64,000 nucleotides of DNA from contig FN649732.1 in assembly GCA_000310025.1 (NCBI GenBank), forward strand, positions 358,169-422,168. Reading direction: 5' to 3'. Of the stretch, positions 1 through 64,000 are shown one piece after another (within the stretch, counting starts at the first letter, position 1; the number at the start of each line of letters is the position of its first letter). Both the position numbers and the translations under genes were made by a program. The notes under the pieces are model-generated. The model did not search any database. It saw only the letters and a program-made list of their open reading frames with translations, and was not told where the DNA came from. Source of the stretch: Ectocarpus siliculosus. Its lineage: Eukaryota > Sar > Phaeophyceae > Ectocarpales > Ectocarpaceae.

Positions 1-127
1 AAAAAGGCCCCTTCCTTTGGGGGAGGGGGGGTAAAGGGTTTAACCGTTAAGGCATCAAAAGCAAAAGGGTCCCCCCCCCCCCCCCCCCCCAACCATAGTG
101 CGCGAACAACAAGCGAGAGTACTTTCA
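1..127. other. Low-quality contig edge ending in a poly(C) run
   Basis: The first ~70 bases are almost all stretched homopolymers (runs of A, C, G and T pairs) and lead into a run of about 20 C at 71-90. The texture matches the corrupted sequence around the N gap at 18040-18139, where read quality collapses after a poly(C) run. It is probably the tail of a failing read at a contig end. Bases 1-90 should not be interpreted biologically. Confidence 0.6.
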
Positions 128-3100
128 TCACAGGGTACCCCCGCCGTCCGACTGCAAGTGCTTGTTTTTCTGTTTTTTGATGTCGACAGGGGCTAGACGT
201 TGCTGAGGTCGGCCATTGAATCCGCGCCTCCACTCCGTCCAGCCCGATTTTGTCCGACTCCTCCGGTGCCATATTTGGAATTGTAACGAAGGTTGAGAGG
301 CAGAATATCCCACCAGCGAACGAAATAGTAGCACCCGCGCCTCCTTCCGACTGGGCAAGGAACATGTTAAGCCCTGGGGTAGTATGTATAGCCACGCATG
401 CAAGTGGGTAATGACGTTACCCCCCCCCGCCGCCGCCGCCACCGCCACTTTGTTTCGCAGGAAAACCCTCGTCCCGTTCTACTTGTTCGTGGTATCCGTC
501 TGGTTTCTTATTGTCTACGTTTTGCTCGCCGTAGCTTATCTTGTTGTCGCAGTCGTGTACAATGGGTTGTAGCCCCCCCCGCAGTCACGACTCGGTTCGT
601 GCCGCGAGTTGGCATGACCTTTCCTTTATCGGCAGGACTATTGAGGGCGGGTCCGGGGCGTGCTGCAGAGCGCGAAGAATGTGCCTGATGATGATTTATC
701 TTTGGAAGTCGTGTCTGGAGGCCATACGTTCGACATCGCTAGTCTTGGTAGACGGACCGCTGCCTGTAGCTTTGGATACCCCCCCCCCGGTTTTCTGTGT
801 TTTTTGCAGTTTGCTACTCCCCACCCGCGAATGCTGTAGTCAGTCCCGTTCAGGGGCATCGCGGGTTGTGTCCTCTTTTTGTTTCCCCCCATTTAGTGTT
901 GTGACGGACCAGGTTGCTGACAAGATGAGACGCCGAAACAAGATGTTGGAATAGCTGCTGGAGTTGTAGTGTTGCTGGTATTTTTGGTTGTGATGTTGGA
1001 TTGTGGGGGTGGGTCACGCGACTTGTATGGTATGGATCAAGGGTTTCCAGAGCGACAGGCACTTGGGCACCAGGGCGGTTCCGATTTTTAACTCTTGGTG
1101 ATTTGATAGCGCCCGGTTTGACCGTTTTCCCGCCGTTTCTTCGACCGGTGTTTTCCGTCCTCGGACGCGTTTAAGGACAAGTCACGGGGGTGCTTCCCGT
1201 TTCGTGGCGGGTTTTCGAGCCGAGTCAACTCGAGCAGGCAGACGGCAGTTCATGTTCAGGGACTTGCGGTATTGCCGAAAAGCTCGCAGCCAACGCCGAG
1301 ACCTCAGCCGAAATTCAAAGCTCGATTGCTCCACAATCGGGAAGGGGTTCCAAGGTCGAAAAATGGGGTGATTTGGGGGACACGTCGCTGAGATTTGTTT
1401 TCCGGCACATCCATCGGTCGGATGTCGCGACCTCTTGTTTGTCGAGCAATCGGGCATTGAAAGTTGGTCCAGGGTTGGAGTTCTTTGAGAATTCTGGGCG
1501 TGATAGATCACCCTTACATGGAGTCACCCCCGTCTCTCGTAGGTCGTGTGCCGTATGCGCAGACGTTCCCTACCTTGTGGGTAGATGGTGCAGCGCAAGC
1601 CGTTATGACCTCAACGTACGTGTCGTTTTTGTCTTCCGCCGGGAAAAGGCATGGGTAACGTGAATGGAAACCAGCATGTATTTGGCAAACTGGCGCTCCC
1701 TTGCTTCGAGTGCACTGAGCAACCCGGGTGAGACGGGCAGAGATGCGATGGGTGTTCCATGGTCAGATACGCACGAGGGTTGCCCGCAACCCACCCCTCC
1801 GGCCAATTGGCAGGCTCGCGCTCCCTGCTTTGGGTGCACTGAGCAACCCGGGCGGGATGGGCAGCGACGCCGTGATGACTGCTTAACGAAACCGCCGTAA
1901 GGTGCGCGCGTGTCGCCCCACGAACCCAATCCATGCACTACAACACTCAACACCACGCACGTACCGTCAAGTTTAACACAGTATGCATAGACGTTCATTC
2001 TCCACCACAACCCCAACACCAACGCCTTTCTCCGACCTTTCTCTGTCAACAGGAGTGCTACCGAAGACTCCGTGATAGTCCACACTGATGATCCTGCTCG
2101 CGCGTAGAGGCGCCTTCAGGTGGTCACAGTGGTCATGGATTCTCACACCAATCGAGGCACACAGCAGTGCAACACATGCATCTGGTACAAACACGAATAT
2201 CCAAGGCAACACGAGACATCCTGCCAATAAAATCCAACCGAGACCAGGACATCCTGCCAATAAACGTCACAACAAAACCCAATCCGAACCAAAACCCCAA
2301 CATCTCTCGTCACTTTGCAAATCTTGGACACAGGGCGAGACCCGTCGCCCATGGTATGGTATGGAACCTTTGCCCCAGTGAGTCGGCCCTAACGCCGCAG
2401 CAAGCACTTAGACTAGCTCACCACTTCGTAAGTTCCTCTGTCGGATTCCTACTATACCCGGAACGCGATTTTGTCTGGTGCGGGGAAACACGGAGATACG
2501 ACGCTTCAGGGCAAACAACCAACTCGAGAGGACAATCTACTGGGAACTGCGGTACTTTTCAACGGTTTTCATCTCAACCGAAAGCATCATCAACAACTCA
2601 GCTGCACGCGGGTACCAACAGTGGCTTATCTTTTAGGGGACACTTTTTACGTACTATAGGGCTAAAGGCGACCGAGTGACAAAGCAATGGGTGAGGCAGG
2701 CGCTCACGCACCACGCAAAAGGGATAGATCGTCATCTGCACTCACCACTCTTAACCCTTAGGGGGGGGGAAGTGAATTCGCATCTCCAGGACTCGGAAAA
2801 GCAAGGCGGGAAAAATCTGCACACCATGACACATTTCTGGCAGAGAGCAGCCAGCGCCCCCCGGAAGGGAAAGTAATCCAAGAAACGCCCACCGTAGCCA
2901 AAGGCGGGCATCTCCATACAAGGACAGCTAAGAGGAACGTCACGGCGGGAGCTTCGTCGCGAACGAAAGAAGAGCGTTAAGTACATAGGATGAACGCGCC
3001 ATTGCTCGGCAGAACACAAAAAACGGGGAATTACTCCAGCCAAAAAATGCCGTCCGCACTAATATAATAGCCCGACGACGGCAAACAACACGCGGTAAAT

Positions 3101-3589
3101 GCTCCTAAACCGAAAAGGCCTTCGCGACGCGACTTGTCTCAAGCAACAACCATGCCGCCTCTCGCCTCCCACACGAAAAATAAACAACAGTGGTAGGCGT
3201 CTGCCATCTTGGTGCCGGGAGAAGGGGGGCCTATCGGTGCATATAACTAATCTAGCTGCTGCTACATATTCAAGGGAAACAAACTTATTACATCCCGGTC
3301 CCCCAGGCGCGTCGCTACAATACAAACAGCTCGCAGGCGGGCCGACACCAGGAAGGCGGTTGCCTAACAACACCACGATAGCGCGGTTCGATCGCCAAAC
3401 GAAAAGGTGCAGGGAATCCTACAAATAACTCCTACCACGGATTCGTCAAGTTACGTGGATCCCCACCGCCCCCCCAACCATCTTCCCTCCAGGGCACGAG
3501 ACAGCACCCAGTCTTAATCATGCCGTAGCTCTCGCTCCGGCTTTCCGATAAAATGTTGGCCACTCTTCACATGTACGGCCGAACCGGAA
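128..3589. other. Intergenic region, no recognised gene
   Basis: No open frame on either strand here shows a recognisable domain, and no pair of good splice sites brackets a protein-like segment. It lies downstream of the minus-strand bactofilin gene, so part of it may be that gene's 3' UTR. Visible contents are poly(C) runs, an imperfect tandem duplication at 1688-1880, a possible decayed MITE relic near 1310-1470, and a short repeated motif near 2205-2270. Confidence 0.5.
1688..1880. repeat. Imperfect tandem duplication, ~121-bp period
   Basis: Two copies share the block TGCACTGAGCAACCCGGG (near 1711 and 1836), preceded by a matching GCTCCCT.GCTT stretch and followed by GGGCAG. The copies differ by scattered substitutions. 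No coding role is visible. Confidence 0.7.
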
Positions 3590-6278
3590 TCAAGAATCCT
3601 CTGTTGCGAACTGGATATCCCCGAACAGCTTCCCGCCGTTCTCAACCTGGATACCCCGGTATCGGATCGTCTGCGACAACACCAAAATGAGACAGATTTT
3701 GAGACAAGCAAGGGGAGACCGAGGAGCGAAGGGGGGAGGGACGTCATTGTTCACCCAGCTTGCACCTGCTTTGCGCAGAGCAGCACAGAAAAACGACCAC
3801 GGCGGTGCGGGCAGGCAGGCTATATACCGTGGTTCGCGGCCTTGCGCATGTACCGTCGCAAACTATGCATACAGCAGTAACCTCACCCCCTTGGCCTCGC
3901 CGCTGCTCGTAACGTTAAGTCCCTCCGACAGGCGGAGGTGGCCGTCGAACTTGCCCGCGATCTTAGCGTTCTGGGCCTTGGTCGCTCCGGTAAGGACTCC
4001 TGGAAGAACCAAAAGGAACAAAAAACCATACGGCCAACGGATTGTCGGTTTGTATCCATTGCACGAGCACAACTTGCAAACGTTGTTCCCCGCGATACGG
4101 AGGCAGCACGAGCTTTAGAGCAGCCACGCATCTCGAGCAACGCGTCCAAAAGGAAACGACGCGCAAATGGGGTTGGACGACAACGAAAAAGAGTGGGGTG
4201 GCACCTTTTTCAATTCCCTGCCCACAACCGTGATCCCCCTGCCGACGCATAAAACGGCCCCAAGATTGAAGTTTCCCGAGTGGAATTGATTGTCGAAAAC
4301 GGACTTCTTGTCAAGGGTTCCTCCGAGGGGGTAGGGTACAAAAATTTTCGTCCAATCCTTCTTGATTTGTGGCGCCACAACGCATCGAAGCAAATCTTGA
4401 CGGCCAGAACGTTGTTCGCAACAAGGGTTACACAAATCTCGTCCCATCCTTCTAATTTTGTGGCTTGTGGCGTCACAACGCATCGAAGCAAATCTTGGGG
4501 GGTCAGAACGATGTTCGCAGCATTCGGCCCCACAAGTGCGCTACAGCAGTGGGCGGTGGCACGCGCTCGCGTCTATGCCGGGGGGGCTTCTGCTTGGAAA
4601 TCGCCAGCGACTTCGTTTATCTCGACCCCGGGTAACTCAGAACAAACTCCAAACGAAACGATAGCCCTCGCCGGGGTGGCGTAGAAATCTAGACTACGGC
4701 AGCAAGGAGGGTAGTATGATGTTATAAAGGCAGGGAATCTTCACCAAGAGGGAACCCGACAGGGAGACATCAAAGATGGGAGGTCCCCGAAACACCCACC
4801 GAAGAGCGAAACGAAAAAAACGCATCGCCTGCGGAGTCAGGGACGGGAATTCGGAAATTGAAGAACCTCTGTTTAGACTATAATAGAAAGTGTACACACA
4901 CCGCCAGAGAACGACCATCCCCGCTCGAAAAATGACACAGCAGTCGAAGGGATGGCATGCACATAGCTTGGCTTGTTGGAGTGAGTGGGAAGAAAACCAG
5001 CTGGCTGATAATCTTGTCTTGGAAGTCAAAGGGCGGCGGTGGGGTGACCGCTGCTCCCTCTTCCGCAGAGAACTTTGACAGGTCCGTTGGACGAGGTACA
5101 TACTGAAGAGCAAATAAGCCACACATGGTACATGCGGGAGGAACGTGCCGTTAAGGGGGGGAAGAACAGGGGTTTTGACGCTGGCTCTTTTCCATACTTT
5201 AATGCCAAACAGATAGAGAAAACAACCTTCCCGCCAGGGTTAGGTTATAGGCATTCTATTGTCATCAGTAGGGACACCATGAAGAGGCGTCGCGCGTGCT
5301 GGCAAGTTCAAGTTTGCTACTGGAGCGGACCGTAAACCCCTGAACGGAGGGGTGTCCGCAGTAGCTAGTGGCATCAGCTATTGCTGTAACCCGCTACGTA
5401 GTTCAGGAGAATGTAGGGGTCGGTGGCGGCGAGCATGGCTGTGACAAATGTTGGATGCCGCTTGGTTCCGGCGCAGATTTCGGACTGTTTTCAGAGGCTG
5501 CTGCGACCTTCGATATTTCCGCTCCAGTAGCAAACCTGAACGTGCCAGCACGTATGTACGACGCCTCTTCATGGTGTCCTCTACTGATGACAAAAGACTG
5601 CATAACCTTAACCCTCAAAACTGGCCGTATTTGAGCGCCTTCCGTTTCGGCTCTATTGACTTGAATTTAGAATAGCGTGAATTTTTCAAAGGAGGCCTGT
5701 GGAGGTAGACGCGTGAAATGTATTTTTGAGCAGCCTCAAAAGCCGCCCTGTGCGAGAATCAACGATTTCTGTTTCTCGCGATGCCCCCCAACTGGTCTTG
5801 TGTGTCGACTGGGTGTGTCTGTTGTACAATTTCTCGACCTTTTGTTGCGTTTGTTTTCGAAATTCGTCAACGTCGAAACCTATGTTCTTCCCCCCTACAG
5901 TAGGCATATTCGCCCGTTCTGCATGCGATAAGACACGACGCACACTCTGCTCCGGCTTCCGCGCCAGCAAGCAGGCCCACCAAGCCTTCACGAGGACACC
6001 GGTCGTCCAGCACGTCAGGGTGTCTTTTTTCTACTGCTGTACATGTGTATGCAATATGCAACATGTTCGAACCCGTCGGAATACTTGCTCTTCTCTCAGC
6101 GGCAGCAAGCAGCCTTTTCTTTTCTCTCACCGTCGGCCTCAACAACCACCGTCTTTGCCTCTACGTTTCCCGCATCGAAGAAGCCGCGAACGATCACTTC
6201 TTCGCAGTTCTTGATGTCGCCCTTCACTGTGATACCCTGGCCGATAATCACGCGTCCGGCAGTTGTCGGCGTAGCCAT
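3590..6278 (-). CDS. Bactofilin-like cytoskeletal protein, short form (113 aa, 3 exons)
   Basis: Exons on the minus strand are 6278-6131, 3999-3887 and 3670-3590 (148+113+81 nt, intron phases 1 and 0), giving 113 residues and a TGA stop. The protein is almost entirely a bactofilin (PF04519-type) beta-helix: exon 1 has GRVIIGQGITVKGDIKNCEE and an IVRGFFDAGNVEAK rung, exon 2 has NAKIAGKFDGHLRL and VTSSGEAKG, exon 3 has IQVENGGKLFGDIQF. Regularly spaced Gly and Val/Ile form the rungs. Bactofilins self-assemble into non-polar filaments without nucleotide and often bind membranes. The start is the first ATG of exon 1, four residues before the domain context begins. Acceptors have poly(T) tracts ending CAG; donors are GTGAGA and GTGAGG. 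The 2.1-kb first intron carries a dispersed repeat and a fold-back element. It is divergent from a longer paralogue at 7384. No tail or basic N-terminal peptide is present. Homology call is strong; cellular role is unknown. Confidence 0.85.
4421..4682. repeat. Dispersed repeat, copy 1 (second copy at 62520-62763)
   Basis: About 260 bp matches 62520-62763 at roughly 90% identity or better in the same orientation. The 62-kb copy lacks about 20 bp around the CGAAGCAAATCTTGG segment. The upstream 4360-4420 stretch partly repeats the same motif (CACAACGCATCGAAGCAAATCTTG), so this copy contains an internal duplication. It lies in the first intron of the short bactofilin gene. No terminal inverted repeats were seen, so its class is unknown. 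Confidence 0.85.
5238..5614. repeat. Inverted-repeat (fold-back) element in bactofilin intron
   Basis: Arms at about 5238-5328 and 5519-5614 are reverse complements. Shared core: GTCATCAGTAG, GACACCATGAAGAGGCGTCG, GTGCTGGCA.GTTCA and GTTTGCTACTGGAGCGG. The arms are about 90 bp with a ~190-bp spacer. This is consistent with a fold-back or MITE-type non-autonomous element, but no second copy was found in the window. Confidence 0.7.
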
Positions 6279-7383
6279 GGTCTTGTCGATCCTGTTTGAA
6301 ACGGGGGATGGATGAGCGTAGTTTCAGGGGCACGGGCACGCGCGGGGTCTCTCTTCTTGCTGCCGTGTGAATTAATTTCTCGAGCTCGTCGAGAAGAGAT
6401 GAGGGCCGAACAAGCGTGGTGGCCACACAAAAAAAGACCAGCGGAAAAAGCAGCTCTTGATACGGGGGGGGGGGGTTCTGCTGCTACTCCTGCTGCTCGT
6501 GACGTGTCTGTTGTGCGGGTGGCGGTCGAAGAGCCAGGCTAGGCGAGGCAGCATCAGACAGGTGGTGACAAAAACGGTGAGGAGCGCGAAAAAGAGGGTC
6601 CGCAATAATAACCCTCGCTTCTTGCTGTCCACCACTCACCTTCTAGGTGTCTTGTACCGACCGACCGTGATATGGCTGCAAGAGCTCGGGGCGAGTGTGT
6701 GCGACGTGTACGCGTGAGTCCACGGGACGGCGGAAGAGGGGGGAAGGCGCCGAGAGAGATGGTGCAGCAAAATTGGTGTGGTTGATCAAGGTCGAAAATG
6801 CGAATCAAAACAAGAGAGAGAGCGGAACGAAAGATGGGGGTGGCCAAAACGAATGAAACACGGGGCCTCTGAACGATAATTTCTTGCCTGATCCGTGTGT
6901 GCAGGTCCCCATCCGTCATTCCATTCGGCGCCTCGCTTCGTCTCTAGCACAACAGACGAACACGCACCCACACACCTAGGCAGCAGATCGGTGGACCACC
7001 ATACACCGCCGTGCAGGTACGCCGACCCGTCTAACTGTTCTATATGTCGACCTTGTCTTGGGGTGCTTTTTTTTCGAGACACTCAAAACTCAAACCACAC
7101 GCGCGAGACCCGCACTAACACAAAAACAACACAACCAACACCCGCCCCCCTCCCAATACCCCCGTGTTTCTCTCAGCAGTAGCAGCCGCAGCAGCAGCAA
7201 GCAAAGTGCGGAAACTTTTTAGTCAACTCGACGGCGGCGGCAGCAGCAGCAGCGGTAGGCGAAGCAGCAGTAGGCAACGCAGCAGCAGCAACAGACCCAT
7301 CGACCGCTCTTTGTTTGCAGAAGGAGCACAACAAGCAGCACAGCGAGAGCAGCAGCAGCTAGCTACAGTAGCTCATCATCATA
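6279..7383. promoter_or_regulatory. Shared upstream region between two divergent bactofilin genes
   Basis: This 1,105-bp interval separates the start codons of the two head-to-head bactofilin-like genes, so both promoters and 5' UTRs must lie here. The part next to the plus-strand gene (about 7170-7380) is rich in CAG/GCA triplets and looks like 5' UTR. A poly(G) run lies near 6465. No TATA box or initiator could be assigned with confidence. Bidirectional control is inferred from geometry only. Confidence 0.5.
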
Positions 7384-10300
7384 ATGTTCAAGAAGAAGCC
7401 GTCGTTCCGAACGCCGAAGGACTTCACGCCGACCACGACTTCCTCCTCTCCCGAGCCGGCTGCGGCGGCTGCGGCGGCTGCGGCGGCTGCGGCGGCTGCG
7501 GCCGCGGCGGCGGTGGTGGTGCCGGAGCCCAAGCCGGCGGCACCCGTGAAGAAAGCCCTGGCGCCGAAGCCCAAGCCTGCGGGGCCACCCTCGATAGTCC
7601 CGGCCGGCACAAAGCGGGTGCTCGTGGTAGGCAAGTCCGTAGTGATGACTGCGGACGTCGAGAACTGCGACGCCGTGATCGTGCAGGGGAACCTGGACGG
7701 GAACATCGTGGCGAAGTACGTCGTCATCATGAAAGGTGAGAGGGAGAGTGTGTGTACACCATGAGCTCGTTTTTGGACACACGGAACGCGCGGTCGTGTG
7801 GTGGATGTTTTTTTTGTTGCGGATTAATTTTTGTCCTTTGCTGTGTATCATTTTGAGTTACAGTAGTCTGTTGTATGAGGCGATTTTCTTTGAGAGGGTG
7901 CCCGTCGAATGTCTGCGAACGAGCAGCGGGGTTTCTTTTTTCGCCGTCTCGCCTTGTTGTGCACATCTCAAAAGCCCTGACGGCAATTTTTCCCGCGCTG
8001 CTGTAGCATGCGGCGGCAGCAGCAGCGCAGCTTTCCGGCTGTAAATAGATGCCGATGATACCCCCCCCCCTTATTGCCCGCACTTGCTGGTGGTCCACAT
8101 ATGTACCGTACATTTTGCATACCTCGTACCTCCCGTTGTAGCCGACGTTCCGCCTAAACTCATTTTTCGCCCCCCAGCCCCGAGACTTTTGATACAAAAT
8201 GATTCCGTGCCCAAACTTCAATGTGTGGTCGTTGTTGCGTTTTGCCCTTTTACCGCGCGCCGCCGGCCGTTGTGGCAAAAGAGGAGGCGGCGTTGGTTCC
8301 AACGCAAACCGTTCCGTTAGAATCTCGTGTCCCCTTGTTTGCCCCCCCCCCAATTTAGCGCCCCCCCCGGTGTTTGTCATCGGGGTTGGGTTTTCGTCGC
8401 TTGGCAACGACGTTGTAAAACAAGCCAATTCACTTCGTGAACTCGGCAACCAGGTTACCGTTTTTTTTTTTTTTCCTCTGTTTTTTTTTTGCGGTAACCA
8501 TATTGGTGGTCGAGTAGATCATGTTGTGCGGGGTCGAGAAACCTCACTCCGCGCAAGGGGGATGATCGCACCACGTTGTTAAAATGGTCAAGCATCCTCG
8601 AGGCAGTTACACAGTGCTTACAACTGTCTCTGGAAGTGAAAGCACCAGAACATAAATTAAGTCATACGCAGCTGTCATCCGTACGCAAGGAAGTAAGCAC
8701 AAGATGCCGAACACCCTTAGCAGGATGCAGCTCACCCTTCATGCGACTCGCCAAATACCTCACGGTGCTTCGCGCTTGGTGATGTGAGAGCCTGGTCCGG
8801 TGAGAACCCGGCGTGCTCCGTCCCGGCTTAGTAGGGATGCGAGGTTGATGGTCTAACGACTACGGCATGCACGACTATGAGTACACCCCCCCCCCAATTT
8901 AGCGGCAGCAGCAACGGCGGGCAAATGATCTTTGTTTCTCGCTTGCATAGAAAAATTGGTGCTGGATGCCCACGACACAATCAATGTGATTGATGGAGGC
9001 AGGCGGTAGTGTTAAGGAATAATAAAAACACACACAGAAAGACTACCCATTCGAGATATACCCAACAGAAAGACTACCCATTCGAGATATACCCACAGTC
9101 GAACGGGATGTGGTGGAGTCTTTTCAGTGAGTGGAGGGAAACTGGCTGGGTACTGGACTTTTTTCGAGTCTTTTAAGTCTATACACACTATAGTGCTATA
9201 GTGTGCAACAAGTCACCCAAGAGAACGTGATTGCGTACCCGGGGTGTAACTGCTGTGCTGCTGTACGCCCTGAGGGGTACATACCCGCGATGTACGAAGT
9301 GTATTGCGTAACCCGCAGAGGGATTTTTCGCAGTGAAGATCTATCTATCTAGACGACTGCTGTTTAAGACGGTCTTTCTTAGTATTAATGTAGGCATCCT
9401 ATAATGACCACTCGGCGCGTTTGTCCTGTTAGTCCTCGGTGGCTACCCGCCCGCACACTTTTGGTTGATTCACCGGCAATCACATGTATGACACATGTTC
9501 CACCAAACTTGGAACATTGCACGAAAAAAATGAACAAAAAAATAGTTGGAACATTGCGCCCTAATAACTGCTGTGACCAGTTCGGTGCAACATTTTTTGG
9601 CTGTTAATTCGCCGGTTTGTGGCGGGCACTGCTTTGTGAACACGCGAGGCGCCCCGAGTCAGTTGGACCAGTACGGATATTATTACAAGGTACCACTGAG
9701 TTAGAGACCGACCGGACCGAATTTTATTATGAAGAATAACAACAACAACAACAACTGCTGGAACACGGTGCCGTCAGACAAGCATCTAAATTTTTTAGCT
9801 CATGTGTGCACAGGCCTGTTCTTTCATCGGTTTCTGTCGGCATGTCGGGGAACCATCGGTGCAACCATGGTGCCGGTTGGGAGAGTACAGACTACAGACA
9901 CTCATCTTATCCTTCCGCAGATGCGTATGCTACCTAGTACGGTTTTTCAGGCTCAAGCCTTACTCGGTCGAACGTTTGTAGAGAGAGGTACATACCAGTA
10001 TGTACGTAGAATTTAGGTGTCGTGTACAGCTGTGTAACGGCCGTTGTTGATAATCTGCAGAGGAAATTTGAGCCAGAGCCTCGACCAAGAGGTGCTTGCA
10101 TGGTGCCATTAGCCGTTGAGAAGAGAGGTCGTGCTGGCTGTAGGAAACAACCACCTACTCCAGAACATCCGTTTTTCGACTTCTCAGGCCGCTACTGCTG
10201 TAGTATACCATTCGAAGCAGAAGTATTGTTTGTGGATGCCGCGGCGCCAAGCTGCAGCAGCGGCGCCACATTGCAAGAGAGGTGCTTGGACCTGATAGAG

Positions 10301-11971
10301 GACTACAGTAGTGTTGCTGCTGCACCTGTAGTTTGGACTGAAACAGAACGCCGCGGGTCATATTTCAGCTTATTCGTGTTCCGCCCACAAGACGAAAGCG
10401 TCTTCCATGAAGCGGCTCTCCTCTGTGCGCGGGCAGACACAAGACACATGTCTTGTATCTAGCTATCATACAACGTCTTCTCCCGAATTTTTTACTTCGT
10501 CGCCGCGTCACACCAGCCCTGTCCGGGCCACAGCAGTAACACAAAGTTATGTGCTGTTTTTTTTTGCGGCTGCACAAGCGGAGGATATCCTGATACATAC
10601 AGCAGCGTCCACCCACTTATGCGAAACACATTAAACGATTCAACAACATCGAGGCTCACGTTTTGTAAAACAAAATAACAACGGCGTCAGAAAAGGAGCT
10701 CAACGTACGTAGGCAGCTTTGCCGTTTTAGTTTTTGTTCAGGGGGGGGGGGGGGTGTAGTGCAACGCATTGCGTGCTAAATAATTCTTGTATCTTGAAAA
10801 AATCGTGTAGGCTGGAGTGTATTTGCTGGCGCGTGGTGCTGGCTGCATGTTGCTGCGGACCGAAATTTTGCGTTCGTCGACTGCCTTTTACCTTTAACTT
10901 AACCCCGACACCGCCTGCACGAAGGCGACTGGGAGCGCTAATCGAAGACCCCTTGGAAGGCTACTGGGCTATCGTGGGAAGGGGGTCGTGATCGATACTC
11001 TTCATTGAACCAGTTTTTTGATTGACGCGTCTTTGCCCTCGCCCCCCCCCCCCCGCGCGCGCGCGCGTTTCTGCGTTTTTTGTTTACCAGGCGGATGCAT
11101 GCGAGGAACGGTTGTGTGCGAAGAGGCGGACGTGGCGGGGTCCTTCGAGGGTGTGGAGATGACCATTCACCACCGTCTGACGCTCAGCGGCACCGCCAGG
11201 GTCGGGGGCAAGGTAAGAAGCAGAATAACCGAGATTTGGGTCGGGACCGCGCCGTGCGTCCATCTACCATCCGTCAGCTCGTGGCGTTTGTCAGAGGTCC
11301 ATGTCTAAGGCCGCTTAGGAGCGCTGATTCGAAGCATAGAAAAAAATAATGGTCCAAGGGAGAACACTGCTGTTCAAGACCTTGTACTGTATCGGGCACC
11401 CGGCTCTATTCAGAGTATGAGACACCTTGAATATTTTATCTGTGCCAGGCGATTTCACCCGCCCTAGACAGGGCAATCGACCTAAAAAAATCGACGTTAA
11501 ACAGGGACCTCTGCAGAGCTCCCCTCGAGACAGGTGTAACCAGCCTGCTTCTCACTGTCTCGCGCGGTACACCCTGGGACCTCGGGTTTGGAATCCTAGG
11601 ATGCCTCTGCACCCCCACAACCTGCATTATTTCCTCCACAACCTGCATTATTTCCTCCACAGGACACACGCCCAACCTGTGCGGTAGAGAGGGGACTCAA
11701 AAGAAGTTGGGGGCATGCAACGTACGCTTGTGCCAAGTCTGCGTTTTTTTTTTATAGATTTGAAAGGAATGTGGTCTAATTGTAGTATTGTAGTCCACTA
11801 CTTAGGGACCGCCACGCGAGGGGAGACGCGGAAAGGATAGAAGAACAATCGCCACGTATCTTCAGGTCCCCGTTTGTGTGTGTCCAGGTGTCCCGTCGTT
11901 TGTATGTTGTAAGACATTCGGCGGACGACCGAGCGTTTTGATAGCTTGGTACGTTCATTCCTTCAGCCTCA

Positions 11972-12007
<36 letters not shown>

Positions 12008-13563
12008 ACTGCTGCATAACGTCAGACGCTTGGGCGTTGTTTTCATGTCTTGGGGGTGCTGTAGGCAGATTGGTTGGTCGCAAGAACGGTGGCACGCGCG
12101 TGCGGGTGGCCTTATTTGCCTTTTAACTAATTTCTTCTGTGTCCAGCGTACCCGCGTCGGATCGATCTTGACCGTTTGTATTTGAACGGACGGCTGCCGC
12201 TGAGCTTGCGATGGTAGGGATTGCTGTACCCCCCCCCCCCCTCCCCCTCCCTGCCTTTGTATAGTCAACGTCACCGTTCCCAGGATGGGTGCATGGCCGT
12301 CTGCCCACCCCATCCATTGCAGTACCGTATATGACACAAGATAACACACCCCCTTGGCCGATTTTCAAAGCTCGATTTCTCAACAGCAGGAAAAGTCACG
12401 GCGCCGAAAACGGCAGCGTTGGAATCGTCTCGTTGAGAAATTTTCGAAAATGTATCGTTTCGTTTGTGCATCCTCTTCGTCGTGGAGTAATCGAGCTTTG
12501 GAAATCGGTCCAGGGGGTGTGTTATCTTGTGTCATATACGGTAGTTACCCGTAGTAGCCAACCAAATGCTGTCGGTTTACCCCAGCAGCGTGGTGCTATT
12601 TCTTGAGTGGATGACCGTTGCATGTACCTATCTACGAAGAAAGTTATAAGACGAGACGACGATCTCCGTCTCCACCTACCGCCCTACGTCGCCGCAGAAG
12701 CCTGCGACCCGAAAGTGATTTATGATTCCCCACAAAACCATCCGAAGAGGCATTGGTGTCGGGCTAGTCAGTCAAGGGAGGAGAGAGCGGACGGTGCACC
12801 CCCGCCTGTCTATGCGCAACAATACAGCAGGCCTCCCCCACATGCACCCTCAACCTATAGACAGGGGACGCCCGGACACGACTTTTGCGCTTGCTCCTCC
12901 CAATATACCCGCGTTTTCTTCTTCGAGAACGCCTTGTGTCCCGTCCTCAACCCTGTTGTTTGCCTTCTCACGCAGACAACATACCACCGGCTGTCTGTGC
13001 ACGACGGGGCGATCCTGACGGGAGAGCTGCAGTACAAGCCTTCCCTGCGAGACGAGACCGCCGTGCCTGCGCCGCCGGCCGACAAGGGCGAAGCAGAGCC
13101 AGCAACAAAGACCGCTGTCGAGGTGAGAGCTTGATGGTATGCATGCCGTCATTTTTTTTTGTCTCCGGCTGCGGTTGTGTGTGCTGTTGCTCTCGTTTTT
13201 CTGGAACCGTTCCGATCCTCATCGACTGCTCTCGGCCCTAATGGCGTCCGGTAGTTTTTAGGACGACTGGCTTTCCATCCTAGGATCGCGCACGCACCAA
13301 AGGTAATTTACAAAGGCAACAAAGGCAATACAAATTGCCTACATGCCACGAGGGCACCCAAGAGGCGTGACGTTGAAACAGGACGGAAGGCTCAGTTTTG
13401 CCACAAATGAACGTGTCCTTCTGCTGCTGCTGCTGCTGTGCGCGCGTGTGTTTCGCAGGGCGCGGTGCCTCTTGAGGCGACGAGCGATGCCGCATCGACG
13501 GTGGCAAGCGAGACGTGCCCTGAGAAGACAACAGCCGTGACCAAGAGTCCTTCGAAACAGTGA
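7384..13563 (+). CDS. Bactofilin-like cytoskeletal protein, long form (241 aa, 4 exons)
   Basis: Exons are 7384-7735, 11091-11212, 12976-13122 and 13459-13563 (phases 1, 0, 0), giving 241 residues. Residues 1-77 are a basic, Pro/Ala-rich arm: MFKKKP start, an 18-Ala run at about 26-43, then repeated PKP motifs. Residues about 78-180 form the bactofilin beta-helix: RVLVVGKSVVMTADVEN, VIVQGNLDGNIVAKYVVI, EEADVAGSFEGVEM, HHRLTLSGTARVGGK, HRLSVHDGAILTGELQYKP. Residues 181-241 are an acidic/Thr-rich disordered tail. Flanking donors are GTGAGA, GTAAGA and GTGAGA; acceptors end CAG. The first intron is 3.4 kb and holds repeats; a MITE is in the second. Bacterial bactofilins are reported to bind membrane through a short M-F-x-K N-terminal peptide, which MFKKKP resembles. 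The beta-helix call is strong; membrane binding is inference. Confidence 0.85.
8609..8895 (+). repeat. Dispersed repeat, inverted copy at 20622-20906
   Basis: About 280 bp here is the reverse complement of 20622-20906 with moderate divergence. Shared blocks include ACTGTCTCTGG, GTGAAAGCACCAGAA, GCAGCTGTCATCCGTA, GCAAGGAAGTAAGCACAAG and GGTGATGTGAGAGCCTGGTCCGGTGAG. Both copies run into a poly(C) tract at the same end, which may mark an element terminus. It sits in the first intron of the long bactofilin gene. Confidence 0.8.
9033..9095. repeat. Tandem duplication, 30-bp unit
   Basis: The unit AGAAAGACTACCCATTCGAG plus ATATACCCA occurs twice back to back with no differences in its core. It is intronic, with no coding role seen. 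Confidence 0.9.
12323..12543. mobile_element. MITE, ~221 bp with ~58-bp terminal inverted repeats (family copy A)
   Basis: The left arm starts TACCGTATATGACACAAG and the right arm ends with its exact reverse complement, CTTGTGTCATATACGGTA. The arms stay complementary inward through a CACACCCCC block and GATTTTCAAAGCTCGATT. The outermost TA on both sides could be a TA target-site duplication, as in Tc1/mariner-type MITEs. There is no internal coding sequence. Related copies are at 23555, 29930, 53045 and 53779. It lies in an intron of the long bactofilin gene. Confidence 0.85.
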
Positions 13564-16500
13564 CAAGCTTTCGAGACTGCGGACATGCGTTCACGCGCGA
13601 ACACCGTGGGAACGAGCTCCCGCCCCATTTCACCCGCCAGCCCAAGAGGTGCAGGATTGTGGGGTGGGGGGGGGGGGCGCGAGGAAGCTATTTAACCCAG
13701 GGCGGCAGAAGGTATCTTCGTCTCCTGTGTGCGAAAAACAGAAATCCCTTTTCGAGGATATGGTACATGCGGACGACAGGGGAAGGGTGGGGGCAGGCGG
13801 TATCGCTACGATTGGGCACGTGCGGGGAGGTGGAGAGCAGCTACACTTTTATCCGGGTACCTGCGGTGCATGGGGGCGTGTGTAATGGGCTCTGGGCTAT
13901 GCATGTCAACGGGCTCTGTGGCTCATGTTTGCGTTTTTGGTTTCTCCCCCTCTCACCGAATAGCGGGCTATGGTTTGTGTCTTGAGCATGACATTGTGTA
14001 TTACGTGGCAGGTTGTGGGGGTGGGGGGGGGTCGGGCGGGGTAGTGATTGTTGTAGGAAGAAACCGGGGTGTTTGTGATGTTGTGGATACTCCATTAAAA
14101 CAGCTGTGTTTGTAGTAGGTAGCTACTGGAAGGGCTTAGGTTTTCGAGCCCTAGGCTCAAGGGTATGAATACTCGCAGGTAGAAGTTACAACACCCGAGC
14201 ACAGCTGCGAGAGAACATCCATCGTCTTGTCTTGGTGGGGGTCAGTAGTGGGCGGGACGGGATTGGGAGGAACGTCTTTTCCCATTTGGAAGAAGACAAG
14301 CGATTTGTTTTTTTTGTGGTGTTTTTTCCGACAGGGCGTCATGCAAAACTATGAAATACTTTCGGCGACACCTTTTCCCGCCATGCTCCCTTGCTACTGT
14401 CATTTGTGATTGATGTGTTGTCGTGGTTTCCCTTGTTTTTAGGCCTCTCCCGAATCTCTCGATACTCACCGTGTTCATACCTACGCCAGACCACGCCTGG
14501 CACCTGGTGTTTTTGTCTTTTCTGTTCTTCAGCAAATATCTTCCTTTGGCGTTTGACTGGATTGGCAACGAGAGAAGTTAGCGGGGAGGTTTTTGGCATG
14601 TTTTTGTGGCAAATACCGCGGTCGGTGTAACGTATTAATCGTGTGCGTACTTAAGTGGACAAGACTATATATCTGGTCCGTTATTTTCTTTCCCTTCCGG
14701 GTTGGTGTCGTTGCTTCACAAGCAAATCATTTTTTTTTTTGCTCACATCTCTTGGATTATGTTGCAGCCGGGCACGGGGTAGGGGGGGGGGGGGAGGAAA
14801 CCGCGCGGCTGGGCCCCTGTTGATTTCCGCCGCGGCTGTAAAAAGATGGTGTATGTGTTGGTTGACGGGAGGGAGGTTGTTGGTTATTGCAACCGTTCGC
14901 TGCGACATTGATGGGGTAAGAAAGGGGGTAGATGCATAATTTGATTGATTGGTGGCCAGCAGAAACATGCGTGAAAGACCCGGCAGCACGCAGATTCTGA
15001 ACCACCGAGCATGAGCCATGACGGTGGTGGTAGCGGCGCGCTCCCTTGTCTTGAGGGTATTTGTGGCTCTGCTATTGAGGGATCGCGTGCCGATGCTGCT
15101 GCGTGCGCCCTTTGCTACCCATGGCGGGAGCGGACGCGAGATGAGGGTCGTCCGGCAGCTAGCTCGAACGTTGGTGGTCGAGGTAGCGACTGCGCATGGT
15201 CGTAGCTTAGCTCGGAGAGTCAAGTCGCAACGTTTGGCGAGCGAGGCCGGCCTCTTGGGGCTGGACTTCGCTTGGGCCGTTTTTTTTTTTTTGTGTGTGG
15301 AGCGTTTTAGGGGTGGTGACACGCACACGCACGTTTGCCACAACATCCTTATGTAGCCGTCCGTGTGTATCCTGAGTAAGACACGGCGTGGGACCTGTGG
15401 TGATGTCTCCGAGGTGCTTGTAAAGCGTTGTTGATTGCGATAGACTTGCCGCCTCGTTTGCTTGCCACTGTGTGAATTCCACATGCCATGAATGATTTTT
15501 CGTCCGATCGTAGTCTAGTCTAACGCCTTTGGTTTTCGGGTTGATTTTTGCACAACAATTTATTTAACGTAGACCAATATGCACGAGACGAATGCACCGT
15601 TGTCTACACCGCTTGCAAGTTGACAAAGTGCGGCTGGCACGACCTTGCCGCTGGTCCAACCGGAGAGCGATTCACGGGGCGGCGGGGGTGGGCAGAAAGT
15701 TGCCGGGTGCCCAGGCTCTGTTGTTGCGGTTATTTTTGTGGTGGATGCCGGTGCCGTCCGTGCCTTTGGAATGCGAGGTGATGAGGTGAAGCGGCCAGTT
15801 CGATATTGATACCGTGTGTAGGCACTTTCCCGTGAGTCTCGCACCGGAGAAGCTGCGTTTGCACGCAGCGTACATGAAAGCGCATTTTTTAAGACATCCG
15901 TTGATGATGCCCAGCGCTGGACTCAAGTTCTTGGCGTCGAAAAAACTGCTGCTGCGGGGGGAAAACCTTGAAGGCTGTCTGGTCCAATGGGGCGCTGGAT
16001 CCGGCGAGCAGAAGCCCAGACTGCGTTCACTCAAGGCGCAGACATACAGAAATGCCTCCCATCCTTTGCGGCGAAGACTTCGTCGTCTCCAACCGCACCA
16101 TGACATTCGTTTTACAAGTGGCATCCATCTCTTGAGATAACAAAGCAAGGGCAACACGACGTAGTATTATGCATTCGTCGCTAAAAACACAACTTTTACT
16201 TTTAGCATTGCCTTCATGTGCTCGTAGTTTGTCTTCATCACGAAGGATATGTGGCGGCAACGATCACCAGTCAAAAACCATGGCCGCCGTGCGGCGCCGT
16301 GCGGGAACACACTTTCGATCACTTCGTTCGGCCTTTCTTGTGGGAACACCGCAAACAAGAGCATCATGGTGTACTGAACAGTTGGCTTGCAGCCGCCTTA
16401 CCACGATGTTTGCGGTCGAGAGGTTCCGCAACAACAACGTCACAGGCGTGAAGCATGGGCAGCACATATAGCTGGCCTTTCGAAACTCGAGCATCATGCG

Positions 16501-16828
16501 CAACCTGCGCCGGTGTTGTTGCCCGTTTCGTCGTCCGCCCTGTGCCATCACCATTGAAATTGGTTCAGAAGCTCGTCTGCGTAATACTCCGCACCGTTCC
16601 GAAGATCAGCGCTACGATTGTCCGCTTTTTCGGACACCCTTGTCACCTCAAGGTAAGGCAACCCGTGCGACGCCTCTTGGGACAAGCAGGGCAAGGAAAA
16701 CGCGGCGCAGTCGCCACCGCTTCGGCAGGGGACTCTCATCTGGCGCACGCCACCAGCAGCTGCCGCTCCACGCTACTGTACGAACTCCGAACGAACCGAA
16801 AAAACGAAGGTCATTGCCTCTTAGGGAA
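13564..16828. other. Convergent intergenic region, no recognised gene
   Basis: This region lies between the stops of the plus-strand bactofilin gene and the minus-strand DONSON gene and probably includes both 3' UTRs. It contains poly(G) runs near 13665 and 14783. GC-rich open stretches at 15010-15260 and 15670-16140 look mildly protein-like (for example a plus-strand frame near 15833-15970 reading VDDAQRWTQVLGVEK before a stop) but match no family I know and lack a convincing exon structure. A small uncharacterised gene or a transposon fragment cannot be excluded. Confidence 0.4.
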
Positions 16829-19800
16829 CTAACTTTTAGCCGTCATCCCTTCGGGGTCTATCGAGCAGACATCAAACACGACGCTCTGCTGCTGCTGCTG
16901 CTGCCGTTGCCGCCCCCCCGCCGCGAGCAACACCCTTGCCCTCGTCTCCTGGCAGTAGGAAGAGGCGCCGCCCCGCCGCCGACCGGCCTCTTCTTCCACG
17001 CCGCTGCTACCGTCACCCCCGTCTTGCTCCTGCTGCCGCTGCCGCTGCCGTTCCTCAGCCGGAAATGCTCCTCTCCCTTCCTCCAGCAGGGCCTCGAACC
17101 CGGCGTTCAGGTGAGTCGTGTCGGGATCGACCCCGCCGACCGCTCGAAACAGCGCCGTCCCTCGCTCGGGGCCGGCGGCGGCGGCGGGGGCGGCCGTTGG
17201 AGAACCGTCATCACTGACGTGATTCTTGCCACCGGTATCCTTAGCGGAAACGCCGGCTGTTGCTTGCGCCTCCGGCGGGGGTTGACGACGACGCCTCGAA
17301 CCAAACCCTGCCGTCGCCGGCTTGCTTACCCCCCCCGCGGCTCCACGTGCGGTAGCAGCAGCGGCGTCGGCCACGCGGCGCGCCCCCCCATCACTCCCGT
17401 CGTCATCGCCGTCGTCGTCGTTGCTGTTGTCACCCAGGTTCCCGCCGGCCGTGCAGGCGGACGCCATCGCCAGGGCAAGGTCGGCGAGGGCCGAAGGCAG
17501 CACGTGCCCGACAAGCTCAAGCACCTGCGCAGCAGGGAAGGTGTGCGTACGCACACGTGAAAGGTTCATAAATAACTCCAGTCGGCAGGGATCACTGCAC
17601 CCCCCCCCCCCCCCCCTGGGGGGAAATTTTCCTCGGCGGGGGGTTCCCTTTTAGCCCATCCATTTTAACCAAAAACAAGAAAAAAACCGGTTTAAATTCG
17701 GATGTTTTTCCCGGTGCCCCCCGGGGAAAAGGAATTTCCCCCCCACAGGGATTTTTTCCCCCTTCCCCCCCCGGGGTTCCCCTGTTCCCCCGTGTGGGGG
17801 AAAAAAAAAAACCATTTCAAAAAAGAAAAAAATATTTTCTTTCAGGATATACCACAAATAAAAATTGGGGAGAAAACCCCGAAAACATAACAAAAAAATC
17901 CAAACAGGGGAAAAAGGGGCGTGGCCTCCAAAACAACGTCAAAAGAACTTTTTATTAAAAGGCCCCCCCCCAAAAAGGGAAAAGGGGACCCCCCCCCCCA
18001 AAAAGCACAAAACCCATTTTTTTTTCTTCCACACGAGAGNNNNNNNNNNNNNNNNNNNNNNNNNNNNNNNNNNNNNNNNNNNNNNNNNNNNNNNNNNNNN
18101 NNNNNNNNNNNNNNNNNNNNNNNNNNNNNNNNNNNNNNNCGGGTTGGTTTCCCCCCCCGGGGGTTCCAGGTGGGGTGGCGGAAGGGGGTTGGCCCCGGGG
18201 GGGCCCCCCCCCTCAATCCCGGTGTTATTGGCGTTGGTGGTGGTGGTGGTTTCCCCCCGGTTCCCCCCGGCCGGGGCGGGGGGACCCCTTCCCCGGGCAA
18301 AGTTGGGGGGGGCCGAAGGCCACCCGGTCCCCAAAAAGTTAAGCCCCTGGGCCGCCGGGAAGGGGGGGGTTCCCCCCCGGGAAAGGTTTAAAAAAAAACC
18401 CCGTTGGCCGGGGTCCACGCCCCCCCCCCCCCCCCCCCCGCGCGCGCGCTCTCGCTCGGAGGGTGTTCGAGCGTTCACCAACCAATTGAACCACGGAGCA
18501 ACGATAAACGGGTACACTGTATGTATGTCCTGCTGCTCGCTGGCGAGAGGGATTTCCACCCACACAGGGATCTTTCCCCCCTTCGCCCCCGGGGTTACGC
18601 ATGTCGCCCTGTGTGGGCGAGAAAGAAACACGATTCAAATACAGACAAACATATATGCTTCAAGTATATACTACAAGTAGAATTGAGGACGAACACCCTG
18701 AATACATAGCAGAGAACTCGAACGAGGGGAAAATGGCGCGTGCCGTCGAAACGAGCGTCAAAGGAGCTGTTACTGAGAGGCCCCCCGCCTACAAGGGCAA
18801 AGTGGCACCGCCCCTCCAACAAGCCACGAACCCAATTTTTTTCTCTGCAACACGAGAGTGCACTAAAAAAACACTGAGGGAGGAGTTTCGTTCCCGACTT
18901 TCAACGTTGCGCTGCTGCGCCGCCTCCTTCCCGCACGTCAGACACCCATTACTCCGGCGAAACCTCTGCACCCGTGTCGTGTCGGCACTGATCGTGGAAA
19001 CTTGCAATCTTGGCGCATTGTTTTTTCGGGGGGGCGGGGCGCAGGAATCTCAAGCATTTCCGTCCGTACCACAACCGAGTCTTGTTTTCTAGCACTTACA
19101 AGTTTCGAACCGCAAAGACTCACAACATGTCGTTCCAACCCAAAACGATGAGCGTACTGACCCTCCCCCCTCCCACCTGGACTGCCGAGTCTTGTCCCGC
19201 GCTCACTGTGGCCCTGGATCGGTGCATGGGCCCTTTCTGCTGAACCTGGGCAACGGGGGGCAACGGACAACGTTCGTGTGTCATTCCGCATCACCGCTCG
19301 GTGGGTGTTTGCCTTGTGCTACAGGTGCATAGGGCTGCGTGTGGGAACATTTAGCCTCGAGAGAAAGTTTCGGGAAGATAAAACTCGTAATCGGTTTCAG
19401 CGAGAGAGCACATGAACTTTTTTTTTTTTTTCACTTCAAATCAGCGCTCACAGCACTAGTGCCGTTTATTCCAACCCGTGGTCACACAGAAGGGCCCCTC
19501 TCTACCCTCCCCTCCTGCGGTACGTTGCCTTCGATTTTTAATGCGAGAAGAGTTCAGCTCTCTCTTCCCTCTCTGTACGCACGAACTAGCGCTATCCACT
19601 AGGCCAGGAGTGGAAGCGAGAGAAAATCTCACTTTGCAAGAAAAGCTCGCCTACGCCGGGATTTGAAGCCCTGACCTGACCTCTAGAAGGTTTCGAGGAT
19701 ACCACCTAGACCACCGGGGTGACCGGCTAGATCATGGATTTGGTAATTTCGTTCGTCGACACGCTTCCCCGAAGGGAGAAATGTACTGTATGGCGGTGGC

Positions 19801-22800
19801 CCCCATACACCGCGGTGTGACGACAGGCAAAAATCACCGCGTTTTATCGGGCCTCACACAATTGGGGAGAAGGCCTCCCAAGTAAAATAGTCGTGGACTC
19901 GGTTCTTGTGCCAAGGACTTTCTACCGCGAGATATTGGGAACCGTGGTATTCGGGACCGCGGTACGGGATATCGGGACCACCACTGCTGTACGACGGCAT
20001 CGTGTGTGTGTATGTGTGTGTTTTTTTCCCTAAGGAAGCACGGCGCACGCAGCAGCAGCAGCACCGCAGAAGATACCCCCTACGAGAAGCTTGTTGCTTC
20101 AGCTCAACCAGAGCGCCATGCCTTCCACAGTAAAAACAAAGGACGAAGCAGTGCCTTGCACCAAAGAAACAACAGCACATCCCCCTTTGACTGCAGTAGC
20201 TGTATCTCGAACGGGTTGAGTAGCTTTTCTGTGATTGTACATACATCGCGGGAGCGACGCATCCAAAAAGCCATTCTCACGGCAAAAAAATACCAACCCA
20301 ACGTATGCAACAAGAAAAAAACACCGGTACGTTGGAAAGTACAGCAGTACACACCTTGAGGGCCTTCAGCGAGGCGTTGAGGAACGGCTCCCGCGAGAGC
20401 AAAAGCGGGACATCCCCCCCCAATCCCATCCTGCCGCCCCGCCCGCTCGCGGCGAGCCCCCCACCCCCGACGACGCCCGTGGAATGGCCGCAAGCTTCTA
20501 GAAGGAAATCGAAGAGGCCGTGGACGGCCATGTGCCCCCGGAACGTCAGCAAAGACAGCTGGGGTCGGCTCCTGGGGGAGGGGGGGCGTGAAAACAACGG
20601 TTATGTACATGTGAGGGCAAGGTGGGGGGGGGTACTCACAGTCGTGCATGCCGTGGTCGTTAGACCATTGACCTGTCATCCCTGCAAAGCCGGGACGGGG
20701 CACGTCGGGGTCTCACCGGACCAGGCTCTCACATCACCAAGCGCGAAGCGCCGTGAGGTATTCGGCGAGTCGCATGAAGGGTGTGCTGCATCCTGTTAAG
20801 GGTGTTCGGCACCTTGTGCTTACTTCCTTGCATACGGATGACAGCTGCGTATGACTTTATTTACTTTCTGGTGCTTTCACTTCCCAGAGACAGTTATAGG
20901 CATTGCGTGAGGTAGTCGGACAGTCGCATGGAGGGTGCGAGGGCGAGGTGGCTGGGGGCGGGTAGCAACTAATGGTTGCGGTCGCGTTCAGACCATGGCA
21001 CGGGCCGTCGATGTTTGCCCAATCCCTGGAAGAACCACTCTGTCGGTAGCAGCGGTTCCAGCGTTGACTGGGCAACGAACGCTGCAGGTGATGTCTGCAA
21101 GTTTCAACAAAGCATGCGTTTGGCACACTCAGTGTTAGGAGTTTAGATTGCATCGCCTTTTAATTTTTGCACAGGGTATCGATCTCGCGAACGCTGTAGG
21201 CCACCGTTTGGAGTAGTGAAAGCAGGGACGAGTAGCTGTGGTGCTCAGCTATCGTTTGGTGTGAAGAACGTGTGCATGCTGGCCGTGTGCGACTTCTTTG
21301 GTCCAAAAGTGTAGTTTTATTGAGTTAGCATGATGCGAAAAGAGAGAATCAGGCGTCCCTCTAAGGCGGAATACCTCCTACGCAACCCCCCCCCCCCCCC
21401 CAACCACCGGTCAGCGCAAACCTTCACAACGCGTCTCTGTAGCCCACACAACAGTCCAACAACGCCATCGAAAACGCACGACGCGTGCCTGTACATACAC
21501 CTCAGTGGTGTTCCTCAGTGGTGTTAGAGGTGGTTTCACTCTCGCCGTTTGTCGGTGCGGGTGTGTTACAGCGCCCAGACGGCCGACCTGCTCAGAGCTC
21601 CAACCAGTCCAACCCCTGTGCACTCGACGGCGTGGCCGTACTGGGGAATTCCCTTTTTGACTGAGAACTGCTGGTGATACAAGGAGCCAAGGTTGTGGGC
21701 TTTCTATATCACCCGTCAGACCTCTGGTTCGAGGTCTGTGGGTGGACAAATTCAGAGATTTGCCCATCGCGGGTTTCATCTGGCACAGAGAGTGTGGGCC
21801 TGTTGCGGCGTCACGTGGCGGCGGGATAGTTTGAGCTTCTGCGTTCTACGTAGAATCTCACGTGCTTCACTTTCCATATCATATTTGGCGACACCGATCT
21901 CTACTGGGGAGGGTCGAATCGCGACCCCCCAAGTGGATGACATGCTTTGGTATCACCAGTAAGTAGCAGCTGTCACGTCTCTTCCGGGGTTCACTCTGCT
22001 CTGCTGTGGCGAGGTGCCCGGTCTCTTTCCGCGCAAGGGTATCCTTTGTTGCAATCTCCAGTAATTTTATGGAAAACTGGCAGGCGTTGCTAAAATTGGG
22101 TTTCGTGTACCCGGCAACCAACAAAAAAACGCGGCGCAATCTAAACTCCTTACACTGCACTCACCCCTTTTAGAGAAACGTGGGGGGCACGCAAGGGCGA
22201 GTGGTGGACCCCCCCCCCCCTGTTTCTACCTGTGATGATTGGATGAAGTGCTCACTATCCCACCCTCCCGTGTACCTTACCATCCCTTCTTTGCAGCCCT
22301 TGAAGTCTAGAGCTGAATGACTGCATGCGGCTGAGCAGCCCAGCTGCAAGGCCGCTCTTGTTGGCCTCGTTCGCGTCATGCTTTGGCACTTGTTTGTTGG
22401 AGAGGATGACTTGGGAAAGATCAGGCCAGAGAAACACTTCCCCGGGCGACTAAAAAAAAAGAAGAGACAACGGGAAAACTACAGGACGCAGAACAGTTCA
22501 AAAGCAGAAGCGTTGGACACCTTCATCAACGCCTTTACTGCATGCTGTCTTGAGGGGAGCAAAAACTACTATACCCCTTTCACATTCCAGCTAAAATCAA
22601 ATTCAACCAAACCGCTCCAAGAACACGCCCAACATATGCTGACCGGACTCCTCGAGGAACAAGACACGAACTTCTCCACAGCGACCTTTAGACCTCCCGA
22701 TCAATTGATCACTCCAACGCCCTCAAATCCTCACCGGTCCTCCTCGTTCGCGTAGACGGCGCCAGGTTTAGCGTTGCCCGTTGCGTCCATCGCCTTCCAC

Positions 22801-25800
22801 TCTTCCAGAACGTCTTCGTCCGCCTAAACGCCGGGAGAACGTCGCAGAACGTGTTGGCGGATGGATGGGAAGGTTCGAGTGAGTGAGATCGCGTTGTCGA
22901 AGCTTCGGGCATCTACCTTCGGTTGCCAACTGACCCTCTCGTATAAGCTAGCCTGTAGCCACGGGAATCGACTGGTCAAGTGTTTGATCAGTACGGACAG
23001 ATGAAGGTACGGCGTAGAGAGAGATCGGAAAGCTTCTGAAAGTGAAGACAACAACAACAACAACAACGTGAAAGTGGAAAGACCACGGACAGGTGGACGG
23101 GTGGATACACTTATGGCACAGGCAAAACGCAAACGTACAAAACCAAAACTGGGCATATCAGAAGGCAAAGCCCGGGATGGGGAGGTGTAGGGCGCTGAGT
23201 TGTGGCAAGAAGAGGGCATGTATTGGACATTCGTGGAACAAACAGGGGCAGGGTTGGCAAGGCACAGGAAACAAAAACGACACTAACATCAAACAAGAGA
23301 GGCGCGTCGGCAAAATAGCATTCTGTTGCGGCGTGCGAGCGCCGTTCCTCCTCACGGGCAGTACGGCAACAAAAACACGAGAAAACTTAAAGTGTGGGTA
23401 CAATGCTATTGATGCCGGCCGAGGCACAGAGATGGCGAAAAAAAGGTTTAGAATCATGCCACACCACGAAGGTTGAAGTGGGGCATGCGTCGTTCGTATC
23501 AACACCAAAAAGGGCATGCCGCAAATCACGAAAGGTCGGAACGAAATATGTAGATACCGTAAGGTTGCGAGTCATCGCACAGGGGTGTGAGCGATTTTCA
23601 AAGCGTAATTTCTCCATCATCAGGAGGGTACCACTGTCGAAAAGGGCGGTTTTGGAAATATCTCATCGAGAGCTTTCCTGACAAGTATCAGTTGGCGCTC
23701 GCACCCTCCTGGTTGTGGAGAAATTGCGATTTGAAAATCAACCGCACCCCTGTGCGCTGCCTCGCAACCTTACGGTACCTGGAATGGGGAAAACAACGTT
23801 GGTTACACCACCAATCTTACGCAAAACAGGACTTTGGTGGAGTGAATTGAATCAAACCGTCCAAGGAAAATTTAGAGGTCAACACTTAAGCGGTGACGGG
23901 GAAAATGGGTTGAACCGGGCGGGAGGGCAGGGCTGGAAGACGCAGTGACGACCACGTGCTGATGAACGCGACAAGTTCTCCCTGCCGCACACGAAAGGGG
24001 GGAGTCGAGCGAGTCGTCTCTCTACCCTCAACCAAAACCTTCTGATCGCAAAAACCAAAAACGAAGATGACAGCGACATCCATTAACACCAGCATCACCA
24101 CCACCACCACCACCACCAAAAACAACACAACGACAACAACAACAACAACAGCGGCGACCGCAACGAGAACAGAGAAGAACCCAGGCGGCCACCGCCTATC
24201 ACGTGACTCGCCTGCGCGTCTCGCTGGTCGCCCGCGGGGTCGAGAGGCATGCCGAACTCGATCCCTGCCGCCGTGAGCCGCTTCCTTAGACGCCGCGTGG
24301 AGCGGGTCATGAGAGCCGCTGGGACTAGTCTGCGACGCCTGCGCGCCCGCCACAAGACGAAAAAAAAAAAACTAAATCAAACCAATTGTTGAATCTTGGT
24401 CGTGAGAGGCGAAACCAATGTCTATGTTTAGTCGCGTTCTCTTTAGAAGGCTGCCAGACATGCAACATATTTGAGTAATTTTTTAAGACATGACACCATA
24501 AAAGATGATGATTTACCTTCACCTTTACAAACGAAATTATAAAAAACCATTTTGGATCAACACTTTTTTTTGTAGAATTAAATGCCCTTTTGACACAACA
24601 TTGAAAGAAGGAGCGGGTTATCCCCGGCTTCCCCGACAAGGGCGAGCAGCGGCTTCCGCGTTGTGCACGTGAGGCAAGGCGCTTTCGAACTTCTGTTGTC
24701 AGCAGGCGGTACCCGGGGAAAAAAAAGCCCTCCACGCCTTTGCCTTCGTTGGCTCTAGGAGGTAACGAGACTCGAAGGGGCGGCGGCGTAGGGGGGGGTT
24801 TCGTGCAGTTTGTCTCTGATCCGTGCGATACCCAAACCAGAAACTTTCGCACGCGCGGTGGCAGGCTTCATTCAACATGGAACGCGCCGAGGCTTCAAAC
24901 TAGAGCGTCTTATTTTGGCCGAGGGTCGTTTCTTTTTTTGGTCCACTGGGTACCCCATAGGCGATTGTACAGGTTTTAGCGAGACAAAAGAGATTGTAGT
25001 GTACGCTTCTTGGCTGAGCACCTGTTGTCCTGGCCACCAAATTCTTCGACTTTTGTTATTGACGCTCTAAGTTCTTAAATAACGTAAAGAGTAAGTCTCG
25101 GGTGGTGACGCGTTCTGTACACACGCCAAACTTCACACGACGCAGCAGCGCGTGACACGAAGAGACATACCGCACGAACTTCACGACAACATTCGTACGC
25201 GCTCACCGGGTCCCGTCGTCTTCAGCCCCTCCTCGCTCCCGCACGAGCGTCCACACTACCGTGTACAGGGGGCACTGCAGATAGAACCCTTCTCCCTCCC
25301 CCTCCCCCTCGGCGGCAGCGGCGGCGGCGGCGGCGCCCCCTCGTCCTCCTCTTGCCCCTTCCCCGCCGCCGCGGTTCCTCGAGATGAGGCCGTAGTAGAG
25401 GCTGCCGAACGCCTGCTCCCAGTCTCTTCGACGCGACCAAAAGAAAGAAGTCCACCTAGATGGAAAAAATAGCAGTATTGACAACAGGGTCGTGCGCGGT
25501 TGGGGCGTGTGCTCACAGGTTTGCTTGCCTAAAGCCACCCTTCGATGATTGCCCACGAATCGTCCCTTTGGAGACGGAACGCCTGTCGAAACGTACCTAC
25601 GCTAGGAACCTACAAGCACACACGATTTCGGCGGGGGTCGTTGTCCAGGATTGGTAAAAGCGGGAAATAGCGTGAGGTGGGTACGGGAGGGAGGGCCTGG
25701 TTGTGGGGTCATCTCGCCCCACTGCTCCACTCGACATCTCACAAAACGTACCAACAACGGCACCTGCCACTCGCGGCGGCGCACGCTTGTCCCCGGCCGG

Positions 25801-26211
25801 TCAATCTCGTCGGCACACAAGATTCGCCAAACAAACAATAACGAAAGTTCCCCACGCCGCCGCTTGGCACAATTAAGTACGTACACTTCTTCTTGGTACC
25901 TCTCGTGCCAACTTCGGAGCACAAAAAACATTCCACAAAAAAAAACACGGCTAGACGTCCTTCGTGCCATCCATCGTCTGACGGCGAGGTCCTTACTGAG
26001 ACGTGCGTACCCGCTGGCGGCGCTGCCTCCAGGCCGGGCCCCGCTGTCCTGTGCCTTCGTCGCGTGCGCCGGGCTCTTGGCGACCCTCGATTGTGCCGCT
26101 TTCTGCGCTGCCAAGGCCTCCTGGGGCAGAGGCGTCGCCGGGTGCTCCCAGTACAGCGTCGCCTTTCTCCACTTCTCCATTGCCTCATCTTCCTTTCTCT
26201 CAGACGCCGCT

Positions 26212-26242
<31 letters not shown>

Positions 26243-27843
26243 CGATCGCTACCGCTGTCCCCGCCGTCCCGTCGTTCGCCCCTGCTTCATGTCTATCGCG
26301 CCCGCGCTCGCCAAGGGTTTCCGCAAGCCGCGCACGCCTTCCTCCAACGCTGCCGCCGCCGGCGACGCCCGAAGACCACCCCTGCTCCTTCTCGCTGTCG
26401 CCTTCCCCCCCGTTGCCGCCGCCACGCCCAAGCCCTTGACGGGGGTCGCCTCCATCTTCGGAGCGGTTTCGCATCCCCACTGACCCCGCGGCGAACGCCC
26501 GGAGCGCGCGGGACTCCAGGTGTCCCGGCAGACTCCCGATCCCGCGGGGCACCGCCACGCCCGGCGCCATCTCAAACCTTACCCGGGTGCGCAGGGGGAG
26601 GTCAGGCGGTGGCGGCGGCGACGATGAAAGGGGGTTGTCAGGGGCCTCGTCGGTCAGCCTCGTGCCGTCGGACACGGGTGCGTCTTGTCGTTGTTGTTGT
26701 TGCTGTTGGCCTCTTCCTAAGGGGTGCCAGCAGCCGAACTCCCAGCGCGGCTCGCCGGCTCTCCCCGCCGCTGCCCCAGCCTGTCGGGTCTCGGCCTGCT
26801 TCTCCTCCGCTCGGGGTGGGAACGGGCTTCGCGACGGCGCCGTGGCGCTTCGGCGAAGTCCCTGGGGAAGGGCGTTGAATAGGTGGGGAGGGCAAGGGAA
26901 TAAACGCTTGGGGTCATGCGTACGTACTTGGTTGATGTGGGGTACACTCGTGTCCCTGGGGAAGGGCGTTGAATAGGCGGGGAGGGCAAAGGAATACACG
27001 CTTGGGGTCATGCGTACGTACTTGGTTGATGTGGGGTACACTCGTGAGTGGAGTGAAAGAGGTCAGCATGCAACAGATCTCGCGTAGATGAGCATGTTGT
27101 GTCTTTTTGGCTACTAATGTCTACAAATATGAACTACACGCCGTCAGCTGTCAGATATGCACCGGCGGGGTGGTTCCACAGGCAAGGTTGAAGTAAGAGG
27201 ACAAGGTCTTGCGGGAGAATAACGTAGATTTCTTGACTATACCCGCACGCACATTTGTACACCCGCCTCCACGATTTCCTCATCGCCCCTCGTTGACGCA
27301 AGACAGCAAAAATCGCACGTCTCTAGCCTCACGCGTACGTACCTCCCGCCCTCCCTCCGGAAACCCCATGCGTGTCTCCGGCACCCGAAAGTTCGACAGC
27401 TTCTCCAGGTTTATCGCCATCCAGTCCTCTGTCGATGTCTGGCCGACACCCGCTCCCCTAGCGGCCACCCCGCAACGCTCTTCGTCCCTGCTGCTGGCCG
27501 CCGGTTGCCTACCCCGCATGCCGCCCAGCATTCCGGACAGGGAGGACGCGACTGGCTTGCCCCCCTCGGCCCTAGCGCCGGTTGCAGCGGCGACTGACAG
27601 TCTGCTTCTCCCGCTGTTGCTCCCTCCGCCGCCGATTGAGGACTGCGGAGAGCAAGAAGAGGCGCCGGACATGACCATGTCGAACAAAGAAGCGCCGCCG
27701 CCGCCGCCGGTGCTTGCACCGAATGATGATCTTCCTGGATTCGCGTGAAGGTGAAAAGATGCCACGCCTGCCTCGTTGCCACCGTCGCCAACAAGGCGCT
27801 CAGCGCCGTCCGCACGGCCGATCCCCACCCCCGCCGCCGCCGC

Positions 27844-27877
<34 letters not shown>

Positions 27878-29274
27878 CCACTGGCGACGACGACACCGTT
27901 TCCGCTCGCGCTTCCGGCGGAGTTGCACAGACCCGGGAGGCCTGCTCCCGCGGAGTCGCCGTCCTTCTCCTTAGCGGGGGACGGGGCGAGGGGGTGTCGG
28001 GACTCTTCGATGATGCCATCGATTAGCCCGAGAGGGTGCCTCTGCGGAGGCGTTACGTGTTGGCGGTCGGGGCGTGACGAGCACGTCGTACCGTCTTCGT
28101 TGGCAGGCCTACGAGGGGAAAGCGCGGGTGCGGGGGGCGGGGGCATGCACCATGTGGTTCGAGGAATTGAAGAGAGAAGCAGCGCGCGTCTACCTGTGTT
28201 CAGATTGCATCACGCAACGCTTTCTACCAGAATGGCGCACGTGGACAAAGAAACATCACAAAAGCACCCTTGTTCAATGCCGTGTGGCTACAATACGAAG
28301 AGTAAGAATTCGAGCGTTTGCCGCGGCGCCCAGACGATATTGCCTACACTATTATCGTTCGCAAAAGCAAACAGTGGTACGCCGCACTTGTCTTACCCGG
28401 AAATGGCGGGGAAGAGAAATTCACAAGCATCACCACCAAATCTCCCACTGCTGCTCTCATAGACTTAGCGTGTTGGGAACTGCCCTGCCGAACGCTTCCT
28501 GCTACTACCAGACTATTCAGCCCTCACATATATATGTTGGCAGACGTATCCAAACTGATCACGTTCCACCGTCATCTCTCCATGACGGGAAGCCTGTACA
28601 TGTAAATAGATTTCCGCGTGGCTCTACAGATCGCCGTCATTTTTGCCACCAAAGATCACTTACCCTCTCGCACAGGTGATGCTGGGAGGTGAGGATGCAG
28701 ACCTCTTCAGCGGCTCTTTCCCCCCGAGCTCTCCTCCTGCCCCTGCCCCTGCGCTACTTGCTACCCCTCCTCCTCTGCTGTCGCGAAAGGAGGCCGCCCC
28801 TGCCCCTGCACTACTTGCTACCCCTCCTCCTCTGCTGTCGCGAAAGGAGGCCGCTCCTGGCGCATCGGCGCCGCTCCGTCCAGCAGCAGTGCTCGGGGAT
28901 CTGCACGCAGCACTCTGAGCGCCATCACGAGCTGTTGTCGACGACGAGGGCAACGGTACCGACGACGAAAGCTTGGCGCGCTTGCGCTGCTCCTTCTGCA
29001 TCCTCTGCTGCTGCTTGAGCTCCATGGGTCGCAACCGGCGCTTGGTACTGCTTCCGCCGCTGATCCTACCGGTCGCGTTTCCAGCACCCGTTGCTGTCTT
29101 CTGCTGTCCTTGCTGCTGGTCATTCTTGCTGCTCTCGCTGGACATAAGTCCTGCTGCCAATCGAGAACCGGCGGCGCCGTTTTCTGTTGCCCTGCTCAAC
29201 GGTGCCGGGTGTCGCTGCCGCTGGACATGCTTCGGATCGTCATCGAAGGCCATTGTCGTTGTTGTGGCATCCAT
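16829..29274 (-). CDS. DONSON: DONSON-family replication fork protein (~1,225 aa, 8 or 9 exons)
   Basis: Minus-strand exons: 29274-28664, 28108-27343, 26861-26011, 25455-25207, 24338-24212, 22449-22276, 20558-20355, 17524-16829. They sum to 3,678 nt in frame (1,225 aa). Blocks matching vertebrate DONSON appear in order: LRTRVRFEM (~550), WRKATLYWEHPATPLP (~690), DWEQAFGSLYYGL and CPLYTVVWTL (exon 4), LVPAALMTRSTRRLRKRL followed by AAGIEFGMPL (exon 5), GKLSLLTFRGHMAVHGLFDF (exon 6/7 junction), DVPLLLSREPFLNASLK (exon 7), LELVGHVLPSALADLALAM (start of exon 8) and VVFDV near the end. DONSON helps load GINS/CDC45 to make the CMG helicase and protects stalled forks in the nucleus. The N-terminal ~450 residues are long, low-complexity and lineage-specific. 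A possible extra exon at 18788-18724, spliced from an alternative donor at 20351, adds GTRHFPL-type sequence that fits the family. Exon 5 may use a GC donor. The human protein is about half this length. Confidence 0.75.
17601..18419. other. False gap: 100 N flanked by corrupted duplicate sequence
   Basis: N occupies 18040-18139. The left flank (17601-18039) is a corrupted copy of 18420-18858: both pass through CACAGGGAT...CCCC, TACCACAA/TACTACAA, ACATA and CACGAGAG in the same order. The right flank (18140-18419) is a corrupted copy of about 17317-17600 (GGTTCCCCCCGGCCG, GGGCAAAGTTGGGGGGGGCCGAAGG versus the clean GGCAAGGTCGGCGAGGGCCGAAGG). Each flank starts at a poly(C) run, beyond which bases blur into homopolymers. 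The clean parts appear to join directly at the poly(C) tract, so this ~819-bp block is an assembly artefact, next to the last DONSON exon. Confidence 0.88.
19500..19727 (-). mobile_element. tRNA-derived SINE copy (minus strand)
   Basis: Read on the minus strand, it begins GCCGGTCACCCCGGTGGTCTAGGTGGTATCC, with an A box-like TGGTCTAGGTGG and a B box-like GGCTTCAAATCCC about 45 bases later. The anticodon arm does not pair properly and the acceptor stem is absent, so it is not a functional tRNA. The 3' body ends in a ...TAAAAAT... stretch followed by ACCGCAGGAGG. The same head and tail recur at 37371-37613. It lies in a DONSON intron. Confidence 0.65.
20622..20906 (-). repeat. Dispersed repeat, inverted copy of 8609-8895
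   Basis: This is the reverse-orientation partner of the repeat at 8609-8895, with several short indels. It ends in a GGGGGGG tract equivalent to the poly(C) end of the other copy. It lies in a DONSON intron immediately upstream of exon 7 (minus-strand sense). Confidence 0.8.
23093..23260. repeat. Dispersed repeat, copy 1 (second copy at 55576-55735)
   Basis: Shared blocks with the 55-kb copy include TATGGCACAGG/CATGGCACAGG, ATATCAGAAGGCAAA, GGGATGGAG/GGGATGGGGAGG, TAGGGCGCTG and ACATTCGTGGAACA. Orientation is the same and the class is unknown. It lies in a DONSON intron. Confidence 0.75.
23555..23777. mobile_element. MITE, ~223 bp with ~60-bp terminal inverted repeats (family copy B)
   Basis: The left end is TACCGTAAGGTTGCGAG and the right end is its exact reverse complement CTCGCAACCTTACGGTA. 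The arms continue inward through ACAGGGGTG, GATTTTCAAAGCG and AATTTCTCC. Length, outer TACCGTA terminus and inner motif match copy A at 12323. It lies in a DONSON intron. Confidence 0.85.
26860..27047. repeat. 94-bp tandem duplication spanning a DONSON splice acceptor
   Basis: Two copies of a 94-bp unit start at 26860 and 26954 (both CCCTGGGGAAGGGCGTTGAAT) and differ at only a few bases. On the minus strand the proximal unit supplies the acceptor CTTCCCCAG of DONSON exon 3 (exon starts at 26861). The distal unit carries the same acceptor sequence 94 bases upstream, which would shift frame if used. Confidence 0.9.
28742..28855 (-). repeat. 57-bp in-frame tandem duplication in DONSON exon 1
   Basis: Two nearly identical 57-bp units encode two copies of the 19-residue block GAASFRDSRGGGVASSAGA in the disordered N-terminal part of the DONSON-like protein. 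The length is a multiple of three, so the frame is kept. The near identity suggests a recent event. Confidence 0.85.
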
Positions 29275-31148
29275 GTGTGTGCGCGTCGCCCCCTCTCGCC
29301 CTTGCGCGTGTTCAACTCACACGAAAGCGAGAGTTTCAATCGACAGATGGAGCGATCGATTGTCTTTATTGCCTGCAAATATCAACCCCTCTCCTGCACT
29401 ACCCTGTCTCTCTCCGTCTCTCTCTGCCTCTCTTCTCTCGGTGCTTTGCGTTGGTCTGGTTGGTGGCGAAGTAGAAACTCAAATTCAAAAATATTGTTGT
29501 GTACCCGGCGGCCGAAATGATTTACCGGAGCCCCCGCTCCGGCTCGAGTTTGGTTCGGTGGGTTTGTTTGGTGCTCTCTCCTCTCACCCATTAGCAGCCG
29601 CGGTGGAGGAAAACTAGCTCGTGAAAGGTACGGTGAATGCATGTGACCAACTCCCGTGTTCGTGTGCACCCGCGCAGCCGGAACGTAGAGGTCTTCGTGC
29701 TTTCGCCGGCGTGACTAATGTAATGTTTTTTTTTTTTTGCCCCTGTGGTGTGATCACATGTTCTTTGATTCAGGCAAGAGGCGGGCTGCAGGTTCAACAG
29801 TACCTTCAACCTTCTCTATCATGGAGTATTGAAAAGTCGAGCGTTCTGTGCTCTTTGTCCAGAACAGCTGCCACGACGATACTTGTGAATATGCCAGACA
29901 AGCATGGAGACGCTACTGTTGTTATTATTAACCCGTGGTTTGCACAAGATATCACCTCCCGTTGGAACGATTTTTCCAAAGCTCGCTTACTCTGCAGCAA
30001 ACAAAGCAATGACGGTGAGATATTAGCCGCGATCGGAACTGTCTCATAGAGCTTTCCAAGAACATTTTCATTTCTTGTTAGCATTCTCTTCGTCGTGGAG
30101 CAATCGAGCTGTGAATCTGTTCCGGGGTGATATCTTGTGCGACCGACGGTGTTGTGTACCTGTATGCACGATAGGGCATCACACCCAAGATATAGTGCGA
30201 ACTTCCATACAGGACACGACACGCGGTTGTGGCTTGATTTACGGCTCAGTAACGACCCATAGAGTCACGGTCACCTCATATCAGGTACATCACAGGGTGA
30301 CACAACATAGCACACCCTCTCCTGAAGGTAAAATCTACCACTCAAAAATAGAAGTCGGGCAAAGGACGCAGCAGCAGCCGCCGCCGCCACCACCACCACC
30401 ACCACACCCACGCCTGGTGGCTGCCATTTTTTTTCTTTTCGAACCAGACTGAGAGTCCCGCGCCAAAAACGGCGCGTTGGTTTCTGGAAACGGAATCGCA
30501 CAGATCCGTGGGGACGCTCCTTCCCGCAAGTCTAGCTCGGACTGGTGTGCAAGCCTCACACATATCCATGCAGCAGAGCGAGCTCGGCACATACACACCA
30601 AAAGCAGGACACTACTGTCGTCCACCTCCTGCGCCCCGACTATCGGTAGCGAAAGCGTGTTGGCGTTTTTTCTCCCGCCGTGAGATTGGTGTCTTTTCAT
30701 TGGTCAGCAGGTTACCCGCGGTCGATGCTAGCGCAAGAAGCACCCACACAACAGATACAAAATACTTGAGCTAGCAGTTGGCAGCGTCGACAAATCTCCG
30801 AAGCCATGGCCACCCCGCTATCGGCACCATTCGGCAGTCACTCGTGTTTCCGACATGATGGCGAGAAATAAAAATTTTGTGAATATCGCACACTCGTGAG
30901 AGGCGAAACGGTTCGCTATATAGGTCAGCCCGTACACTTCTCCGTGCTTCCTCGCGAGCAAGAAGAGCCCAACACACCGTCCACGCACAGATTCAAACCT
31001 CCTCCAACCCTCCTGAGCCAACGACGAAAACACCTTACATTCCTTGCCCACCGGTGTGCCCCCCTCTCCCCCCCTCGGCGTGTTCATCATCAGGCGTATT
31101 GCTGGCAGGCACAAGGGACGCATTGTTTTTTTCGTTGTTTCCGATGAT
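29275..31148. promoter_or_regulatory. Shared upstream region of DONSON and RecQ helicase genes
   Basis: This 1,874-bp interval lies between the start codons of the divergent DONSON-like (minus) and RECQL5-like (plus) genes, so both promoters and 5' UTRs lie here. It contains a degenerate MITE copy at about 29930-30151, a CCACCACC-type simple repeat near 30380-30420 and a pyrimidine-rich stretch near 29395-29440. No core promoter element could be assigned with confidence. An undetected 5' non-coding exon of either gene is possible. Confidence 0.5.
29930..30151. mobile_element. Degenerate MITE copy of the ~220-bp family (copy C)
   Basis: The left arm GCACAAGATATCACC is mirrored by GGTGATATCTTGTGC on the right. 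The inner GATTTTTCCAAAGCTCG pairs imperfectly with CGAGCTGTGAATC. Total length is about 222 bp as in the better copies, with several substitutions in each arm. It lies between the DONSON and RecQ genes. Confidence 0.7.
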
Positions 31149-34100
31149 ATGGCGCACCGGGGAGGCGTCGCCGACGTGTTGTGGGAGGCCCGGCGGGAGA
31201 AGCTGCTGCGGGCGCTGCGCGACGTGTTCGGGCACCAAGGCTTCCGCGGGAAACAAGAGGTTTCGAGGGCTGCGTTCCGATGACATGACTAAACTCGAGA
31301 GATGTTTTTTTTTTCTGTTTGTAGACGGCGAGTACATGCCAGGTACGATCGAGCCAATCAGGATCAACTCTCTCGTACCAGAGGCCTCGGCAGGCGGACA
31401 GTTCTCCGAATCACCTTGACGAGTACCCTTCCTCGCCGTAGAGACGAGCCTTCCGGCTCAAAAAGGACCACGCCTCATGACATTTTTTTTTTTTTTTGGT
31501 GCTTCCAGGAAGCAATGCGAGAAGTCTCGAGCGGCCACGACGCCCTGGTGGTGATGCCGACCGGGGGCGGGAAGTCGCTGTGCTATCAACTGCCGGCGGT
31601 CGTCGCCGACGGTGTTTGCGTCGTCATCAGCCCGCTCATCGCTCTCACGGAGGACCAGGTACTTGAGTGCCGCCGATCCGATCCCCGAGCAACAGCCTTG
31701 ACAGTGTTTTTCCAGTTGAGTAAACATATTAGATAAGGCATGTAATCGGGGAAGTTGAGTTAGGGTTAGGGTTAGGGAATACGGTCTGCGTCCCCCCTCC
31801 CTGTTCTATTTTCCTCATAAAACTTAATTTCTCTCGCGAGGGCGGTCCTTCCCCCGGGGTGGGTTTACTCGCTTGGTATTTTGTCGTCGTGGAGGAGCTG
31901 TTGTCTCAGAAGGTGGTTCGTAGAGCGCGGAAGCTACTGTAGGCCAAATACAAAGTACGAGAACCCTATTTTTTTTTTCGTTGCTTCGCGTCCGGGTGTA
32001 CTCCCGGCTCCATCTGTTTTGTACGTCTGCACACCTTGCGCTGTTGGTGGTGGTGGTGGTGGTGGTGGTGGTGGCACGCCGTGTTTCTTTCGCCGACAAG
32101 TAGAAAGCTCCTGGGCCAGCAAGAGCCCTGTTGATGCTGTTGCTGTTGGTGCTGCTGACACGCCGTCTTTTGCCGACAAGTCGAAAGCTCCTGGGTCTGC
32201 GCGAGAACCGCAGGCAGCACCATGGAAACCTTGGTCGTACGCCTACCAAAGGGAAGCAACGCGCGCTGTAATGGTCGTCATTTTGAGTTTTGCGAAGTCG
32301 AATCGTTGACGACGACATCGACGACTGGCGGCAGAGTCATCGTACTCCCCGCGCCTCCCACCTTCACTCTCGCCTTCGCAGCTCCGGGGTTTGTACGAGA
32401 AGGGTGTGGAGGCGGCGTCGCTCACGTCCTCCTCCGCTTCCCGATCGCGCGCGGCCGCGGTGATGGACGACATTCTTGCTTACGGCGGCGGCAGCGGCAG
32501 CGGCCACAGCACGAAAGAGGGGGTGACATCAGAGAAAGGAGGTGGGGGGGGGCATTCGGATGCTATTTGTCACACCGGGGTATCGTGTGGTAGAGCACAG
32601 GCAAAGGACTGAGGAGGTGGTGGTGCTCATTTGGTTGCTCTCGTGTGCGTGCGTGGACGACGACCTGTGCCGTTGTACCCGCCGAGAATGGTCTAGTGCT
32701 TTCGAGCTTCGAAGTATGCCCCCTCGCCGTATTGAGTCGATATTGGTGGTTTTGAAAAGCCTCAACTATTGTTGTCGAGATATGGAACTGCACAGTTCGT
32801 TCAGGGGGAGGCGGTGTGTCTCTTTGAATCTCGTACTAGTAGTTCCTGCATCACGAAGTGTTTTTTATTCTACGCAGCAGACCCAGGCCACTACCGCCAT
32901 CGTTGCTCAGAGGTGGACAGTGTTCGGGAATATCCACCAACGGTCCATCGCTTCTTGGCCTGTCCATGGCAACCACTGTGACTACACGAAATCCCTCTGG
33001 GAACGCTTGCGGCCGTGGTCGCGAACGCCGCCGTCGAGAGGACGGGCGTAACACGTGTGGGTGTTGTCGTCATCGGCGGTGGCAGTGTGCAAGGCGAGGG
33101 GGTAACGTCGACCGGATCAATCTTGTTGAGGCGACCAGGAGGAGAAAGCGGTCTCCGTGCTCGGCTGTGCTTTACGCGCAATCGCAACGGGTTGCTCGCC
33201 GTGAAGGGGGGGGGGGGGGTGGTGGTGTGTGTAATGCACGAGGCCCCCGGGCTATGAGCTACGCTTGCGGTGGTTACCGTCTTGTGCTTCGCCACCTACG
33301 AATCACATGAAGTCGATGTTGGCAACGCACGACGCCGTTCGGGTGGATGCTTGTTGTCACGACATGCCCGTGGGTCGTTGATGTGTTCTGGAACTCCCCC
33401 CTCCTCACACAGGCCCTAACAGTCGTGCGGACGGAGCGCGCGCCGCACCGAAGATCAAGCTGCTGTACGTCACGCCGGAAAAGCTCGCCAAGGGCGGCGA
33501 GCTTACCACGGCTCTCGCGGGACTGGCGAAGAGGTGCGGAGGGTAGCGGTGGAACCATCGCCGGGAGATGGAGGTCTGTCGGTCTCGCCTCTGTCCGTTC
33601 GCCATTCAACAGAAGCATTCGGCGCTCGTTTCCACCCACTCGCTATTGCGTAGTACTCCGGAATTGTCGCAGAATTTTGGTCCAGTTTTTCTCTTTGGCT
33701 GCCGACGGATGCACGATGTTTTTTTCTTATTTTTTTTTTAATCACAGATTCGCGTGAAGAGACAACAGAGTATCTGGCGCTTGTTTTCCTCCCTCCCTGG
33801 ACAAATACCAAGGGGATTGATCAGCCTCCTTTGCGGTGGATGATGATCCAGGCTGTGGCATTTCTACAAAGAATGCGGCCAACACAGACAACATTTCTCT
33901 CCTGTACACAATGTAGGCATCTCTCCTTAGAAATACCGACGGGTTGATGTGACAAGACAACAGCGTGTCTGGCGCTTGTTGATCCATTGCGGAAACCATG
34001 CGCCGAGAGTCATCCTGGTATGTGCAGAGCTTCTCTGAGCTGTTGTCGAACTCACCTTCAGAGGCAAACGGTTTTATAGAGCTCGTGTTTCTCGCGGACC

Positions 34101-37100
34101 CGTTTCGTAGGTAGGTGGAAAAGAGCAAAAGAACGCTGCTGTATCACGGGTAGGGACAAGGGTGTTCGCAAAATTCAACTCCCATACACGCTTTTCCTCC
34201 CTCGACAAAATACCAGGGGGTTGATCAGCCTCCTGGCGGTGGACGAGGCCCACTGCGTCAGCACCTGGGGGCACGACTTCCGGCCGGCCTACCTCGAGCT
34301 CGGCGCGTTTCGCAAGAAGCACCTCAAGGGGGTGCCCTGCCTCGCCCTCACCGCAACCGCCACAGAAGAGGTGCGTGTTCGGGTGCGCGCGTGGTGTGTG
34401 CTTTTGCTTTCTGCGTGGTTGCGATGAACGCCGGTTTTAATTTTTTAATCGGCAGGGCTAGAGGTAGAGACATTCTTAAGGTTAGGGAAACCGTGAGCCC
34501 AGCAAGGGGTGGAAAAAGTTGTACTGGAGGTTAGGTAGGAAAGGGCAACGCCAGCAGTAGCAGCCGATGACAAGGGCAACGGCATTTCGTGTTTTGAGGC
34601 CCTTCCGATTTCTCTTGACAGGTCTCTTCCCATGAGTCCGTGTCGTTCCATATGGGGGGAGACGACGTTAGTTCGTTTCAGTGGGGGTCCCTGTGTAGTG
34701 CCAGTGAAATAGTGCCAAAACCCGGTATTGCGACGGTGTTTTCGGCGGGCACACACTGAATTTTCAAGTCTTTTGAATAGTACCGGTCCGCTATTGTGCC
34801 GGTGAATTTTCTGGGCACATGCGGGCACAAAACAGGGACCCCCTCCGAAGCCACACAACCGGAGGCATTGTAAAAAACTAGTTGGCAGCGTCAAGCCTCA
34901 TCTCGGCAATGGCATTAGCTCTCACACCGCTTTTTATTGGGAGCACGAAGTTGCAAAACATGCTGCAAGTCTTTTTGCAACTTTTGGTCGGGAGCTTTTG
35001 TCAACGGAGCTTTTTGTGCACGCTCTTTGTGGGACGAAGAAATTTTTGTGCACGGGACTGGCGGAATGCGGAGGCGTGGCCTTTTATTTTTGGTTTTGTT
35101 GCAATGGCTAGAAGCAGGCACAGCCCTTCGTACCGCACCGCCAAGAAGCCGCCCAGAGCATGCGGGAGAGGGTAGTTGCAACCTTTTCCCCCCAAGGCAT
35201 CTGACCTGGTACCAGAAAGATGCGGGGCAGAGCTACCTCCCTCGGACTGGTATTGTTGTTGCTGTTGCCTCCTCCTTCGAAAAGTTATCCCTGGAAGACC
35301 AAACCATGAGCACACAATCCCCGCGAACTTGAACGAACCGCTCTCTGACATGGGTATTTTAAGGTCAACCAAAACTTTTTTTCCCGAGGCGCATGGTACC
35401 CCACGGTACCAAACCTTGGGTATGGAAGATGGAGCAGAGAGCTACCTACCGCCGAGTGGCCTTGCTATTGCTGTTGCTTCCTCCTTCGGAAAATTTCGGT
35501 GGAAAACCACACCCGTGGCGGTCCAAAGCACCGAACTGGAAATAACCGCTCTGTTGACGGTCGCACGTCAGCACATTTTTTTTTCCCGGCGCGTTCGGCA
35601 CCTCACGGCGCCAAACCTTGGCATTGCCCAACAGCCCATGACGTCACCCCCTTCCGGGAAACATTCCTGAGGCAACTCGTTTAGTGTTCGTGGAGATATC
35701 GGTGAACACGGCCTTCCCAATCGAAGCTGGAGAGGGGGTCTACTTGTGTGGTAGGGGTAATAGCTGGACGTGGGTTGGCGGAAGACTCGCCGCGCAACTT
35801 TTGTTCGACGCCTTCGTCGCGAAAAGAGTTCCAGAACTTTTTCACCAGATCGCAGAACGTTTTCACCAGATCGCAGCTTTTTTCTCCTGAGGAAAAAGTC
35901 GCAAAACGTTTTGAGCAGCGTTTTGCTCCCATAATGAGTGTACGTGAGAAAAGTTGCAAAAAAGTTCGGGAACTTCAGCTTTCTTGCAACTTCGTGCTCC
36001 CATGAAAAGCGGTGTCACGAGGGTGTGATGTTGGCATGTGGTGTTGTTGTTTCGCGTACGGTATCGCCCTTGCTTGATCTTGTTGTTTTCGCTGCTGTTG
36101 TGGTTGTTTGGCTCCTTGTCCTGTTGCTGTGGCTGCTGTTGCTGTGGCTGCTGTTTGTGGTGGCTGTGATGGCTGGAGAGTTACCGTAGTCGCCGCGACA
36201 ATCTCGTTGCTGCTGCTGCTGCTGCTGCTGTTGCTGATGCTGCTGCTGCCGTTGCTGCTGCCGCCGCTCCTGCTTCCCTCAGGTGTGCGCGGACATCAAG
36301 AAACAGCTCGGTTTCCGCGAGGGATCCCGCGTGCTCAAGACCTCCTTCAACCGCGCGGAAATCCACCTCTCCGTCCACTACAAGGTGCGTTGGAACTTAG
36401 CCTCGCTTCTTGCGTGCACATACATGGGTATGGTCGTTCTGAATATTAATACTTTTGAAGACATGTGCGACTATCGCGCAAAGTTGTGAATATTGAGCAC
36501 CTGTGTCATGTTTGAGGTATACATGCAGAGTGAATTCACGACGTTCGCTGGAAATCGTCGTGCATGAGGAGCAACGCTTTTGTTTGTTTGGCGTTGTCAA
36601 GCCATTTTTTTCAAAACCGACGATGCCCTCCGGCGGTTGAAAAGGACACGTTTTACTTTTGTTAATGCGCACGGCATATCCGCTGGAGTTTCAAGTCAGC
36701 GCTGACTTGTAGTCTATACGTTGCGCACCTCAACAGTTCGATGATATCCACCAACGCGGACGAACGGCCGTACACGTTATATGCAGTTTATGTATGCATG
36801 TTCTGAAAAAAAGAACGGCGAAAAAACATCTCACTCTCGCATGGATTGAACCCGTGACCTAGCCCTTGGAGGGGTGAACGCTACATTTGCATGTGCCGAA
36901 ATAATCTACATCAACATGGAGTAATATTGGCAGCAACCACCCCTCTGGAGCAGCATTTCCTTGACGTCTTTGGGTAGCACCGGTCAAATACTGGACTATG
37001 TACTGTATCTTGCTGTTTAGAGGTGTCAGGAAGATGAGGAGGCAAACGGCGGGTATTCACTATTTAGAAGTTTAAAATTTGCGCCGGCAATCATCAACCT

Positions 37101-40100
37101 GCAGTAATACGTGAGCTTGAAAGCAGGGGTCCATCACCTGATCCATCCGGTTCAGGGTGTGGAGTCGGTGGCGCAAGACTACGGTTGTTGACTGTGCGGG
37201 AACGTCGTATCCTGTCGTGGGACCGCTTCAACTCGGTCACTTCCGGTGAAAACTGAGTAGACAGGGAGGCCGGAACTAGTCGGAGGGTGTTCTCTCGCGG
37301 ATACAATTTTCGTATTTTTCCCTCTCACTCTCTCTTTGTCTTTCTGTTTTCCCGCGGCCAGCATCAAATGCCGGTCGCCCCGGTGGTCTATTATAGTGGT
37401 ATCCTCGAAAACCGCTAGTCGCAAAGGTCGTGAGTTCGAATTCCCATGGGGTGAAAAATTTACAGAAGTTGCGGGTGAAAGCGAAAATAGCTGAAAAAAG
37501 CTCTCGTGAGTACCAGACTTGGACGTTAGCACCGTTGACGAGGGAACGGGACGGCTGGACCCTTCTCGAGATAAAAACAAAATTCAGCATGCACCGCAGG
37601 AGGAAGGGGGGGCACGAAAATAAATAAAACGAAGAAAAGAGCACTGGTGTTTACCCCCACCCGTGTGACCCTGGATGGTTGTGATCGTACGAAAAAATAC
37701 ACTGCAAAAGTGTAGCAGTCTGTTTACATACACTGAAAAGTGTAGTACACTTCTCTCCAGGAATAATGGGGGGACTGTCGCCATAATAAATAGGACGAAA
37801 ACACACAACACACTCATACACAAGCAGCAATTTTCAGGCCAGGGGCAAAGAAAAACAAGAACTGTGAAACAAGAACGGCCAATACCGAAAGCAACAAATA
37901 CCTCTGTCCCAACGCATATAGTATCCTTATGCATGACGGGAAATCGCCCTTGTGCTCGCTTGCTTGTTTCTTTAGGACGCCATGGATGGAGGCGCGCTCG
38001 AGCACCTGGTTGGCTTCCTGAGGGAGAGGCGTGGCCAGTCGGGGATCGTATACTGCCACAAGGTGCCGTTTTGTTTTTTGTTAACCACTCTCTCCTGCCT
38101 ACATACACTGAAAAGTGTAGTGCACGTCTCACCACGAAAAATGGGGGGACGGTCGCCATAATAATTAGGACGAAAACAACAACAGCAATAATTCTCTTGT
38201 CTTGGTTTCCGTAACCCCTCTCTCCGTGAGTTCGCTCTCTTTGCAGAGGGCCTCATCTAGCGCCACGAAGTGTAATTGACTGCCGCAGTGCCGGGTCTAA
38301 GTAGTATTCGCCGAGCAACTCGTTCCCACGTGGTGTCTTTCTGGGTGGGTCCCTGGGTCCTAGATTTTGCGAGAATGAAATGCAGTACGTGCGTCGTGAT
38401 CATCCTGCTGGTGACAACGCGATAAGCTGGCAGTGCTCAACACTAAGGACGACTGGGCTACGGGCACACCATCTGGGGAGGCATACATAGTGTGAAACAC
38501 GAGAAGTCCATGCTCCGTACATTTTCCTTCTTTCTTTTTTCTTCGTCTCGAACCGTTCTTGTGTGTTGGCTCACATGCGTGCGGGAGGAGCCATGTAGTG
38601 GAGAACATGCACGGGAGGGGCGCAGGGACAATTGGTGGTGGTGATCTTGCCGTTTGCCATTTGTGGTGTCGCTACTGGTATTCGTGGCGATTTCGTGCTC
38701 CGTGTCAATGTCACTGCTGCTAATCCTGCTGCTGCCGCCGCTCCTGGTGCTGGTGCTGGTGCTGGTGCTGGTGCTGCTATTTCTGCTCTTGCTGCTGCTG
38801 GCAAATCGTCACAGCGTAATGGTTGACGTGGTGCTCCCGCCGTATCGTCGCCGTCTCCGCGGTCGTTCTCGTTGTTGCCGTCATCCCGACCCCTGGGCAG
38901 AGGGACACCGCAGAGGAACTGGCGAAGGCCCTCAACCGAGCGCTGCGAGAGGAGTCCCTACTGGACGGCGGGAAGGCGTTCTTGGCGATGCCCTACCACG
39001 GGAAGATGTCCGACCACGACAGGACCGAAGCCCAGGCACGTGTTCTTTTTTATCGTTGCGTACACCCGCACATCTGCTCAATGTTCCCCTTGCAGTAAAA
39101 TTATGCATTCATTCTACCGTCTGACATGGGGTCGTTCATTCTTTCCCGCATACACCTGGTTTGTTGTGGTGTCCACATCAGATCAGTTTTTTTTTGTCTT
39201 GGGGGGCCTTCCATCGTCTTTTCCCGTTGTCTCTGGCCGTTTGTTCGTGTTGGCTGGATGGAAAACGCGTTATTTTTGTTTTCTTTCTCTCGTGCAGGTG
39301 TCGAGGTGTACATACGTGTCGCTCGTCACTAACCCACGAACGATCGATCGGTCGCCATCGTCTACCTGACGGAAATTTGCCGGGGGGCGGATTTTTTTTT
39401 TTTTCATTGAACTAACCGGGGGTTGCGAGCCCGGACGTGGAAAATCCGCTCCGAAGTCGGAAAATCGAGCTATTAGATTCTCTTGCCGAAGTTGCTGTAG
39501 AAGCGCTTGCTTGAAATCGGGTTCCACATCATGCATCATGCTGGGTACGGCGGCGCACGGACAGCTGTGAATCTGGCCTCCATGGCCACCACAGCCCGCA
39601 CCCTGTGAACGTGACCTACTTTTCGTCTGATTTGCAGAATGAGGCCTTACGCATGTACGTTTTTTTCAAATTTCCACGTCGACCTCGACGCCAAGTGATT
39701 GCCGTCTCCTCCTGCTGTCTTCCTCTTGTCTACCATGCGCCTCTTTCGTTTCTTTCTCTCAACTCGCTCTTTTTTTTTGTCTTTCTTTGAATTCCAGGCG
39801 AAGTTTATGTCGGGAGAGGTGGACGTCATCGCAGGCAGCGTGGCGTTCGGCATGGGCGTCGACAAGAGCGACGTCAGGTGATCAGAAAATCGAAGAACGG
39901 AAGGATAGATCCCATCTGTCGAAGACAATCATCATATCTACTCATTGCCGAAAACCTGTCTCATTCTTGGTTTTCTGCTTGTTTCTGTGGAGCTTTTTTC
40001 GAAATCTATCCGAATGAATCGTGTCAAACTCGGTTTTCATTCTTTTGCGGGGAATCTACATCCACGTCTGATCTTGTGGGGATTTTGTGTGTTTCTCCAC

Positions 40101-43100
40101 GTTTTATGTCGCCTTTCCCCGCCGAGAAAGACTCAAGATCTGCACCGGTTGTGTGTCGTATGTTTGTCGTTTCAAACCAAGATGCGGAACAGCCCTGCGG
40201 AGTTTTTGAGCGCTTGCGTCACGGCTTATTGCTGTCGTTGCTGGCTGCTGTTGGTTTCGTGGTACCTTAATCTCGGTGCTATCCTACGCATGCTACTGTA
40301 GGTTCGTCGTGCACTGGGACCTGCCGAAGAGCATGGAGGGCTTGTACCAGGAGCTAGGGAGGGCAGGGCGAGACGGATCGAAGGCGGTCAGCGTGGTCTA
40401 CCACAGCCGAGAGACGGTCGGACTCCTGGCCTTCTTGGCTAGGAAACCCCGCCCACTCGCAGGTTCTTTTTTTGCTGTTGTTGTTATTGTTGTTGTTGTT
40501 GTTGCTGTTGCTGTTGCTGTTAAAAAAACTCTCGGGTGGGCGATAGTTGTCTTCCATTTCATTATTTCAATATATCCGAACACCGTTTTTGCTGTTTTTG
40601 TTCATAGCTTCACAATGATATCCATTCCTGTGTTTGATAGAGCAAACTGCTGTTTCGTTTTGTTGTACTAATTCGTTCGTTAGACCAACGATTTGTTGTC
40701 ATTCTCTCGAATGGAGCAAACCAACGTTGTTTTATCTTGTGTTCATTTTTTCACTAGAGCCAAACGACATTTTTCTTTGTGATGCTCATTCCTTCGATGA
40801 AGCGAAGATAGCATTTGTGTTTTATAGTCCACTAGAGCACACAACGTTTTCTAATGTTATATTTGTTCTTTCACAAAATAGAGCAAACTCATTGTCGTGT
40901 TCATCATTTCCCTCTTTTGCTATGAAGGGCAATACAGTTTTTGTGTTTTTTCTTGCATTAGAACGGCATTTTTGATTGACGTTTTCATCTTTTAACTGGA
41001 GCAGAGCGCTATTTTCTATGGGCGTGTCCATTCTTTCACTATCAGGGCAATGCGACTCGTTTTTATTTGTTGTGCTCATTCTGTCACTAAAGCAAACCAA
41101 CGTTTTTCATTGTTTCTTCTTCACGAAAGCAGCAAAACAAACTTCTTGTTGTGCTTAGTCTTTGGTATTGCCAAACAACGCGTTTTGTTGAATTGCTTTT
41201 TGCACCAATTCTGTCACTGTCTTGTTCGTTGTTCCACTCCACGCAGAGCCATACAATTGTCATTGCGGGTTTCATTCGTTCAATAAAACAACGCTGTGTT
41301 TTTATCATTTTTTTTGTTCTTTTGTTCACATTTGTTCACTGTAATAGAGCAACTCGACATTTTCATTCTTGTGTTCGTTGTAGGTAAGGAGAAAGGGACG
41401 GAAGCGGGCCGGAAGCGCCGGCGGCGAGCGTCCCTGAAGGCCGTCAAGGCTGTTGATTCAGTGGTGGCCTACTGCGAGAAGCAGGGCTGCCGGCGGAAGG
41501 CCCTCCTTGCCCATTTCGGAGAGGTACCCGGGGCACCAGCGGCAGCGGCAGGTCAGCAGTAGCTATCGTTACCGGTTTTACCGCCTTGTGTTTGGAGCGA
41601 TTGCTTGTTGCTGCACGAGAAGCTGAGTCACGTTTGGTGGAGGGGGGGATGTTTCGCAGCGACAAGGGGCGTCCCACGTTCATCCTGGATCTGGATGTCT
41701 GTCATTGTCTCCGGCTCTGTCCCTGTCTTTGTCTCGCCGCCATTTCTTCCTGTAGCTTTCAGACAGTCATTCTTGGGGACTCGGGACTTGGGCCGATTGT
41801 GATTGTTCTTCCTGGTTGCGGGCGCTCGCTTTTTCGTGTTTGTGACGACCCTTCACCTCGGACGCCACACAAGTGCTCACAGCAATCGATCGTAGTAGGG
41901 CCAGTTGTGTCGCCGTCCAAGAAGCGAGTAATAGTGTTGTATGGGAATGGACAATGAATGGAAGAACACAAGACCTTGCGAATTGCATCTCGTTCTCTTT
42001 CTCTCTATTGTTTTTTTCCCCCTGCCCGGCACACATCAGTGACACCGGCATTCCTAGGTGGTGGCGCGTAGCGTTTGATTGTTTTTTGCCCAAAGGCGGT
42101 GGCTACTAAGAATACACGTAAGTGTAGACAGCACATTGTATCCCCGTCGCTCCTCCATCGACTTTGTGTGTTCACAATACTGTAGCCCCAAGTCTGGTGG
42201 CGAAGGCGAAGACATAACGCTGCATACGTTGTTCTTGTTTCTCCTGTCTGTAACCGAGCTTAATATATCTAGTGACAACGAATGCTTTGTGATGTTGGAG
42301 TTTTTAGACTTTCCATCGGTGGCGAGGAGATAGCTTCCGACGACGCACATCCGAGCGAATGGAGTTTTTTTTTTTCTTGGACGAAGTTGGTCATTGAGAA
42401 ATGAGCCAGTTCCTGCCTTTTTTTTATTTTCACGATGTACCTCCACCCATGCAAACGCGTACCCGGGAGAATAGGAGTAGGCACAGACTCGGCCACACCT
42501 CGGCAGGGTCATGTCCGATATGTGTCCATGGTGTTGTGCAACGCTGCTTAAACGAGCACGCAGCAGTTAGCTCGCCGGCATCAAGTAATAGAACTAGATG
42601 CTTGACACGCATCCTGCTCGTCTTGCACATGGCGTACGGCCACACGGCACCGCCCCACGCAAGCGTGTGCTAACGATAGTTGCCGTGCTGGATATCCGGC
42701 GTGAATGTCCCGCGGCAAGTCCGCCGTACCCATGAACAGTTCAACCGAGCTTGTCCACACTTAATCGTTAACCTTGCGCACTCTACCGCCGTGTTGTTTT
42801 TCGGTTCGGCCGTGTGCTCCCGCAACACGCGTACAGCTGCGGGACAGAAGAAGCGCGGGCCTGCGACAGCTTCCGCGGGCAGCAGCAAAAGCAGCTTCGT
42901 ACCCACCGATATCTGCCGAGGAACGTGCGACTGGTGCGGTGGCGAGCGCGAGAGGATCAAGACGGACCTCTTGAAGCTGGCGGGAGCTAGGGCCGGGGGG
43001 GGTTGGATGGGCGTGGGCGTGCGCGACCTAGGCGGCCGCGCAGGGGCTAGTGGCAAGGGAGGAGGAAAAGGTGGCGGCGGGGCGCCACAAGACGATAGCG

Positions 43101-43192
43101 GGTGGGACGCTAAGAGGTACTATCGGTTGGCGGGGGAGGAAGACGGCGGCAGCAGCGACGACTCGGGCCAGGTATGTGTCGGTCGGTGTGCG

Positions 43193-43226
<34 letters not shown>

Positions 43227-44290
43227 CCCTGATGCATTCGAGCCTGGGAGACGAGACATTCAGGCTCATCAAACATTGGAACATAAGAGCTTGGCCATAA
43301 GAACATGTGCTAAGCTTTGACGCCTGCGATGGAAGGTTCTTGTGATCGATGTTGGTTTGATCGCTCAACAGAGGTGTAGAAGCCTAAGAACTTGGTTATA
43401 ACTTGCCCATAAGATCATGTGCCATGTTAGGAACCCTGCGCTACAAGTTTTATATGGTCGATGTCGGGTTTGTTACTCCACAGAGGAATATAAGCCTGAG
43501 AACTTGGCCATAAGAACATGTGCTATTTTAGGACCCCTGCGCTATACCTATGTAAGTCGTTGTTGTGTTGGTTGCACCACAGAGGAAGCAAGATGAGGGC
43601 CTATAAGAGTTTCGTCTTCATGAATGGCATGTTATGTGCACGAAGGCGGCGGGGCTCCACCCACTCCCAGGGAGACCTTCAACTCGCCCATCACGGCGAG
43701 TCCGAACGTTTCACCCGGGGACGTTTGAAACATTTTGGTACGGGACAACGTGCCCCCCTGAGCTTTTTCTGTAGGACATGGTGTTGGGTTTTGTGTTTTT
43801 GGTGTGGCCGTGATGGTAGCGGCGGGGCGGCACCTTGGTGCGCGGCATTTCCACTCGGTGAAGGCCGTGGAATGTTTCTAGCCAGTGTGTGTCGTTCGCA
43901 GACGTAGCACGTGCCGCGTGGCTGGTGTCAACCGCCAAAATATTTGCATTGTCAATGTATTTTTTGTCAATGGGTACAATTGTAGTTTGGGCGCCGTAGT
44001 GTAGGGCGGCAGCAGCGACGATGAGAGCGTCTTTTTCACCTCTCTCCGCTGTTGTAGCGAGCATCGATCGCACTAACCGGCTGACCAACTGGATATAAGT
44101 CAGCCGTGCAGGGTGCGACCTTCCCTTACACCACCAGCCCATTGTCAACAACATCAGGATATGGAAGGCTCGAGCAACGGAGAGCTTGACGCCGCCGGGT
44201 TCGATGCACGAGCCCCACCGGCCGCAGGCGGAGGCAAGCGGCTCCCAAAGAAAGAAGGCAAGCCGCTAGCACGTCGTGTGCTGTTGTTCA

Positions 44291-44349
<59 letters not shown>

Positions 44350-45505
44350 TTGCTACCTTTCAGCAGGGCATATGGATGTGCGCCTTACAACGACGTTGTG
44401 GTCAGATCAAGGCAACAGCAAACTATATTTTTGGTCAACACCGCGAAGTAAGGAACACCGCGAACGACGAACGACCCCGCCGGCCTCTCATTTGGCCGGT
44501 ACCTTTCAACGCATGCACTCACAGCCCCAAACGTTCCCCACGCATGCTGAAAGAACTGACGCACGTACACATGAAGCCGTTTGTTGAGCAGTGTTTACGG
44601 CTGCAAACTTTTCTCGTTCTTGTGTAGAAAACACGTGCCTTTGAGGAACACAACGGTGCTCGACACTCGTGAGGTTAACACCCCCGGCGAGGAGGGCGAG
44701 GAGTCAGCGGTCTTTGCGAAGCTCCAGAAAAGACCGGCTTGTTGTGTTGACCAAATCAATAATGGCTTATAAAAAAAATGCTTCAGGGGTGCGAATACCG
44801 CTCGCGGTTAAACGCATCCACGCGTGCGCGTGTACGCTTCGCGTTTTTCCCGAGTACGCAACAGCCAGCCTCCGTGACTGCACCTTATGCACCCACCTCG
44901 TTCATTGAACCCCTCCACCTGGGGCATAAGAAACGGGCTGAAAAGGCGAGAAGTCATGTCGATAGGACAGATGGGATAGGGAAAAAGTTTTTGAGCCACG
45001 TTCGGCAAAGTAGCAAGGAACGATTGGCCATCGGCGATCGGCCCTGTGGGGACAATCCTCCGTCCTCTCGAGGACAACGGTCAAACGATAAAGGCACGCA
45101 AAACACGGGTACTCCCCCCCCCCCCCCCCCCCGTCGAAAACACGAAACCAGTGTCCATGGCCGCTTTCGGCAACGAAGAGGACTACTGGGACAGGCTGGA
45201 GCGGCTCGAGGCCGAGGCGGAAGGAAAAACGCCTCCAAACTCCAAGGTGAAACCGAAGCCGAAACCGAGATCGAAGGCGCCGCCTTCGTCCGCAACTTCC
45301 AGGGCCTCGCCACCTCCGCTGAGGAAGCACTTCGGGAAGAACGTTCCTCGGTCCGCTCTCTCCGCCCCACCTAGGGAGGTTGTTGCCGGAGACAGCCAGG
45401 TGTCTCGCCAGGAGCGACAAGAGCAGCAACGGCGACGGCTCAAAGTCCGGAGCGTGCACCAGCCGGTGCTAGCGGTTAGTAAGCGGCCTCGCACGACCGG
45501 CAGCA

Positions 45506-45548
<43 letters not shown>

Positions 45549-46401
45549 CTTGAGCAAGACGGCGCATCCGTCTAGGTTGAACACGAATTCCGCCGCCGTC
45601 GCCGGCCGATCGTTGGCCGTGGTGGCCGTGGAAGCTCGGCGAAAGCAGCCGCAGCAGCAGCAGCCGACAGCAGCACGGCATCAGCAGCAGGGCCCCGCAG
45701 TTGAACAGAACGGGAGGCGAGCGGGAGACTCAGCAGCCGCAACGGCAGCCGCTCAAAGCGCTTCGCTGCCGACAAGACGAGGGGGTGAAGGAAGCGGAGC
45801 CGTGGCAGACCTGCTAACGCAGGTGTTCAGCAGCCCCACCGGCGGTGCCGGGCGCCACAGCAGCGGCGGCGGCTCCGTCAAACATCCGGCAAACGCCCAC
45901 GGTGCGACTGCCGGGTCTCGAACCTCCCTCCGCGGCTCTGACCCGGTCGCGTTGTTTTCAAGCAGCGGTAGTAGTGGCGGTCGTGGCGTGGCGAGGACAT
46001 CATCGGAGGCAGGCAAACGGCCGGCGAGTGCTGCGCAAAAGCCTCCGGCAGCAAGAAGGAGCGGGGCCGGTGGAAGTGGGGGAGGGGGTGCGGTCGCCGA
46101 CCTCTTCGCCCAGATGTTCTCCGGCAAGGGTAGCGGCGGTGGTGGTGGCGGGAAGGGCATGCCGGACGCAACGGCCAACCCGAGCGCTGCCGCGGCAGCA
46201 AAATGGAGGGAAAAACCCGACCGCCAACAAGAACACCGCAGCAGCGGCAGCGGGGGCAACAGCTTTGTTGTCGGCGGGGTTCAAGCAAGTAGTAGTGGCA
46301 GCACGCACAAGCGAAAGTCAGGACAGCACGAAGCAGGTCCGCAGCAGCAGCAGCACCGCAGGAGAAAAGACGCTGCCGATGGCCATCATCCCAGTCCGTA
46401 A
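31149..46401 (+). CDS. RECQL5: RecQ helicase, RECQL5-like (1,030 aa, 14 exons)
   Basis: Exons: 31149-31259, 31509-31658, 32382-32541, 33413-33533, 34217-34370, 36283-36384, 37976-38062, 38901-39035, 39798-39877, 40302-40462, 41384-41523, 42848-43171, 44158-44275, 45152-46401. They total 3,093 nt in frame. Motifs in order: [11 protein letters not shown] (motif 0), PTGGGKS with K59, [39 protein letters not shown] (DEAH 190-193), [29 protein letters not shown] and [11 protein letters not shown]. Zinc-site cysteines follow at about 451, 456, 494 and 497. The short N terminus, [25 protein letters not shown] and long tail fit RECQL5 best, a 3'-5' DNA helicase that removes RAD51 filaments and curbs recombination at forks. 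The tail (615-1030) is Ser/Gly/Gln-rich and disordered. Intron 8 has a GC donor (CAG|GCACGT). The 3' end is uncertain: TAA at 46399 overlaps a GTAAGT donor. Confidence 0.85.
31760..31777 (+). repeat. Interstitial telomere-type repeat (TTAGGG)3
   Basis: Three perfect TTAGGG units lie inside RecQ intron 2. TTAGGG is a common telomere unit in eukaryotes, but three copies are too few to imply a former chromosome end. It may be chance or telomerase-mediated break repair. Confidence 0.8.
33797..33850 (+). pseudogene. Decayed partial copy of RecQ exon 5 within intron 4
   Basis: The segment GGACAAATACCAAGG, ATTGATCAGCCTCCTTTGCGGTGGATGATG closely matches the acceptor and first codons of the real exon 5 (34204-34250, reading [11 protein letters not shown]). 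It has changes that break the frame after LL and destroy the CAG|G acceptor (CCAAGG). Upstream blocks (GTATCTGGCGCTTGTT near 33771, GTGTCTGGCGCTTGTT near 33965) are also repeated. It looks like a degraded local duplication. Confidence 0.75.
34920..36022. mobile_element. TIR DNA element, ~1.1 kb, non-autonomous, in RecQ intron 5
   Basis: The left end CTCACACCGCTTTTTATTGGGAGCACGAAGTTGCAA is mirrored at the right end by TTGCAACTTCGTGCTCCCATGAAAAGCGGTG followed by TCACGAG. That gives terminal inverted repeats of about 35 bp with a two-base indel near the tip. Sub-terminal TTGCAA palindromes recur at both ends. The middle (35190-35635) holds two diverged copies of a ~230-bp unit with GAGCTACCT.CC...GGT.TTG.T.TTGCTGTTGC. 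No transposase frame is present, so mobilisation would need a helper. Confidence 0.75.
37371..37613 (+). mobile_element. tRNA-derived SINE copy (plus strand)
   Basis: It begins CCGGTCGCCCCGGTGGTCTA with an A box-like region and TATCCTCGAAA, then a B box-like GAGTTCGAATTCCC. A ~170-bp body follows, ending GATAAAAACAAAATTCAG and CACCGCAGGAGG. Head and tail match the minus-strand copy at 19500-19727, so this is a family, not a lone tRNA pseudogene. It sits in RecQ intron 6. Confidence 0.7.
37724..38178. repeat. ~75-bp direct repeats flanking RecQ exon 7
   Basis: Copies at about 37727-37803 and 38100-38178 share TACACTGAAAAGTGTAGT, AATGGGGGGAC, GTCGCCATAATAA and TAGGACGAAAAC in the same order. 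Exon 7 (37976-38062) lies between them. The TACACTGAAAAGTGTA core is itself palindromic. They could be two insertions of one element or the edges of a local duplication. Confidence 0.8.
40560..41375 (+). repeat. Degenerate minisatellite-like array in RecQ intron 10
   Basis: About 0.8 kb of unusually AT-rich, T-biased sequence is built from a diverged unit of roughly 60-70 bp. Each unit has a version of TTCACTAGAGCAAAC, then AACGTTTTT, then TTTGTGTTCATTC. At least ten units can be seen by eye, none identical. The base composition contrasts sharply with the GC-rich flanking exons. Confidence 0.7.
43285..43590 (+). repeat. Three diverged ~106-bp tandem units in RecQ intron 12
   Basis: Each unit carries CTTGGCCATAAGAACATGTGC (or a close variant), CCTGCG, a GTCGATGT stretch and CACAGAGGAA. 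Related fragments occur at 48400-48440 (AAGAACTTGGCCATAAGAAC), so the unit belongs to a wider family. Confidence 0.75.
44295..44346 (+). repeat. (CTG)n microsatellite in RecQ intron 13
   Basis: About 17 uninterrupted CTG triplets begin ~20 bases after the proposed donor of exon 13. A related CAG/AGC run is translated as poly-Ser in exon 14 (about 45500-45545), and a (GTT)n run lies at 43195-43225. Confidence 0.9.
44918..45108 (+). mobile_element. LINE-like 3' fragment in RecQ intron 13
   Basis: This segment matches, in reverse orientation, parts of the relics at 48600-49440 and 49490-50320. Shared text includes GGGGCATA.GAAA, AACGATTGGCCATCGG and GA.CGGTCAA. Translated, its tail reads [20 protein letters not shown], similar to RNDWPSVIDPVGTMLRPVED on the minus strand of the 49-kb relic. 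It explains why an open frame extends upstream of RecQ exon 14. Confidence 0.65.
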
Positions 46402-47944
46402 GTTCCACGCACAGGCAGAGTCGCAAGGGACAGCCGCAGTATCGGTGTCCCGGACTTTTCTGAAAGCAATTGGTCCTTGCTTAGGGTACCTTTTGGGGCA
46501 GCGCGTGGAATTGTGGAGGGAGGGAGGGAGGGAGGGAGGGTGTCGAATCTTGTCCCGGGTGCCCCCTTCCGCCGCTCGTCCAGCACAACTGCCCCACCTT
46601 GCAAGACGCGCACGAATGCTTGAATGGTTGAATCCCGTGTTTTTGTATCACGGCGTGTCCGGTAGGTAGGCTTTGCGGTGGGGATGTTTCGGTATAGTAC
46701 AGTAGTCCTATTGTAGGAACAGCCACGGCCATGTTGTCCTCGTCTTCCTACACGGCGGTACTGTAGCCCCGCGTCCCAAACGTGTGGTCAGGCGTCAATT
46801 GTCGATGATCCAACGGGTTTGGCGCGCGACAAATCAGCCCCCCCCCTGTTGTTCCTCACACGCAGAGCTCCGAGCCTGGCCCCCACTCTGGTGTCGTCCG
46901 GCGGTGGCGTTGACGGTCATCTCACACGCAGAGCCGGCGGGGAGAGGGGTGCCCCCGCCCCACGCGGCAACGGAGGGGGGTCGAGGCGAGCAGATTAGGG
47001 TGGTGGCGAAGCATGGAAAATACGTCAGCAGTCACCGCCAAGGGTACCTTTCTATCCTACCTGTGCCGTGTGTGGAGAGAATGGGGTCTAGATGACGATT
47101 AGATAGGCACTTCGAAGCGCTTCTTCGTAGTCCATAGCCCATACCGTAGTGTTTGAGTACCGCCATCTAACGCACAAAACGATCGTTGATTCTGGTCCTA
47201 GGATTGCGAAGACCGCGTTGTTGGCTGTACCACTGGCGTTTCCATGATTTTGTCTTGTTGCGGAGGACCAAAGCGAGCGAGCTCGTCGCGTTCGCCGTTA
47301 GCTTGCGGGTATGATGAAGCGACGTGGCGGGCTGGCCTTTTCCGGTCTTCTGGAGGTCTAGAACTGAATAAAGACGGAAATGCAGAATACTGAAATGCTG
47401 GAGGACTTTCATGCTTGTGGCTACTCTGTGCAGTACATGGTACGCGCTTGCCCCGCGGGTCACGTGGTAGATGTTCATGTGGTTACCTTTCATCACCTGC
47501 AGCGGTGTCTGATCATCCGACCGTGCACAGCTGAAGTTTTTTCACCGTTGCCCCCCCCCCCCCACACAAAGGTAGAGTGGGCTCCTCGACTTCGTACAAC
47601 ACCGGGTGCACATGAACCGAGAATAATGCGTCGCCGTTGCGTCGTATACATACAACAACGCATCACGCATCTGTCGATGACTGGTGGAGGTTGGTGGGGG
47701 ACGGAGTTTTGTCGTGAGGACGCCCACCTGAAGACACACACGAACAAACGAGCTCACACGGACTTAAACATCGTGACAAACACACGGTACGCCGTGAGAA
47801 ACGCTACTTGTATGGCCTTCCGAATCGTCAACACGACACTTGACACGCCCGAACTCCTCACATCGTCTCTACCTGGGGCTCCACATATATACATAGATTG
47901 CCGTGTGCCCACGGCTGCTTCCCCAGTTGTTTTTTTTTACCCAG

Positions 47945-48104
47945 TTTTTTGCTGAATCAAGTTCTCGTAGTCTATTCGAACAACGACGCCGGCACTGCAT
48001 ACAGGAGTAACAACAGCAGTAGCATTTTTTTGCTGAATGAAGTTCTCGTAGTCTATTCGAACAACAACGCCGGCACTGCATACAGGAGTAACAACAGCAG
48101 TAGT
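47945..48104. repeat. 80-bp tandem duplication
   Basis: Two units read TTTTTTGCTGAATNAAGTTC, then TCGTAGTCTATTCGAACAAC and GCCGGCACTGCATACAGGAG, with only two or three differences. The near identity implies a recent duplication. It is non-coding. Confidence 0.9.
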
Positions 48105-48599
48105 AGTAGTAGAGTGTGGTATAAGGACAAGAAGTAAGGACATATTGCGGGAAGCCCGCGAATAAAACCTGGAAAAAGGAACGCACGCACGCAAGCGTGG
48201 TGCGAAAAAAAACCAGATAATATCTCCGAACCAACCGCAAAAATACGACAAAAAGAAAAATAGGCAAATGGAAAAACCGAGTTGCATGAAAAGAACCCCT
48301 AAAAATCAGAATCAATCGTATAGGAAGACGATAACAACAACAGCTACAGAACGCGCCACCACTTAAGAACTTAGCAGTTAAGAACTTGAGCCTCAAACAA
48401 TCCAAAATCTAAGAACTTGGCCATAAGAACATATGCTCAGTTCCGACGTTGTATTAAGAACAAGAACCCGCCCGGTGTACTGTACCAATGCGCATACAGA
48501 TAAGAACGGAGCCCCAAAACGCGGCGGCTGCAAGATAAGAACTCAGGAGGCTGGGGGGTGACCCAAAGAGCAGTTAGTTTCTGATTCGAGGCGGGGGGG

Positions 48600-49440
48600 G
48601 GGGAGAGAGAGAGGACCTCGTGATGAATTCTTGTACGCGCGGAGGGGGAGAGCGTACTCTCTCCCATGTTTCGCATGCCTTATCGGTAGGACAATTGACC
48701 AACGTCTTCGAGAGGACGCATCCATGTTCCAACAGGATCACTGATGCCAATCGTTCCTTCCCACTTAGAAGTACTTTGTCAAACGTGGCCAAAACATGTT
48801 GTCCCTAGCCGATCTATCCTATCGATATCACTTCCCGCCTCTTCAACCCACTTCCTTTGCCCCAGTACAGCTACCACCGTCTTCTCCTGGCTATTCCATG
48901 CCTCAAACACCTCCCTGTACCTTTTCTTCTACATGTCCAACTCAGTCATGTACAGTTCTCTGCCCTTGTCGCCCAACACGGACGTTTCGCAACGACATGA
49001 ACCCGGTCTTCGCTCTCGGAATCGCATTCACATTGAACTCGTCTTCATCGTCTACCTTCCTGAATCTTCGTCAATGTTCTCGAAGGCCGTTTTCCCCACT
49101 CCAAAATTTGACCTTCGACTTTCTCCCTGCATCCATTCCAGTAGTAGGTACCTATACCTTCTTTCAACATCCATACACATGGAGACCCTCCTTATCCTTG
49201 GATCCTTTTGTTACATGGTGTTCTCTCTCGGCGAAAGAAGCAGATTTCTTGTTCTCGAACCCCTCTAGATCTACCGTTCGTTTCCAATTTACCAACCTAA
49301 TCGATTTTGAACTCTTCCTACGCCGTCTACAACCTTAATCCACTCCCTCCGGATTGGTACCTCCATTTTTCTTGTTTGTCCACTTCACCTCCCAGGCTTC
49401 TCTCGGCAATGTCTCCTCTCCCACATCGTACAACATACGG
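48600..49440 (-). mobile_element. Degenerate non-LTR retrotransposon relic, copy 1
   Basis: This is homologous to 49490-50320 over most of its length. On the minus strand it shows remnants of the same coding tail, but the zinc-knuckle segment is frameshifted and its cysteines are eroded. It is followed by the family 3' segment (AATCGTTCCTTCC, GAGAGGACG, GATCACTGATGCC in plus-strand reading). It is a dead copy. Confidence 0.55.
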
Positions 49441-49489
49441 CCTACCAGCCATTTTAACCTACTTACGCCTCTTCCCGATCGTAGGAGTT

Positions 49490-50320
49490 GGATCCGAAGG
49501 GGGGTGTACTCTCTCTCATGTTTTGGCAGCCGTACTTGGCGGTTAGACCGTTGACCACGCGTCCTCGACAGGACGGAGCATTGTTCCCACAGGATCGATC
49601 ACCGATGGCCAATCGTTCCTTCCTACGTTGCCGAAAAGGTCGCTCAAACATGTTTTCCCATCGGTATCACTTTCCGCCTTATTTTCAACCCATTTCCTAT
49701 GCCCCAGTACAGCTACTACCGTCTTCTCTTGGCTATTTACATTCGTCAATTGTCTTTCTTTCTGTACTTTTTCCTTCTACTTTTTTTCCCAGCTAGCTCA
49801 GTCATGTACATTTTCCTCTCCTTCTTGTACCACGGACATTCCGCAAGTACATGAAGATGGTCTTCGCCCTCGGAGCCGCAATCACACCTGGGTTTGTCGT
49901 CTTCATCGTCTGCCTTCCTCAATCTTCGTCTACGTTCTCAAAGGCCAACATCCCCAGTCCTAGGTTTGAACTTCAGCTTTGTCTCTGCATTGATTGGCCC
50001 TCCTGTAGTAGGTAATCTTTAAATATATTCCTTCTTTGATATTCCGTACACATCGAGACCCTCCGTGTCGTTGGTTTCTTTGGTTTGATCCTGCCCTTCT
50101 CTCTCTCCAAAGCAACAACAGATATCTTCTCCTTGAACCCCTCTAGACCTCCCCTCTCCAGTGTATCACCTTTTTCAAGTTGGACCCCTATCCATGCGTC
50201 ATCTATAACATTAATATAACTCAGTCCGTAGGTTGGTACATCAATTCTTCTTGTTTGTCCATTTCGCCTCCTAAGCCTTTCTCGGCAACCTCTCCTCTCC
50301 CATACCGTACATGCGGCACT
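49490..50320 (-). mobile_element. Degenerate non-LTR retrotransposon relic, copy 2
   Basis: On the minus strand near 49930-49800 the translation reads PRCDCGSEGEDHLHVLAECP followed by WYKKERKM. That is the C-x-C-x(n)-H-x(4)-C pattern followed by WYxxxR that closes many LINE-type reverse transcriptase ORFs. Downstream is a conserved 3' segment (SDTDGKTCLSDLFGNVGRND, then WPSVIDPVGTMLRPVED). Upstream, near 50290, YGMGEERLPRKA is still readable before stops. No intact reverse transcriptase domain remains. A different retroelement class is possible. Confidence 0.55.
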
Positions 50321-53044
50321 GCCACCTAGGGGGCGATTTTACGGCTACATTGTACTCTTACAGCAGTAGTGTCTCGTGATGAAATCCACGCAGAAAGACC
50401 TGTCTGTGTCCTCTGCATGCGGCAATCGGTATAGAAATAAGAACAATAGGTGTGGTGCTAAAATACAACAGAGCAGCGAAAAATATCCTACTAGTCGAAA
50501 TCGAAATGCAAAAAAAGTAGCAACAGATGAGTCGTCATCAAGACGACCTAGCGCGCTTTGCCGGCGACGTGTGGAGCTTCTTGCTCTCCCGTTTCTGTAT
50601 GGCGGCGGGCTGGCACGACTGCAGGTTGTCCGTGCGGTGGAGCGCAGGAAGCACGGGTGGCAGAGATCACCTGTTGTCATGTTGTAATCGGTAAAGAATG
50701 AATGATGGCACAAAGTAACGAAATTCGGACAGGATTTCTTTCTTTATTTTTTTAATTTTTCTTAATACTTTTTTCGGGATTGCGCTGGCTGAAACCCCAA
50801 TTTGCAATTGGGGAACCGAACGGCAATTTGTTGTGGCAAGATGTGTACAACTTTTGAAGAGACGCCAGTTCGGGTCCAGGTCCAATTTCTTTCTTCGTTG
50901 CTGCTAGCCCGCCCTTTTTTCTGAATCCTCACAATCGACTTTGGCGAGGTCAGCTGTACAAAATGTGGCGTGCAACCTCGAGCTACAGCAGTAGGTGTAG
51001 GTGGTCAACTTATGGTAGGATGTTCGTTCGTCAACGGTCTTGTATGCGCAGCAAAAAATTCCTACACATGCGTGGAAAATTCTTTGCAGCCTCTTTTCTC
51101 GGGACTGGTGCGGTGTGTGGAGCCACGCTACTGTCACCCTACCTGCCACACTTAAGACACTTGACACAAAGTAAGCGGAGGAGGGGTATTGCTGGATTTC
51201 GTGTTCCCGTGTTGCCTCTACCTCTCCCTCGAACGACTGGGTTGTTGCCGTGAGACGTGCTTGGATCGTCGGTTCGCTTCGGGAAGAACAGCAAGAGGCA
51301 GAGGAACCGAAGGACGAGGAGAGCGGTTCGGGACGGTGTGGGAAACGAGGGAAGCACCGCTGGGGTGTTTGGGAAAGGGCGCACCGACAGAACGGCGTGG
51401 ACAGCTCCTCCGGCCGAGCAGGAGGATGCTTCCAGATGACTCCCTCTTTCTGGGCAGGTCACGTGAGTTGGTTCGTAAGAGCCGTGCGGCGTGCGGTCAG
51501 GTCCTCGCTCGGCACGATGTCCCAGCCAAAGACCGATTTGGCGTTGCCACGACAAGTTGTGTTATATATATTACAAGGGTTTTATCGTATCTGCTGTAAG
51601 TATTCTACTTTCGGCTGTCGCGCGGGTTGCAATGGTTGGAGCTTTTGGCCCCAGAATTGTTTCCTTGCGTCACCAGTGCAGTGCCTAGCTGCTGCTGTAG
51701 GCTGTAGGACGGAGGGCGCCGAACAGTTGGTTCTTGGAAGCGAAGCAAAGCGGTCGCGTAGCGTGATCCCATTCTCCGCTGATATGTAGTCGGCATCCAT
51801 AAGAACGGAATCGGTTTGCTCGTTGTTTCGTACACTTACATAGAACCCTGTTGTGGGCGTTGGCGGCCATCGCAGACACGGCACCGATGGGAGGTTACTA
51901 CTTCCTATTACGCTGTGCTGCTGTGGTGGTAATCTACAGTGATTTATTTCGATGGCGTCGGAGTCATCGCACGAGGAGGTGTGACTGTCAATTGAAGCAG
52001 TCCCTGGTGAGAGGCGCACTTGCCAAACACACACGAAAACTTGCCACGTACGTCCTGCACCCCTTCAACTGCTGGATTCAGAACAGACGAGGCATATTTT
52101 CTGAGGGGGGAACCCACCCTATTTAGTTTGATGTCGACTGCTTTTTCGAGAAACCGCAAGAGCACGAAGGAGTGCACACGAGAGACGCAAGAGTCGGAAG
52201 GCATCGGGACAAATCGAGTCGTTTGATTCTCGCACTATGCTAGGCGGCAGGAGAGGCTCAATCATGAGTCTACCTCCACACGCCCCCTTTGAAATATGAT
52301 TTCACACAGCCTAAAGTCAAGTCAAAAGGGCCAAAACGGCAGGCGCTCGAACAATGTCAGTTATTCTAGCGGCAGCTTAGTATACGATGTCACTACAGTA
52401 GAGGACAGCCTGTGACTTACAGCAGCGGGAAAAGGTGTGTTCGCGCGCTACAATCTGCTTCTGTGGTCGTGATATAGGAGGATCGTAATGGCCTACAATC
52501 TCCGCAAATCTCCGCAAAGTAGATCGACGCTGTCTTGTACTTGAAGTTCTGCTTGTGCTCGCCGCCACTCATCCCAATCTCCTGAACTGCGGGTTGGCAG
52601 CGGTAGCTGATGTCACTAGCCCCGGGATACTCTCTTGTGTATTATTCAGCAACAGCGCAGCAAGTACCGCCGTTGCGGAGGGGATTACTCGTATTTCGCT
52701 TTCTCTCTCGCCTTGTCGAAACTCCCTCCATGTTCCCACCAGTGATGCATACAGTATGTTTTTGTTCTTTCCTTAAGGCTTGGCAGTGGCCCACGTACAA
52801 ACCACGATGCCCACCCGATCGGGTACAAATCTACGAGGGTCACCTGAAGCAATCGCCGCCAAACTCCATCACCCTGTTCCCTTTCTTTCCCTCCGCTGTG
52901 CTTGCTGTTGTTGTTCACCCGACCGACGAAACTCTCTACCTGCCGTCCGACAGTGGCGACGGAGTGTACTACTGTCGTCATCTCCAGCGCGGGTGATGAG
53001 TCGAGGTCGATGCCCGTGGACCTCAGGTATCTGCCTTATCTATC

Positions 53045-53265
53045 TACCGGTTTGTGACGCATCACTTTCACACCCCCGAACCGATTTTCATGCTCGATTG
53101 TCACACGACGAAAAGGATGCATACGTAACACCAATTGATAGGTGCGTTTTTCGGGAAGGCTCTCGCCGAGACGGTTCCAACACCGCCATGTTCGGCACCG
53201 CCACACTCGAGCTTTGAATAGTGGTTCAGGGGGTGTGATATCTTACGTCATGTTGCCTACGGCTG
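53045..53265. mobile_element. Degenerate MITE copy of the ~220-bp family (copy D)
   Basis: The left arm TACCGGTTTGTGACGCATCA, CACACCCCCGAACC and GATTTTCATGCTCGATT pairs imperfectly with the right arm CTCGAGCTTTGAATAGTGG, TTCAGGGGGTGTGATATC and ACGTCATGTTGCCTACGG. Size and motif order match copies A and B. It lies just upstream of the first recognised exon of the membrane-protein gene. Confidence 0.7.
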
Positions 53266-53586
53266 TTGGTCATTGGCTACACAAGCGATGCAGAAGTACT
53301 AAGTATGCCTATGATACCCCCCGGATGTATCGGCAAGCAATCTTGTTTGGCGGAGTCAGTCATTGCATGGGGGGGTTCCGTCGAATGTTGCAAGCCCTCA
53401 TGTACATTCGGGCGGTACATGCAGCAACATAGTTTCCCGCAGCAGCGCTACTGTACCCACCATATTGATCCTCGACCGCTTTCCGTCGCTGCTTGTTCAG
53501 CTCCCAGCATGGAGGGAACGCTCATTTTGGTCGCTGTGCGCAACACGCCCTTGCTCTGTTTTTTTTTGTCCCCGTTGATGATGCAG

Positions 53587-61323
<7,737 letters not shown>

Positions 61324-61554
61324 TTAGTAGAGATGGTGATTGCCGAAACAGCCAAACAGCATGACGAACAACCGCCTGATGTCGTCGCCGACAAGAGTAG
61401 CGGCCGATGCAACGGCGGGGAGGCATTGATATCAATCACCGGTGGCGTCGCCGGGCGCCGCGGGGGCAGCTCGAATTTTTGGTCTTGTGAAACCGGAGCT
61501 ATATCGAGAAGACAGGTTGAGGCGTTAGCCAACCAAGCCTCGGGGGAGAAATAA
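61324..61554 (+). pseudogene. In-frame extension of the membrane-protein tail beyond a stop codon
   Basis: After the TAA at 61321-61323 the same frame stays open for another 76 codons to a TAA at 61552. The extension repeats the preceding tail motif: EQPPDVVADK after the stop versus KQPPAVVADK before it. A single nonsense base, a sequencing error or stop readthrough would each explain this. The tail may once have been about 77 residues longer. Confidence 0.6.
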
Positions 61555-62254
61555 CTAAGTAAATACGAGCAATGTCGACTTGATTCTCCCGACCTTGACG
61601 CACTGGCGTAGAAGGCAGTAACAGCAGCAGCACCACCAAAGCGAGAGGGCGTCGAAGAAGTTGACTATCTGGACTGTTGCTTGTTTGGGCAATTTCACAA
61701 CTTGTATATTTCGGGAAATGTTTCATGTCAGGAACGCTCTTTGCCAGGATCGTAGGAGGCGCTGATCCCCACCCCGTATCCAACGGTGCATAGCGTCTAT
61801 AGGCCACGGGACGAAGGAATATATGAGAAGGGCTTGCGTAGTAGATTGGTGCCGTAGAACAGCAGGGGAATGTACTGTGTTGTCTTTTCAGAGAACCTCG
61901 CATTTCACTCGCGTTCATTCCTGGGGGCGTCCTGCTTTTTTCCGTGTCGTGGTTTTTGCTTCAATAAAACTATGTTTCGTTGGAATCGCTGCGACTGACT
62001 GTGCGAGGCCTTGCCTCGACCGCTTCATGCCACCCTTGCGTGGTACATGCATGTCTGCTCAGTCGAAACGGCACTGCTGTAGTGCAAATCTTCAGCACAT
62101 AACGATCTTTTTTGCTTCGCACACACTGTTTGATCTGCGGGCAAATGAGGTACGAGGTACTGTAGAGGGATCGGAACGGTTTTTCATCTGAAGATAACAG
62201 CAACAACAACAACATCACATGTCAAGCCCGGACGCACAACGATCATCGTACAAG

Positions 62255-62370
62255 AGATCGCTTGTCACATTAGTTCAAACCTCCTCCCGCTTTTCATACT
62301 TCAAACGAGAGAATCGCTGATCACATAAGTTCAAACCTCCTCCCGCTTTTCAAACTTCAAACGAGAGAAA
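62255..62370. repeat. 56-bp tandem duplication
   Basis: The block GTTCAAACCTCCTCCCGCTT followed by TTCA.ACTTCAAACGAGAGAA occurs twice with one or two differences. Confidence 0.85.
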
Positions 62371-62519
62371 TGAAACACTCACCGGAGGCAACATCTACAC
62401 ATATTTTACCACACCACACCAATCCACAAAACTCATTATTTCACCATCACTTCTTATACCTAGACGTTTGATCCAGAGGAACCTGTATTCTAGTCTGCTA
62501 CGCTGCGTTCTACCCAGCA

Positions 62520-62763
62520 ACAAGGGTTACACAAATCTCGTCCCATCCTCCTACTTTTGTGGCTTGTGGCGTCACAACTCATCGTCAGAACGTTGTTCGC
62601 AGCATTCGGCCCCTCAAGTGCGCTACAGCAGTGGGCGGTGGCACGCGCTCGCGTCTACGTCGGGGGGGCTTCTGCTTGGAAATCGCCAGCGACTTCGTTT
62701 ATCTCGACCCCGGGTAACCCAGAACAAACTCCAAACGAAACGATAGCCCTCGCCGGGGTGGCG
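62520..62763. repeat. Dispersed repeat, copy 2 (first copy at 4421-4682)
   Basis: Same orientation as the 4-kb copy; both start ACAAGGGTTACACAAATCTC and end CCTCGCCGGGGTGGCGT. Most differences are single bases plus the ~20-bp deletion. High identity across 58 kb suggests a recently active but unclassified element. Confidence 0.85.
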
Positions 62764-64000
62764 TGGAATCCAACAAGGTCACTGCGATATCCAGCACCAT
62801 CCAGCAGCTCCTGCAGGAAAGGCACAATCCGTGCTAAACATACAAATGTCCACGGCAACTCCTTCATACACTAGCCGGCGGTCAACGCCAATTTCTGCCG
62901 CGGCCGATTTCTACCGCCGCTGTAGCCAAGGTACATGGAGAACCACATAATAAAGCAGGATTTCACTCTTCAGCGCGGGTGCCGTCGTAATTGCATTCAC
63001 TTTCGGTTTTGGATGGAGGCAACACGTACGTCGTTGTTTGGCCCTCCCAGTTGCCCCTGCAAGGAAATATCGAAAAATCAAATGAAACGCGACAGAACGG
63101 ATTTGCTACATGTATAGGACAAGGGTTGGTGAGAGTTGCATTTCTTTCGTTTGCCCTGATGGGTGGCAGGATTGGCGAATGTACGGAAACTATTGCACAT
63201 ACGTATGTTCAGGTCGAACGATCACCAGTTTTGTTTGTAGGCAGGCACAGGTAGTCAGTCATACGTGGGTTTTGTGACTTTCTCCGTCTCACCGTACACG
63301 GAACTGCAGCAAGAAAATGCAACGAGACGGAGAGATGGGGGTCGGTATTATCAAGATGGGAGGGGGGCAACTACATCCATAAAACGACGGAGTGCACGTG
63401 AAGCAGGACAGACATGAACTCCTCTGCTTCCGTTTCACAGCGACAAACTCAAAACACGTCGTATAGTCTATGTGTGGCCATACTGAGCTACGGGATATTG
63501 CGGCATAAGCGCCAACGTTTTCTTGGACGGCTCACTAAGTGTGCCGCACGCTTGGAGCAGTCGTGGTTAGAGATCAAGATGGACAGAGAACATAGGTGCA
63601 CCGATAACTACTACGCATCATTGCATAATATATCGGATTCTGTTTCTACGACTGTCTGAAGCCGTAAGTTGATGGACCGCATTGTGTTTGTCCATTTTTC
63701 GAGTACGGCTGTCTGTGAATCATACGAGAAGCCAGCAACGCGTGCTGCGAAACGCGAAAAGCGTTTCAGCACCATGAAAGGTTCGTGTCTGCAGCGTGAG
63801 TAATCAGCACACACTAATCCCTCGAAAGTTGATGAAAAGAGAAGCGGGGTGGTGGCATTGACAATACGTGAGGAGGCGCAGCTGTGTAAATACACTCGCC
63901 CGCAGGGAGGCTAGAGCGAGAGGTTATTACTCTCATGTGTGATCAATACGACCGAGGGCGCAGACGTGTGCTTTCTGGAAGGCGTGCTCTGGAGACCGTA

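Follow-up and report, generated by a model that had tools for sequence, protein, structure and literature searches.

In a 64,000-nucleotide stretch of the Ectocarpus siliculosus genome (hereafter the window), two neighbouring genes, A and B, are, as judged from their sequences, nuclear and spliced bactofilin genes that belong to a family. They are probably nuclear bactofilins of bacterial origin; B, and likewise its paralogue C6b, would build filaments attached to a membrane, with A as a soluble subunit, because B carries an N-terminal MFKKK peptide and A does not. Almost all studies of bactofilins concern bacteria, where these proteins organise processes of the type by which brown-algal cells grow, polarised wall deposition. 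With a multigene family and a putative membrane anchor kept in at least two copies, a clear question becomes testable: is there a working eukaryotic bactofilin cytoskeleton?

A divergent pair of bactofilin genes

Gene A lies on the minus strand and encodes 113 residues in three exons. Exon 1 (6131..6278), which runs from MATPTTAGRV to VVEAD plus one nucleotide, holds the first part of the bactofilin domain and is supported by GT-AG splicing and by the match of the spliced protein to Pfam PF04519. The middle part of the domain is encoded by exon 2 (3887..3999) and its end by exon 3 (3590..3670, including the stop codon), in which L102 occupies the position of F130 in the bactofilin BacA. The ATG has a strong context (ACCATGG) with an in-frame stop 45 nt upstream; an additional 5' exon is possible, since an acceptor-like CAAACAG immediately precedes the ATG.

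Gene B, on the plus strand, encodes 241 residues in four exons. Exon 1 (7384..7735) starts with MFKKKPSF, a putative bacterial-type membrane-targeting peptide, and continues through a basic, Ala/Pro-rich arm into the first part of the domain; its assignment is based on an in-frame stop 12 nt upstream of the ATG, on the rarity of the N-terminal motif and on the Pfam match. Exon 2 (11091..11212) encodes the middle of the domain, and exon 3 (12976..13122) its end and the beginning of the tail, with L172 at the F130 position. Exon 4 (13459..13563), which supplies the C-terminal tail and the stop, is the least certain, because read-through of intron 3 offers an alternative end (TAVEVRA followed by a stop, at 13134); the GT-AG intron keeps the frame.

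The initial annotation had described these genes as a pair of spliced bactofilins diverging from a 1.1-kb region, one reduced to the core and the other decorated, and this description is borne out. Their start codons are separated by 1,105 bp (6279..7383, no strand), and all five introns have GT-AG ends. Against a curated cut-off of 27.9 bits, the spliced proteins score 63.6 bits (A, E=2.1e-17) and 57.4 bits (B, E=1.9e-15) with PF04519, both over profile positions 2-97 of 98, nearly the whole domain. A consists of the core only, and B adds an N-terminal arm that is basic (residues 1-78: 12 K/R versus 3 D/E) and a tail that is mildly acidic (10 D/E versus 6 K/R from residue 180 onward).

A bactofilin family with bacterial affinity

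The 189-Mb genome contains at least seven further bactofilin genes, hence at least nine in all, and each of the seven other loci exceeds the Pfam cut-off. The genome also gives 87 PF00504 light-harvesting matches, which point to a photosynthetic eukaryote and are consistent with a brown alga. That the bactofilin sequences are bacterial contaminants or pseudogenes is highly improbable: one fragment, C6a (L014), nearly duplicates the first domain exon in paralogue C2 and would fit such an origin, but the genes have introns with GT-AG ends, the nine are spread over eight contigs, each between 2.3 and 9.3 million bases long, and A and B have open spliced frames with full-length domains. A search for the last exon of C6b did not find it. 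The initial annotation had noticed neither this wider family nor the apparent bacterial-type targeting peptide at the start of B.

For phylogenetic placement, three trees were computed, all of which drew long-branch warnings from the tree program. The first used 18 of 30 bacterial loci and five of six plasmid records; for the second, seven of the first tree's 32 rows were dropped and 12 of 20 domain hits added; the third had 19 rows. The bactofilins of this genome fall into two lineages, types I and II, and a tree test, carried out with knowledge of the first tree, rejected their union in a single clade (p-AU 0.016). All six type I copies lie inside a bacterial subfamily characterised by a C-D motif (support 96/93, second tree), without a resolved order among them. 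The third tree keeps A, B, C6b and C14 with the C-D-motif bacteria (84/82) and places C2 and C30 outside; A and B sit on long branches within the bacterial subfamily.

The sampled members of this proteobacterial subfamily (Comamonas odontotermitis WP_224153038.1 and loci L146, L147, L150-L152, L155 and L156) share short motifs with the algal proteins: C-D is found in B and C2, with C-E in A and C-A in C6b, and A[EDK][IV].G.[FL].G occurs in A, B, C6b and C14. They differ in overall sequence: three bacterial rows, when set against the six copies from the alga, showed only 21-34% identity. The Comamonas protein is the best match of A in the plasmid collection (32% identity over 90% of A, 1e-9). 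A first scan of genome contigs, with query A3, confirmed no relative, and a scan with the Comamonas protein returned at least 80 loci, which by their titles all come from one corner of the Burkholderiales, too narrow a sample for a broad tree. Four scans of viral contigs confirmed no close relative, so no link emerged to the giant-virus bactofilin reported in PMC12192438.

Bactofilins of stramenopiles have already been published, as a passage of PMC9448923, citing Deng 2019, makes clear. Like A and B, these are eukaryotic representatives of the bactofilin family, and they probably come from the same wider host group; that passage, however, is silent on a divergent pair, on two lineages per genome and on a retained membrane peptide.

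Fold and polymer contact

A profile of five algal domains, compared with PDB sequences, found two bactofilins of solved structure, 2N3D (BacA, 1.1e-7) and 6RIA (3.1e-6). B alone matched a single bactofilin there, 2N3D, at 0.027; A alone matched none, its best hit being a fluorescent protein at 0.63. In a hydrophobic-alternation test shuffled sequences did as well as A, B and a bacterial control, and because the control failed as well, this test says nothing on the presence of a beta-helix.

In BacA, the F130R exchange abolishes polymers (PMC12448750). Both algal proteins have a leucine, not a phenylalanine, at this position. It is conceivable, if unlikely, that the algal copies no longer form filaments and that their beta-helix now serves another purpose, as a module for binding or as a scaffold. 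The long branches of several copies, the exchange of F for L at the polymer contact and the long, low-complexity arm of B would be in keeping with such a change of function, but the contact is still hydrophobic in A, B, C2 and C14, and a membrane-type N-terminus appears to have been kept in two copies.

Filament formation is the preferred reading. The fold of these copies, their polymerisation and membrane binding, the contact between A and B and their role in the cell are matters that we infer: each protein most likely forms a short beta-helix, and such units would join at their ends into polymers, with no need for nucleotides, by way of a hydrophobic contact towards the C-terminus of the domain. 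The MFKKK peptide of B would insert into an acidic membrane and pair with it, and A, lacking such a peptide, would be a soluble subunit that either co-assembles with the anchored one or polymerises alone.

A candidate membrane-targeting peptide

The first residues of B, and those of C6b (MFKRRSSK), follow a motif that is rare in the part of the genome surveyed. Among 2,560 ATGs that open a frame of 30 codons or more, counted over 260 kb, only five encode MF.[KR][KR], and two of these five are the starts of B and C6b. The global consensus of bacterial membrane-targeting sequences, derived from 14,337 sequences, is MFSKKKK (PMC12448750); the N-terminus of B is close to it and looks like a bacterial-type membrane-targeting peptide. 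In gene A, the annotated start (MATPTTAG) has no MF-basic peptide, and none of the nine other minus-strand ATGs in 6279-7383 provides an MF start, although an exon further upstream could do so. Searches of about 10 kb for each of six other paralogues yielded no M-F-basic start that could be linked to its gene; loose candidates occur far upstream of C2 (L015:2121) and C24 (L016:3470). Among the seven sampled bacterial relatives, an MF-basic first methionine is present in two (L152 and L155) and absent from five (L146, L147, L150, L151 and L156), so the peptide is not general in this sample.

One close characterised counterpart is Caulobacter crescentus BacA, with which A and B share the PF04519 domain and a hydrophobic F130 position, and whose membrane-targeting sequence, MFSKQAKS, is paralleled by the consensus-like M-F-basic N-terminus of B. 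The algal genes differ in being nuclear, spliced and eukaryotic, and are known here by sequence; moreover, in B a long Ala/Pro-rich arm separates the start from the domain. In Rhodomicrobium vannielii, the N-terminal peptide of BacC is essentially absent and BacC depends on BacA for its localisation (PMC10259793). The distribution of the peptide is similar in the algal pair, present in B and absent from A. However, BacC has a cadherin-like domain, whereas A is core-only, and A is as yet only predicted to depend on B. By analogy with bacterial BacA and BacC, we read B as a membrane-anchored filament subunit and A as an unanchored one.

Relationship between A and B

The initial annotation had also proposed that the pair is co-regulated, which its divergent arrangement does not support. 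According to PMC7784034, divergent pairs account for 61.7% of the Ectocarpus genes that flank TSS-adjacent intergenic regions, and expression within such pairs is uncorrelated (r 0.04 across the genome; 0.054 under 600 bp). A and B might thus not act together at all, each working with other paralogues or alone, their head-to-head position being ordinary brown-algal gene order; we rate this only a little below an even chance. By identity, B is closest to C2 (41%) and A to C14 (36%), compared with 32% between A and B, a value that does not support a recent tandem duplication; and one intron coincides in codon and phase among B, C2 and C30. This shared intron suggested a clade of the three, which the 19-row tree did not recover and the tree test did not reject (p-AU 0.337).

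More ambitiously, at least nine bactofilins from two separate acquisitions might constitute an extra, nucleotide-independent cytoskeleton of bacterial origin, in which anchored B and C6b bring A into filaments of the cell cortex, and these may position wall synthesis, a task that bactofilins have in bacteria; we consider this unlikely. The narrower proposal, that A and B share one filament, is possible, and several observations run counter to their acting separately. By alignment score A is nearer to B (147) than to C14 (132, C14 being incomplete), a tree test on the 19 rows does not reject A and B as sisters (p-AU 0.206), and introns 1 and 2 agree in phase between the two genes and differ in position by no more than one codon. 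Finally, among the bactofilin places found, A and B are the sole adjacent genes, and they combine one copy predicted to be anchored with one unanchored.

Two divergent bactofilin genes

Gene A of the window (6278-3590, minus strand) comprises three exons encoding 113 aa, and gene B (7384-13563, plus strand) comprises four exons encoding 241 aa; the window itself corresponds to C7:358169-422168 of a 189-Mb source genome in 492 contigs. All five introns have GT-AG ends, and the two start codons diverge from each other at a distance of 1,105 bp, which is measured ATG to ATG, not between transcription starts. When Pfam Bactofilin (PF04519) was run on both spliced proteins, the profile was covered almost completely in each (positions 2-97 of 98), at scores well over the cut-off and far beyond what chance could explain. 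Exons, introns and Pfam matches agree with the initial annotation of two spliced bactofilin genes diverging over about 1.1 kb. The weakest point of the gene models is exon 4 of B; with intron 3 retained, the protein end becomes ...TAVEVRA. Gene A may possess an extra 5' exon, because an acceptor-like CAAACAG immediately precedes its ATG.

The two genes had also been proposed to form a co-regulated pair, an idea for which we find no support yet, since divergent pairs in Ectocarpus are common and uncorrelated. According to PMC7784034, divergent pairs account for 61.7% of the genes that border TSS-adjacent intergenic regions, with a median gap of 409 bp and uncorrelated expression within pairs; the order of A and B would be ordinary if this alga is Ectocarpus-like. 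Two bactofilin domains about 550 bp apart are likewise arranged head-to-head in a bacterium (L153; G051:C1:3237900-3240000), probably by coincidence.

A bactofilin family of two lineages

Searches of the same genome yielded seven more bactofilin genes, named here by contig, the family size being a lower bound from these searches. Six of them (C24, C6b, C2, C23, C4 and C30) were found at seven places by the Pfam profile; A and B were missing from this listing, probably because they are split into short exons. The seventh, C14, was found through weak collinear matches (0.06 and 0.03) and upheld by translation and further search. Whether joined or partial, the domains of all seven paralogues score above the Pfam cut-off, at 38.8 to 76.1 bits; those of C6b, C24, C14 and some others are incomplete, with part of their exons not located. 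Among the places found, A and B are the only adjacent bactofilin genes. A fragment near-identical to C2's first domain exon lies in another fetched stretch (L014; G000:C6:2878000-2887900); its sequence is altered past the donor, with no further domain exon seen in the stretch, and it is probably a recent partial copy of C2. The joined C2 domain (L010) also matches PF18715 Phage_spike (5.3e-6, 26.7 bits), just missing the family cut-off of 28.2, which probably reflects common beta-helix repeats.

In the plasmid collection, the top match of A was a Comamonas bactofilin (32%, 1e-9). Bactofilins above the cut-off occur in 90 of 200 genomes sampled from the same phylum, and 7 of 18 stretches fetched from those bactofilin-bearing genomes belong to a subfamily combining a C-D motif with AEI.G.F.G and GKI.YG. 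B and C2 retain C-D, which reads C-E in A and C-A in C6b, and variants of AEI.G.F.G are retained in A, B, C6b and C14. In a 37-row tree, six algal copies, termed type I (A, B, C2, C30, C6b and C14), sit among the C-D-motif bacteria (96/93), and a single clade of these six was not rejected (p-AU 0.515); C24, C23 and C4 were placed elsewhere, away from type I, and a clade of all nine algal copies was rejected (p-AU 0.016). The split was identical in a 32-row tree built first. In a 19-row tree, A, B, C6b and C14 shared one branch with the C-D-motif bacteria and C2 and C30 fell outside it, the inner order being poorly resolved and one type I clade again not rejected (p-AU 0.312). By raw alignment score, A is closer to the bacterial row L152 (175) than to every algal copy. 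Two separate acquisitions are the better-supported reading of these sequences, not a proof, because the trees comprise only about 100 domain columns and all three carry long-branch warnings.

Within type I, intron 1 occupies the identical codon and phase (phase 1, first G of GG) in B, C2 and C30; in A it is also in phase 1, but one codon later in ungapped comparison. Intron 2 is in phase 0 in both A and B, at positions no more than one codon apart, where C2 and C30 are uninterrupted. C6b and C14 are uninterrupted at the intron 1 position, with donors at ...ATKALK and ...ASTLLE, respectively. Most simply, the common ancestor of B, C2 and C30 would already have carried intron 1, and nuclear duplication would therefore be their source; the tree neither recovered nor rejected this group (p-AU 0.337).

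A putative membrane peptide and polymer contact

Starts were read for A, B and C6b, three of the nine algal bactofilins. B begins with MFKKKPSF and C6b with MFKRRSSK. The global consensus over 14,337 bacterial bactofilin N-termini, with non-bacterial entries left out, is MFSKKKK, whose first two, hydrophobic residues are reported to enter the bilayer while the lysines pair with lipid headgroups (PMC12448750). In 260 kb of this genome, 2,560 ATGs are followed by 30 or more open codons; five of these read MF.[KR][KR], two of the five being the starts of B and C6b. Two of the seven C-D-motif bacterial relatives (L152 and L155) have MFGK[RK] at the first Met, and the other five do not. A starts with MATPTTAG, directly followed by the domain, and the preceding 1.1 kb contains nine further ATGs, none of which gives MF. 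The bactofilin of E. coli plasmid pRHB07-C14_2 has a hydrophobic N-terminal part and then an internal MFPKGRK, resembling Proteus CcmA, which has two forms according to PMC12448750.

As single queries against PDB sequences, A matched no bactofilin and B matched only Caulobacter BacA (2N3D, at 0.027). Aligned through the algal profile, L102 of A and L172 of B correspond to chain position 105 of 6RIA, another solved bactofilin, and to the polymer-contact residue F130 of BacA. F105R in the Thermus protein reportedly has the same effect as F130R in BacA. The latter change is reported to abolish BacA polymerisation (PMC12448750).

Most likely, B would build filaments along the inner face of a membrane and A would serve as a subunit without an anchor. 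Rhodomicrobium BacC, in which the N-terminal peptide is essentially absent, depends on BacA for localisation according to PMC10259793, and A following B would obey the same logic; by this analogy, A would co-assemble with B. We infer that algal bactofilins may participate in wall growth. Stramenopile bactofilins are already in the literature (PMC9448923, citing Deng 2019); in the literature searched, with subscription journals mostly outside it, we found no account of bactofilins as a family in a brown alga, of two bactofilin lineages within one genome or of a bactofilin membrane peptide in a eukaryote.

Remainder of the window and intronic repeats

The window has 111 stop-to-stop frames of at least 140 codons; 20 of these, outside 3590-13563, were tested against Pfam at E 0.01 and none matched. 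Neither a tRNA nor an Rfam family reaching its gathering score was found in this region. Intron 2 of B contains a hairpin (12323-12543) with two 62-nt arms, 92% complementary, which looks like a small inverted-repeat element and has relatives elsewhere in the window and in three fetched stretches (L010, L012 and L019). Intron 1 of A holds another inverted repeat (5236-5608; arms about 86% alike), which has relatives just before the window (L026). The same intron carries a tandem-like duplication (4334-4522; 79% alike), an extra copy of which lies near 62517-62622.
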